DNA of 41,988 bases from positions 1 through 41,988 of the IMG/VR virus record IMGVR_UViG_3300028590_000043; one strand, given 5' to 3'. Below are positions 1 through 41,988 of the stretch, piece after piece; positions within the stretch are counted from its first letter, which is position 1; each line of letters begins with the position of its first letter. Under the pieces are notes generated by a model, which searched no databases, had not been told where the DNA came from, and worked only from the letters and a program-made list of their open reading frames with translations. The translations under genes and the position numbers were made by a program. Origin of the DNA: a virus.

Positions 1-64
1 GCACCGGCCGACGACAGCGACATCCCTTTCTGAGATCAACCCAGCAGGGCGGCGGCGGGGATAG
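1..64 (+). CDS. 3' end of the XRE/CI-like repressor (if the genome is circular)
   Basis: The repressor frame that runs off the right edge of the window (41738-41988) ends with two bases of a codon. Joined to base 1 it continues without a stop for 20 more codons and ends at TAG 62-64, 21 bases before the next gene at 86. The added tail is basic (a short Arg run just before the stop). This is an inference: it holds only if the two ends of the window are contiguous, as in a circularly permuted phage genome or a circularised assembly. If they are not, bases 1-85 are simply the end of an unknown upstream gene or a spacer. Confidence 0.5.
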   Translation, partial: HRPTTATSLSEINPAGRRRG

Positions 65-85
65 TAACCCGTCGCCGATTTCTCC

Positions 86-532
86 GTGACCGACGCAGCA
101 ATCATCAGAGCGACCTACGAGACTTACAGGCACGTTCCCAGCCGCAAGGTGGTGCAGATCGTGCTCGAGGTTCCGGCAGAGGGCCAGACCGAGCTGTTCA
201 AGGCCATCGGCTATCCGAACCCTGCCGAGTCCGTGTGGGTCGCTGTGGCGCTGCTTCGCAAGCCTGGTGAGGATGAGCCGGAGCGGGAGGCGACGCAGAT
301 TGAGCCGACGCGCCGCACGGCGAAGCTGTCGCAGATCGCCGGCATCCTCTGTAATGAAGGCGCGTTCCGCAAGTTCATCCGCGCCGAAACCGTCGACGAG
401 GCGGCGGACTACATCCGCAATCACTGTCGCGTCAGCTCGCGCGCCAACATCGATGGCAACCCAGACGCTACCGCTGCCTTCAATACGCTGAAGGGTGAAT
501 ACGAACTCTGGCTACGTTGTGAGGCAGCATGA
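86..532 (+). CDS. conserved phage hypothetical protein, 148 aa
   Basis: Starts with GTG, with no clear ribosome site, just after the presumed repressor stop. The N-terminal half (about residues 1-60) looks like a small alpha/beta domain. The C-terminal half (about 80-148) is helical and ends in a Trp/Leu-rich segment, resembling a type of phage protein with a CGVxSRxxLDxxP-like stretch (here HCRVSSRANIDGNP). I know no function for it. It opens the + strand lysogeny arm and its stop overlaps the next start (ATGA at 529-532), so the two are probably translationally coupled. An in-frame later start is possible but would cut the conserved N-terminus. Confidence 0.75.
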   Translation: MTDAAIIRATYETYRHVPSRKVVQIVLEVPAEGQTELFKAIGYPNPAESVWVAVALLRKPGEDEPEREATQIEPTRRTAKLSQIAGILCNEGAFRKFIRAETVDEAADYIRNHCRVSSRANIDGNPDATAAFNTLKGEYELWLRCEAA

Positions 533-735
533 GCGAGCGCTGCGGATACGCGTATGACAAGTCGGTTGGCCGGTACTGGTTTCCGCAGTGCATGGGCGGC
601 GCCGTCTATGGGCTAAGCGGTTGCACTTGCGCTCCGAAATCCGCCAAGCGCGGTCGCGACGACCTGTTGCGCCGCATCGACGTTCTAGAGCGGCGCGTAG
701 AACGGCTGGAGGGACGCAATGCCTCGCAGCACTAG
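529..735 (+). CDS. small Cys-containing coiled-coil protein, 68 aa
   Basis: ATGA overlap with the upstream gene. The N-terminal half has four cysteines spread over residues 5-35, not in a standard CxxC pair. The C-terminal half (about 40-64) is a heptad-like Leu/Arg/Glu helix (LLRRIDVLERRVERLEGR) that would form a short coiled coil. I do not recognise a family. The last bases overlap the start of the HNH gene at 719, whose ribosome site (GGAGGG-type, about 708-713) lies inside this gene. Confidence 0.65.
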   Translation: MSERCGYAYDKSVGRYWFPQCMGGAVYGLSGCTCAPKSAKRGRDDLLRRIDVLERRVERLEGRNASQH

Positions 736-1108
736 CGCCTGGGTAGGCAAGACCGACGACAGCGTCATCCCGCCCCGCGTTCGGCTGCGGGTATGGGAGC
801 GCTGCGAAGGCCGCTGCCACAAGTGCCAACGCAAGATCCCCGTTGGCGACAAGTGGATCCTCGAGCACCTGATCGCGCTCATAAACGGCGGCGCCAACGC
901 TGAGCCGAACCTGTGTCTCACCTGTAGCTGGTGCAAGCCCATCAAGGACGCCGAGGACGTAGCCGAGAAGGCCAAGACCTACGCAGTCAAGAGCAAGCAC
1001 CTGCTCCCTCGCAAGCGGTCTCGTTTGCAGAGCCGTGGCTTTCCCAAGGCAGAGCCGCAGCGAACCGCAACCACCCCTCTCTCCCGCAACCTTCGCAGGA
1101 CACAGTGA
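719..1108 (+). CDS. HNH endonuclease-type protein
   Basis: A 129-aa protein with a zinc-bound HNH fold. A first cysteine pair CHKC lies near residue 33-36, followed by the core EHLIALINGGANAEPNL (about 48-64) and a second pair CSWC (about 68-71). This matches HNH proteins common in rhizobial phages, where the second Cys pair is followed by a KxxDVAEK segment as here. The C-terminus is basic. Phage HNH proteins of this size may nick DNA in packaging or be free-standing homing nucleases. Its place in the lysogeny arm, far from terminase, fits neither role clearly. ATG 719 has a good purine-rich ribosome site; the stop overlaps the next ATG (TGATG). Confidence 0.85.
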   Translation: MPRSTSAWVGKTDDSVIPPRVRLRVWERCEGRCHKCQRKIPVGDKWILEHLIALINGGANAEPNLCLTCSWCKPIKDAEDVAEKAKTYAVKSKHLLPRKRSRLQSRGFPKAEPQRTATTPLSRNLRRTQ

Positions 1109-1410
1109 TGAACGACAAGATGACGACACATACGGCTGGCCCATGGAAGTTGCTGGCTGTCGGTGACGGAACTTCCCGTATGTGCCCAGCCGACGCCGAT
1201 GGGCTGTCGCTGCTTACCATCGTGGACGAAGATGGCGGAGACTTCGCGGCGGTCTACAAGGATGCAGACGCCCGGCTGATCGCTGCTGCCCCGGACATGC
1301 TCGACGCCCTGCACAAGGCCCGCGAGTGGCTTGAGGGTTGGGGCAGTGCCGAGCACCAGCTTGCTGTGATCAACGAGGCCATCGCCAAAGCCGAGGGCAC
1401 CCAATCATGA
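1108..1410 (+). CDS. phage protein with GPW...LIAAAPD motif, 100 aa
   Basis: A recurring phage protein type. It starts with a TAGPWK segment (residues about 8-13), has a small beta domain, then the hallmark DARLIAAAPDMLDAL helix (about 52-66) and a second helix ending IAKAEG. The function is unknown. ATG 1108 overlaps the stop of the HNH gene. A longer open frame starting at 931 only reads the HNH gene out of frame, so I take 1108. A second protein with the same LIAAAPDLLEA helix is encoded at 36184-36588, so the genome carries two members. Confidence 0.8.
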   Translation: MNDKMTTHTAGPWKLLAVGDGTSRMCPADADGLSLLTIVDEDGGDFAAVYKDADARLIAAAPDMLDALHKAREWLEGWGSAEHQLAVINEAIAKAEGTQS

Positions 1411-1922
1411 CCGCAAAACCCGTACCAGAACACATCAGCGACGAACGGCTGGCTGAGATGCTCAGCGCGGAAACGCCGTTGGAGATGTATGTTTCCGACT
1501 TCCGCTCCCTCCTCACCGAACTCCAGCACCGCAGAGAGGCAGAAGCGGGGACGCTGCCGGCCGACACGTCGATTGATCGCCACGCCTACCGAGTGGCGCA
1601 CATCGACCCGAAGCTGGTCCGTTACGTCGAAATGCTCCGGCACGAGTGCGCCTATAAGGGGCCATGCTCGGACAACGGCGACGGATGCTCTTGCAGCGCC
1701 GAAGAATTGAACGAACGCCACATGAGCGCCCTCGCCGCCTCTCCATCCTCTCCAGCATCCGGGGTGCGGGTGAAGGCGGAGCCGTTCTGTTACGTGCGGG
1801 AGTGGCCTGCCAGTTTCGACCCGCAGAACGGTGGCGAGCCGGCATCGGTCGATTTCTCGCCCGTGCCCAAGCCGGGCTATGAACCGTTGTTCAAGGCTGC
1901 CGCCCTCGGGGAGCATCCCTGA
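1407..1922 (+). CDS. hypothetical phage protein, 171 aa
   Basis: ATGA overlap with the gene before. The N-terminal part is helical (EHISDERLAEMLSAE, then a Leu-rich helix to about residue 45). A Cys-rich stretch follows at about 78-95 (HECAYKGPCSDNGDGCSCS), which could bind a metal. A Ser/Ala/Pro linker leads to a short C-terminal beta segment ending in a PGYEPLF motif, which is often the tail of DUF551-like phage proteins. I do not recognise the whole. It is probably a mosaic protein of the kind found in phage accessory operons. Confidence 0.7.
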   Translation: MTAKPVPEHISDERLAEMLSAETPLEMYVSDFRSLLTELQHRREAEAGTLPADTSIDRHAYRVAHIDPKLVRYVEMLRHECAYKGPCSDNGDGCSCSAEELNERHMSALAASPSSPASGVRVKAEPFCYVREWPASFDPQNGGEPASVDFSPVPKPGYEPLFKAAALGEHP

Positions 1923-2689
1923 TGAACAAGGAACAGCCCAAGCGGACCCCGCAGCAGATCATCGGCGACGACGCGCTGACGCAACTCATATTCGAGGGCT
2001 ACGAGGTCATGCCAGCCCGCCGCTCTAGCGATAAACAGGCGGAGGTGGTGGACGTCCCCGACATCAAGTTTGTGATCGCCGACTATCTGGAACTTCGCGA
2101 CGAGGCGCTGGGCTTCGTCAGCACGGATGACGAGCGCAGCAAAAGCGCAATCGAACTCCACGACGCGATCCAGACCATCCACGCGAAGCTGTCCCCTCCT
2201 GCTGTGGCAGCGGGTGGGGTGACGGATCAAGCGGTTGAAGCTGCATGCAAGGCATTCTATGGCGAGGCTGCATGGCAGTTCCCGCGCGGCATAATCTCCA
2301 AGCCTAGCTCCATCATAGCCATGCGCCGAGCCCTCACCGCCGCCCTAGCTGTTCGCGATGAAGGGATACGGGAGGGGTGGCAGCCGATCGAGACGGCGCC
2401 GAAGGACGGGACGCGCATCTACATTGCCGAGGTGACCGAAGAGTACACCAACGCCATGGAAGCGCGCTGGTGCACCCTCTATGGTCCGAACGACCGCGAG
2501 GCCCCGAACGTCGACGGCAACATCATGACGGGATGGTGGGGGCTGTCTTGGCGCGTCGGCGACAGTGAATGGCCTGGCGTGAAGGGCATGCGCGAACTCT
2601 CGCCATTCGGACGCGCCGAAAACCTAGCAATACACCCCACGCATTGGCAACCCCTCCCCACTCCTCCATCACGGGGAGAGGGGGAATGA
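1922..2689 (+). CDS. phage protein with C-terminal DUF551-like domain, 255 aa
   Basis: The C-terminal 100 residues begin GWQPIETAPKDGT (about residue 153) and end with HPTHWQPLPTPP, the two ends that define DUF551-type proteins of phages and prophages. Their function is unknown. The N-terminal 150 residues contain two helical stretches and a segment beginning DQAVEAACKAFYGEAAW (about 101) that also recurs in DUF551 fusions. Start ATG 1922 overlaps the previous stop (TGATG). The 3' end carries a purine-rich run that is the ribosome site of the next gene. Confidence 0.8.
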   Translation: MNKEQPKRTPQQIIGDDALTQLIFEGYEVMPARRSSDKQAEVVDVPDIKFVIADYLELRDEALGFVSTDDERSKSAIELHDAIQTIHAKLSPPAVAAGGVTDQAVEAACKAFYGEAAWQFPRGIISKPSSIIAMRRALTAALAVRDEGIREGWQPIETAPKDGTRIYIAEVTEEYTNAMEARWCTLYGPNDREAPNVDGNIMTGWWGLSWRVGDSEWPGVKGMRELSPFGRAENLAIHPTHWQPLPTPPSRGEGE

Positions 2690-2859
2690 AGCTCACGGGC
2701 GACGAAACTGCCGCAGAAGCGCTACGCGTAGCCGAACGATGGCTCATCAAGCAGGGGTGGAAGTTCTCCCCGGATGATGTCGGGAAGCGTGCAGCAGAAA
2801 TCCTTAAGGCGCTTCGGGAGAATGACGCCGGCCTCGAGGACCCCACCCATGCAGAGTGA
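2686..2859 (+). CDS. small hypothetical protein, 57 aa
   Basis: ATG 2686 overlaps the previous stop (ATGA) and has a very strong purine-rich ribosome site (GGGGAGAGGGGGA, 2673-2685). The protein is mostly one or two amphipathic helices with a WLIKQGWKFSPDDVGK segment. No family recognised. A longer frame from 2569 reads through the DUF551 gene out of phase and is rejected. Confidence 0.65.
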   Translation: MKLTGDETAAEALRVAERWLIKQGWKFSPDDVGKRAAEILKALRENDAGLEDPTHAE

Positions 2860-3316
2860 TGACCTGGGACTGGTGGAGCGGCTTCGTCGTGGACCCGTCG
2901 CATATACCAGCGCGGGCGGGCCAGTTTACAATGGCGCTGACCCGCTCATGGACGAAGCCGCCGCAGCGATAGAGCGGCTAGTAGCCGATAGGGATGAGGC
3001 GCGGGAACTCGCGGAGCGGCTGAAGCTGGAAGCGCAGGGCCATGCGATGGAAGCTCGCACGGCGAACTCGACCATCTACGAAATCTATCAGGTGGTCAGC
3101 GGAGCCAAAGGCGAGCGGGGGAACTGGCATGGGGCCACGCCGGTACGTGAACGCTTCGCCGCGCTGACCGAAGCGCTGACGCCGTTCGCCGCCGAGAAGC
3201 TCCCGAGTTCAAAGGCCACCGAAATCGCCTACAATGAGTTCGGCTTGCGCTGCCTCATGAGCCCCCTCGCAATCGCCCGCCAGCGCGCCCGCCAAGCTCT
3301 GAAGGACGCCCCATGA
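2849..3316 (+). CDS. phage hypothetical protein with coiled-coil region, 155 aa
   Basis: ATG 2849 overlaps the previous gene by 11 bases. Residues about 32-65 form a helix rich in Glu, Arg and Ala (AAAAIERLVADRDEAREL), as in many phage accessory proteins of the type LVERLR...ADxIExL. The C-terminus is also helical and ends QRARQALKDAP. No function known. A start at 2774 is possible in frame but would overlap most of the 57-aa gene; the internal ATG at 2849 fits the overlap pattern of this operon. Confidence 0.75.
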   Translation: MQSDDLGLVERLRRGPVAYTSAGGPVYNGADPLMDEAAAAIERLVADRDEARELAERLKLEAQGHAMEARTANSTIYEIYQVVSGAKGERGNWHGATPVRERFAALTEALTPFAAEKLPSSKATEIAYNEFGLRCLMSPLAIARQRARQALKDAP

Positions 3317-3426
3317 CCAGACGCAAGCAGCAGATTTGGGTCGTAGCCCTTATCGGCGGGTATCGGCGGGTTCTTTGCCCTGTGGTTTGTGCTGGCGAAG
3401 ATGGGGGGCTGCCGTGGCCGGGATAA
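3313..3426 (+). pseudogene. small membrane protein gene, frame broken by a 10-bp duplication
   Basis: ATG 3313 overlaps the previous stop (ATGA). The first 15 codons read as the beginning of a single-span membrane protein (MTRRKQQIWVVALIGG), but the 10-base unit TATCGGCGGG occurs twice in a row (3351-3370) and the frame then runs to an early TAA at 3424-3426, giving 37 residues with a non-hydrophobic tail. If one copy is removed, the frame continues as GGFFALWFVLAKM, a complete transmembrane helix, and enters the following gene (3431-3619) in phase. I infer that the ancestral product was either a membrane-anchored form of that next protein or an overlapping small membrane protein. Confidence 0.6.
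3351..3370. repeat. 10-bp perfect tandem duplication
   Basis: TATCGGCGGG is present at 3351-3360 and again at 3361-3370. The length is not a multiple of three, so the duplication shifts the reading frame of the membrane-protein gene that starts at 3313. It looks like slippage. It could also be an assembly error, which raw reads would settle. Confidence 0.95.
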
Positions 3427-3430
3427 AACT

Positions 3431-3619
3431 ATGAGCCGCCGCCCCGCCCTCGTGACCCAGGCCGACGTTGCCCGCGTGCTTCGCGCTATCGAGCAGGTGC
3501 ACAGCGACAGAGAGGTCCAAATCGACCCAGACGGCACGATCCGCATCGTGCCCGGGCGGAACAAACCGTTGCCTGTGCTGCCGCGCCCCGTTGACGAAGA
3601 CGACCCGATCGAATTCTGA
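3431..3619 (+). CDS. conserved small protein upstream of integrase, 62 aa
   Basis: Reads SRRPALVTQADVARVLRA, then a beta hairpin with DGTIRIVPG, then an acidic tail. A small protein of this design (TQADVARxLRA plus a short beta unit) is very often found directly before tyrosine integrases in rhizobial prophages. The placement invites an excisionase or integrase-cofactor role, but that is inference. ATG 3431 has no good ribosome site. In the ancestral frame (one copy of the 3351 repeat) it would be the C-terminal part of a membrane-anchored protein. The stop overlaps the integrase start (TGATG). Confidence 0.75.
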   Translation: MSRRPALVTQADVARVLRAIEQVHSDREVQIDPDGTIRIVPGRNKPLPVLPRPVDEDDPIEF

Positions 3620-4731
3620 TGCAGGACATGCGCACCAGATTGCCGGCAAACGTCACTCGAGAGCGGAACCGACACGGTACGCCAGTCTACTACTTCCGCG
3701 TGGGCAAGGGGAAGCGCATCCGACTACCTGACTATGGCTCAGAGGAATTCGAGGAAGCCTATCAGGCTGCGCGACTGGGAGAAATCCGGCCACGGCGATC
3801 ATCCAAAGCCGTTGAAGGCACGGTGCGCTGGCTGGTCGAGGAATACAAGAAATCACTCCACTTCCGCGGGCTGGACGAGATCACCCAGCGGCGTCGTGAC
3901 TCGTTCTTTCGCCAGATGGTGGAGAAGAGCGGCGATAGACCGCTGTCAAAAGTAAGCCAGCAGACCATTGTCGACGCGCGCGAACGGCGTTCTGCGACAG
4001 GCAAAGGCCACTCGGCCAACAACTTCCTTAAGGCCGTGAAGCCGATGTTTGCCTACGCGAAACAGCGCGGGTGGATCGACGCCGACCCCACCAAGGGAGT
4101 CGATTACGTGAAGCCGCTCGAGGGTGGCCGCGAGGCATGGACCATTGACGATGTGAACAAGTACGAGGAACGCCACCCGGTCGGCACAATGGCCAACCTG
4201 GCTATGCGCATTCTATTGTTCACAGGGCTCAGGAGATCCGACGCTGTCCTGTTGGGGCGCCAGCATGTGCGCGCCGGCATGGTTCGCTTCAAGCCTGGGA
4301 AAACCGAGAAATCTTCCGGCGTCGAGGTCGAGTTCACTGCCTTGCGCCCGCTGCTCGAGGCAGTAGCGGCGACGAATGGCGGCAACCTGACATTCCTCGT
4401 CACCGAGCACGGACAGCCGTTCGCCAGCGGCAACAGCTTCGGGAACAAGTTCAAGGACTGGTGCAAGGAGGCTGGCGTGAAGAAGAGCCCGCACGGCCTC
4501 CGCAAGCTTGGTCCGACGCTGGCGGCTGAGGCCGGGGCCTCACCACACGAGCTGATGGCTATGTGGGGATGGACCACGCTTCAGCAGCCGGAGCTATACA
4601 CTCGAACGGCAAATCGCAGGAAGCTCGGTCAGGCAGCCGCGTCCAAGCTCATGGAGAGCTATGACGAACTGACCGGGAACAACACTCCCCGCACCTCGGA
4701 AACAGGTGCGGGAATAGAGCGAAAAGTGTAA
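3619..4731 (+). CDS. int: tyrosine recombinase, phage integrase
   Basis: A 370-aa site-specific recombinase that inserts and excises the phage at att sites. The N-terminal domain (about 1-60) is an arm-binding-like beta region, residues about 65-165 form the SAM-like core-binding domain, and the catalytic domain follows. The catalytic set is complete: Arg205 in FTGLRRSDA, a probable Lys at about 228, HGLRK (His292, Arg295), Trp318 in the GW position that replaces the second His in many members, and the nucleophile Tyr327 in PELYTRTA. It is the last gene of the tightly overlapping lysogeny arm. ATG 3619 overlaps the upstream stop. Confidence 0.95.
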   Translation: MQDMRTRLPANVTRERNRHGTPVYYFRVGKGKRIRLPDYGSEEFEEAYQAARLGEIRPRRSSKAVEGTVRWLVEEYKKSLHFRGLDEITQRRRDSFFRQMVEKSGDRPLSKVSQQTIVDARERRSATGKGHSANNFLKAVKPMFAYAKQRGWIDADPTKGVDYVKPLEGGREAWTIDDVNKYEERHPVGTMANLAMRILLFTGLRRSDAVLLGRQHVRAGMVRFKPGKTEKSSGVEVEFTALRPLLEAVAATNGGNLTFLVTEHGQPFASGNSFGNKFKDWCKEAGVKKSPHGLRKLGPTLAAEAGASPHELMAMWGWTTLQQPELYTRTANRRKLGQAAASKLMESYDELTGNNTPRTSETGAGIERKV

Positions 4732-4884
4732 TATAATCAACGGCAGTTTGGGCAGGTGGTGACCTCGGCTGGGACGCCACTATCGTTCAAATTCAATGAC
4801 TTGGACGGAAGTGCGGGAATTAGGGGCCCTTTGAAATCTAAGGGTCTTTTTCGCACCTCCCCTCACCCTAAAGGAGAACGAGAA
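4732..4884. other. intergenic region after integrase; likely attP neighbourhood
   Basis: About 150 bases without a convincing gene, lying directly after the integrase stop. In temperate phages attP usually lies next to int, so this is the first place to look for the crossover core. I see no tRNA 3' end that would identify the target, only a short GTTCAAATTC string (about 4785-4794) that resembles a T-loop but has no matching stem. The region contains a weak terminator-like hairpin (see 4827-4851) and ends with the ribosome site of the next gene. Confidence 0.4.
4827..4851 (+). terminator. weak terminator-like hairpin after integrase
   Basis: CCCTT (4827-4831) can pair with AAGGG (4840-4844) around an 8-base loop, followed by TCTTTTT (4845-4851). 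The stem is only five pairs, so this would be a weak intrinsic terminator at the end of the repressor-integrase transcript. Confidence 0.45.
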
Positions 4885-5097
4885 ATGAGAATGACACGCC
4901 AACAGCAGCAACTGGAAGCCTCTGGCGATACCACCGGCGGCTTCTCGCACGAGGAAGCGCTGCACGAGATCGATCGGCTCCAGGCCATCATCGACAGCCG
5001 TCCTGCCATCAATGCGGGATTACCGGAGAGCTACGTCGAATGGTCGCAGAGCATCTATGCTCTGGAAGCTTCGAGAGCGCGCGGCAAGCCGTCCTGA
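4885..5097 (+). CDS. small hypothetical protein, 70 aa
   Basis: ATG 4885 has a strong ribosome site, AAGGAG at 4871-4876, eight bases upstream. The protein has a Gln-rich start (QQQQLEASG) and a helical EEALHEIDRLQAIIDSR segment. An ATG 6 bases later is equally possible. A longer frame from 4756 crosses the intergenic region and is rejected. No family recognised. Confidence 0.65.
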   Translation: MRMTRQQQQLEASGDTTGGFSHEEALHEIDRLQAIIDSRPAINAGLPESYVEWSQSIYALEASRARGKPS

Positions 5098-5124
5098 TCC
5101 CCACCACCTGTATGGAGAACGAGA

Positions 5125-5409
5125 ATGGCCTTACACCCAGCAGACCCGAGATGGTTTCCGATTGTGATCGATGTCCGCACAGCGCCACGAGAGGACGGCG
5201 GGCTGCGGGTGTGGAGCGACGACTTGCCGGGGCTAATACTGAGCGCGAAGAACGCATCGGAGCTTGAAGAGAGCATCCCGCTGGCAATCGAAGAACTGGT
5301 GCGTGCTCTCGGCTTCGGTCTCGTGAAAGCGCGTCGCGGGTCCTCGCTGCCGCACTCAGCGCACCGCGATCATCTTTCGTACGTGGTCACTGCGGCAGCG
5401 CCTCAATGA
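5125..5409 (+). CDS. HicB-like / DUF1902-type small protein, 94 aa
   Basis: The first 65 residues follow the HicB-like pattern: a beta strand with IVIDVRTAPREDGG, the strand LRVWSDDLPGLIL, then a helix ELEESIPLAIEELV. Many rhizobial phages carry such stand-alone proteins without a HicA toxin partner, and none is visible here, so I do not call a toxin-antitoxin pair. The C-terminal 30 residues are basic and poorly structured. The end overlaps the convergent gene at 5387-5626 by 23 bases. Confidence 0.7.
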   Translation: MALHPADPRWFPIVIDVRTAPREDGGLRVWSDDLPGLILSAKNASELEESIPLAIEELVRALGFGLVKARRGSSLPHSAHRDHLSYVVTAAAPQ

Positions 5410-5626
5410 CCTCATCCGCAAAGACAGCGCCGCATCCGGCAAAGTTAGTGGTGTCCCTCTTCCGGCTGCAGACTGCCCCTACCGTTTGGGTGAGGAAAGT
5501 CGGGAGGGCGATATCACCGAGCGCGGCTATTGCCCGGTCCCGGCTGTAGTCCCCATGGCGGGAACAGGTGTTGCAGTGGATGACAATCCGGGGCGGGGCA
5601 TCGGAGAGCAGGTAGGCGGTACGCAC
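5387..5626 (-). CDS. zinc-ribbon-like phage protein, 79 aa
   Basis: A GTG start one base after the stop of the upstream gene (TGA-A-GTG) gives a 79-aa protein. It contains IHCNTCSRHGDYSRDRAIA (about residues 16-34), then an Ala/Leu helix and later Cys residues (about 51 and 64). A domain of this shape (CxxCxRxGxYS...L...G) recurs in alphaproteobacterial phages, probably binding zinc. Its role is unknown. The longer open frame (to 5887) would read through the 44-aa gene out of phase and is not needed. Confidence 0.65.
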   Translation of the reverse strand: MRTAYLLSDAPPRIVIHCNTCSRHGDYSRDRAIAALGDIALPTFLTQTVGAVCSRKRDTTNFAGCGAVFADEVIEALPQ

Positions 5627-5627
5627 T

Positions 5628-5762
5628 TCAGCGCTTCGCTGACTTCTCGGCTGCTTCTTCCGCTTCGATATCCATGAGGATCTGAATGTCACGCTTGGTG
5701 AAGTAGGGATGGCGCTTCTGGAGTTCGGCGGCGCGGGCTGAAAGTTCAGGTTTTGTGGGCAT
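5628..5762 (-). CDS. small basic/acidic helical protein, 44 aa
   Basis: Too short for most gene finders, but it pairs with the next gene at a one-base gap. MPTKPELSARAAELQKRHPY is followed by a helix TKRDIQILMDIEAEEAAEK. This layout resembles small DNA-binding or assembly factors, but I recognise no family. An upstream in-frame TTG at 5825 would add 21 residues. The preferred ATG is at 5762. A possible promoter lies at 5796-5825. Confidence 0.5.
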   Translation of the reverse strand: MPTKPELSARAAELQKRHPYFTKRDIQILMDIEAEEAAEKSAKR

Positions 5763-5795
5763 TTCAGCGCTTTTCGATGACTTTTGCAGCTGAAC

Positions 5796-5825
5796 ATGAT
5801 AGCGTGAACGCAAGGAGAACGCCAA
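5796..5825 (-). promoter_or_regulatory. candidate promoter for the 5762-5387 gene pair
   Basis: On the minus strand, TTGGCG (complement of 5820-5825) and TATCAT (complement of 5796-5801) are separated by 18 bases. The -10 differs from the consensus at one position and the -35 at two. It would start transcription about 25 bases before the 44-aa gene. The site lies between that gene and the divergent gene at 5825. Confidence 0.4.
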
Positions 5826-6016
5826 TGTTTTTGACCAGCGTGGTTCGGGCCATTGAGTTGCTGAAGAATGCCATATCGTGGCGACATGCTGCGACTGCCG
5901 AGGCGTCAGCGTCCGTCAACTTCTGGACCCCAGAGACGGTGGAGGCGGCTATCGATGCCGCAGGACGCGCAGAGGTATTCGAGGAGGCGCGCCGCCTAGG
6001 CTGGACGAGCGGATAG
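5825..6016 (+). CDS. small hypothetical protein, 63 aa
   Basis: ATG 5825 with AAGGAG at 5812-5817, seven bases upstream. The N-terminus is a helix (MFLTSVVRAIELLKNAIS) that is amphipathic rather than clearly membrane-spanning. The C-terminal half has ETVEAAIDAAGRAEVFEEAR and ends RLGWTSG. No family recognised. It is divergent from the 44-aa gene. Confidence 0.6.
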   Translation: MFLTSVVRAIELLKNAISWRHAATAEASASVNFWTPETVEAAIDAAGRAEVFEEARRLGWTSG

Positions 6017-6116
6017 GCACCGCTATGGGTATGGGGGCAGATCGCCAACTCCGTAGCAGCTCGCAATGCCCCTACGCCTACCGTTCACTAGCCCCCTCCC
6101 TCCAAGACAGCGAGGT

Positions 6117-6383
6117 ATGAAGATGACGCTGCTTCACGCACACATAACCGATACGACTACTGGAGAAACCCGCGTCCATCACTGGGTTGAGAGTGATCTC
6201 GGCATCGTCGCCTTCGACTGGGGCGACAACAACAATTCCTGTGACTGCAATCGGTCGCTGCACTTCTCGCGGGCCGGAGGTGGGGACGGCTGGAGCGAAA
6301 TGGCTGAGTGCGGGGATGAGCGCTTCCGGGTCAAAATCGTGAATGACGGCGGCGATGTTGTCTACGCGGACCCCACCAATTGA
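6117..6383 (+). CDS. phage hypothetical protein with CDCNRS motif, 88 aa
   Basis: Start ATG 6117 after a GAGG-type ribosome site (6112-6115). The core WGDNNNSCDCNRSLHF (about residues 34-49) followed by a Glu/Cys segment resembles a small phage protein type that carries an NxSCDCNRxLxF signature and may bind a metal. Function unknown. The frame can be extended to 6066, but the upstream part is Pro-rich and unlikely. Its stop overlaps the next start (TTGA). Confidence 0.65.
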   Translation: MKMTLLHAHITDTTTGETRVHHWVESDLGIVAFDWGDNNNSCDCNRSLHFSRAGGGDGWSEMAECGDERFRVKIVNDGGDVVYADPTN

Positions 6384-6676
6384 CCCTCCAGCAACTCCAC
6401 GACCTAGAAATACCCGGTGGAATCGAGTGGACTTTTGACGGTGCATGGCGCGTCTGGATTGGAAACCCTCTCCGTGATGAGGCTATGGTAGGATCTGAAG
6501 CGGAAGCGATGGAGTGGCTGGCGGCTAAAGCGCAGGAACTCTATGACGTGGATGCCGACGAGGAGCCAGCCATCCACCTATCGCCAGAGGAACTGCCATC
6601 CACCTATCGCCAGAGGAACTGTTGCGGCTCCAACGAGAAAAGAACCGCCATATGCGTTCGGTGCTGGACGGGCTGA
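6380..6676 (+). pseudogene. phage hypothetical protein, frame broken by a 26-bp duplication
   Basis: A TTG start at 6380 overlaps the previous stop. The first 60 residues are well-formed (helix, then EAMEWLAAKAQEL). A 26-base unit is then present twice in tandem (6569-6620) and throws the frame into a Cys-rich nonsense tail ending at 6676. If one copy is removed the frame reads EELLRLQREKNRHMRSVLDG and ends at TGA 6703-6705, overlapping the next start as ATGA. That restored 99-aa protein fits the coupling pattern of the operon, so I regard the duplication as a recent inactivating or switching event. Confidence 0.7.
6569..6620. repeat. 26-bp perfect tandem duplication
   Basis: The unit beginning GCCATCCACCTATCGC and ending GAGGAACT occupies 6569-6594 and again 6595-6620. 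Twenty-six is not a multiple of three, so the gene starting at 6380 is frameshifted. No flanking target or terminal repeats suggest an insertion element; simple slippage is the best explanation. Confidence 0.97.
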
Positions 6677-6701
6677 CTGATCGAGATGGGAAGGGCGGGG
6701 A

Positions 6702-6947
6702 ATGAGCGAGCGGCCAATGCACCATAGCGGTTTGCCTGATTTGCATCCCGAGTGGCCAGAGATTTCGCTGGCGCCGAAGGACGGCTCTGTTGTGAGCGCC
6801 GTCGACCATGCCGGGAACCGCTTCACGTGCGCGTACCGCGACGGCGGCTGGAAGATCACCAGCCCTCGCGGTGGCATCGGCGTAGGCTCATTGCTGGAAG
6901 GCCAGCCGGTAAACGCTGTCCGATTTGAGCCTAGCGCAGGAGGGTGA
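6702..6947 (+). CDS. short DUF551-like phage protein, 81 aa
   Basis: Contains PEISLAPKDGSVVSAVD (about residues 19-35), the short form of the APKDG strand seen in DUF551-like proteins, then a CAYRDGGWKITSP segment typical of this group. Function unknown. ATG 6702 overlaps TGA 6703-6705, which is the stop of the restored frame of the preceding broken gene. It ends two bases before the convergent late-operon terminal gene. Confidence 0.7.
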   Translation: MSERPMHHSGLPDLHPEWPEISLAPKDGSVVSAVDHAGNRFTCAYRDGGWKITSPRGGIGVGSLLEGQPVNAVRFEPSAGG

Positions 6948-6949
6948 GG

Positions 6950-7162
6950 CTAGATCTCGCTGAAGTCGACTGGATCTAGCTTCCGCGGCGCGATGGCTGG
7001 TCCGACGATCCTCTGCATCACTATCTCAGCATGGTATCGACCGTCACCGAGCGGAATGCGCACGCTATAGCCTTCGCCTTCTAGGTTGACGCTGGCGAAG
7101 GCGTAGAACTCGCCCTCCTCGTACTTGATCGTCACGCCGGGGAGAGCGTCTAGGGTCTTCAT
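6950..7162 (-). CDS. small hypothetical protein at the end of the late operon, 70 aa
   Basis: ATGA overlap with the protease gene (7159-7162), so it is co-translated. A mostly beta-strand protein (VTIKYEEGEFYAFASVNLEG) with no signal peptide or membrane span. No family recognised. It is the last gene of the late transcript and faces the + strand accessory genes with a two-base gap. I see no terminator between them. Confidence 0.65.
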   Translation of the reverse strand: MKTLDALPGVTIKYEEGEFYAFASVNLEGEGYSVRIPLGDGRYHAEIVMQRIVGPAIAPRKLDPVDFSEI

Positions 7163-7797
7163 GCCCTGCCCATCAACTGGCAGATGGCTGAGCCAGGCAC
7201 AAAGAACCCCTGCCCTGTCAACCCATATTGCCAGATCATCACGCCCACGGTGATGCCGATAACGCTGCCTTGGGTGTCAACGACGGCGCCACCAGACTGT
7301 CCGGGGATGACGGCGGCATCAACCGGCACGACCTCACGCCAGACGGCCCACTTTCTGGCCGCTCCGTTCACCTGTCCGAAGGTGAAGACGAACTCCAGAT
7401 CCTGCGGATTGCCGTAGGCCTTGACGAGTTGGCCCACGTAGTTCTTGGCGCACGATAGCGGGGCGCTCTCGACGTAGGACGCACCGGGCAGGCGCAGCAG
7501 CGCGATATCGTATTCGGTGTTCGCCCACAGTACCTCGCCCGCCATCGTGCGATGCTCAGTATCGGTAACCGTCATGGTCTTGTTGGCCTGAACGACATGA
7601 GCGGCGGTCAGCACGTAGCCGTTGCCGATATGGACGCCCGAGCCGTGGCCCATGGGGTCGCTGACCTTGAGGAACGCCGACGCCATAGAGGGCGGCGGGC
7701 TGGCGGTGCTGACGATGCCGATATTGGCAGCAAACGGGGCGGCAATCAGGGCGCATAGCAGCACAGCCGCGACCGCTCCCACGAGGTGAAGGCGCAT
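7159..7797 (-). CDS. secreted trypsin-like serine protease, 212 aa
   Basis: A chymotrypsin-fold protease with the complete triad: His67 in VLTAAHVV, Asp97 in EYDIALLRL, Ser168 in IPGQSGGAV. The N-terminus (about residues 4-25) is a signal peptide or anchor (LVGAVAAVLLCALIAAPFAA), so the enzyme should act in the periplasm or outside. ATG 7797 has GGAG seven bases upstream; a start at 7833 would put extra residues before the signal. There is no PDZ domain. In a phage this could be a lysogenic-conversion factor or assist in lysis or entry; the sequence does not decide. Confidence 0.85.
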   Translation of the reverse strand: MRLHLVGAVAAVLLCALIAAPFAANIGIVSTASPPPSMASAFLKVSDPMGHGSGVHIGNGYVLTAAHVVQANKTMTVTDTEHRTMAGEVLWANTEYDIALLRLPGASYVESAPLSCAKNYVGQLVKAYGNPQDLEFVFTFGQVNGAARKWAVWREVVPVDAAVIPGQSGGAVVDTQGSVIGITVGVMIWQYGLTGQGFFVPGSAICQLMGRA

Positions 7798-7816
7798 GGG
7801 TATTCTCCAGAACTGG

Positions 7817-8959
7817 TTAGCTATTTTGGACAATCGCCACGCGGGAACGGCTGATTTCGCCGTCCATCTCGTGGAAGGTCAGGGAGTGTACCGACCGCTT
7901 GGAGACGAACCCGGCTCCGTGGCTGTAGGCGTCTTTGGCAGTCGGACTGTTGAAGCTCTCGACATCGACATCACCGAATTCGCGCGCGTTGAGCTTTTCG
8001 CGGTGATGGATATGACCCGTGAAGATCAGGCGGTGCTTGCTGGCGCCCCAATCCTCCGGGTGCCTCGAGGCCATGATCAGGGGGAGGTCTTTCATCTTGG
8101 CAATGTCGCCATGGGCGGCGCCAAGGAACACTTTGCCGAAGCGCCACCACCAGAAGCGGCCAGGGTCATCATCGACCTTCACGCGCGGATGCCCGTCGTA
8201 GCGGGCGGCAAGTGCCAGGGTGACAGCGATAGCCGACTGATCGTCGTGGTTGCCGGGGATGAGGCGCACCAACACCTGCTCATGCTTCTGCAGGGCTAGT
8301 TCGATGGTGTGCACGACCAGCTTGACGGCGGTCTGCAGCACCTTCGGGTAGCGCCCGTCTACGTCCAGCCGGTGCTTTGAGCGGCTGGTGACACCGTCGT
8401 AGTTGTCGCTATGGAGAAGATCGCCGAGCCCAAGCACAACGGCAGTGGACGACCGCGGCGAGGAGGCCACCAGCCGTTCCATCGACTGCCGTATATCTCG
8501 CTCAGCGATGCTGAGATCCCAGTCCTCACCGACTTCCCTGCCCCACGCCAATAGGCCAACATGCCAGTCGGCCAATGGGTAGACGGTCACCAGCTCGGCG
8601 TCGGCAACTTCAGGGGCGAATGTCGGCTCGGCTGAGCCTTGGTACTCATCGAAAGCGCCTTTGATGGCCTCGATGATTTGGTCCAAATCTGGACCATCGG
8701 TCTTGGTCTTGACCCACTGCTGACGGAGGCTGCCGTCTTGGTTGTAGAGCGTCGAAACGCCCTTGATCTGGTGGCCGGCGGGGGCTGAGTGGACAATCTC
8801 GTTGTCCAGCCCTGCCATGACGGCGCGCATGAACCGATGGTCGAAGGTGCCGGGCTTCATGCCCATGGCTTCGGCTGCCAGCTTTTTGCTGTAGCCATTC
8901 GCCTTGTACGCTTCGACTACTGCCCGCATGTCCTTTTCGGTTAGCGGAGGGGTGGGCAT
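7817..8959 (-). CDS. HTH + metallophosphoesterase protein, 380 aa
   Basis: The N-terminal 50 residues form a helix-turn-helix (SKKLAAEAMGMKPGTFDHRF). From about residue 124 comes a calcineurin-like phosphoesterase with its metal-binding motifs in order: DWH (131-133), GLGDLLHSDN (177-186), GNHD (236-239), an AHGD segment and GHIHH near the C-terminus. These proteins resemble SbcD-like nucleases and recur in phages of alphaproteobacteria. Substrate unknown, probably DNA or a nucleotide. A Trp-rich loop (FWWWRF) lies between the last motifs. ATG 8959 overlaps the previous stop; the frame to 9037 is not needed. Confidence 0.88.
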   Translation of the reverse strand: MPTPPLTEKDMRAVVEAYKANGYSKKLAAEAMGMKPGTFDHRFMRAVMAGLDNEIVHSAPAGHQIKGVSTLYNQDGSLRQQWVKTKTDGPDLDQIIEAIKGAFDEYQGSAEPTFAPEVADAELVTVYPLADWHVGLLAWGREVGEDWDLSIAERDIRQSMERLVASSPRSSTAVVLGLGDLLHSDNYDGVTSRSKHRLDVDGRYPKVLQTAVKLVVHTIELALQKHEQVLVRLIPGNHDDQSAIAVTLALAARYDGHPRVKVDDDPGRFWWWRFGKVFLGAAHGDIAKMKDLPLIMASRHPEDWGASKHRLIFTGHIHHREKLNAREFGDVDVESFNSPTAKDAYSHGAGFVSKRSVHSLTFHEMDGEISRSRVAIVQNS

Positions 8960-9228
8960 TAGCTGCCCTTCCACATGTTCAGGCCGCCGTTTACTAGCCA
9001 GACAACGGCCCCAAGCACTGCGGCTATGAAGAACCACCCGATCTTGGCTGCGGTGCCGTTCACGCCCCTGCGGAGGGAGCGAAGAAACATGAAATCGCGG
9101 CGGGCTTCATCGATGTGATCTGCGCCGTCGAGCCGTAGGCCGCTATCGGCCAGTTCCTCGCGAACTGCTTCTTTGACGACAAGGGCGAGCTGCGCCAGTT
9201 GCGAGGGAGAAAGAAACTCGTCGCTCAT
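8959..9228 (-). CDS. small single-span membrane protein, 89 aa
   Basis: The first 55 residues are soluble and helical (LSPSQLAQLALVVKEAVREE, then RRDFMFLRSLRRG). One transmembrane helix follows (about 62-82, IGWFFIAAVLGAVVWLVNG) with a short tail. The layout is known from rhizobial phage proteins near lysis genes and could be a holin partner or antiholin. Start ATG 9228 overlaps the stop of a 13-codon leader ORF (9225-9266), which has the strong ribosome site. Confidence 0.75.
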   Translation of the reverse strand: MSDEFLSPSQLAQLALVVKEAVREELADSGLRLDGADHIDEARRDFMFLRSLRRGVNGTAAKIGWFFIAAVLGAVVWLVNGGLNMWKGS

Positions 9229-9266
9229 TTACCGGCCTGCAATTGGTCACGTGCTGAAATGCGCAT
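9225..9266 (-). CDS. 13-codon leader peptide ORF
   Basis: On the minus strand AAGGAG (complement of 9276-9281) lies nine bases before an ATG that encodes MRISARDQLQAGK, and the stop overlaps the start of the 89-aa membrane protein gene (ATGA). The membrane gene has no ribosome site of its own, so the leader probably delivers ribosomes to it by translational coupling. Whether the peptide has any function of its own cannot be told. Its sequence resembles the first residues of Mop/TOBE domains, which I treat as chance. Confidence 0.45.
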   Translation of the reverse strand: MRISARDQLQAGK

Positions 9267-9304
9267 TAGGCTCGGCTCCTTGTTCGCGCGAGGGGTCGGG
9301 TTTA

Positions 9305-9338
9305 GGCAGGGATGGGCGTTCGCGCGCCTGTCCCTGCC
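9305..9338. other. strong GC-rich hairpin in the lysis region
   Basis: GGCAGGGA (9305-9312) and TCCCTGCC (9331-9338) form a perfect 8-bp stem around an 18-base loop that holds an inner GGCG/CGCC pairing. It lies just after the stop of the 100-aa membrane protein (9340). There is no T-run on either side, so it is not a classical terminator. It may stabilise a 3' end after RNA processing or cause pausing. Confidence 0.55.
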
Positions 9339-9339
9339 G

Positions 9340-9642
9340 CTATCGGTCGAATATGGTGGGGCGCTTCTTCCGCACGGGCGGGGCGGCATCTCGAGAGCCT
9401 GGCTTCAGATGCTCGTGCGGCTCAGGCGTTGGCTTTTTATGCCATATGGCAGCAATAACTGCGATCACTGCCAGCAGCGCGCCAACACCACCCTTCCAGC
9501 CGCCGATCTTGCTGGCGAGGGCGAAGAGGCCATTCATCGCGCCCCAGGCGAACAGAACGGCACCGGCCGCCAGCGCGGCATGGGCATACCACGGCCAACC
9601 GAGGAACCAGTTCCACACTGCCGATGTGATGAGGTCGCTCAT
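9340..9642 (-). CDS. multi-span membrane protein of the lysis cassette, 100 aa
   Basis: Two clear hydrophobic spans (about 18-40, and 50-67 with GGVGALLAVIAVIAAIW) plus a Trp-rich amphipathic start (WNWFLGWPWYAH), then a charged Pro/Lys/Arg-rich cytoplasmic tail. Small size, several spans and a charged tail near the endolysin are the usual marks of a holin or antiholin. I cannot assign it to a family. It overlaps the stop of the preceding gene (ATGA, 9639-9642). Confidence 0.7.
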   Translation of the reverse strand: MSDLITSAVWNWFLGWPWYAHAALAAGAVLFAWGAMNGLFALASKIGGWKGGVGALLAVIAVIAAIWHKKPTPEPHEHLKPGSRDAAPPVRKKRPTIFDR

Positions 9643-9860
9643 TTGGCCTCAACGTCCTTCGCCATCACCGCCGGGCGCGGGCGCATCCAAATGTTGAGCA
9701 GTAGCGCAGCGAGGAACACCCACTTTTGGTAACTGGGCGGAATGACCGCCAGCACCTCAGGAGCGTTCAGCAACTCAGGCAGCACGATCAGCGCTGCGGC
9801 GAGCAGGTTGACGACCCACGTGCGGAACCGAACGAGGGCTTCCCAGATCTTGTCGAGCAT
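9639..9860 (-). CDS. holin-like membrane protein, 73 aa
   Basis: An N-terminal RFRTWVVNLLAAALIVLPEL span (about 10-30) and a second span WVFLAALLLNIWMRP (about 46-60), with the RTW...N motif and a C-terminal charged tail. Phage proteins of this shape are often annotated as DUF7940-type holins. ATG 9860 overlaps the endolysin stop (TGATG), so translation is coupled to the endolysin. A start at 9872 would add four residues. Confidence 0.7.
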   Translation of the reverse strand: MLDKIWEALVRFRTWVVNLLAAALIVLPELLNAPEVLAVIPPSYQKWVFLAALLLNIWMRPRPAVMAKDVEAK

Positions 9861-10579
9861 CAGAACACCCATGCGAAGAAGTTGGCGACGTACTGCCAGG
9901 CCGTGGCAGCGGCGGATGCGATAACGACCGCAGCGAGGATGATGAAACCGATGATGCCGCGCGTGTTGCGGGGCTCTGTGGCGGGCGTTTGCGGCTCCGG
10001 GGCAGGAGTTGGTGCCGGATCAGGCTTGGGAGCCTCCATGGCCGGCCTGACGGACGCCAGCAGCGCTTCAAACTCTTTCGGGTCGGCGTGCGCCTTGTTG
10101 ACGCCGTCGCCGGCATAGTAGGACTGGCCCCGAGTGACGACGCGGTGAGCACCCTGCGTCGAGACCAGCACGGGAATGGATGCCCATTCCTTGGCTAGCT
10201 GGAGGGCATATGCCCCGACCGTCACCTGCCGGCTGACGAACGCCTGCCAGCCGCGGTTGTTGAGAAGCTGAAAGCCGAGCCGGTCCTGCACGTCCGGGGT
10301 GAACTTGGTCGATCCGGGGAGGCCAAGTTGCTCCACGAGTCCGAGCAGCGTCTTGCGGATGATCTGGTACTTCCCGGCAGCCGAGCCCTTCCAGTTCTTC
10401 GCCCAGGTCTTCTGCGCGGCCAGCAGCTCATCGATCGTGTACTCGGTGAGTGGCTTTGGCAGCTTGTCCTGCTTAAAGAAGACGATGACCTCGTAAGCCG
10501 AGGCGTCGGTGCGGTCAGTCTCGAGCAGCCCGATATAGTCGAGCAGCTTCGCCGCGCCGGGGGGCACGTTGGGGTTCAT
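9860..10579 (-). CDS. endolysin, lambda R-like lysozyme/transglycosylase fold, with C-terminal membrane anchor
   Basis: A 239-aa cell-wall lytic enzyme. Catalytic Glu20 lies in LDYIGLLE, as in the lambda R family (GH104-type). SAAGKYQIIRKTL at about 66-78 matches the AGRYQ...W segment of that family, and the later LNNRG and GQSYYAGDG segments also fit. After residue about 180 comes a Pro/Ala/Glu-rich linker (PDPAPTPAPEPQTP) and a transmembrane helix (about 211-232). A C-terminal tail anchor on an endolysin is unusual and would hold it on the inner membrane until the holin fires. ATG 10579 is chosen; the frame to 10654 has only an arginine-rich prefix. Confidence 0.88.
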   Translation of the reverse strand: MNPNVPPGAAKLLDYIGLLETDRTDASAYEVIVFFKQDKLPKPLTEYTIDELLAAQKTWAKNWKGSAAGKYQIIRKTLLGLVEQLGLPGSTKFTPDVQDRLGFQLLNNRGWQAFVSRQVTVGAYALQLAKEWASIPVLVSTQGAHRVVTRGQSYYAGDGVNKAHADPKEFEALLASVRPAMEAPKPDPAPTPAPEPQTPATEPRNTRGIIGFIILAAVVIASAAATAWQYVANFFAWVF

Positions 10580-10596
10580 GAGTGGATCTTTCCGGG

Positions 10597-10764
10597 TCAG
10601 ATGAGGAACAGCAGGAAGCCGAGGACAGCGACGGCGAAGCCGACAGCGCCCCACAGCGGATTGGGAACGAGATCACCCGGGCGAACGAACAGCCGCTCCA
10701 CCAGGTAGCGCCCAAGCACAACGAGGCCGCCGGCCAGTGCCAGCGTGCCGACAACGATGGACAT
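10597..10764 (-). CDS. small two-span membrane protein, holin candidate, 55 aa
   Basis: A short gene easy to miss. Minus-strand AGGAG lies six bases before ATG 10764. The protein starts MSIVVGTLALAGGLVVLG (span 1), has a charged loop RYLVERLFVRPGD, and ends with PLWGAVGFAVAVLGFLLFLI (span 2). Location just before the endolysin and the two-helix topology suggest a class II holin or antiholin. It is one of four membrane proteins around the endolysin, so which one is the holin is open. Confidence 0.7.
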   Translation of the reverse strand: MSIVVGTLALAGGLVVLGRYLVERLFVRPGDLVPNPLWGAVGFAVAVLGFLLFLI

Positions 10765-10778
10765 GGAGGGCTCCTAGG

Positions 10779-11159
10779 TTAGGTGCGCATCTTGGCTTTG
10801 AGCGCAGTGGTGAACTGCGTCATGGTGTAGGCAGTAAGGCCGGCACGGACGCGGAGCGCGTTGATCTCTTGGAAGGTCAGCAGAGCCAAAGCTCGGAATA
10901 CCGATCCCTCCTCTGCGAGAGCGGCGTTGAGCGCGCCTTGATCGAACGAGGCGGGGTCAATTGGCGAGTCGGCGGCCGCAATCGGGAAAGTGGGGTTCTG
11001 AGCCCACCACTCCTGAAGTTCTGGGCCAAGACCCTCTTTATCCCCGGGGCGATAGCCAAACGGCATATCCATAGCGACGCCGTCGACTTCGGCACGGATA
11101 AGCATGTCGATGTTGCCTGAGATATGATGCTTGGCGCTGTAGACGCTGATGAGCTTCAT
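10779..11159 (-). CDS. hypothetical virion-region protein, 126 aa
   Basis: Overlaps the preceding fibre gene by ATGA (11156-11159). Begins with a beta-rich part (MKLISVYSAKHHISGNIDML, then VDGVAMDMPFGYRPGD) and ends with helices (RALALLTFQEINALRVRAGL). Small proteins directly after tail-fibre genes are often fibre assembly chaperones, and this layout would fit, but there is no sequence motif to prove it. Confidence 0.6.
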   Translation of the reverse strand: MKLISVYSAKHHISGNIDMLIRAEVDGVAMDMPFGYRPGDKEGLGPELQEWWAQNPTFPIAAADSPIDPASFDQGALNAALAEEGSVFRALALLTFQEINALRVRAGLTAYTMTQFTTALKAKMRT

Positions 11160-12043
11160 GCCGTCCTCGTCCAGTATCCAAACGCGATCGATCCATCCGA
11201 GTCCTGCGTTACCCCGCTGTCATTTCTCCATGTCCCCGTCTGCGTCGCGCCGCCACTGTTTAACTTCTGGCCCAGCCCAATAGAGTCGGCTATCGCCAGC
11301 CTGAGATTGGATCCTGAAGTCGTGTTGCCGGCGGTGACGGCTGTCGTGCTTACGTAGCAGCAGAATGCTAGTGACCCGACCGCGAGGCTGCTGCCGGTGG
11401 GAACCGGCTGACCGCTGCCACCCGCAGCGTCCAGCGTTGTGCCTGTAATGGTGAGGTTGGTGCCCATCGTCAGCCAGGCGAAGGCGCCGGCCGAGTCATC
11501 CCAGAACGCGACACGATCGGCGTTCGGGTCGGTCAGCGCCTCGATCCCGAGGAACGACAGGTTCAGGTTCGTGCCGGAGATTGCTAACCCTGTATTTGGA
11601 GCTAGCCACGTCACAGCCCCAGCACTGTCGTCCCAGAACATGATGCGGTCGGCGTTCGGGTCAGTGAGCGAGGCGCCAGTGCCGCCGTCCGCGAGGGAAA
11701 CGTCCTGCCCGCCCGTGATGTAGAGCGTGCCGGTGATATCCTGAAAGGTCGCGGTCTTGTCGGACGCAATGGATGACGGGGCGGAGAGAACTATCTTGTT
11801 CGTGCCGTTGTCCGTGTCCTCGGCAAAGTCCAGCGTCGCCGGCCCGGCAGCCGTAGCTGGATGGAACTGCGGCACGCCACCGAACTCGCTGTTATCTATC
11901 CCCGTCGCGATCTGCGCCATCATGGTCCGAATGGCGTTGTTCACGTCACGGGGGCGCATGCTGTTCTCAGCAAGGTCAACGCCGCCAACATCAGTGTTGT
12001 TGGCTGGCGTCGTATCCCACGAGGAAACGTCGTTCTTGGGCAT
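11156..12043 (-). CDS. tail fibre protein 2, 295 aa
   Basis: Residues 8-46 (SWDTTPANNTDVGGVDLAEN, then VNNAIRTMMAQI) are nearly the same as the start of the fibre at 13398-14093, which marks a shared virion-attachment domain. The middle holds two copies of a repeat with NADRxxFWDDSAGAxxWL separated by ISGTNLNLSFLG/ITGTTLDA segments, a pattern seen in trimeric fibre shafts. The C-terminal 100 residues form the probable receptor-binding tip. ATG 12043 lies 13 bases after an intrinsic terminator (12056-12080). Confidence 0.85.
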   Translation of the reverse strand: MPKNDVSSWDTTPANNTDVGGVDLAENSMRPRDVNNAIRTMMAQIATGIDNSEFGGVPQFHPATAAGPATLDFAEDTDNGTNKIVLSAPSSIASDKTATFQDITGTLYITGGQDVSLADGGTGASLTDPNADRIMFWDDSAGAVTWLAPNTGLAISGTNLNLSFLGIEALTDPNADRVAFWDDSAGAFAWLTMGTNLTITGTTLDAAGGSGQPVPTGSSLAVGSLAFCCYVSTTAVTAGNTTSGSNLRLAIADSIGLGQKLNSGGATQTGTWRNDSGVTQDSDGSIAFGYWTRTA

Positions 12044-12055
12044 TGGTCACCATGC

Positions 12056-12080
12056 AAAGAAAAAGCCCGCCGAAGCGGGC
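12056..12080 (-). terminator. intrinsic terminator before fibre gene 2
   Basis: On the minus strand GCCCGC-TTCG-GCGGGC (complement of 12065-12080) is followed by a T-rich run TTTTTCTTT (complement of 12056-12064). A perfect 6-bp GC stem with a stable TTCG loop makes this a strong terminator. It ends just before the start of the fibre gene at 12043, inside the late transcript, so downstream lysis genes need readthrough, antitermination or a new promoter. Confidence 0.85.
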
Positions 12081-12111
12081 CTAGTATGAACAGATGGGTT
12101 GTCTTGGCGTC

Positions 12112-12540
12112 CTAGCGAGGATCTTCGGCCATTCGGCGAAGCACGCTGCTCACGCCCTTTCGGCGACTGTGGTAGGCCGGGCCTGACTGATACAGTGGAT
12201 GCTGCCATAGAAGTGGTGGTAGGTGCGCGCGCTCATGCCAAAGGGTGCACAATTGCTCTGCCTTGCTGTAGTCGGTGTTGATGTAGATGTACCAATCACC
12301 GGGACGCTCCTCGACCGCACAGCCGAGCGACGTGCGGTTCGCCGGGGCCCACGCAACCCCACATAAGTCTCTGATGATGTCGCCGGGGAAATCCAGAACA
12401 TAGTAGTTAACATTAGGGAGCGTCCCCACCATCTCTGGTGGTGGCATTATCCCCCCCACGCATCCGCGATCCCAAGCTTGAGCTGGCGCGGCAATGAGCA
12501 ACAGAGTTAAGGAGATCGCCGAACGTATCATGCCCAGCAT
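12112..12540 (-). CDS. secreted zincin-like metallopeptidase candidate, 142 aa
   Basis: The N-terminal signal peptide ends at about Ala22 (LTLLLIAAPAQA). WHERAHL at 101-107 contains the HExxH zinc motif (His102, Glu103, His106), and WQHPLY about 10 residues later could supply a third ligand. Short phage proteins with HExxH...H are common next to appendage genes in phages of this type. Six cysteines suggest periplasmic folding. Start ATG 12540 or 12531; neither has a strong ribosome site. Activity is inferred from the motif only. Confidence 0.7.
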   Translation of the reverse strand: MLGMIRSAISLTLLLIAAPAQAWDRGCVGGIMPPPEMVGTLPNVNYYVLDFPGDIIRDLCGVAWAPANRTSLGCAVEERPGDWYIYINTDYSKAEQLCTLWHERAHLPPLLWQHPLYQSGPAYHSRRKGVSSVLRRMAEDPR

Positions 12541-12564
12541 AATACCCGCAGATGACGCGCCACA

Positions 12565-13398
12565 CTAGAGTCCGAACTTACCTTTCCTGGCATTGTACAG
12601 ACTGTCGACTTCAGACTGGCTGAGGGCGCGGTTCCAGACTGACAACTCCGCGATACGCGACCCATTATCCGGCAAATAGTTGGTATCCGTATCGACGCCA
12701 GTTCCGGTGCTGTTCGGGGTGCTCCAGATCGCCATACCAAAGTTTGGGGCCGAGCTTGACGGACTCACATATGAATCAGACGACATTAGATGCTGTGTAC
12801 TATTCAGACACACAAAAGAGGTGCCGGTGCCCTCCGCAAACGATGCCGCCACAAAGACCCATTGCCCTGTCGGAACATACCCGCTTGCGGAGCTTGAAAA
12901 GACTTGTATCGGCTGGGCCCCACCCCGCGACATCTGAACACCAACCTTGCCAGTGCCAGGGTCCACTAGCGCGTTCGTTCCCACTTGGTTGTTGCCATAG
13001 AAATTGCAGACAATGAACAACGGTTCGGTGGACCCGCTGGCTATATAAATCCAACCAGCAACGGTGTAAGTAGCGCCATCCTTGTGCCAGTTGGCCGGGA
13101 AAGAGTGTTTCGCGGTGTTCCAGAAAGCGTCGTTGCCGTCGCTCGAAAAGTACTCCGAAGAGGACTGTCTCCCGGCTACACCATTGAACGTTGGGTCATT
13201 CGACTCTGAGCCGCTGCCAGAGCCGCGATAGAAATGATTGCTATTTCCAGATACATCCGACCAAGTTTGCCCTGAGGTATAAGAGCTTGCGTCCCCAGCA
13301 TCTAGGCAAAGCTGCAGACTGCTTGTCAAACTCAACGACGAGATGGCGTCGATCAGGTTCGGTGTTCCGAACATAAAAGGCGAGCCAAGAATGATCAT
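12565..13398 (-). CDS. LamG/ConA-like jelly-roll appendage protein, 277 aa
   Basis: A secreted-protein-like composition rich in Ser, Gly and aromatic residues. Residues 20-70 (LQLCLDAGDASSYTSGQTW, then WSDVSGNSNHF) and 115-260 (TVAGWIYI, WVFVAASF, IAELSVWNRALSQSEV) match the conserved strands of Laminin-G-like domains, ending with the typical ALSxxEVxxLY helix. In a tail region such a domain would bind surface glycans. ATG 13398 overlaps the stop of the fibre gene (TGATG), so the two are made together and may form one appendage. Confidence 0.8.
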   Translation of the reverse strand: MIILGSPFMFGTPNLIDAISSLSLTSSLQLCLDAGDASSYTSGQTWSDVSGNSNHFYRGSGSGSESNDPTFNGVAGRQSSSEYFSSDGNDAFWNTAKHSFPANWHKDGATYTVAGWIYIASGSTEPLFIVCNFYGNNQVGTNALVDPGTGKVGVQMSRGGAQPIQVFSSSASGYVPTGQWVFVAASFAEGTGTSFVCLNSTQHLMSSDSYVSPSSSAPNFGMAIWSTPNSTGTGVDTDTNYLPDNGSRIAELSVWNRALSQSEVDSLYNARKGKFGL

Positions 13399-14093
13399 CA
13401 GCTCGCCTTGTACCCGATGAGGTAGACCCAGGCGCCCTTAGCGCCGGTGCCGGCCACGTCGATGTCGATGGTGATTTCAGCGTCATCAGCCAGCGCACTA
13501 TCCGAGATCACCGCCGCCGTCGCCGCCGTCGTGCTTGTCTTCTCATTGGCGTCGATAGTTAGCTTGGTTGAAAGGATGGTCGAACCGCCCTCGTTGATAT
13601 CAAAGGTGGGGATGCCGGAACTGGATGCGGTCGAAAGCGAGGCGCGAACAGCGGTCAGCGTGAACGCATACGGCATGCGGAACGTCACCTTGGCCGTGCC
13701 TGTGGTGATTGCCGTGGTCGTATCGCTGACTGGAATGCCGATGACTTCGGTGTCCGTCGTCCACTCCGGGGCCGTGGCACCAGAGTTCATGCGATACTTC
13801 TGGAACGCTGTCCCCTTTGCCAGCTTGCTCAGCGTCGTCGTACCAGAGGCATAGATCGTGTCGCCGGCCGTGTAGCTCGAGATGTTCGTGCCGCCGTCAG
13901 CAACGGCCACGTCGGTACCGCCGGGAGAGTAAGCCGAGGACGCAAACCCAGCCGACTTAATCTGAGCCATCATCTCGCGGATGGCGTTGTTGACCGATGA
14001 CGGCAGCATCACGCCTTCAGCAAGCGAGATACCGCCGATGTCAGTGTTATTGGCTGCTGTGGTGTCCCAATCCGAGACTTGGGTTTTGGGCAT
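13398..14093 (-). CDS. tail fibre protein 1, 231 aa
   Basis: Starts MPKTQVSDWDTTAANNTDIG and shares its first 45 residues with the fibre at 11156-12043. The rest is beta-rich: a GGTNISSYTAGDTIYAS segment, then a C-terminal domain (about 110-231) with RMPYAFTLTAVRASLSTA and STKLTIDANEKTS, of a type found at the end of many phage fibres. ATG 14093 overlaps the stop of the preceding gene (TAATG). The upstream extension to 14162 is a Trp/Arg-rich shadow. Confidence 0.85.
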   Translation of the reverse strand: MPKTQVSDWDTTAANNTDIGGISLAEGVMLPSSVNNAIREMMAQIKSAGFASSAYSPGGTDVAVADGGTNISSYTAGDTIYASGTTTLSKLAKGTAFQKYRMNSGATAPEWTTDTEVIGIPVSDTTTAITTGTAKVTFRMPYAFTLTAVRASLSTASSSGIPTFDINEGGSTILSTKLTIDANEKTSTTAATAAVISDSALADDAEITIDIDVAGTGAKGAWVYLIGYKAS

Positions 14094-15280
14094 TAGCCAG
14101 CACCTCCGCCATATTCGCGGGAACTGCCACCACCGCCACCACCGCTGGCCCTCCGCTCCCACTCTGCAACCGATCCGGGGCCGGCGTTCGCCGCAGCGTA
14201 GGCATTGGCCGAGGACTGCCCGTTGACGGTCCCGGTTTTCACGCCATTGACGTAGTTGTAGACGCCGGTGGATCCGGTAGCCGCCGCCTGCCGGTTAAGG
14301 GCGGCAATCTGGGCGGCGGCATTTGCGAGTCCGTAGGCGGTAGCTGGGTTTGTGGGGGTGTACACATTGTTGCCAATAGTCTGCGGCGCGTACCCTACCT
14401 TCTGGCCGCCGACGTACTGGTAGCCACCAGCGGTACCAGTAGCATTCGACTGCCGCTCCAGCGCTGCCAATTGGGCAGCACGGTTCGCCTGAGCATACTG
14501 CTGGGCCGACGACGGAAGACGGGGAGGCTGCTGCCCGCCGCGAACAGTGATGTTTGTTGCGGGCGCCTGCGGCGGCGGATCGCCAGCCCACACAGTGGGA
14601 GCAATGCCCGGAGGCGGCGGGCCCTGCGGGGCGATACCGGGGGCCATGACGCCGTTGCCGAGCATCGCGCCGCCCATGCCAGGGTTGGCGCCAACGGGGG
14701 CTGCCGGCGGCGCGTTGATTGCGGCCATGTCGATGGCGGTCGGGGCGTAGCCAGGGCGGGAGCGCGGCAGAGGCACGTTTGGAGGAGCGGGTGCGGCGGG
14801 CGTGTTCATCCCGTTGAAAGCGAGCGACCGGCTGTATGCGCCCCAAGGGGCATATCCGCCTTTCGAAGCTGTTTGCGCAGGCTTCTGGCTTAAACTCGCG
14901 GGCCCGCCGTACGAGCCAATGCCGGTCAGCAGATCGGCAACCGACCGCATCCCCGATGCAGGCACGTACGTGAGGGCCTGACCAAAGTAGTTGTTTGCCG
15001 CTGTCGACCGGTCAATCGGACCGACCGCACTGGTCTGGACCGGTCGTGCTGTTCCGGTCCCGCCGTAGGATGGGGCGTACATCTGTGCCGGCGTCTGGTC
15101 TGCCGACCCCAGCCGCGACGAGCCGGGGAGGTACCCTGTCTGCGCGGGGGTGGTGCTATTCCAATAGTTGGCCCCACTAGCCATCTGCTGACGCAGAGCC
15201 GCGTCTTCGGCGCTAGTCCCGTATACCGGAGTCGGGGTTGACCCAATGCCACCTAGAAAGCTGAGGAAGTCATTAGCCAT
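14093..15280 (-). CDS. Pro/Gly/Ala-rich virion protein with two internal repeats, 395 aa
   Basis: Starts MANDFLSFLGGIGSTPTPVY at ATG 15280, with GGAG seven bases upstream. The middle (about 150-250) is Pro-rich and likely unfolded. The C-terminal third has two copies of a unit of about 40 residues: AAQLAALERQSNATGTAGGY, then NYV/QYVGG-type strands, and AAQIAALNRQAAATGSTGVY. It sits between the ejection proteins and the fibres, so it may be an ejected internal protein or a connector for fibres. No family recognised. An intrinsic terminator lies just upstream. Confidence 0.7.
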   Translation of the reverse strand: MANDFLSFLGGIGSTPTPVYGTSAEDAALRQQMASGANYWNSTTPAQTGYLPGSSRLGSADQTPAQMYAPSYGGTGTARPVQTSAVGPIDRSTAANNYFGQALTYVPASGMRSVADLLTGIGSYGGPASLSQKPAQTASKGGYAPWGAYSRSLAFNGMNTPAAPAPPNVPLPRSRPGYAPTAIDMAAINAPPAAPVGANPGMGGAMLGNGVMAPGIAPQGPPPPGIAPTVWAGDPPPQAPATNITVRGGQQPPRLPSSAQQYAQANRAAQLAALERQSNATGTAGGYQYVGGQKVGYAPQTIGNNVYTPTNPATAYGLANAAAQIAALNRQAAATGSTGVYNYVNGVKTGTVNGQSSANAYAAANAGPGSVAEWERRASGGGGGGSSREYGGGAG

Positions 15281-15295
15281 GAACAGGCTCCATAG

Positions 15296-15316
15296 AAAAA
15301 GGGCCGCGAGGCCCTT
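15296..15316 (-). terminator. intrinsic terminator before the 395-aa virion gene
   Basis: Minus strand AAGGGCC-TCGC-GGCCCTT (complement of 15299-15316) with a perfect 7-bp stem and a four-base loop, followed by a T-run (complement of 15296-15300). It ends 15 bases before ATG 15280. It would stop late transcripts, or antisense transcripts coming through the moron, from entering the fibre genes unless they are antiterminated. Confidence 0.8.
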
Positions 15317-15343
15317 GAGGAAGATGATTGCGGGGACTAGATT
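15315..15343 (+). promoter_or_regulatory. candidate moron promoter, possibly leaderless
   Basis: TTGAGG (15315-15320) and TAGATT (15338-15343) are 17 bases apart. The start site would fall at about 15350, on or next to ATG 15351, which has no ribosome site. This suggests a leaderless mRNA, a common form in alphaproteobacteria. The -35 overlaps the terminator stem on the other strand. Confidence 0.45.
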
Positions 15344-15350
15344 GCGGGTC

Positions 15351-15722
15351 ATGCCCAAACATCGACTGAGCCTTGCGCTGCTCTTCGCAGTTGCCGCATC
15401 ACCTGCGGCAGCGGACCCCATCGGACTGAACGGGCATGGGTTGAAAGACCTCTGCGCCAATCTCTCGCAAACCGGCTACTTTGCCGGGGCCGTCGACCAG
15501 AGCATTTGGGACAGATCGGCTAGGTACTGCCCGCCGGCCGATATGCAGGCGTGGCAAGCACGGGATGCCGTATGCAACTTCGTCAGCGCAGTACCTGCTG
15601 ATAAGCTGATGAACCCAGCACCGTGGCACATCCGCGAGGCGCTGCAATCAGCCTACCCTTGCGCGTCAGACCCTGGATTGGCTGAAGCTCAAGAGCTGCC
15701 ACTCAGAGATATGCAGCCCTGA
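15351..15722 (+). CDS. secreted Rap1a/Tai-like protein, moron gene 1, 123 aa
   Basis: Signal peptide with cleavage near residue 22 (LALLFAVAASPAAA). The mature part has GLKDLCANLSQTGYFAGAVD, then RYCPPADMQAWQARDAVCNF, and ends ALQSAYPC, with four cysteines spaced as in the Rap1a/Tai family of small periplasmic proteins (some are immunity proteins against secreted amidases). That assignment is by pattern only. It lies on the opposite strand to the late genes around it and has its own promoter-like sequence, so it is probably expressed from the prophage. A longer frame to 15246 overlaps the late gene and is rejected. Confidence 0.7.
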   Translation: MPKHRLSLALLFAVAASPAAADPIGLNGHGLKDLCANLSQTGYFAGAVDQSIWDRSARYCPPADMQAWQARDAVCNFVSAVPADKLMNPAPWHIREALQSAYPCASDPGLAEAQELPLRDMQP

Positions 15723-15904
15723 TGCCTCAGATCGACCTTGAGCCCCGCGAGTACGCTGTGAAGGGACGCAAAGAGCCAATCCTCAACAAGGGCTGGTGGA
15801 TCACAATCCTGATATTCATTGCCGTGGTCATATTCGGGCAAGTCGTCATCCGCCCGATCTACTCAGCCGCGCACGCCTACATGATGGACTTATGGCGTCG
15901 CTAG
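15722..15904 (+). CDS. small single-span membrane protein, moron gene 2, 60 aa
   Basis: ATG 15722 overlaps the stop of the first moron gene (TGATG). A polar start with LEPREYAVKGRKEPIL is followed by one transmembrane helix (about residues 25-45, WWITILIFIAVVIFGQVVI) and a short outside tail. Coupled to a secreted Rap1a-like protein, it could form part of a surface or periplasmic system of the lysogen. The end overlaps the convergent ejection-protein gene by 15 bases. Confidence 0.65.
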   Translation: MPQIDLEPREYAVKGRKEPILNKGWWITILIFIAVVIFGQVVIRPIYSAAHAYMMDLWRR

Positions 15905-17572
15905 ATAGTTCCGGCCATATGTCTGCCCACCGCTCACCAGCGACGGCGCCACACCGGGCGGCAACAGCTTCTGCGCGACACTCGGCAGGTTAGCGGCAGC
16001 AACTGCCTTGACAGCTCGCTCCGCGGCCCTCTGGGTCAGCTTCTCAGCTCCAATGCGAGCTGCGCTACCCCCTAGAGCAGTTGCCGCAGCCCCTAGTGGG
16101 CCGCCGAGGGTGAAGCCAGCTGTGCCGCCAAGGAAGCCGCCGAGGCCATTGCCAGACTTGCTGAACCCAAACTTTCCGGCGAGGCTGAGCAGGTTGGCAG
16201 GCAACGTGCCCTTGGCCACCCGCTCTAGCTCCGCGATCTCGGCAGGAGTGAACAGCCTCCGAGTTTTTTCATTCCGAAGTATGCCGAGGAAGCCATTTCG
16301 GAGGCCCTTCTCAAACCCCGAGGCTTGATACTGCGCCTTGGTAATGACTTCCTCGAGCAGCGCCATCTTCTTTGCACGGCTCCACAGGGAAATTCCCTCC
16401 AGCAGATCACCAGCGGCCTTGGTGCCGCCGATTACGTCTGCCGGCTTCGGGTTGCTCAGCAGATCGTCGAGCCCGTCAACAATATCCTGCGCAAAACCCT
16501 TGGCACGCGCCTTCTCTGCGGTAAGCGCCACGTCCTGCGCCTTCTGGCGGAGGTTGTGCAGCTCGGCGAGGGACACGCCTTTGCCTGTCTGGTTTCCCTT
16601 CTGCGCCAGCTCAGCCATGCGGCGATAGATCAGCAGCGCCTCGCCATCGAGATCAGGGTCAATGCTTCGGCCCTTTGCCTTCTGCACCAGGTCCGCGGCG
16701 AACTGCGTGAACTTCTGAGGGGTGAAAGCCGTCCCGGAGGCCTTGCTGCTGTTGAACAGGTCGGTTGCCGCAGTGCGAATATCGTCCAGCACCGGCGCGC
16801 CCTTTACGGCCTTTGCGTTCGAAATGCTCTGGGCAAACTTGGTGGCTTCGTCACCCAGCTTGGCGCCGGCCGCACCAAGCACCGTCCCCCCCACGCCGCC
16901 AATGAACCCACCGGCCGCGCCGCTGCGAGTGCGATCGACCAGGTTGCCGTCATCAGACGCAAATCCCTGAATAACGCCGGGCAGAATGGATCCCTTCCCC
17001 GCCTCGATGGCTTGCGGGATGATGCCGGCCACTTTGCCAGCCGCGAGGTCGGGACGCCCGGAGAAGATCGACCCGGCAACCTCTGCCGTCGCGCCGAGCA
17101 ATCCCTGCTGTTCACGCCCCAGCTTCGCCCGGGCCCGCTCCAGATCGGAGAAGTTGGTGAAGGCCCGCCCTGCATCGCCGCCGCTGAGAAATGTCCCCAG
17201 CGCCCCGGCAGCGCCGGCCGCTTCGTCGCTCAGTCCTAGCGTGCCGCCAGCCTGCAACAGCTTCATCGAGTCATAGGGGGCATACTGCTCTGCCAGCTTT
17301 GCCCGATCAGCGCCGGGGAACTGGTCACGCAGCACATTGTCGAGCGCGCGGTTATACGAGTCCTGCGCGCTAAGCCCCTGCACGTTAGTCGATGCTTCGC
17401 CGCTCGAGCCCTTCGGCTGCACCTTGCCGGTCAGCGATACCGGGCCGCCTTGCCCCGATCCGCCGAACGATGCCGCTATTTCCTCAACGGTCGCGTTCTG
17501 CTGTTCGGGGGAGAGCGACAGAAAGCTATCGTCCACCTTCACGCGCTTGCCGTTGATGTTGAGGGTCGCCAT
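15890..17572 (-). CDS. large internal virion (ejection) protein, 560 aa
   Basis: Begins with a short beta unit (LNINGKRVKVDDSFLSLSPE), as often seen at the start of such proteins. A long Ala/Gly-rich helical body follows, with several glycine-zipper stretches (GGFIGGVGGTVLGAAG at about 223; GLGGFLGGTAGFTLGG at about 487), and a region with EALLIYRRMAELAQKGNQTG. Its size, position after the tail proteins and membrane-active composition fit a podoviral ejection protein that helps carry DNA through the envelope. It overlaps the preceding gene by one base and the moron gene at its 3' end. Confidence 0.75.
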   Translation of the reverse strand: MATLNINGKRVKVDDSFLSLSPEQQNATVEEIAASFGGSGQGGPVSLTGKVQPKGSSGEASTNVQGLSAQDSYNRALDNVLRDQFPGADRAKLAEQYAPYDSMKLLQAGGTLGLSDEAAGAAGALGTFLSGGDAGRAFTNFSDLERARAKLGREQQGLLGATAEVAGSIFSGRPDLAAGKVAGIIPQAIEAGKGSILPGVIQGFASDDGNLVDRTRSGAAGGFIGGVGGTVLGAAGAKLGDEATKFAQSISNAKAVKGAPVLDDIRTAATDLFNSSKASGTAFTPQKFTQFAADLVQKAKGRSIDPDLDGEALLIYRRMAELAQKGNQTGKGVSLAELHNLRQKAQDVALTAEKARAKGFAQDIVDGLDDLLSNPKPADVIGGTKAAGDLLEGISLWSRAKKMALLEEVITKAQYQASGFEKGLRNGFLGILRNEKTRRLFTPAEIAELERVAKGTLPANLLSLAGKFGFSKSGNGLGGFLGGTAGFTLGGPLGAAATALGGSAARIGAEKLTQRAAERAVKAVAAANLPSVAQKLLPPGVAPSLVSGGQTYGRNYLATP

Positions 17573-18672
17573 TAGGGTTCAACGCTCCACTGGACGCCGC
17601 TGGACGTGACATTCCCGCTGGACAGTGCGGCGGGAGGCGCCGCTGACGATGAAAGGCCATCTGCAGAATAGCCGCCTTGGGCAGTCGCCACCAACTTCTG
17701 ATAGCCCTCCGCGACAGCCTGCTCGAAGTCTGCCAAGGCACGGAGATACTGGTCTTGGTCGCCCTTATCGATTGCTGCCTGCATACGCGAGATCGCGTCT
17801 TCTGCTCGGCGGCCTTCGTAGTCTGTAATCTGACCGCCGCCCTTCAGCATGTTGCGAGCCTGCATGAAGGCCTGCGCGTTCGTCGGGCTGGATGCCGCGA
17901 GGAACTTGCCCATCTCGGACCCAGGGTTGACATACATGCCGCGGGGCCCGATCTGGCCGAACCACTCGTTCATGCCGCGGGAATTGGAGCGGACCTCCTG
18001 CACGGCCTTATTGGTGATCTCCAACATTTGCTGAGCGCCAGGAAGCGCAGCACGTGCCGCCCCAGCCGTCTTTGCGTCAACAGTCGCGCCAGTCTTCGTT
18101 CCGGCCACTTGGCCCGGATCGGCCGGGCGCATGCCATCTGGCAGCTTCGTCTGCACGACCGAGCCGTCCTTTGAAAGCTGACCCAGCACCCAGTTGCCCT
18201 GTGCGTCCTGCAACCATGTCGGCTGCAGAGCGACCTCGGCGTTGCCGCCCTTGCCTTCGACGGTGCGGTAATCTCCAAGCACCTCATAGGTATTTGGATC
18301 GATCAACTGGCCGTTGACCTCGAGCGGCTTGGACGCAGCGCCGGGTTCCATCCGCTTCATTGCCGCCTGCCATGCCTCTGACACCGGCATGCCTGCATCG
18401 ACCATCTGAGCAAGGTCAGGATGATTGGCGGAAAGCCAGTTCTTGGTGGCGTTGGCCTGGTTCTCGGCAAGCTTTTCGGCTTTCAGCTTCTCGGCTGCCG
18501 CCTGATCAAGCTGCTTGGCCTGCGGGACTGCAGCCAGCCCAGCCGCAAGCCCGCCCTGCAGGTTCTGGCCCTGCGCCAGCCCCGCCCCAATAGCGGACAG
18601 CGTGTTCTGGTTCTGGCCGGCCCACTGCGCGAACGGGTTGTTCTCGCCAAGGAGAAAGCTGGCAATGCCCAT
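17572..18672 (-). CDS. internal virion protein, 366 aa
   Basis: Starts MGIASFLLGENNPFAQWAGQ, a hydrophobic Gly/Phe start typical of ejected internal proteins. A Gln/Ala-rich helix (about 25-70) follows, then a middle with VNGQLIDPNTYEVLGD and LQDAQGNWVLGQLS, strand pairs seen in structural proteins of podoviruses, and a helical C-terminal part (about 240-320). It is probably one member of the ejection complex together with the products at 18685 and 15890. Confidence 0.7.
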   Translation of the reverse strand: MGIASFLLGENNPFAQWAGQNQNTLSAIGAGLAQGQNLQGGLAAGLAAVPQAKQLDQAAAEKLKAEKLAENQANATKNWLSANHPDLAQMVDAGMPVSEAWQAAMKRMEPGAASKPLEVNGQLIDPNTYEVLGDYRTVEGKGGNAEVALQPTWLQDAQGNWVLGQLSKDGSVVQTKLPDGMRPADPGQVAGTKTGATVDAKTAGAARAALPGAQQMLEITNKAVQEVRSNSRGMNEWFGQIGPRGMYVNPGSEMGKFLAASSPTNAQAFMQARNMLKGGGQITDYEGRRAEDAISRMQAAIDKGDQDQYLRALADFEQAVAEGYQKLVATAQGGYSADGLSSSAAPPAALSSGNVTSSGVQWSVEP

Positions 18673-18684
18673 GTCAGTTCTCCA

Positions 18685-19377
18685 TCAGAGGAAGCTAAGC
18701 CCGACCCCGAGCAATTGCTGCCAGAGAGGGGCTGTCGGCGTGCTAGTGGTGGTGGACGTGCCGGCAGCCCCGGCAGCGCCCGTGACCGTGCCAGTAGCGC
18801 GGTTGAGGTAGTCCCAGACGCCGGCCTCCTGCGCCTTCTTGTCTGCGTCCATCGAGGCGCCAACCGACTGCTGTATAGAGGATGGCAGTTGTCCAGCAGC
18901 AAAAAGCTGTGGAAGCATATTAGCCGCCTCAGATTGCCGCGCGAGACTGTCGCCGTACTGCTTGTAGTCGAGACCTGCGAGGCTATCGGCAAGCCCGCTG
19001 GCAGCCGAGTTCACATGCGAGCCGGATCCGAACCGACCAGAGCCGGTGAAGATGGAATTGACGTTGGACAGCGTGTCATCGGTCAGCTTGGCGCGTAGTG
19101 CGGCATAGCCCGGATCGTTCTGCCCGAGTTCGTTACCCGCGGCACGGTTGCCAAACGACGACAGCGCCCCGGCGATGCCGCTGGCGAAGTTCGGGTTGTT
19201 CGCTGCGTTGAGAGAGTTGGTCCAACCGCCTGTGGTGGTCGAAGACGGAGCGACGTACGAGGATGCCCCGGGGTGGTAGGCATCGCTGATACCCTTTGCG
19301 AGCTTATTGACGGTCGCTGTCACCTGCGGGCTTGCGGAACCGCTGGTGGTGGTCGTCTTGTTCGTGCTGGAACCCAT
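18685..19377 (-). CDS. internal virion protein, Ser/Ala/Gly-rich, 230 aa
   Basis: N-terminal Ser/Thr-rich tail (MGSSTNKTTTTSGSASPQ) followed by helices. ANNPNFASGIAGALSSFG (about 58-75) and a conserved-looking FTGSGRFGSGSHVNSA (about 109-124) fit the SxGRxGSG motif of small virion proteins found before ejection proteins. It ends in a hydrophobic stretch LWQQLLGVGLSFL. Its position, first of three, suggests the smallest ejection protein. Confidence 0.7.
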   Translation of the reverse strand: MGSSTNKTTTTSGSASPQVTATVNKLAKGISDAYHPGASSYVAPSSTTTGGWTNSLNAANNPNFASGIAGALSSFGNRAAGNELGQNDPGYAALRAKLTDDTLSNVNSIFTGSGRFGSGSHVNSAASGLADSLAGLDYKQYGDSLARQSEAANMLPQLFAAGQLPSSIQQSVGASMDADKKAQEAGVWDYLNRATGTVTGAAGAAGTSTTTSTPTAPLWQQLLGVGLSFL

Positions 19378-19379
19378 TT

Positions 19380-19928
19380 TTACGCAGCCTCCACCATGTT
19401 CAGGCGTGCGAAGTCGCCATGAAAGTCTGCGGCCATTTCATTGTAGGCGATGGCCGCATCCCGCTCGGTACTGAAGCCGTTGCGGTCGATGTAGCGCCCT
19501 TCGGCGTTCTTGCATCGAGCCCTCCACGCGCCATCCGGGCGGGCCGATACGCCGCAGAAGTGGTTCGGGCGCAGAGCGCCCCTGTTCCGCGCGTTCTCGG
19601 CTCGGGTGGCAAGCCGGAGGTTTGGCAGACGGTTGTCTGACCGGATGCCGTTGACATGATCGATGTCGAGGCCAGTCGGCGGCCATTCGCCATTTGCGAG
19701 TGCCCAGATCACTCGATGCGCCAAGTATGTGCGGCCATCGATAAGGCCCTTGAGATACCCGCCACGATTGATGTTCTGAAGGGCCGCTTTCCCCGCGTAC
19801 CGGGAGTTCCACACGTTAGCGGCGTGTTCGCTGGCAAATCTATCAGGCGCTCGCTTCAGCCAGGTCAGATAGCCGGTCGTCGGGTCGTAGCTCAAAAGGC
19901 TCGGCAGTTCGTGTGCTACTAGCGTCAT
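19380..19928 (-). CDS. HNH homing endonuclease with AP2 DNA-binding domain, 182 aa
   Basis: Begins with a beta region LLSYDPTTGYLTWLKRAP, then the HNH core IDHVNGIRSDNRLPNLRLAT (about residues 90-109, His93 and Asn95), then an AP2/ERF-like domain with GVSARPDGAWRARCKNAEGR and a helix ERDAAIAYNEMAADFHG. This is the typical free-standing HNH-AP2 homing enzyme of phages. It sits between structural genes and its start overlaps the previous stop (ATGA), so it has inserted without breaking them. The longer frame to 20000 is a shadow. Confidence 0.92.
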   Translation of the reverse strand: MTLVAHELPSLLSYDPTTGYLTWLKRAPDRFASEHAANVWNSRYAGKAALQNINRGGYLKGLIDGRTYLAHRVIWALANGEWPPTGLDIDHVNGIRSDNRLPNLRLATRAENARNRGALRPNHFCGVSARPDGAWRARCKNAEGRYIDRNGFSTERDAAIAYNEMAADFHGDFARLNMVEAA

Positions 19929-20224
19929 ACCAAAACCTTCCGCAGTCCGTGGCCTTCGCCGGCCGGCCAATGGCTGTATCCGGGCAGCACTCGCGACCAA
20001 TCACGGCCCTCGACGCGCATCTCTACGCATCCGGCGGCCTTGGCTATTCGTTCGAGCTTGCCGATTTCGTCGCGCACGGCCTTGAGCCATGCTTTGGGGC
20101 CGAGCGTGATCTTGCCGCTCAGCGTGTGGATGAGGCAGACGACCTGACCGTTGTCTTCATAAGCCTCGAGCCGGATGAAGACCTGAACACCAGGCCTCAC
20201 CACTCCGATCGGTTGCAGGACCAT
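19925..20224 (-). CDS. phage protein with VEGRxWxRxLPxY segment, 99 aa
   Basis: A small alpha/beta protein: strands IRLEAYEDNGQVVCLIHTL, a helix KAVRDEIGKLERIAKAAG, then VEMRVEGRDWSRVLPGY (about 67-83). This layout resembles an acetyltransferase-like half domain, often found in podoviral tail regions. No catalytic proof. It overlaps its upstream neighbour by one base and the HNH gene by ATGA. Confidence 0.7.
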   Translation of the reverse strand: MVLQPIGVVRPGVQVFIRLEAYEDNGQVVCLIHTLSGKITLGPKAWLKAVRDEIGKLERIAKAAGCVEMRVEGRDWSRVLPGYSHWPAGEGHGLRKVLV

Positions 20225-20565
20225 CAGCGGTTCGCAAGCGCGCTCGGAGCGAGGTAGGTGACAGTCACGTCAAACTTGCCGGCAGCGTCGTTGGACTGCG
20301 CCTTGAGCACATCGCCTTGGTCCAGCACCAGCACTTCATCAATCAGCACGCGCTGGCGAGCTGTGACAGCGAGCGCGCTGCGCAGATAGTAGTCCGTCGC
20401 GCTCTTGGTACGCCAAATGGCAAGCGTAGGAGTGCTGCCAGAGGTTTCCGAGGCAGCAATGGCTACGATGGTCGTCCGCTTGGCTGCGGTGAAGATGGTC
20501 GTGGCCGTGTTGCCGGTGATACGGGTCCACTCGGTCTGCGGCTGGCCGTTGACGAGGACGCTCAA
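20224..20565 (-). CDS. hypothetical virion-associated protein, 113 aa
   Basis: Mostly beta strands (TATTIFTAAKRTTIVAIAAS, then LRSALAVTARQRVLIDEVLV), ending FDVTVTYLAPSALANR. The all-beta pattern fits a small head-tail or appendage subunit. No family recognised. It overlaps the beta-propeller gene by ATGA (20562-20565). Confidence 0.65.
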   Translation of the reverse strand: MSVLVNGQPQTEWTRITGNTATTIFTAAKRTTIVAIAASETSGSTPTLAIWRTKSATDYYLRSALAVTARQRVLIDEVLVLDQGDVLKAQSNDAAGKFDVTVTYLAPSALANR

Positions 20566-22025
20566 CGCACACCCCCGCCAGCGCTCTGGACATGATCAAC
20601 GCCACGCGCATAGGTCCAAGTCGAAGACGCCGGGATCTGGCGCCGGAAAGCCACGTTCTTGCCCCTGCCCCGCAATGGCGTCCGCCCGCTCGCCACCTTT
20701 GCCGCACCCGTTTTCCACGCAATGGAGTCGGCAGCCTCGTCCTTGACGCCTAGCTCCAATGTCCCGGCGCTCGCATCGTCAATTGGCGTGGCCCATGCGA
20801 TCAGCGTGGTCACTGGGCTGTTCGTCGTGCTGGTGGTCAGGATTGCCGCCTGATTGCCGCCAGAGAACGTGCCGAACTTCGCATCCGCATCCAGAGCGCC
20901 GAACAACGGTTGCCCGCCTTGGAACGCGCGGCTGTCCAGCGGAATATCGATGTCATCAAGGACGCCGTAGCTGTCCATGCTGTCGAGCGTAATGCCCGGA
21001 GTAGCCAGATTGGCGAGGTAGGTCGTCTGAACCGAGTTAGTGACCCAGCGATCCCACTGCCACGAGTACCCGAGCATGCGGTCGAAGATCACGTCAGACG
21101 AAGCGCCTTGCGCCTTGAACCGCCACCAGATCATCTTGGTGAACGGGTCGACCTGCCCCTGCACGAGGTTCAGCGCGCCCTGGTCAACGTTGTTGAAGAA
21201 CCACTCATCGATCTTGCCTGCGCCGATCGTCTTGATCCCGCCGCCGAGCGTGAACTGACGGAATCCATCCGTTGCCAGCCAGTAGATGGCCCCGTCATAC
21301 GACACGCAGGAGCGCGCACCGACAGAGCCGAGTTCACTCGATACCGTGCGCAGCGAGTAGAGCGCTCCACCACCGGCATTGCCGAACTGGATCAGACGCA
21401 CCGCCCGCTCCTGCAGGATCAGGGCCGCACCGTCCTTGAGATCCGCCCCATAGAGCAGCGCGCCGCCCTCTTCCAAAGGCTGGTAGTCCGCTGCGCCCGT
21501 CGTCCAGTTGGTGAAGCTGTTGAAGTCCGAGTTGCGGATCAGGCGATTGTTGCGGTTCCCCGCGTCATCGAGGCAATCGAGGCCGAACACCATGTTCGCA
21601 CAGGTGAAGATGAACCGGGGGTCGCCGGCATCGTTGATGGCCGAGAAGCCGGCCGGGGTTTCGATGTTGTAGCTCTCGAGCCCATCCGTCGTGTTCGTCA
21701 TCAGCAGGTAGCTGCCGAAGTGAATCGCCGATACGTCATCCCCTGCCGTAACGTTCAGGGTCGCTGTCAGCGCCGTCCATGTGTAGTCGGAGGCCATGCT
21801 GTAGGCCTCAGTGGCCGTAAAGGCGTAGACCTGCCAGGTGCCGTCGTTCTTGACCACTGACACCACGCCGCGCGGGTCGTCCGGCAGCGCATCTGCGCCA
21901 ACAGCCACGTTGATAGCCGGCGCTGGGCCGTACCCCACCCGCTGCGGCAAAACACCGTCCGCGACCATGCAGATGCCCGGCTCAAGCTCTCCGGCATCGG
22001 GTGCTAGTTCGCCGTAGCCGATCAT
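20562..22025 (-). CDS. beta-propeller tail/neck protein, 487 aa
   Basis: Repeating short strands with aromatic and acidic turns (QVYAFTATEAYSM, AIHFGSYLLMTNTTDG, RFIFTCANMVFGLDCLDDA, YWLATDGFRQF, DPFTKMIWWRFKA). This is the pattern of P22 gp10-like and T7 gp12-like tail or stabilisation proteins, which close the portal and hold the DNA in. It follows the adaptor gene, as in those phages. ATG 22025 overlaps the adaptor stop (ATGA). The frame extends upstream to 22214 but only with an Arg/Gln/Cys-rich shadow. Confidence 0.75.
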   Translation of the reverse strand: MIGYGELAPDAGELEPGICMVADGVLPQRVGYGPAPAINVAVGADALPDDPRGVVSVVKNDGTWQVYAFTATEAYSMASDYTWTALTATLNVTAGDDVSAIHFGSYLLMTNTTDGLESYNIETPAGFSAINDAGDPRFIFTCANMVFGLDCLDDAGNRNNRLIRNSDFNSFTNWTTGAADYQPLEEGGALLYGADLKDGAALILQERAVRLIQFGNAGGGALYSLRTVSSELGSVGARSCVSYDGAIYWLATDGFRQFTLGGGIKTIGAGKIDEWFFNNVDQGALNLVQGQVDPFTKMIWWRFKAQGASSDVIFDRMLGYSWQWDRWVTNSVQTTYLANLATPGITLDSMDSYGVLDDIDIPLDSRAFQGGQPLFGALDADAKFGTFSGGNQAAILTTSTTNSPVTTLIAWATPIDDASAGTLELGVKDEAADSIAWKTGAAKVASGRTPLRGRGKNVAFRRQIPASSTWTYARGVDHVQSAGGGVR

Positions 22026-22639
22026 GGAGTAACCATCGGCAGGGTCATTTCGGCATTGCCGAACTCGGCAACGTTGCCCTGCGAGATGACCTGATCCAGA
22101 ATATCGTTGGCCTTGCCGTCCAGCATCGACGCCGTGGCATAGTCCTTGAATTTGGCGGCGGCGGCAGACTGGCAGGCAAAGAGGTAATAGTGCGGCGCCA
22201 GCGTCAGCAGCCAATTGGTGGCGTTCGACCCGGTCAACGCTGGGACGATGGTCGAATAGTGGACGATAAAGTCATCTTCGGTGACCGGTGCGACCTGCAG
22301 TGTCGTCGCGCTGAGTAGCGAGAACACCTGCGCATCATCCGCCGTCTCGTATGGGTTGCGCCCAATCAACGCGCCCACGCTGACCTGAGTAAGCGGCATC
22401 GAGCCGAGCACGTCGCGGGTCAGCGCCGACATGCCGATAAAGCTGGTGGGCAGTGTCGCCACACCAGAGCTGTCGGTGGTGATGGTCGCCGTGCCGCGGC
22501 GGCGATAGTCCGAGGCGAGGCGGAGGTTTGCGTTTGCCTCTGCCAAAAGGATGAATTCGTCGGTTTCGTCTGACGTGAAGGTCCGCTCCTCCCACGACCC
22601 GATGGCCGTAGAGAGGTTGCTGTAGGTATCGAGAGCCAT
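22022..22639 (-). CDS. head-tail adaptor (gp11/gp4-like), 205 aa
   Basis: Starts with a helix ALDTYSNLSTAIGSWEER, followed by the EFILLAEANANLRL and YRRRGTATITTDSSGVATLP pattern (about 28-65) that marks phage adaptor proteins of the SU10/T7 gp11 type. A helical C-terminus (YYLFACQSAAAAKFKDYATA) follows. It binds the portal and starts the tail. The position between capsid genes and the beta-propeller gene fits exactly. Confidence 0.85.
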   Translation of the reverse strand: MALDTYSNLSTAIGSWEERTFTSDETDEFILLAEANANLRLASDYRRRGTATITTDSSGVATLPTSFIGMSALTRDVLGSMPLTQVSVGALIGRNPYETADDAQVFSLLSATTLQVAPVTEDDFIVHYSTIVPALTGSNATNWLLTLAPHYYLFACQSAAAAKFKDYATASMLDGKANDILDQVISQGNVAEFGNAEMTLPMVTP

Positions 22640-23029
22640 TTACAGCTTGCCCCTTCGCGTCCTGAATGGCTGGTTCGCGTCTTGCTCGAGCCACCACTTG
22701 CCGAAATCCTTATCGCCGTCCTGAAGACGCGGCGCGAAGTCGGCGTAGAACTTGTTCAGCGGTACGGATGCCACCTTGACCAGCGGCACCCCGTTGCGAT
22801 CCGCGCCGGAGCCTTGAGTCCAGCGGCGACCATCATTGTCGTTGCGCTCGTCGGCATTGCGGGCTAGCAGCGCGTCTTCGGCCAGGTATTCGGTCTTGCG
22901 GACCAAGATCGGAGCGCCAGTGGCGGGGTGCGTGCCCCGCCCCACATAGCGCCGATAGTCCGGCGTGACTTCTTCCAGCGTCCACGTGCAGTTCTGAACG
23001 TCGGCCTCAGTCAGTTGAACGGTAGTCAT
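22640..23029 (-). CDS. hypothetical virion-region protein, 129 aa
   Basis: Contains YRRYVGRGTHPATGAPILVR and TEYLAEDALLARNADERND (about residues 25-65), a segment known from small podoviral proteins near the capsid, then a tail KWWLEQDANQPFRTRR. No function known. It ends one base before the adaptor start and begins inside its neighbour (ATGA). Confidence 0.7.
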   Translation of the reverse strand: MTTVQLTEADVQNCTWTLEEVTPDYRRYVGRGTHPATGAPILVRKTEYLAEDALLARNADERNDNDGRRWTQGSGADRNGVPLVKVASVPLNKFYADFAPRLQDGDKDFGKWWLEQDANQPFRTRRGKL

Positions 23030-23220
23030 CTCGCGCTCGGAAACTCGCCAGTCTTGAGGAAGGCGAGGTAGGACACTGCTTTGTCCGCCACATCCTTCTT
23101 GAAGTCGCCAGCCTTGTGCGCGTCGACTGCCATGCTCAGCGCGTTAAGGCGCATCTGCATGTCAGCGTGATCGATGCGATCCTTGTAGGCGTCAGGGAGC
23201 AGTACCTTTGCGGGTTCCAT
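23026..23220 (-). CDS. small hypothetical protein, 64 aa
   Basis: Helical throughout (LPDAYKDRIDHADMQMRLNA, then KAGDFKKDVADKAVSYLAFL). Overlaps both neighbours by a few bases, so it is part of one translational unit. No family recognised. Confidence 0.65.
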   Translation of the reverse strand: MEPAKVLLPDAYKDRIDHADMQMRLNALSMAVDAHKAGDFKKDVADKAVSYLAFLKTGEFPSAR

Positions 23221-23591
23221 CAGAGATACGCCTCCGCGATGCCCTTCTGGCGCATCACCTTGGCCTCGTCCTCGGGCACCTCGATCACGGTCTTGGCCCA
23301 GATCTTGTTGTCGTAGCCGACGCCGGCAAAGATCGGCGGGAACATCTCGCCTTCGATGAACGCAGCGGGCTCGACTTCCTTCATCTCGCCGGCAGCGTTC
23401 TTGACCACGCGGGCCGGGCGCTCGTAGCCGACGATGGAAATCAGTTTGTGCGGTACGTAATGGCGCTTCAGCTCCATCTTGACCGTCTTGGTGGGGGCAG
23501 CTTCAGCCACAGGTCCACTCGCTTTCTGGGTTGGGGAAACGAAAGAGGCGGCCCGTGGGCCGCCCCTGCGCTCGTACACACCTTTCGGCAT
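23220..23591 (-). CDS. hypothetical virion-region protein, 123 aa
   Basis: Starts MPKGVYERRGGP, a basic start found on many small phage proteins. An Ala/Ser/Pro linker leads to a beta domain from about residue 38 (MELKRHYVPHKLISIVGYER, then EPAAFIEGEMFPP) and an acidic helical end. No ribosome site is visible before ATG 23591, and a strong hairpin (23547-23564) lies in codons 10-15. A later GTG or the ATG of MELK would be alternative starts that leave the hairpin outside the gene. Confidence 0.65.
   Translation of the reverse strand: MPKGVYERRGGPRAASFVSPTQKASGPVAEAAPTKTVKMELKRHYVPHKLISIVGYERPARVVKNAAGEMKEVEPAAFIEGEMFPPIFAGVGYDNKIWAKTVIEVPEDEAKVMRQKGIAEAYL
23547..23564 (-). terminator. terminator-like hairpin near the start of the 123-aa gene
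   Basis: Minus strand GGCGGCCC-AC-GGGCCGCC (complement of 23547-23564), a perfect stem, followed by TCTTTCGTTTCC. It could weaken transcription after the abundant capsid and decoration genes. It lies within the annotated coding sequence unless that gene starts further down. Confidence 0.5.
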
Positions 23592-23595
23592 GGTT

Positions 23596-24021
23596 TTAGA
23601 CAGCAGCCGAGAACGGAGTGGCCTCGGTGCCCGTGCAGATCAGAGCGCCCGAGAGCGCCCAGATGCCGGTGGCGATGTCCTCGAGGATGACCCAGGAGCC
23701 CTTCACGCCGCCCTTGGTAGAGCCGTTCATGGTGATGGTGTCATCGGTCGCGCCAGTCGGCATGGATGTGCCGGCGATGTCCGTGGTCAGGTGGACGGCG
23801 CCGTACAGCACGTCGGTGGCATTGGCTACCTGAACGATGAAGTTGTTCGAGGTCACCGTGGTGCCGACGAACAGCTTGTACTTGTCGCCCGTGCCGGCCG
23901 AGGCCGGGAGGGTGACAGTCATGCCGGCGGCGGCGTCGCACTTCACCCAGTTGTCGGCGTGGACACGACGGTCCAGCGTGAACGAGGCGGTCTTGGCGAT
24001 CGGGAGAGTGGGATAGGTCAT
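23596..24021 (-). CDS. capsid decoration/stabilising protein, 141 aa
   Basis: Begins TYPTLPIAKTASFTLDRRVH and continues with DAAAGMTVTLPASAGTGDKY, the strand pattern of beta-sandwich decoration proteins found directly after the capsid gene in DUF5309-type phages. Function inferred from pattern and position. ATG 24021 has GGAG upstream on the minus strand. Confidence 0.75.
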   Translation of the reverse strand: MTYPTLPIAKTASFTLDRRVHADNWVKCDAAAGMTVTLPASAGTGDKYKLFVGTTVTSNNFIVQVANATDVLYGAVHLTTDIAGTSMPTGATDDTITMNGSTKGGVKGSWVILEDIATGIWALSGALICTGTEATPFSAAV

Positions 24022-24032
24022 TGCTGCTCTCC

Positions 24033-25034
24033 TTAGGTCGAGGCCGTGAGGCCGTAGAGGTCGGCAGCAACACCGTGGGCAGCCTCATTTTTCATGATGA
24101 GGGTGTACTCGGTGAGCAGCACGCGCTTCTCGGCGTCGCCGGTCTTGGCGGGCTTCTCCACGGAGTAGTCGCGGAAGACGCCGAGCTTGACCATATTGGG
24201 GGTGATGAGGAACGCGTTGCGGGCGACAGTAGCGCCGGCACGGGCCATCTGACGGTTCGGAACCATCGTGATGAGCCCGAAGTCCGACTGGTACATGTCC
24301 GCCGCGGCCACGATGGTAGCCTGACCCTTGGTCACTTCCTTGCGGAGCGGGACCACGTCAGCATCATCGAGGATGCGGGAGAACACCTGCTTCACGTACG
24401 GAGAGCACATGAAGATGTCGGGGTTGCCGCCCGCGTTGTAGGTCGACAGGATCACCGAGTCCAAAATGGTCTTGGTGAATGCGCGCTGCGTGCCGTTGGT
24501 CGCCGCCGACTGGATACCAGCCGAGAACGAGCCAGACGAACCGCCTGCACCCATGTCGTCGTTCGTGGTGAGCCATGCGCGGGTGCCAGCCAGAGTGCGG
24601 TTGGTGGCGCCGTTGCCCGCGCCTGGGGACGAGGCCTGGTTGGACAGCAGGATGACTTCCTGGTCCGTCTTCAGCTCGACGCCCTTCTTGGCCACCTGGT
24701 AAGCAACTTCCGAGGCGCGGCCGGCCTTGTCGGTATCTTCCTGCGACCCAGAGATGATCACGGTCTTATCCGAGATCTGGGTGTAGTTGCCGATACGCGT
24801 GGTGGCAGTCACCGCGTCGTAGGTCCAGTCGTTGCCCTCCGGGCGGTTGTTGGTGGTGTCCGGAGTGGCAAGCGTGTCGGTCTGCCATTCGGGGTGAGTG
24901 GTCTTGACGTTCTGACGGCCGATGAGCGACAGGAACGGCGTTTCCTCGGGCGAGATGCGCGAGATGGTGGACGCCAGTTCTTCCCGGTTCCCGACAGCGT
25001 CATAGGTCTCAAAGGTATTTGCAACCTGAGCCAT
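24033..25034 (-). CDS. major capsid protein, DUF5309/SU10 type, 333 aa
   Basis: N-terminus ANTFETYDAVGNREEL, then ISRISPEETPFLSLIGRQNV (about 24-43), HPEWQTDTLATPD and VSGS-like ISGSQEDTDKAGRASEVAYQ (about 94-113). These are the hallmarks of the DUF5309/SU10 major capsid group with the HK97 fold. Residues 150-320 contain the A-domain-like FMCSPYVKQVFSRI. No protease gene is linked, so the head is probably built with the separate scaffold encoded just before. The longest conserved-looking protein in the head module after portal. Confidence 0.93.
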   Translation of the reverse strand: MAQVANTFETYDAVGNREELASTISRISPEETPFLSLIGRQNVKTTHPEWQTDTLATPDTTNNRPEGNDWTYDAVTATTRIGNYTQISDKTVIISGSQEDTDKAGRASEVAYQVAKKGVELKTDQEVILLSNQASSPGAGNGATNRTLAGTRAWLTTNDDMGAGGSSGSFSAGIQSAATNGTQRAFTKTILDSVILSTYNAGGNPDIFMCSPYVKQVFSRILDDADVVPLRKEVTKGQATIVAAADMYQSDFGLITMVPNRQMARAGATVARNAFLITPNMVKLGVFRDYSVEKPAKTGDAEKRVLLTEYTLIMKNEAAHGVAADLYGLTAST

Positions 25035-25045
25035 GATTGGGGTTC

Positions 25046-26074
25046 CTAGATGTTGAGGTTCTTGAGGAGTTCGACGCCGGCATCGAAGTTGCCGGGACGG
25101 TTCAGCTGCTCAGTGAGGACCTGTCTCTGGCGGGTCTGCTGCTGGTCGGCTGGTGCGCGACGGCCTTCCCGTGTGGGCGGACGACGTGCGGCCTCTGCCT
25201 GCGCCTGTGGGGCCTTGGCCTTGATCCTGCGGTAAGCGAGCGCTTCCCTCAGAACCACGAGCTGACGGTGATCCACGACGGCGTTCATTTCCTCCGGGGT
25301 GTAGCCATATTCGGCTGCACCCGTGACCATTGCATCCCAGGCGGCCTTGCCTTTCACGGGGTCCTTGAAGACCGGCATGACCTTGACGAGGGCTTCAGCT
25401 TCACGCTGGCGCCGCTCGTTGTATTGCTGGGCCGTTTCACCCTGCCGCTGCTGCTCTCCGAACAGCTTTTGCTGCTGGAAGGCCTGAAAGGCTTGGGCGT
25501 GGGCCAGCCACTCGTCGTTCTTCTGCGACCACTGCAGGTAACCCATGGGGTCCGACATGCGGTCGCCGGTAAACGGCTCGGGCTGCTTGGGGAGGAACTG
25601 TTCGGCGTACCAGCTCGCGTATTCGCGAAACTGTTCGACTTGCTGAGCGTACTGGCTCACCTGTTGACGTTCGGCCTCGACGGACTTGCGTTCTTCCGCC
25701 AGTGCCTGCGTCTTCTGGGTGTAGTCGCGCTGGAACAGGGTGCCACGCTTCAGTTCCGCGATGGTGGTCACGGTGCCATCGTCAAGAGTGACCTTCGCGG
25801 TGTCGGGTGCGAAGCGTCCGCCCTTGATTTCGGCATCGGAGCCATCGGGCTCGTCAGCGGCATCTGGTTCAACGTCTTCCGCGTCAAGGCCCAGCGGATC
25901 GTCGTCCGGGCTGTCAGCGGCGGGGGTTGCATCCTCATGCGCCTCAACGGGGTCCGCCTTGGGCGGGTCGTCTTGCAGGGCTTTGGATATGTCCTCTACG
26001 TGCTCGTCATAGGTGGGCTCGATAGAGGTCGTGACTTCAGTCCCAGCCGAGGCCGGGGGATTGTTGTCAGCCAT
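25046..26074 (-). CDS. scaffolding protein, 342 aa
   Basis: An acidic, low-complexity N-terminal half (DDPLGLDAEDVEPDAADEPD) is followed by a short beta unit with KVTLDDGTVTTIAELKRGTL, a feature of many phage scaffold proteins. A long coiled coil (RKSVEAERQQVSQYAQQVEQ and on, about 135-240) and a basic C-terminus (about 290-342) that would touch the capsid complete the pattern. Location directly before the capsid gene supports the call. ATG 26074 is preferred; the frame to 26233 adds an Arg-rich shadow. Confidence 0.85.
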   Translation of the reverse strand: MADNNPPASAGTEVTTSIEPTYDEHVEDISKALQDDPPKADPVEAHEDATPAADSPDDDPLGLDAEDVEPDAADEPDGSDAEIKGGRFAPDTAKVTLDDGTVTTIAELKRGTLFQRDYTQKTQALAEERKSVEAERQQVSQYAQQVEQFREYASWYAEQFLPKQPEPFTGDRMSDPMGYLQWSQKNDEWLAHAQAFQAFQQQKLFGEQQRQGETAQQYNERRQREAEALVKVMPVFKDPVKGKAAWDAMVTGAAEYGYTPEEMNAVVDHRQLVVLREALAYRRIKAKAPQAQAEAARRPPTREGRRAPADQQQTRQRQVLTEQLNRPGNFDAGVELLKNLNI

Positions 26075-26255
26075 TGGTGTAAGGGTCCTTCTAAGGGCCA
26101 TGGCGCTTCGCAGCGCGGGGAGCCGGGGTCGCTTACGCGGTCGGCGGGCGAGGCTATAGGCCGGCCTCTGGCGGCGCTGCGTTTCTGTTTCAACTGCCCA
26201 CAGCGGCAGCCGGACTCTCCCGTTGTCAGGCACTTTCGCCTAGTCAGTCCGAGCG

Positions 26256-26519
26256 CTACTCGGGCTTGCGCGCTTCCACGATTACGCCGCCGTCACGCTG
26301 CCCTGAGGCAGTGATCTTCGCGTCGATGCGATCGTGAATTTCCTGAGTGGCAATGATGCGCTGTTGCAGCGCCACCACATGATAGATGTTGTCGGGGCCG
26401 ATCTTCATCGCTTTGAACTCGGCAAATGCGTCAGCCATGATGCCGTCGAGGGCTTCGACAAGCAGGGGTTCATTGAGGAGGCGCGCTGCCTCGGCGGCGA
26501 GACGCTCTGCTTCGGTCAT
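26256..26519 (-). CDS. small head-module protein, 87 aa
   Basis: Helical: TEAERLAAEAARLLNEPLLV, then EALDGIMADAFAEFKAM and ALQQRIIATQEIHDRIDAKI. This type (LLN/EPxLxEAL...A) is found between portal and scaffold genes in several podovirus groups; the role is unknown. It has an AGGGAAAG ribosome site. The 181 bases between it and the scaffold show no further gene that I trust. Confidence 0.7.
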   Translation of the reverse strand: MTEAERLAAEAARLLNEPLLVEALDGIMADAFAEFKAMKIGPDNIYHVVALQQRIIATQEIHDRIDAKITASGQRDGGVIVEARKPE

Positions 26520-26534
26520 TATGTCTTTCCCTGA

Positions 26535-26660
26535 CTAAAGCCCTATGAGCTTCAACGCTCCAAGCCAGATCAACACTGCGAACAGCACCAGAAGCGGAAT
26601 CCCCCAGGCGCTGGGCACCCGGTCGAGTAGGCCAGCGACAAACCGCAGAAAGCGTTGCAT
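26535..26660 (-). CDS. single-span membrane mini-protein, 41 aa
   Basis: A short frame with MQRFLRFVAGLLDRVPSAWG followed by IPLLVLFAVLIWLGALKLIG, which is one clear transmembrane helix. It fills the gap between the tailspike gene and the 87-aa gene, which supports it, but there is no ribosome site. A holin-like or superinfection role is possible but not shown. Confidence 0.45.
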   Translation of the reverse strand: MQRFLRFVAGLLDRVPSAWGIPLLVLFAVLIWLGALKLIGL

Positions 26661-26702
26661 GTGGGGGAGTCTAGGGCGTCTGAGCCCCATTGTGAATCCA
26701 CC

Positions 26703-28115
26703 TTAGGCGGTCGGTCCCACTGTTCTAACGTTCGCCGTACCATACTCGCGGAACGTCGCGAAGTTGCCAGAGCTGGCCGCGTCCTGCTCCACAAACCTCA
26801 CGCTGGCAAAAGTCGGGCCTTGGGTCGTGAAATCCATAGTGTTGTCCGAGCCTCCGCTGTCGAAGCGCACGATCAGCGCATTAGCGATGACCCAGTTCGG
26901 CGCCAGAACCGTCACGTTGAACAGACAGTCACTCATGCAGCCGACGATCAACGGTATTGACTGGCTGTGACCGGCCCCGGCGTACTCAATCGTGACGGAC
27001 CCGAAATCTATGTTTCTGACGGTGTCTGCCGCCTGACTGCCGCCTGATACGTTCGTCATCAGTGACCCGGTGAGGTCCGATGGCGCATGCAGCGCGATGG
27101 TTGAGAACTTTGTGTATTCAGCCAATCCGCTGGTCCCGGCCCCAGGCATGTTGATGGGCGGCGTTCCTAAGGACGCCGCCGCGGCTCCCCACCACTCCAC
27201 AGGCCCGAAGGTGAATGGCGCGCCTACCGTCCCTTTTGTGCGCCATTCCAGCGCTCCGCAGGCTCGGCGGCTGCTGATGCTCCCTACGCTACCGCCAGTC
27301 ACAGCGATGAACTTGAAGCTATGGGAGTCGCCGTTCGATGTGTTTCCGGCAACCTCCGTGCCTTCATCGATCAGCTGGCCGGCTGACACGTTTGCGTTCG
27401 CCGCCTGTGCCGACACGTAGATCGGGTGGCAGGCAACCTCCCACGTGTAACTCGCAGCAGAGAGTTGCCCCCAGCGCTTTGACACCATGTTGCCGATGTG
27501 AAGGCCGTCGACGCCCCACGCCAGCAGCCCCATGGTGACGCCGTCCAGCTCCGTAACACCGAGAAAGTAGATATCCGAACTGGGTGTACCGTTCTCGTGG
27601 CTGGATATCGTCACAGCCCGCTGCATAAGCTTTTCTGGCCCCGAGTAGTCAGTGGCCATAAACCGCGCATTGGTGAACTGCACGTCTCTGCACCCGAATA
27701 GGCCGAACGCGGCCATCACGTCCCTGGTCGGAAATCCGTTGGCGTTGCGGTCGAGCACATCGTTGTAGAAAGCCCCCGTTACCGCCGGCAGTGATGTCTC
27801 TGCCGTCCCCGCGAAGTAGATGACCGCGTTGTTGATCCTCAGGCCGGATACGTTCTTGGCCCAGAACAGCGGCAATCCAAATTTGCCCCAGGTGACGGAG
27901 CCGTTGCCTAAAAAATCGATGCGCAGGCCATCGGGCAAACGAACCGGGTCGTTCTCATCGGCTATCGCAACCGTGACCGGGATATCGATCACCAAGCGCG
28001 CGTTCCTGCGGTCAGCCTCGGTTACTGCCGCCTTGAGTGCCGTCAGGTCCCTACCAAACGCGCTAACCCTCACAGCCGGCGAGGTCAGGACTATTGATCG
28101 AACCGCAGCCAGCAT
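26703..28115 (-). CDS. right-handed beta-helix tailspike, 470 aa
   Basis: The N-terminal part (about 20-60) has FGRDLTALKAAVTEADRRNA, the alpha/beta cap that precedes many pectate-lyase-like folds, then IDIPVTVAIADEND. From about 65 on there are repeated short strands and turns (LRIDFLGNGSVTWGKFGLPL, LRINNAVIYFAG, VQFTNARFMATD, IYFLGVTELDGV), typical of a beta-helix that binds or cuts host polysaccharide. It lies between portal and scaffold, away from the other fibre genes, which is unusual. No catalytic residues can be named. Confidence 0.8.
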   Translation of the reverse strand: MLAAVRSIVLTSPAVRVSAFGRDLTALKAAVTEADRRNARLVIDIPVTVAIADENDPVRLPDGLRIDFLGNGSVTWGKFGLPLFWAKNVSGLRINNAVIYFAGTAETSLPAVTGAFYNDVLDRNANGFPTRDVMAAFGLFGCRDVQFTNARFMATDYSGPEKLMQRAVTISSHENGTPSSDIYFLGVTELDGVTMGLLAWGVDGLHIGNMVSKRWGQLSAASYTWEVACHPIYVSAQAANANVSAGQLIDEGTEVAGNTSNGDSHSFKFIAVTGGSVGSISSRRACGALEWRTKGTVGAPFTFGPVEWWGAAAASLGTPPINMPGAGTSGLAEYTKFSTIALHAPSDLTGSLMTNVSGGSQAADTVRNIDFGSVTIEYAGAGHSQSIPLIVGCMSDCLFNVTVLAPNWVIANALIVRFDSGGSDNTMDFTTQGPTFASVRFVEQDAASSGNFATFREYGTANVRTVGPTA

Positions 28116-28127
28116 GAACCGGCCGCC

Positions 28128-28499
28128 TTATCGCGCCCGTATCGAGTTGATGGTGAAGTTTGCAGTCCCAGACGCGCCATTGAAGGTGAACACAAGCGCC
28201 CCCGACGCTCCGACTACAAATTGCGATGATTGCCCGACTGGCGCCACCACGATGACCGACCCGCCAATCGAATTACGTATGCCAACGGTCTGCAGGCAGG
28301 TGATGTCGATACGATACGTGCGCCCATTGGCGACAGGCACTGTCACGTAAGACTGGTTTACGGCATCAACCCGCGTTGCTGACCCAACCCCCGTGGTTGG
28401 GTCGTAGGTGGCAGCGGTTGCCGAGCCGAGAAGGCCCACGGCACCGAGCCCGCGCAGTTCTGGTGTCGCGAACAGCACCGGGAACGGCGGGAGCATCAC
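28128..28499 (-). CDS. small beta-sandwich appendage protein, 123 aa
   Basis: An unfolded N-terminal third (ATYDPTTGVGSATRVDAVNQ) is followed by a compact beta domain with YRIDITCLQTVGIRNSIGGS and ALVFTFNGASGTANFTINSI. The pattern looks like a carbohydrate-binding or fibre-tip module. It is co-translated with the 158-aa gene before it (ATGA overlap) and lies directly before the tailspike. Confidence 0.65.
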   Translation of the reverse strand: MMLPPFPVLFATPELRGLGAVGLLGSATAATYDPTTGVGSATRVDAVNQSYVTVPVANGRTYRIDITCLQTVGIRNSIGGSVIVVAPVGQSSQFVVGASGALVFTFNGASGTANFTINSIRAR

Positions 28500-28972
28500 A
28501 GCCCAACGGCGTGCAGCGTGACCATGTGGGCCACTGCAGCCGGCGTCAGCGTCGTCAGGTTCACGAGATAGCCGAACACCGACGTGCCAGCGAGCTTGAT
28601 CTGCTTGTTGATGATGTTGGTCTCAACCCACTGGGTGGAGCCGAGATCAACAGCCGTGCCAAGATCGACAAAGCCGAGGAACGACGCACGGTCACCTGAT
28701 GGTAGATCCCATGCAGCATCATCAGCATACGCGGAAGGAGGCGTCACGCTGTACAAGTAAAGGCGCCATGCCGTGGCCTCTGCAGTGCCGCCATCGATCT
28801 CCAATGCCGCACTGGTGATCATTATGTGCGACCCGGAGCCAGGCGTGGTCCCGTTACGATCCTTGAGCGCAAATTCCTGCGCAGCGCCGTTCGCGTCGTT
28901 CGCCACGTGCGAGCTTGCCGCCGGGGTGAACGTAGCCACCGCGCTGAATGCGTCCGTCGAATAGTTAGCCAT
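28496..28972 (-). CDS. virion-associated beta protein, 158 aa
   Basis: Starts ANYSTDAFSAVATFTPAASS, then VANDANGAAQEFALKDRNG and a domain with EIDGGTAEATAWRLYLYSVT, PPSAYADDAAWDLPSGDRAS. Proteins of this design recur between portal and capsid genes of phages and are thought to decorate the head or appendages. Function not known. Confidence 0.7.
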   Translation of the reverse strand: MANYSTDAFSAVATFTPAASSHVANDANGAAQEFALKDRNGTTPGSGSHIMITSAALEIDGGTAEATAWRLYLYSVTPPSAYADDAAWDLPSGDRASFLGFVDLGTAVDLGSTQWVETNIINKQIKLAGTSVFGYLVNLTTLTPAAVAHMVTLHAVGL

Positions 28973-28982
28973 CGTGGCTCTC

Positions 28983-31187
28983 CTATGCGGGCTTGCCGCT
29001 CGGCTTTGGTTGAGGCTTCATCGAAGCGATATGAGCAGCGTTTGCCATCTTCATCTGCTCGAGCTGCAACTGGAACGCATGATCGCGCGCCTGCTTCTCG
29101 AGTTCGAATGCCGCCTGCTGCTGCTGGAGGATGAGTGCGTTCTGCCTATCGGCTTCCTTGGTTGCGAGATCCGCATCCAGTTCGGCCTGGTTCTTCACCA
29201 CGTCGCCTTCGGCCTTCAGTTGCGCCTGTTGCATCGACACTTCCGCGTCGACCTGCTTTAGCTGCTTGGCGTTCTCGCCCTTCATCTGCTCGATCTGGAG
29301 AGCGGGATCAGGCGGGGGCGGCTGGTTCGCCTGCTCGATCATCGCCTGTACTTCTTCGTCGTTGATCGGCGGGTAATAGTCGTCAGGGTTCTTCAGACCC
29401 GAGCTTTCCGCCATCTCCACCGCGGTCTTGCGGATCTTCGGCATGAACTCGATGGCCTTCGCCGTGAAGCCGGCAGCCCCGAGCCGATCCGCCATGGCAA
29501 TCTGTCCATTAAGGATCGTATTGAGCATCGCCATGTCGCGGTCGCGCGAGCCGGTACCCAGCCCTACGTTGATGGTGCAGGCCATATCGTCCGACCACGC
29601 TTCAGGCTGGATCGTGCGATATTTCGAGTCCGGAGCGCCATCCTGCCCTTCTGCCACATCGCCATTGCGCGACGGGATCTTGATCGGGTCCTTGATGTAC
29701 TTCTTGGCGAGGTTGCGACGCTTGGCGAAGAACTTTGCCCATCCAAGCTCAGCCTGGTTGCGGGCGATGAGTTCGATCTGCGAGTAGCCAGCGTCACGCT
29801 GTTGCTGCGCCGCGGTTGCTGTCTGGTTCTGCAGCGCCTCAGGGTCGAGCGCCATGGTGGTTTTCGAGATGCCGGTGCGCTTGGCAACCATCTCGTCCAT
29901 GTACTGCAGGCCCATCATCAGCTTGTCGCCAATGAACGGGGTGACGTGATCCACGATGGGCGCTGAGGAGGCCTTCTTCCAGATCAGTCCGCCAAACTTC
30001 TTGTTCACCAGAATGTCGGGGTTCAGCACGCTGCCGGCCTCGACTTCCTGCATCGGCAGGCCAACGGCATAGGTGTTGTCGAGCAACTGGCGCAGCAGCG
30101 TGGTCTTCACGCGCTGAATGTCGGCCGTGCGGTCGAACAGGCTCTCAGCTACCCAGCTATGCGGGATCGGATAGCAGGGAATGTCGGTGAACGGGACATC
30201 GTCCTCCCATTCGTCCCAGCCCAGCAGTTCTCCGCCACCTGCATTGCCGGCGTACCACACCTGCAGCAGCTCAGCGACGCCGTCACCGTCCTTGTCGACT
30301 CGGATATAACATTCGTAGAGGTCGACCAGATCACCCGACTTGACCGGGGAACTGTCCGTGATCGGGTTATCGAAGCGGCGGGCATTAGCCACCTCAGACG
30401 GCGAGGAATTGCCGCGATAGGCCGGCAGCTCTTCGATGACATCTTTGTCCCAGCCGTACTCGTCGGCCATGTCCATGAGGTCGGAACGCGTCTTGTCGTC
30501 GTGCAGGTACGCTGTGAAGCGCTCCCCTATCTGCGTTGCCGTGCTATTGAGCAGCAGGTTTTCCGGCTTCAGCGTCATATCGCGGATCTGCCCGCGCTTG
30601 GTAACCATCTGAAGCTTGACGATGAACGTCGGCTCCTCAACCAGCCCCATGTCCGTCTCAACCACACGAGGCTTACCAGGCTTCGGCTGTACGCCTGTAC
30701 CGGTCCAGCCCTCCTCGAGCAGCACCGCCAGCTCTTCGGCCGTCTTGTCCTTGAACAGCTTGGTCTTGGCTTCCTCTGGGCACCAGTACGAGCACGCGGC
30801 GCCGTTGCCCATCAAAAGGCTGTCATAGGTCGCGTTGTAGAGGATGCGATACCCGTCGTTCTCGCGGAAGAAGCTGTAGTTGGTATACTCGCTGGCTTCC
30901 TCGGCGCCCTGCTCACCACCAGACTGCGTCGCTTCGAACTGCACCATCTGATCGGATGCAGTGAACACGCGCACTGTACCAGGCAGCGTCCACGCCAGCG
31001 CATCGGCAAACGTGCGGTCGGTCTGCGTCGAGCCATTGGGGCGCGCCGGCAGGTCATTCATTTCACCGCGCTGGTACTCAATGGCCAGCGTGCGCTTGGA
31101 CTGGTCGAACATCTGCGCCGAGCGGATTTCCGACGCGACGATGGCGGAGAGTTCGCTGTCCTCAACGGTGATATCGCGCTCAGCCAT
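28983..31187 (-). CDS. portal protein, 734 aa
   Basis: A large portal of the P22/SU10-like podoviral kind. N-terminal QSKRTLAIEYQRGEMNDLPA, then DALAWTLPGTVRVFTASDQM, and a wing region with ECYIRVDKDGDGVAELLQVW and IPHSWVAESLFDRTADIQRV. These segments are the known signature of long portals in this group. The stem and crown follow (KTTMALDPEALQNQTATAAQ), and a Gln/Glu-rich coiled-coil C-terminus (about 615-715) forms the barrel. Start ATG 31187 overlaps the terminase stop (TGATG); a start at 31199 would add four residues. Confidence 0.93.
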   Translation of the reverse strand: MAERDITVEDSELSAIVASEIRSAQMFDQSKRTLAIEYQRGEMNDLPARPNGSTQTDRTFADALAWTLPGTVRVFTASDQMVQFEATQSGGEQGAEEASEYTNYSFFRENDGYRILYNATYDSLLMGNGAACSYWCPEEAKTKLFKDKTAEELAVLLEEGWTGTGVQPKPGKPRVVETDMGLVEEPTFIVKLQMVTKRGQIRDMTLKPENLLLNSTATQIGERFTAYLHDDKTRSDLMDMADEYGWDKDVIEELPAYRGNSSPSEVANARRFDNPITDSSPVKSGDLVDLYECYIRVDKDGDGVAELLQVWYAGNAGGGELLGWDEWEDDVPFTDIPCYPIPHSWVAESLFDRTADIQRVKTTLLRQLLDNTYAVGLPMQEVEAGSVLNPDILVNKKFGGLIWKKASSAPIVDHVTPFIGDKLMMGLQYMDEMVAKRTGISKTTMALDPEALQNQTATAAQQQRDAGYSQIELIARNQAELGWAKFFAKRRNLAKKYIKDPIKIPSRNGDVAEGQDGAPDSKYRTIQPEAWSDDMACTINVGLGTGSRDRDMAMLNTILNGQIAMADRLGAAGFTAKAIEFMPKIRKTAVEMAESSGLKNPDDYYPPINDEEVQAMIEQANQPPPPDPALQIEQMKGENAKQLKQVDAEVSMQQAQLKAEGDVVKNQAELDADLATKEADRQNALILQQQQAAFELEKQARDHAFQLQLEQMKMANAAHIASMKPQPKPSGKPA

Positions 31188-32482
31188 CAAGCTACCCAAT
31201 CATTGCTAACTTGCGGCATGAAAGACGTGGTCGGCTCAGCGTAGGTCACAGCCATTAGACCAAACCCGTCCGCTCCATGGCTGGCCCAATCATGCTCTGG
31301 ACCGAGACCAACACCGCGTTCAGCGTCGCGCTTCTCGTGGTACCAGCCGAGCGCATCGCGCAGCGGCCCAGTGGTTGCTTCATTGAACCAGATGCGAGGG
31401 AACCAGCGCCGACCAGCCTCAACACGCATCATCGCGGCGCCAGTGCCTTGGTTCGGGATGATCTCGACTTCGTACCCAGCAGCCTCGAAGGCGCTCTTGT
31501 ACGAAACGTCGTAGACCTTATCGTGAGTGTCGCCGTCGTGCGGGAGAACGATAATTGCCCTTCCCGGCGTGTACCCGTTACGCCTCAGCCAATCGAGGTG
31601 ATGGCCGATCGGCTGGCCCTGCGCCTCGTAGTAGTTCAGGACGTTAATGCGTTGGCCTACGAACTGGTCGGCCTGCATCGTGAAGGCGTCTGCCTTCTTG
31701 CCCGTCCCGCCAATGTCGCAGTGAATGCGAATGGCAAACAGCGGGTCTTCGCTCACCGAGGTGATGCGACCCTGCTCTTTTGCTGCGGTGAGCTGCTGAG
31801 CGTAGTAGGCGCCATCGACTACGGTCTTGAACGCGCCTTCCCAGACATGCTCATACTGGTCTGGCCGCTCAACCTTGTCCTTCAAGCGAACTCGGTCGAG
31901 AATGGCGGGGAACCACGGGTTGTCGCGCCAATTGATCTCTACGATCTTCGTGCGCGGGTCCGTCGAATTTCCGAACCGCAGGTTGGTCGCGCTCTTCTTG
32001 CGCTCGCGGTTCCAAGTCACCCAGAGTTCGCTGTCTTCCTCACGCAAGGTGGGGATAAGCTTCATCCAGGCTTCTTCAGTGACCGGCTCCGCTTCATCGA
32101 CCCAGCACAGAAGGATGCGCGATTTCGACTTCACGCTGTCGACGTTGCGGTCCAGCCCCGTGAACTTGTACGAGACGCGGCCGTCCTTGGTGCGTACGTA
32201 CTTCTCGCCGATATCGAAGTGATCGAGCAGCCAGTCTTCCGACTTGATGGCCGCCTTGATTTCCTCGAGGCTCGACTCGTCCAGCGAGTTCATGAACTGC
32301 CGGCCGCAGAGGATGATGCCCTCACGCCCCGCCTTCGACCACATGTAGGCGCGAACCGCGGTCATCTTCGCGAATGATCGCGTCTTGGCAGAACCGCGAC
32401 CGCCGTATGCGCCCCGCACATCCGCCTCACCCGCAAAGACTGGGATCAGCTTTGGCGGGAGTTCAACCCGCACTGTGGTCAT
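31187..32482 (-). CDS. terminase large subunit, 431 aa
   Basis: The packaging motor. Walker A GGRGSAKT (27-34), Walker B ILLCWVDEAE (123-132), a coupling motif in WVTWNRE (154-160), then an RNase H-like nuclease with Asp256 in HCDIGGTGKK, Asp316/Asp318 in LPHDGD, and the third acidic site near SHGADGF (about 405-411). The group is the PBSX/terminase_3 type. It is followed directly by the portal gene and preceded by the small subunit (ATGA). Confidence 0.95.
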   Translation of the reverse strand: MTTVRVELPPKLIPVFAGEADVRGAYGGRGSAKTRSFAKMTAVRAYMWSKAGREGIILCGRQFMNSLDESSLEEIKAAIKSEDWLLDHFDIGEKYVRTKDGRVSYKFTGLDRNVDSVKSKSRILLCWVDEAEPVTEEAWMKLIPTLREEDSELWVTWNRERKKSATNLRFGNSTDPRTKIVEINWRDNPWFPAILDRVRLKDKVERPDQYEHVWEGAFKTVVDGAYYAQQLTAAKEQGRITSVSEDPLFAIRIHCDIGGTGKKADAFTMQADQFVGQRINVLNYYEAQGQPIGHHLDWLRRNGYTPGRAIIVLPHDGDTHDKVYDVSYKSAFEAAGYEVEIIPNQGTGAAMMRVEAGRRWFPRIWFNEATTGPLRDALGWYHEKRDAERGVGLGPEHDWASHGADGFGLMAVTYAEPTTSFMPQVSNDWVA

Positions 32483-32727
32483 GCGCCCGGCGCCACCAAC
32501 TGGATCGATGTGATCGTGACCGGGTTATCGGGGTCGCCAGTATGCGTGACCGTCGAGAGATCGGGCAACGACTTGCGTAGCAGCACTTCGATCGCCTTGA
32601 GCCTGTTCGCGTCTATGTCGACGCCTGGCTTGGCTAAGGCAAAGTCCTGCAAGCGATTTACGAGCTGACTGGTCTGGATTGCGGCGCGGGTCGAGTCCTG
32701 CTGCCGCAGGTTAGTTCTTGCTGCCAT
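32479..32727 (-). CDS. probable terminase small subunit, 82 aa
   Basis: Located directly before the large terminase with an ATGA overlap. ATG 32727 has GGAGG nine bases upstream. The protein reads AARTNLRQQDSTRAAIQTSQ, then DANRLKAIEVLLRKSLPDLS (a helix of a type seen in small terminase-like proteins of rhizobial podoviruses) and a C-terminal TSIQLVAPGA tail. It is short for a small terminase and has no obvious HTH, so the assignment rests on position and the conserved-looking LLxKxLPDLS helix. Confidence 0.6.
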   Translation of the reverse strand: MAARTNLRQQDSTRAAIQTSQLVNRLQDFALAKPGVDIDANRLKAIEVLLRKSLPDLSTVTHTGDPDNPVTITSIQLVAPGA

Positions 32728-32842
32728 GTCGTAGAGCCTCCGCCGGGGTCGCAAGCGACAGATCGGCTAATTGGCTGAGAGTTTTGGAATGCTATTCCTG
32801 CCAGCCCGTGAGGCATTGGCATTCGGCGATACGTTTGTTCTA

Positions 32843-33013
32843 CTACTTCTGCCAAATACGGCCGATGCGGCAGTGCCGAAGCACTTCGTTCGCCGCCTGG
32901 GCCGTGAACATCTTCAGCCCGTTGCCGATATCCGTGCCGTGGCCCGCAACGGCTTCAAGCCTGTCCCCCACGACCTTCGGACGCTCATCCCTTTTGAATA
33001 GCGGAATGCGCAT
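32843..33013 (-). CDS. small hypothetical protein before terminase, 56 aa
   Basis: Minus-strand GAGGG lies six bases before ATG 33013. It reads MRIPLFKRDERPKVVGDRLE, then AVAGHGTDIGNGLKMFTAQA and ends RIGRIWQK, followed by two stop codons in a row. It looks like a genuine helical mini-protein and would be the first gene of the late operon. No family recognised. Confidence 0.6.
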   Translation of the reverse strand: MRIPLFKRDERPKVVGDRLEAVAGHGTDIGNGLKMFTAQAANEVLRHCRIGRIWQK

Positions 33014-33480
33014 GGGCTGCCCTCGCTCTGCCTGCTCTGGTATAGGGGGATACTGGCGAGCCGGGCTTGATACCGGCTATTGGGTTTCCCTGGGACGTGT
33101 GAGAACCAAACCCACAATTCACGGGCGCTCTAATCCCGTCTTACTGCCGTAAAGCAGCTTGCTCCCACCAGATTGCACGTCCATCCGTGCTGCCGCCAGA
33201 TGAGTAGCCCACCGGGTGCGCCGAAGCGTGGCGGGCATTGTTAGTTGCCCTCGGTGGACCATCACACCGCGTTCTGCCTCCGGGTCAGAGGCTGTGAAGC
33301 TATGAGCGGATTATGCTGGCGCTCAGCAGCTCGCCGTACCGGAACGACTTCGAGGATTGAGAGCTACTCGCGCCTCGCACGCTACCGGCTCATTTTTGAG
33401 CCAGTGACTTCGTGCCCTGTTCGGTTTGTGTCAACGGCATCGGGCGTCCGCGTTGCCGCCGCTGGCATTCGAAGTTCGCG
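33014..33480 (-). other. 470-base gene-free leader of the late operon
   Basis: Between the early terminator and the first late gene. No frame on either strand has a ribosome site and a plausible protein. On the minus strand there is one TTGACA at about 33428-33433 with no good -10, a GGCTCA-N4-TGAGCC hairpin at 33387-33402 and the cloverleaf-like fold at 33091-33167. It probably holds the late promoter and may hold the packaging start site, since it is next to the terminase genes. Confidence 0.5.
33091..33167 (-). ncRNA. cloverleaf-like structured RNA element (tRNA-like, not a tRNA)
   Basis: Read on the minus strand, TGGGA (complement of 33163-33167) pairs with TCCCA (complement of 33091-33095). 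Inside are three hairpins in a row: CTGC-TTTACG-GCAG, ACGGG-ATTAGAGCG-CCCGT and TGTGGG-TTTGGTT-CTCACA. The span is 77 bases. It lacks a real T-loop and has a 9-base middle loop, so it should not be charged as a tRNA. It may be a leader structure, an RNase P target or a packaging RNA. Chance cannot be excluded without a covariance test. Confidence 0.3.
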
Positions 33481-33483
33481 GCG

Positions 33484-33521
33484 AAAACAAAAGGCCCCGC
33501 AGGAGGTCAAACCACGGGGCC
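33484..33521 (-). terminator. strong intrinsic terminator of the early operon
   Basis: Minus-strand GGCCCCG and CGGGGCC (complement of 33515-33521 and 33493-33499) form a perfect 7-bp stem around a 15-base loop and are followed by TTTTGTTTT (complement of 33484-33492). It lies about 60 bases after the last early gene (33580) and separates early from late transcription. Confidence 0.85.
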
Positions 33522-33579
33522 GGTTCGGCGCGAAGCGCCTATACTGATTTGCCTGACATTAGCGATTTGGACAGAAGTG

Positions 33580-34323
33580 TCAAGCGGGGTCCCGCGTCCG
33601 ATCACCGATCTTGAAATGCCGGATCAGCGCATTGGCGGCGTACCGCAAGTCACCTACGAGATGGAAGAACTCGCGGTCGCGCTCGACGCACTCATATAGG
33701 GCAGCGAACAGCACGCCCCTGCCCCGCAGTTCGTTCTGGGCGTCCTGCACGGCCTCATGCGCCTTTCGATAGTCGTCCTCGACCTTGGCGGCGTAGCCAT
33801 TGCCGACGCCAGAGCCTCGCCCACTGACCTTGTTTGGGTCGAAGGCACAGTCGCCGCGTGGCGCCGCTATCACCCCGCGATGCTGGGCCGCCAGCTCTTC
33901 CCAACGGCAAAGCGCCTCGTACTGCGAGGTGGTAATTCCCTCCATGCCGTTGCTGCCACGCCCTTGGACACAGAGCCGGCCGATGAACGTCCCGCCGTCC
34001 TGGCTGCGTGCGTCGTCCTTCGTGAGGTTGAAAAGCCGCTGGCGTGCATCCCGTGCCACTGCAATAGTCTCCTCTTGGGCACGGTCGAACGCCGACTCCT
34101 GGCGCTTCTTCTTCTCCGGGGGCTTCCGAGATAGACGGCCGTTAGGTTCCCGTTTCTCTGGGATGCCAGTGGCTCCTGTCATGCCGCGCCGCACGGCCAC
34201 CGACATGGCGATGATGGGCAACTGCTCGCGCGCCTTAACCTCGTGACGCGCCACTACATGCGCATCCTGAGGTTCAATGGCCAAGAACGCAGCCAGCATT
34301 TCATCGTGAAGATCCGTACCCAT
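33580..34323 (-). CDS. last early-operon protein, 247 aa, possible late regulator
   Basis: Residues about 90-175 read AQEETIAVARDARQRLFNLT, then GTFIGRLCVQG and GITTSQYEALCRWEELAAQH. This layout (R..LF.....D......G.LG.L...G.I...QY.A...) is common in rhizobial phage proteins encoded just before the late genes. Their role is unknown; position would fit a late activator or antiterminator. A Lys/Arg-rich stretch (SRKPPEKKKRQE, about 65-76) could bind nucleic acid. The C-terminus is helical with a FFHLVGDLRYAANALIRHF helix. Confidence 0.7.
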   Translation of the reverse strand: MGTDLHDEMLAAFLAIEPQDAHVVARHEVKAREQLPIIAMSVAVRRGMTGATGIPEKREPNGRLSRKPPEKKKRQESAFDRAQEETIAVARDARQRLFNLTKDDARSQDGGTFIGRLCVQGRGSNGMEGITTSQYEALCRWEELAAQHRGVIAAPRGDCAFDPNKVSGRGSGVGNGYAAKVEDDYRKAHEAVQDAQNELRGRGVLFAALYECVERDREFFHLVGDLRYAANALIRHFKIGDRTRDPA

Positions 34324-34361
34324 CTTTGCCCCTGGGTTGGTGGATGTGCTAGTCTAGTTGG

Positions 34362-34607
34362 TTAGAGTGTTTGGTCCTTCGCATCCGGCCGCGGCCATAG
34401 ACGCGGGTCGATAGCTCGGTAGAGCCGAGCGGTGCACTTGGGACAGAGGTTGTGCCTCGCCGTTTGCGTCGGCTCCGGCGCGCATGTCGGGTAGCCATTG
34501 AAGCCCTCGGCCGTCAGTCGGACCACGTGCCAGTCGCCCTGCTTGTTGCGCGTGACATCCCGTTCCTCGCCGCAACCGTCGCAGACCCAGATGGTCTTCT
34601 CCGTCAT
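34362..34607 (-). CDS. zinc-ribbon protein, 81 aa
   Basis: CDGCGEERDVTR near residue 9-20 and CPKCTARL near 55-62 give a CxxC...CxxC zinc ribbon. The middle has WHVVRLTAEGFNGYPTCAPE. Such small ribbons are frequent in phage early regions. ATG 34607 overlaps the stop of the 57-aa gene (ATGA). Confidence 0.75.
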   Translation of the reverse strand: MTEKTIWVCDGCGEERDVTRNKQGDWHVVRLTAEGFNGYPTCAPEPTQTARHNLCPKCTARLYRAIDPRLWPRPDAKDQTL

Positions 34608-34777
34608 TCCTTGTTCCTTTTGGATGAGAGGTGGGGAGGCTGCTCAACGGTGACGACAACCTCGATGAAGCCGCCGAGGTAAGAGCGCTTCGCAGAAGCC
34701 TTGCCCGTCAGCTTGCTGCGCTCCTCCAACCGTTTGACGTTCATCAGCCAATGCGGAACACTGAACGATAGCTTCAC
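34604..34777 (-). CDS. small hypothetical protein, 57 aa
   Basis: A GTG start at 34777 overlaps the stop of the preceding gene (GTGA) and has AGGAGAGG just upstream; the stop overlaps the next ATG. It reads MKLSFSVPHWLMNVKRLEER, then SKLTGKASAKRSYLGGFIEV. A basic, partly beta protein. Both ends being coupled makes this a likely gene although it is short. Confidence 0.6.
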   Translation of the reverse strand: MKLSFSVPHWLMNVKRLEERSKLTGKASAKRSYLGGFIEVVVTVEQPPHLSSKRNKE

Positions 34778-35127
34778 TTCCCCTCTCCTTCGTCATTGGG
34801 TTTAGATAGGGCGGTACGGAGCATGGCTTGGTGAGAAGCCATCATGATCTGCTCGTATGAGCCGATACCCGTTGCGAACAGGGCGCCAACCCAATCGACA
34901 GCCTCCACCTCAGGGACACCAATCCCCGCCTTGATCATCTCCGGCGTCGGCTCCATGAGGGCTTCGATGACGGCGCGTGTTGCGGCAAGCGCAATGAGTT
35001 GTTCGGTGGGGGAGTAGTCGTCCCATCCCATCTCACTGTTCGGCTGCGAGTAGTGGGTGCTGAACGCATCCCCCCATTGCGCGAAGGTCAGCGCCACCCT
35101 CTCCACCATGTTCTCCCCCTTACTCAT
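34774..35127 (-). CDS. phage hypothetical protein, 117 aa
   Basis: ATG 35127 starts MSKGENMVERVALTFAQWGD. Then comes QLIALAATRAVIEALMEPTPEM (about 42-63), in which the EPTPEMIKAG segment is typical of a recurring phage protein, and a C-terminal helix SYEQIMMASHQAMLRTAL. Function unknown. The frame to 35199 is a Pro/Arg-rich shadow. Confidence 0.75.
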   Translation of the reverse strand: MSKGENMVERVALTFAQWGDAFSTHYSQPNSEMGWDDYSPTEQLIALAATRAVIEALMEPTPEMIKAGIGVPEVEAVDWVGALFATGIGSYEQIMMASHQAMLRTALSKPNDEGEGK

Positions 35128-35266
35128 GGCGGGCCTCTTCGATCGCCGCGGCGATCTGCTGAATGGCGCGGTTGGCCTTGCGGGCGTTGTAGGCGGCATC
35201 TGCCGCGCTCCCGAACGCCAGCCCGATGGCCAACATCAGCATGTAGAACTGCCACCCCTTACTCAT
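35120..35266 (-). CDS. small membrane protein, 48 aa
   Basis: Starts MSKGWQFYMLMLAIGLAFGS (one span, about 5-22), followed by a helix AAYNARKANRAIQQIAAAIE. The stop (TAA 35120-35122) overlaps the next start. Its first 12 bases ATGAGTAAGGGG are the same as those of the next gene at 35127, which suggests a local duplication or a recombination joint. Confidence 0.55.
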   Translation of the reverse strand: MSKGWQFYMLMLAIGLAFGSAADAAYNARKANRAIQQIAAAIEEARHE

Positions 35267-35546
35267 GGGAAGACCGAATGGCGTGAGCACAGGACAGAGC
35301 CTCTATGGCGTCCGAGAGGCAGCTATTCTGCGAAGCATCATCATCGTAGGCCTGCCGCGACGCCCTATGCTGTTGGGCGCGCTCGACGCAGATCCTCTCA
35401 CCACGCTGGCGCTCCGCGAGGATGGCAAGGGCGATAATCCCAGTCTCGTAGTCGCGAGCGTTCACGCCTGCCGGCGTCGTGGCTAGTTCGTTCCACGCCT
35501 TGTCAGCTCGCTGTTTCACGTCCTCCGGTATCGTCACGTCGCTCAT
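35259..35546 (-). CDS. phage hypothetical protein, 95 aa
   Basis: Helical: SDVTIPEDVKQRADKAWNEL, then YETGIIALAILAERQRGERI (about 33-52) and a C-terminal SDAIEALSCAHAIRSSHE. The IAxAILAERxR segment recurs in phage early proteins of alphaproteobacteria. No function. ATGA overlap with the gene before. Confidence 0.7.
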   Translation of the reverse strand: MSDVTIPEDVKQRADKAWNELATTPAGVNARDYETGIIALAILAERQRGERICVERAQQHRASRQAYDDDASQNSCLSDAIEALSCAHAIRSSHE

Positions 35547-35680
35547 GATGCCTCTGGGGATTTGGTGGGGCGGCTTGCAACGCGGTTCTCGTTCGTGCGC
35601 TTCACTGCCTCGGCGTAGGCGATCGCGTAAGCTGCCGCGATCGTCATCGGCGGTTTTGTCTGTTCGCGGTTGTCGCTCAT
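35543..35680 (-). CDS. small hypothetical protein, 45 aa
   Basis: ATG 35680 with GAGAGAG upstream; the stop overlaps the next ATG (ATGA). It reads SDNREQTKPPMTIAAAYAIA, then YAEAVKRTNENRVASRPTK. One helix with a disordered tail. Supported by coupling to the next gene, not by family. Confidence 0.5.
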   Translation of the reverse strand: MSDNREQTKPPMTIAAAYAIAYAEAVKRTNENRVASRPTKSPEAS

Positions 35681-36183
35681 GATGCTCTCTCGCTTTGAAT
35701 GGGGGGTTAGGCCCTACAATTCACGTTGCCGACGTTCGGCCATAGCTCACCCTTTTCTGCCTTCACGGTATGTCCAGCGCACTGGTTCCGCGAAGTCCCT
35801 GGCTATGGGAACCCATCGAAATGGGCGCATACTCAGACCTTTTCCGGCGCATCGCCGCCAAGTTGGTTCCCAACTCGTTCCTTTGGCTCCATTTCTTACG
35901 GCTGGAACCACTTCGGGCCTTTTTCCGAGGGGCCAACCCCGGCTGGACGGCTTTCGAAGTCGCGGACCGTTCCGGGGGTTGCCCGGCTTGTGAAGGCCCA
36001 GCGTCCTATGGGTCACGGACATCTGGTGTTTGTTGTTTCCCGACGCTTGTTGAGGCCGGGCACTCGGACTGAACGACATTCGCTTGCGCTCCACAGTCTG
36101 TTACGTTATAACAGTTGTGCGTCGGGTGTCCTTCTGAGAGACCGACGTATTTGAGGGCTTCGCGCCGTGGTGGGCGCGGGCCC
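35681..36183 (+). ncRNA. 500-base gene-poor block, candidate + strand non-coding RNA
   Basis: No frame here has a ribosome site or flattering codon use, although several are open. On the + strand there is a TACAAT -10-like box (35715-35720), four GGTTCC/GGAACC boxes (35784, 35808, 35865, 35904), hairpins AGTTGG-TTC-CCAACT (35861-35875) and ATGGG-AA-CCCAT (35805-35816), an inverted repeat at 36098-36114 and a terminator-like stem at 36154-36192. Together these suggest a roughly 465-base RNA from about 35727, opposite in direction to the flanking genes. An open frame 35770-36072 (100 aa) is the coding alternative. Confidence 0.35.
36098..36114. promoter_or_regulatory. inverted repeat, possible operator
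   Basis: CTGTTA (36098-36103), five bases, TAACAG (36109-36114): a perfect 6-bp dyad centred on 36106. It is of operator size and lies in the gene-free block upstream of the 45-aa gene. It does not resemble the dyads at 41653 or the GATATC boxes at 36802, so another protein would bind it. Confidence 0.45.
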
Positions 36184-36192
36184 TTATTCTTT
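36154..36192 (+). terminator. terminator-like hairpin on the + strand
   Basis: AGGGC (36154-36158) pairs with GCCCT (36180-36184) and the inner GCGCC (36162-36166) with GGCGC (36173-36177), with one bulge, followed by TTATTCTTT. It would end a + strand transcript from the gene-free block. It overlaps the stop of the minus-strand gene at 36184. Confidence 0.5.
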
Positions 36193-36588
36193 GCCTTCGG
36201 ACCAGTTCCGGTTATCGATGAGGTCTTGCCGGACAAGAGGCATCGCTGCGTTGGCATATGCATCCGCAGTGGATCCCGCGCGGCCTTCTGCTTTGGCGAT
36301 GGCAGCCCGGCGCATACGGATAACTCGCTGAATGTTCTCGGTTGGGTCACCAGGCGCGCGCATCAAATCATCCTGCGCATTCGCCGCTTCCAGCAGGTCA
36401 GGAGCGGCGGCGATCAGGCTGGCGTCACTGTCGTCCAAATAGTTCGCAACGAAGTCCCTGATGGCTTCGGCCTCTGTGGCACCCCGCCCAATCCTTCCCG
36501 ACTCCTCGTCGCCATCGTAGTAGGCGCACCAGTCGAAGCGACGGTCAGGGATCGGCGGAAATTCGTAGTTGGTGACGATCTTGCGCAT
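36184..36588 (-). CDS. phage protein with DWCAYYDG and LIAAAPDLLEA motifs, 134 aa
   Basis: Two recurring phage segments in one protein: RRFDWCAYYDGDEESGRIGR with GATEAEAIRDFVAN (about 16-50), and DASLIAAAPDLLEAANA (about 55-71). The second also occurs in the protein at 1108-1410. Function unknown. ATG 36588 overlaps the previous stop (TGATG); a GTG one codon upstream is possible. Confidence 0.75.
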   Translation of the reverse strand: MRKIVTNYEFPPIPDRRFDWCAYYDGDEESGRIGRGATEAEAIRDFVANYLDDSDASLIAAAPDLLEAANAQDDLMRAPGDPTENIQRVIRMRRAAIAKAEGRAGSTADAYANAAMPLVRQDLIDNRNWSEGKE

Positions 36589-36773
36589 CACGACACCACG
36601 CCAACGAGATCAGCCTTGCCAACATGCGAGCCATCGATGAAGCGGTAGACACGGACTTGCTCGCCCTTGAGCGAGAAGCGAGCCTTCTTGTCATCGATCC
36701 ACGCCTGTACGGCCTTGATCGAGGGGAGCCCCGTGCCGGTGAAACCTGCGCATTCGATGGTGTAAGTGGTCAT
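36588..36773 (-). CDS. small hypothetical protein, 61 aa
   Basis: A compact alpha/beta protein: TTYTIECAGFTGTGLPSIKA, then a helix VQAWIDDKKARF and strands GEQVRVYRFIDG. GGAG lies seven bases before ATG 36773. It is the first gene after the promoter region at 36788-36852, so it is probably under control of the divergently encoded ribbon-helix-helix protein. Confidence 0.65.
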   Translation of the reverse strand: MTTYTIECAGFTGTGLPSIKAVQAWIDDKKARFSLKGEQVRVYRFIDGSHVGKADLVGVVS

Positions 36774-36787
36774 TTCTCGTCTCCGTC

Positions 36788-36852
36788 TTGCGCTTCAATC
36801 TGATATCGTCTATTTAGATGATATCGCTTTCAGAAGTCAAGTAGGTGATATC
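36788..36852. promoter_or_regulatory. divergent promoters with three GATATC operator boxes
   Basis: GATATC occurs at 36802-36807, 36820-36825 and 36847-36852, each preceded by T. A minus-strand promoter is visible: TTGACT (complement of 36835-36840), 18 bases, TAAATA (complement of 36811-36816). The same -10 bases read TATTTA on the + strand, 17 bases after TTGCGC (36788-36793). Overlapping divergent promoters covered by boxes spaced 18 and 27 bases apart are what an autoregulated ribbon-helix-helix repressor would use. Confidence 0.6.
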
Positions 36853-36858
36853 AACAAA

Positions 36859-37143
36859 ATGCAGGGATTGACCGAAATCGCGCCAGCGGCGACAAAGCGA
36901 CCCGTGGGACGGATCAAGATCAACGACGAGCAGACTCCGGCACGGTTTCCCGAAGGGACACTGGCGCGGATCGACTCCGTCCTTGTGCCGAAGGAAAAGC
37001 GCTCGGACTTCATTCGCGAGGCAGTAGAGAAGGAAATCCTTCGACGCCTAACGCTAACGGCCAAGCAGGGGCAAGCCATGGCACGGCTCAAAGGAAGTCC
37101 TCCCAGCCAGCCCGCCCCAGCCAAGTCGCGAAATGAGGAATGA
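36859..37143 (+). CDS. ribbon-helix-helix DNA-binding protein, 94 aa
   Basis: The centre of the protein fits an RHH (MetJ/Arc/CopG) fold: strand PARFPEGTLARIDSVLV (about 28-44), then helix EKRSDFIREAVEKEILRR (about 47-64). The ARFPEGT...R..FIREAV pattern is common in stand-alone RHH regulators of alphaproteobacteria. It is encoded against the early genes and next to three GATATC boxes, so I infer autorepression and control of the 36773 promoter. ATG 36859 has only a weak AGGTG site. It overlaps the convergent replication-type gene by 56 bases. Confidence 0.8.
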   Translation: MQGLTEIAPAATKRPVGRIKINDEQTPARFPEGTLARIDSVLVPKEKRSDFIREAVEKEILRRLTLTAKQGQAMARLKGSPPSQPAPAKSRNEE

Positions 37144-37435
37144 ACTTCCCATCATCGCGAAACCGGAACGTCCGCTTATCGATCTGGCTATCCACATAGG
37201 CTTTGACGCCAGCCAGGATTTGCTCAGCCGTCGCGCTCAGCTCCAGCTCGATGAACTGCCCCGACGACTTGTCGAGAGTACGCGTGCGGTATCCGCCCTT
37301 AATGATGGCGTCGTACTTGCTCCGGGCGATGGCCTTGCCGTCCTTGCGGGGCCAAGCCTTCCAGACCGTCTCGAAGTCACCCTTGGGGGTTGCGACTGGC
37401 GCAGCTTCTGGAAACAGGCGAGCGACGTTGTTCAT
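37088..37435 (-). CDS. phage replication-type protein (O/DnaT-like C-terminal unit), 115 aa
   Basis: FETVWKAWPRKDGKAIARSK (about 21-40) and IPHFATWLGRAGWEDF (about 98-113) are the two ends of a domain usually found at the C-terminus of phage replication initiators and helicase loaders (FWxxYPRK...HPxTWLNxxRWED). Here it stands alone, without the DNA-binding winged helix. It is the only replication-like gene in the window. ATGA overlap with the GcrA-like gene. Confidence 0.7.
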   Translation of the reverse strand: MNNVARLFPEAAPVATPKGDFETVWKAWPRKDGKAIARSKYDAIIKGGYRTRTLDKSSGQFIELELSATAEQILAGVKAYVDSQIDKRTFRFRDDGKFIPHFATWLGRAGWEDFL

Positions 37436-38022
37436 GCTGCGATCCTCTGAAGTCCCTCGGAAACCCGGATTTCATCCACAAACGCCACCAGATCCTTGTA
37501 GGTCAGCAGGCAGGGCCGGCCGCGCCCTATCAGGTAGAGCTTGCCCTGCCTGTAGGTCGTCTCGTAGCCTCGCGCGTGCAGGTAGCTGCGCATCGCCATT
37601 TCGTCCCCGCTGGCGCCTCTCTCGAACCGCCGAGGACCATTCATTGCCAGCCAGCCCTGCACTAGCTCGGCATCACTGGCGCCGGTGTCTGGCTGATAGA
37701 CGACACGGCGGGGAACGATCACCTTCTTGGCGCGCCTCGGCAGCGCTGGCTTGCGAACCTTGGGATGCTTGGGGGCATTGGCGCGGCGCTGGCGCTGTAG
37801 CTCATTCCGGCGGGCTCTCGCTTCGCCAGGCTCAAGCCGGGGCAGTATCGGGCTCCTACGGTGATCGAGGCCAAGACGGCTCGCCTTCCCAATAATGGAA
37901 TTGCGTGTCAGACCGCCGCCCATCATTGCGGCGATCTTGGAAGCTGGCGCTCCACTAGCCCAATGTACGCGTAGTTCGTCCTCTAGTTCTGGTGTCCAGT
38001 TCGATGCCCCTGCGGTTCTCAT
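37432..38022 (-). CDS. GcrA-like cell-cycle regulator with C-terminal extension, 196 aa
   Basis: Residues 8-58 match the GcrA N-terminal helix-turn-helix: NWTPELEDELRVHWASGAPA, then SKIAAMMGGGLTRNSIIGKA and SRLGL. In Caulobacter and relatives GcrA binds DNA together with sigma-70 at promoters controlled by CcrM methylation. Most phage-borne GcrA forms are short; here an Arg/Lys/Pro-rich linker leads to a separate domain (about 125-196, RRFERGASGDEMAMRSYLHA, then YETTYRQGKLYLIGRGRPCL) that I do not recognise. AAAGGAGG precedes ATG 38022. Confidence 0.82.
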   Translation of the reverse strand: MRTAGASNWTPELEDELRVHWASGAPASKIAAMMGGGLTRNSIIGKASRLGLDHRRSPILPRLEPGEARARRNELQRQRRANAPKHPKVRKPALPRRAKKVIVPRRVVYQPDTGASDAELVQGWLAMNGPRRFERGASGDEMAMRSYLHARGYETTYRQGKLYLIGRGRPCLLTYKDLVAFVDEIRVSEGLQRIAA

Positions 38023-38222
38023 GCCGCCTCCTTTCTCTGCTGGCGCTTCGCCTTCGCTGCGGCAGCCCCCATGGCGCCGGTGATGCGAGCGACCTCGTAA
38101 GAGGGGTCCTCAGCCCACACGTCCGCCATTGTCCGCGTCGTATTCCACGGCAGCGTGAAATCAGCCGGGACACCTGTCCCCTCGGCTACCGCGCTCCCTA
38201 TGTCTTTAGGGGGTAGGTTCAC
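38019..38222 (-). CDS. small hypothetical protein, 67 aa
   Basis: MNLPPKDIGSAVAEGTGVPA, then DFTLPWNTTRTMADVWAEDP and a basic Ala-rich end (AAAAKAKRQQRKEAA). Overlaps both neighbours by ATGA. Its 3' end holds the strong ribosome site of the GcrA-like gene. No family recognised. Confidence 0.65.
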   Translation of the reverse strand: MNLPPKDIGSAVAEGTGVPADFTLPWNTTRTMADVWAEDPSYEVARITGAMGAAAAKAKRQQRKEAA

Positions 38223-38455
38223 GATGCTTTCCCCTGCATCCGCATGAGCCTCTGCGTTGTCTCTGCCTTGGCGGCTATGATGGAGGCTTTGTCGGAACGT
38301 GGCTCACGAGCGGGGGCGCGACCATCGGAGGAACGGCGGCGCGGGATGTGCTCCACAATGTCGCGAAGCAGCAGCACCTGGGTTTCGGCAATCAAGGCGC
38401 GGTCACGAAGCTCAGCGGCTTCGTCGCGCTTGCGAAAGAACCTGTCGAAGAACAT
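38219..38455 (-). CDS. small basic hypothetical protein, 78 aa
   Basis: A helical start MFFDRFFRKRDEAAELRDRA with LIAETQVLLLRDIVEHIPRR, and a basic helix KASIIAAKAETTQRLMRMQG. ATGA overlap with the 67-aa gene. Possibly DNA-binding by charge, but without a known fold. Confidence 0.6.
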   Translation of the reverse strand: MFFDRFFRKRDEAAELRDRALIAETQVLLLRDIVEHIPRRRSSDGRAPAREPRSDKASIIAAKAETTQRLMRMQGKAS

Positions 38456-38486
38456 CGTGTAGCCCCTAATGGTGGGAGGGATGGGG

Positions 38487-39563
38487 TTAGGCGGCTAGTT
38501 CGGTATCAAGGTAGGCGCCGATCACTTCCGCGGCGACTTGCGGAACGATGGCATTGCCGTAGGCGCGCAGCTTTCCCACTCGGGCGGGAACCCCATGAGC
38601 CAGCAGACGAATGCCGGGTTCAACGCGCCGGGCTTTTCCGTCGACGCCTGCGAGCCATTCTGCTCCGACCCAAGCGCTGCCGCGCGAATTGCTACCAGTC
38701 CAGCTGAGTTGCCCGCTTCGTTGTTCCCGTCCTTCGCTTTCGCTAGGGAGGTCGGAGTGGGCCAGAGGGCTCCGTGGGCTCTGCCGGCCGAAGTCAGCGT
38801 ATCGAGCGCGATAGTTCCGTCTGGCCGCTTGTGGCCACCCGTCTGTTCCGAGTCCTCTGCTCGAGGCGTCGGCCAGAACGCCATCGCCGCGGCTGCTGGG
38901 AGCGCCATGCCGGTTTTCGATCGCGTCGCCTTGGCGAAGTCCGGCCCCGCTTCCGAGGCCCTGGGGGTCGGCCACAGCGCTCGCGCGATCATCTGAGGCA
39001 ACGGAACGCCCGTGTCGTGCGGTCGGATCGTCAGCCCCCGCGAATGATCCATTGCGGTCGGCGTCGGCCACAAACCAGAGGCGGTCTCGTCTATGGGGCG
39101 CATCGACGGCACAAGCCGGGACAACTGCCGCCCCAACGGCGTAGCCGATGCCTTCCAAGTCAGAATGCACTCCGTCGAGCCAATGCTTTCCAACCGCTGC
39201 CGCAACCTGTTCTCCCATGACGACTGCGGGATTGACGGCTCGGATGAGGTCGAAGAAAATCGGCCAGAGGTGCCTTTCGTCCGCTTGGCCTTTACCGGCG
39301 CCGGCAACACTGAACGGCTGGCAGGGGCAACTTCCGGTCCAGAGGGCGCGACCATCAGGCCATCCAGCCAGTCGAGCAGCGTAGGACCATCCTCCGATGC
39401 CTGCGAAGAAGTGGCATTGGGTGTAGCCCTTGAGGTCGTCCGGTCGGACATCGAAAATGCTCCGTTCATCGACATCGCCAGGCGCGATGTGGCCGGCGGA
39501 AATCAGGTTGCGGAGCCAAGCGGCGGCATAGGCGTCGATTTCGTTGTAATAGGCCCGGGCCAT
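38487..39563 (-). CDS. DNA cytosine-C5 methyltransferase, 358 aa
   Basis: All key motifs are present: I FFAGIGGWSYA (52-62), IV with the catalytic Cys81 in GSCPCQPFSVAGAGKG, VI as GEQV (117-120, in place of the usual ENV), VIII APHRRDRLWFVA (155-166) and X YGNAIVPQVAAEVI near the end. The variable region (about 167-300) is low-complexity with repeated (V/L)AD and Gly/Arg/Ser stretches. It would methylate phage or host DNA to escape restriction or alter gene control. AAGGAG lies eight bases before ATG 39563. A second long frame (38522-39475) is nested inside. Confidence 0.9.
   Translation of the reverse strand: MARAYYNEIDAYAAAWLRNLISAGHIAPGDVDERSIFDVRPDDLKGYTQCHFFAGIGGWSYAARLAGWPDGRALWTGSCPCQPFSVAGAGKGQADERHLWPIFFDLIRAVNPAVVMGEQVAAAVGKHWLDGVHSDLEGIGYAVGAAVVPACAVDAPHRRDRLWFVADADRNGSFAGADDPTARHGRSVASDDRASAVADPQGLGSGAGLRQGDAIENRHGAPSSRGDGVLADASSRGLGTDGWPQAARRNYRARYADFGRQSPRSPLAHSDLPSESEGREQRSGQLSWTGSNSRGSAWVGAEWLAGVDGKARRVEPGIRLLAHGVPARVGKLRAYGNAIVPQVAAEVIGAYLDTELAA
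38522..39475 (-). CDS. nested 317-codon overlapping frame (WPTP-repeat protein type)
   Basis: Wholly inside the methyltransferase gene on the same strand in another frame. It is open for 317 codons and reads like a known phage protein type: ENRLRQRLESIGSTECILTW, four WPTP units each followed by a polar spacer (as in LWPTPTAMDHSRGL), LNPAFVCWLMGFPPEWESC and a basic end SFRKSPRK. The motifs correspond base for base to the methyltransferase: VADAD is encoded where this frame says WPTPT, and YGNAIVPQ where it says TAMPSFRK. It is either a true overprinted gene or a constrained shadow. No ribosome site is evident before ATG 39475. Confidence 0.35.
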   Translation of the reverse strand: MSMNGAFSMSDRTTSRATPNATSSQASEDGPTLLDWLDGLMVAPSGPEVAPASRSVLPAPVKAKRTKGTSGRFSSTSSEPSIPQSSWENRLRQRLESIGSTECILTWKASATPLGRQLSRLVPSMRPIDETASGLWPTPTAMDHSRGLTIRPHDTGVPLPQMIARALWPTPRASEAGPDFAKATRSKTGMALPAAAAMAFWPTPRAEDSEQTGGHKRPDGTIALDTLTSAGRAHGALWPTPTSLAKAKDGNNEAGNSAGLVAIRAAALGSEQNGSQASTEKPGALNPAFVCWLMGFPPEWESCAPTAMPSFRKSPRK

Positions 39564-39591
39564 CTCGCTCTCTCCTTTCTGTTCAGGGGGT

Positions 39592-39894
39592 TCAAACGCC
39601 TTCGGGGTCGGGAAAGACAACCGCCCCTGCGCTCGCTTCTTCAGCGATAGGCGGCACGGGACGCAGCACGATCATGGTGCTGTCGTCGTTCTCTTCGGAC
39701 CTGCCGTAGGCGGTATGGATGACGTGCTGCTTGTGACGGACCCAGCCGCCGCGGCACTCGTAGAAGCTGCCCTTGAGGATGCTCAGGGAGCGAGAGCCGT
39801 CATGTAGCTTGCCGAGAATGGCCTTCTCGGTATCGCTCTGCGGCGTGAGCACGATCTGCTCAAGGCCGTCTTCGATGTAGAGCGCGATCTTCAT
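39592..39894 (-). CDS. phage hypothetical protein, 100 aa
   Basis: A beta-rich early-region protein: MKIALYIEDGLEQIVLTPQS, then EKAILGKLHDGSRSLSILKG, a Gly/Trp turn and a variable end. The ALYIEDG...QIVLTP start recurs in rhizobial phage proteins. Role unknown. Start overlaps the previous stop (ATGA). Confidence 0.7.
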   Translation of the reverse strand: MKIALYIEDGLEQIVLTPQSDTEKAILGKLHDGSRSLSILKGSFYECRGGWVRHKQHVIHTAYGRSEENDDSTMIVLRPVPPIAEEASAGAVVFPDPEGV

Positions 39895-40259
39895 TCAGCG
39901 CCCCCATGAAGGGAGCGGGCAAGCCTTAGCCCTGCCTTCTTCGCCGCAATCTTTTCAGCCAGGCGACGAGCCTCGCCTTCCAAATCTTCCAGAGTATCAT
40001 CGCCTGTGGCCTTCTCGACTGCGATCTCGTGCTGAAGTTTAGCAACCTGCCGTTCGCAAATGTCCAGATAGGCCGCGCGCAGCTGGGCGAAGAGGCCCAC
40101 GTCGCAGCTCTTGGCCCTGCGAGAGCGCAGATGCATGATCTGGTTCGGGCTGAGCCCATAACGCTGCTTAATCCTGCGGAGAGCCGACTCCGTATCGGAG
40201 CCACGCTGCTCGTGCTCTAGCAGCCAAGAGGCGTAGTTCGACGCAGCCTCAACGGTCAT
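39891..40259 (-). CDS. phage hypothetical, possible DNA-binding protein, 122 aa
   Basis: Residues about 20-55 (SALRRIKQRYGLSPNQIMHL, then RSRRAKSCDVGLFAQLRAAY) are the recognisable part, a helix-turn-helix-like unit followed by CDV, seen in many rhizobial prophage proteins. The rest is a coiled coil (CERQVAKLQHEIAVEKATGD) and a basic helix. ATG 40259 is preferred because AGGTG lies upstream at the right distance; the frame to 40301 adds 14 residues. Confidence 0.72.
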   Translation of the reverse strand: MTVEAASNYASWLLEHEQRGSDTESALRRIKQRYGLSPNQIMHLRSRRAKSCDVGLFAQLRAAYLDICERQVAKLQHEIAVEKATGDDTLEDLEGEARRLAEKIAAKKAGLRLARSLHGGAE

Positions 40260-40350
40260 TTTGTTCACCTGAACGGGATGTACGTTTTTCGTGGACGGCA
40301 TTCATCGGCTCCTTGGCTACGTTGGTCCCGTAGCGAACGGAGTTGATGAA

Positions 40351-40770
40351 ATGACTTGGAAGACCCTGGGCGAGGCTTTGAACGGTGCGACGGCCAAGGG
40401 TTTCGACATTGGCGAGATGGCGGCTGCAACCGCCTCTCAGCCCACTGAATTCGGGGAACCGACCGACCACGAATGGACGGCCGGCCCGTGTCGTGCCGCA
40501 GACAGCCAGTGGATGGCTGCCACGACGTTTTGGGACTCCAAAGAACCCAGCTCGCTTTCGCGACCAGTCTTGCGCAACGGCAAGCGCGAACCGGCACATG
40601 ACCCCACGAGCGCGCCCCCGCTCGGTGCCGGTTCCCGTTTGCTGTTTCGTGTCATTGAAGGTGGCGGCGGACGCCGGGAGGAGGGAGGGCCTTGCGTCCG
40701 CCGCCTTCGCGTCAGCCCCAGGAGAAAGGCGAGCGAATTGGGATGGGTGGTTCATTCCGCGGCCTCATAG
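40351..40770 (+). CDS. uncertain + strand ORF in an ambiguous 490-base gap, 139 aa
   Basis: Between the minus-strand genes at 40259 and 40752 there is no clear gene. The best + strand frame has GGAG (40339-40342) eight bases before ATG 40351 and starts MTWKTLGEALNGATAKGFDI; its third positions are a little GC-richer than the other frames. Against it, a minus-strand frame 40249-40755 (168 aa) has an ATGA overlap with the upstream gene and overlaps the next start, the pattern of this operon, but is Arg/Ser/Gly-rich with flat codon use. Neither matches a family I know. Confidence 0.35.
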   Translation: MTWKTLGEALNGATAKGFDIGEMAAATASQPTEFGEPTDHEWTAGPCRAADSQWMAATTFWDSKEPSSLSRPVLRNGKREPAHDPTSAPPLGAGSRLLFRVIEGGGGRREEGGPCVRRLRVSPRRKASELGWVVHSAAS

Positions 40771-41324
40771 CGAGGTGCGTGAATAGGTTGCCGGTCTTCT
40801 TCGCCCTCCGCACCGGCAGGAGAGGGTGCAAAGGAAGCAGGGGTGGAAACGTGAGGGAAACCCCTGCTGTCCCGCGAACCGGGAATGGTGGCCGAGTGTG
40901 TGCTGCCCTCGGCTGGCTCATTAACGGAGGTCCATCCGCGACCCGGCTCCTCCGACACATGTACCGGGCGGTCAGCTACATTTTTGCCTCCCTCGTTGAC
41001 CTCGCCCGTTTCCGGGTCGTGGTCTGGAATTTCCTCAATGATTTCTCGTGCGTGCGTGGCGCGCGGCGCGCGGGGGCTGCGGATGATCGACAGGAACCGA
41101 TCGGCCTCTGCGTCCACCTCGTCAGCAGCCTCGCGCTTGTCCGCATCCATGCGGTAGCGCTTGATGGCAAGTTTCAGAGCGTCTGCCGTACGCTTACCGA
41201 ACGCATCCCGAACGCTGGCGTAGGTGGTCTTCTTGTCGTCCTGCAGCTCGTTGATACGGCCTTCGAGGTCGATCAGGTCGGCGGCATACGCGGCAATGGC
41301 TTCGTCGCTGATGCCGTTGCTCAT
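40752..41324 (-). CDS. GapR/DUF2312-like DNA-binding protein with long tail, 190 aa
   Basis: Residues 1-90 fit the DUF2312/GapR pattern: AAYAADLIDLEGRINELQDD with KKTTYASVRDAFGKRTADAL, then KLAIKRYRMDADKREAADEV. GapR is a nucleoid protein of alphaproteobacteria that grips over-twisted DNA. Here the core is followed by an acidic, disordered tail of about 100 residues (EIIEEIPDHDPETGEVNEGG) that host forms do not have. Start ATG 41324 overlaps the stop of a 33-codon membrane ORF. First larger gene of the early operon. Confidence 0.75.
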   Translation of the reverse strand: MSNGISDEAIAAYAADLIDLEGRINELQDDKKTTYASVRDAFGKRTADALKLAIKRYRMDADKREAADEVDAEADRFLSIIRSPRAPRATHAREIIEEIPDHDPETGEVNEGGKNVADRPVHVSEEPGRGWTSVNEPAEGSTHSATIPGSRDSRGFPHVSTPASFAPSPAGAEGEEDRQPIHAPRYEAAE

Positions 41325-41422
41325 GACAGCAACAGCGTGGTTGCCAGCATTGCTGCAACGACCAGCGCCCCAGCAAAGACAGCGAATGGGAATGTCGGAG
41401 GGGTGGAGCGGTGACGGATCAT
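41321..41422 (-). CDS. 33-aa single-span membrane mini-protein
   Basis: MIRHRSTPPTFPFAVFAGAL continues into VVAAMLATTLLLS, one transmembrane helix with a basic cytoplasmic start. Its start overlaps the stop of the Cro-like gene (ATGA) and its stop overlaps the start of the GapR-like gene (ATGA). Double coupling in the first early transcript makes it a likely gene. Such mini-proteins could act in superinfection exclusion. Confidence 0.55.
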   Translation of the reverse strand: MIRHRSTPPTFPFAVFAGALVVAAMLATTLLLS

Positions 41423-41652
41423 GCTGCCTCGGTCGCGCTGTCTTTGAAGAAATCCGGTCGCAACTCATTCCGGGCCACTGCCCCGTCAGTTGCGACATCG
41501 ATCCGATGTGCCATTTCCACGCTGATGCTGCTCGCCTTGAGCAGGTACGCGATCTGTTGCTGGGAGCAGCCAATGGCCTTCGCAAGCTTGCCCTGCGAAC
41601 CCTTTGCCTTGATGGCTTTGGCGATCAGTGAGTGGAGCTTCGTAGCGGTCAT
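41419..41652 (-). CDS. YdaS/Cro-like HTH regulator, 77 aa
   Basis: A short HTH protein: LIAKAIKAKGSQGKLAKAIG, then CSQQQIAYLLKASSISVEMA and HRIDVATDGAVARNELRPDF, the exact architecture of YdaS/Cro-type proteins, including the terminal ELRPDxF. It is first in the early operon and faces the XRE repressor, so it is the Cro of this switch. ATG 41652 has no ribosome site; the -10 of its promoter ends six bases before it, which suggests a leaderless mRNA. Confidence 0.88.
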   Translation of the reverse strand: MTATKLHSLIAKAIKAKGSQGKLAKAIGCSQQQIAYLLKASSISVEMAHRIDVATDGAVARNELRPDFFKDSATEAA

Positions 41653-41714
41653 ACTAGTTTTCTAGTGAAAGATGAAGCGCCCGTCAACTAGCAATCTTGT
41701 GTTTTATGTTACAA
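41653..41714. promoter_or_regulatory. immunity operator region and early promoter
   Basis: Early promoter on the minus strand: TTGACG (complement of 41682-41687), 17 bases, TAGAAA (complement of 41659-41664). One dyad, ACTAG-TTTT-CTAGT (41653-41666), covers the -10, and a second of the same size with one mismatch, ACTAG-CAAT-CTTGT (41687-41700), touches the -35. A third, looser repeat TTGT...ACAA spans 41697-41714. The arrangement is that of a CI/Cro operator where repressor binding blocks the early promoter. Confidence 0.7.
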
Positions 41715-41737
41715 CGCCGCGAGGCATGGTCGCGCGC

Positions 41738-41988
41738 ATGGGAATCGCGGAAAACCTGAAGCGTCTGAGAGAGCGTCAAGGGCTCTCCCAATCGGCACTG
41801 GCCAAAAAAGCCGGGGTCAGCCAGCAGCTCATTTCTCAGCTTGAGCGCGGCGAGAACCTGACCACGAAGAATTTACCGCAGATCGTCAAAGCCCTGAATG
41901 CGACGATAGATCAGGTCGATGAACAACTAGCGCGTGACCTGTGGACAAGTTCTGGGGGTTTGCTTCAGGTTCAAAAGGGGAATTATAG
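41738..41988 (+). CDS. XRE-family phage repressor (CI-like), cut by the window end
   Basis: Starts MGIAENLKRLRERQGLSQSA, with HTH helices LAKKAGVSQQLISQLERGEN (about residues 21-40) and a following helix KNLPQIVKALNATIDQVDEQ. This is a classic XRE/lambda-repressor-like DNA-binding domain. An ATG four codons upstream (41726) is possible. The frame is open at the last base. If the window ends join, it finishes at base 64, giving about 104 residues, too short for a LexA-type cleavage domain, so it would be a small repressor not cut by RecA. Confidence 0.85.
   Translation, partial: MGIAENLKRLRERQGLSQSALAKKAGVSQQLISQLERGENLTTKNLPQIVKALNATIDQVDEQLARDLWTSSGGLLQVQKGNY

Follow-up and report, generated by a model that had tools for sequence, protein, structure and literature searches.

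Two overlapping frames in a methyltransferase locus

The window, i.e., the whole 41,988-nt stretch of viral DNA that was analysed (IMG/VR record IMGVR_UViG_3300028590_000043), carries on its minus strand two long open frames: a C5-cytosine DNA methyltransferase gene (alpha) and, nested within it in the +1 frame, a second open reading frame (beta; Table 1). As proposed in a preliminary description made from the sequence alone, motifs I, IV, VIII and X of alpha are intact, and motif VI was located as well. Alpha matched PF00145 (E = 1.2e-16; 61.5 bits, cutoff 22) and phrog_363 (E = 8e-80), and it matches HhaI both by profile and by model fold. Its ATG is preceded by a strong Shine-Dalgarno sequence, AGAAAGGAG, while an in-frame TTG at 39620 is an alternative upstream start.

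Beta had been described as a nested frame with WPTP repeats, and four such units were located in it, at residues 136, 168, 201 and 238. The correspondence noticed between the two frames also holds: the bases for VADAD in alpha spell WPTPT in the next frame, and those for YGNAIVP overlap TAMPSF. Beta matched phrog_1008 (E = 9.5e-36) over model positions 37-286 of 329, that is, most of the family model. Both phrog_1008 and phrog_31772 were matched by beta and by all 72 aligned relatives; each is described as "DNA methyltransferase", a description silent on being the overlapping frame of the phrog_363/phrog_116 methyltransferase family. In Pfam, no model matching beta was found. Within the N-terminal helix-hairpin element of beta, residues L91, G99, W107, K108, P113 and G115 are at least 90% conserved across the family.

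Close downstream of the methyltransferase and in the same direction, the window encodes a GcrA cell-cycle-regulator-like protein (37432-38022, minus strand; PF07750, E = 2.5e-12), which points to an alphaproteobacterial host.

Table 1. Features of the alpha and beta frames in the window
Feature	Position	Strand	Remarks
Alpha: C5-cytosine DNA methyltransferase, proposed catalytic subunit	38487..39563	minus	358 aa from ATG
Alpha motif I	39390-39410	minus	from sequence; folded, pLDDT mostly above 80
Alpha motif IV (PCQ)	39312-39335	minus	from sequence; folded, pLDDT mostly above 80
Alpha motif VI	39204-39215	minus	from sequence; folded, pLDDT mostly above 80
Alpha motif VIII	39063-39095	minus	from sequence; folded, pLDDT mostly above 80
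Alpha motif X (YGNAIVPQ)	38538..38561	minus	from sequence; C-terminal helix pLDDT above 90
Beta: +1-frame ORF, proposed recognition subunit	38522..39475	minus	317 codons
Probable beta initiation region (GGAG 39460-39463, ATG 39449-39451)	39449..39463	minus	inside alpha codons E-R-S-I-F-D-V
Beta helix and two-strand hairpin (SWENRLRQRLESIG...CILTWKAS...LSRLVPSM)	39101..39220	minus	conserved N-terminal element; AlphaFold2 pLDDT about 70-89
Beta WPTP module 1 (WPTPTAMDHSRGLTIRPHDTGVPLPQMIARAL)	38975..39070	minus	alpha frame there reads VADADRNG...
Beta WPTP module 2 (WPTPRASEAGPDFAKATRSKTGMALPAAAAMAF)	38876..38974	minus	
Beta WPTP module 3 (WPTPRAEDSEQTGGHKRPDG...)	38765..38875	minus	
Beta WPTP module 4 (WPTPTSLAKAKDGNNEAGNSAG...)	38624..38764	minus	
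Beta motif IX (LNPAFVCWLMGFPPEW)	38576..38623	minus	near-invariant in family; AlphaFold2 helix pLDDT about 77-82

A probable internal start for beta

The frame is indeed 317 codons long, as first stated, but its product is probably shorter: a GGAG lies 8 nt ahead of the third beta ATG (39451), and this ATG, judged from the sequence, is the probable start, which would give a protein of about 309 aa. The ATG at this site is kept in 68 of 100 relatives, and an ATG or GTG with a Shine-Dalgarno match was present in 108 of 115 beta ORFs. Moreover, the arginine codon that completes the beta Shine-Dalgarno sequence is AGG in 24% of cases among the relatives, versus 7.7% elsewhere (Fisher p = 8e-7). 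The kept ATG together with the Shine-Dalgarno and AGG enrichment thus favours independent initiation of beta over frameshifting.

Distribution of the overlap

A tblastn search with beta yielded 190 phage records and 10 plasmids, and two scans of viral contigs, one anchored on beta and one on alpha, yielded 154 loci; all 74 loci found through alpha also carried beta-family sequence at +1. Scanning genomes with a diverse alignment of beta sequences yielded 80 loci in Bacillota, Spirochaetota, Actinomycetota, Bacteroidota, Acidobacteriota, Planctomycetota, Nitrospirota, Elusimicrobiota, Pseudomonadota and others. The collection from phages and bacterial genomes comprises 247 alpha-beta pairs, and 246 of them have beta overlapping alpha at +1, among them all 79 pairs from genomes of many phyla. 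The sole exception is Babsiella, where beta scored in the same ORF as alpha; in none of the 247 pairs was beta found in +2 or as a separate gene. Presence of alpha and beta was judged by profile and regular expressions, and close relatives weigh on some of the counts. The possibility raised at the outset, that this is a widespread overprinted gene pair, is thereby upheld, and the search for a beta homologue away from a methyltransferase frame returned none among the fetched loci.

Two further features were seen in subsets of these loci. In L171-L250 the GC content of the overlap is above that of the flanks (mean 0.549 vs 0.487), as expected if stops must be avoided in two frames. In L063, L067, L068, L069 and L074, alpha and beta shift frame together in mid-gene, as after a single-base indel; decay, an assembly error and a phase-variable switch are the alternatives.

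Purifying selection on beta

In the window alone, the open +1 frame was not significant against synonymous-codon shuffles (p = 0.076; GC 0.64), and the significance of beta therefore comes from its relatives. In 125 loci, with about 35,300 codons in the beta region, only 31 stops were found in beta, compared with 1,445 in the third frame and five in alpha, all five in L077 and past the end of alpha; stops in the nested frame of many relatives, which would have refuted overprinting, are thus absent. Even in genome loci whose flanks have a GC content of 32-40%, beta is open for about 190-310 codons, and the third frame has 11-29 stops. Codon permutation of 115 non-redundant genes gave p < 0.05 in 90% at +1 and in 4% at +2 (the combined p carries no correction for relatedness).

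Four-class substitution rates from 26 independent pairs gave a dNN/dNS of 0.44 (0.30-0.57) and a dSN/dSS of 0.39 for beta, and a dNN/dSN of 0.38 for alpha. Three controls were computed: i) the third frame (1.35); ii) simulated alpha-only evolution (0.86-0.99); iii) the +1 frame of 15 flanking gene pairs (0.79; 0.66-0.88). The last indicates that the neutral baseline lies somewhat below 1, yet beta is still clearly lower. The test suggested earlier, i.e., synonymous versus nonsynonymous change in each frame separately, thus gives a beta value below all three controls, which is not neutral-like. On this comparative evidence it is beyond doubt that beta is a real coding frame under purifying selection, its expression being inferred.

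Selection switches frame along the gene

The frame under constraint changes along the gene. Upstream of motif IV, constraint is strong on alpha (0.13) and weak or absent on beta (dNN/dNS 0.84, CI 0.62-1.17); from motif IV to VIII the values are 0.19 for alpha and 0.45 for beta, the range for alpha over motifs I-VIII being 0.12-0.19. Between motifs VIII and IX alpha is nearly neutral (0.68-0.85) and beta constrained (0.36-0.44), and from IX to X both stand at about 0.3. At IX alpha retains, in its own frame, a loosely motif-IX-like P...G.P pattern, and alpha is constrained there too. Codon positions give the same division: in the catalytic region substitutions fall mostly at position 3 of alpha codons, and in the WPTP modules 11,898 fall at position 3 of beta codons versus 3,920 and 3,313 at the other two. 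Judged by these substitution patterns, the constrained reading of the variable region between VIII and IX is beta, not alpha.

In the AlphaFold2 model of alpha, residues 1-172 and 328-357 are folded, while the variable region (residues about 173-321) has pLDDT mostly below about 50, so that the chain has no folded small domain. The conjecture that the low-complexity region of the enzyme looks as it does because it serves two frames was therefore right in essence, alpha being nearly neutral and predicted disordered there and beta constrained.

WPTP modules are conserved in beta and shared between loci

Among 111 distinct modules, compared in one pair each, median identity was 0.72 for DNA, 0.79 for beta, 0.40 for alpha and 0.42 for the third frame; beta identity exceeded alpha identity in 105 of the 111 (p = 2e-24). 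For example, WPTPRASEAGPDFAKATRSKTGMALPAVAALSM is identical in L001 and L004 at 76% DNA and 30% alpha identity. As for the window, module 2 is 88% identical to modules of L001 and L004 (alpha frame 42-52%) and module 4 is 98% identical in L003/L082 (alpha 70%); for module 3 there was no matching module among the fetched loci.

The number of WPTP-type starts per beta ranges from 1 to 8, and the same types of module turn up in distant hosts and at differing positions: the WATPNTMDHxxQRS...RPANLREQV module, for example, occurs in Paenibacillus, Treponema, Roseburia and a Neomarinimicrobiota MAG. From their position, repetition and exchange, without target-binding data, we infer that the WPTP modules are exchangeable target-recognition cassettes; they have a low-complexity look and no resemblance to known TRD folds.

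Motif IX lies in beta

The LNPxFVxWLMGFPxxW segment of beta (LNPxxVxWLMGFPxxW) is, as read from its sequence, motif IX. In five staggered relatives, L077, L163 (Streptomyces phage Samy), L168 (Gordonia phage Float294), L179 and L188, alpha ends after motif VIII and beta runs on, without a change of frame, through motif IX and as far as a motif X of GNxVVP type. In mycobacteriophages PCQ, LPTP modules, a IX-like segment and motif X all stand in a single ORF, and single-chain methyltransferases are matched in frame by the beta profile (E = 1e-7 to 5e-13 in L162, L164 and L170; a weaker 2e-5 in L165). Sequence comparison thus establishes that beta is a selected coding frame with motif IX in it, and that single-chain mycobacteriophage enzymes have this region as in-frame sequence flanked by motifs VIII and X. 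Beta therefore takes the position of the small domain (TRD plus IX).

L162, L164, L165 and L170 (mycobacteriophages and a Gordonia phage) have a further LPTP-bearing +1 ORF earlier in the gene, without motif IX; such a gene is apparently a frame-merged form with a leftover overlap. In L160 (2300-3367) and L005, motif IX occurs twice in tandem within one gene, which suggests a duplication of the recognition end.

Structure prediction gave less for beta. Modelled alone by AlphaFold2, it was poor (pLDDT 57, pTM 0.26), with only the helix-hairpin (84-124) and the motif IX helices confident; the beta profile retrieved no PDB sequence, and Foldseek, run on this weak model, gave only chance matches and no confident fold. 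Thus the recognition role rests on position, conservation and homology.

A proposed split, heterodimeric methyltransferase

We propose that alpha and beta are the two subunits of one split, heterodimeric C5-cytosine DNA methyltransferase resembling M.EcoHK31I, a reading to which we assign a probability of about 0.86 in the absence of expression or biochemical data. Alpha would be the large domain, which holds motifs I-VIII and X and is responsible for catalysis. Beta would be made separately, by initiation at the internal start of the +1 frame, and would form the small domain, made up of the N-terminal helix-hairpin, the tandem exchangeable WPTP recognition cassettes and motif IX, and the two may assemble after translation into the active enzyme. 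The enzyme would probably protect phage DNA against host restriction, anti-restriction being the usual role of phage methyltransferases. Translation of beta, the heterodimer, the reading of DNA targets by the modules and the anti-restriction role are all inferred. Points that count against the proposal are the poor model of beta, its weak constraint ahead of motif IV, the motif-IX-like pattern that alpha retains, the low-complexity look of the WPTP modules and the assignment of the M.EcoHK31I TRD to the larger subunit.

Three other explanations were weighed. The first is programmed frameshifting, in which one full chain would arise because the ribosome leaves alpha for beta past motif VIII and possibly returns to alpha ahead of X. 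It would account for the lack of a folded small domain in alpha and for the mycobacteriophage single chains that hold a beta-type region in frame, but beta is open from far upstream of motif VIII, where it has a conserved internal ATG and a Shine-Dalgarno sequence under selection, and it is constrained from motif IV on, which a slip after VIII does not need. Moreover, the nested form would require two opposite slips to reach X (a slippery site was not systematically sought). We therefore hold frameshifting to be very improbable.

The second, to which we give just as little credence, sees in beta an independent overprinted protein whose role is to regulate or counter the methyltransferase, or whose target is something else, for example a host defence. 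Overprinted phage genes are often accessory, and beta has a basic C-terminus and no annotated domain; an accessory protein, however, would be expected sometimes without alpha. Besides, motif IX stands at its expected place in beta and is followed in frame by motif X in the five staggered loci, and in mycobacteriophages the same region is part of the enzyme chain. Of the two roles first suggested for the second protein, partnering the enzyme fits and countering it does not, since motif IX and the target-recognition position of the enzyme itself are both in beta.

The weakest, with hardly any chance of being right, holds that beta is nothing more than what a conserved methyltransferase gene in GC-rich DNA happens to spell out of frame, phrog_1008 being an artefact family: although beta was always at +1 and never away from an alpha gene in the fetched loci, the window alone is not significant and conserved alpha motifs force some beta residues (e.g., VADAD gives WPTPT), this reading was rejected on the stop counts (beta open at flank GC 0.32-0.40 despite the stops in the third frame), codon permutation, the four-class rates with their three controls and the module identities (100% in beta at 30% in alpha, with beta conserved more than alpha across the variable region). 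The earlier choice between an overprinted pair and a frame shadow is thus settled for the pair by selection in both frames, avoidance of stops at low GC, conservation of modules in beta only and the extension of beta past the end of alpha in five loci.

Comparison with known systems

In EcoHK31I the beta gene lies inside the alpha gene in a different frame, and the window is alike in this feature, its beta lying in an alternative frame inside alpha. M.EcoHK31I needs two polypeptides: motifs I-VIII, motif X and a predicted TRD belong to the larger one, and the smaller one has only IX (Lee et al. 1995, cited in PMC3404938). The window alpha likewise has I-VIII and X, with motif IX on the second polypeptide. 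On the other hand, M.EcoHK31I has its predicted TRD in the larger subunit, whereas here the VIII-IX constraint and the shared modules are in beta; it also belongs to a restriction-modification system, whereas the window gene is a phage gene. Because the TRD placement differs and there is no sequence comparison, membership in the EcoHK31I family is not claimed.

M.AquI consists of two polypeptides forming one C5 enzyme, split after motif VIII (PMC3404938). The five staggered relatives, with IX and X both on the second polypeptide, resemble it; the window does not, as its motif X is in alpha rather than beta and the genes are nested. The C5-methyltransferases of Bacillus phages (SPR, H2 and others) carry tandem TRDs with several specificities (PMC8936443), and WPTP modules are similarly tandem and variable in number and position, but those enzymes are one chain in one frame (target binding by WPTP modules being inferred here). 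In ShiLan-type phage methylases an out-of-frame HNH is a mobile homing endonuclease insertion (PMC11855218), likewise a hidden frame in a phage methylase gene but not part of the enzyme. L151 (2601-4115) contains a long insertion open in both frames, HNH-endonuclease-like by eye in the beta frame (CEVTGLPF...SLDRI...NIRVVCHAVN) and without a Pfam match, which is to be compared with that HNH. No description of the overlap as a phage-wide feature was found in the literature searched, most subscription papers being outside the search.

Implications

Beyond the single locus, we think it likely, with clearly less assurance than for the heterodimer itself, that this is a very widespread class of phage and prophage C5-methyltransferases with catalysis in one frame and specificity in +1 as shuffled WPTP cassettes; alpha would then be largely a passenger in its variable region, and only the other frame would reveal the specificity.

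If the proposed split enzyme is true, half of it is missing from records in which the gene is named as a one-chain methyltransferase, and in some records that other half is all that is annotated. In Cy-LDV1, phiKX1 and R6L the beta-frame ORF is annotated and no full alpha gene is. The records of L155, L156 and L157 show the beta-frame ORF, called methyltransferase or hypothetical protein, without a full alpha, even though the alpha frame is open.

Furthermore, alpha cloned alone would be inactive, and any prediction of target specificity would need to start from the beta frame, with the shared WPTP cassettes as a code to be deciphered against methylome data. The pair would also be a long same-strand overlap of ancient origin, spanning about 200-500 codons and present in many phyla, with selection split between frames, and it would offer a natural model for the evolution of overlapping genes and of frame-split subunits.
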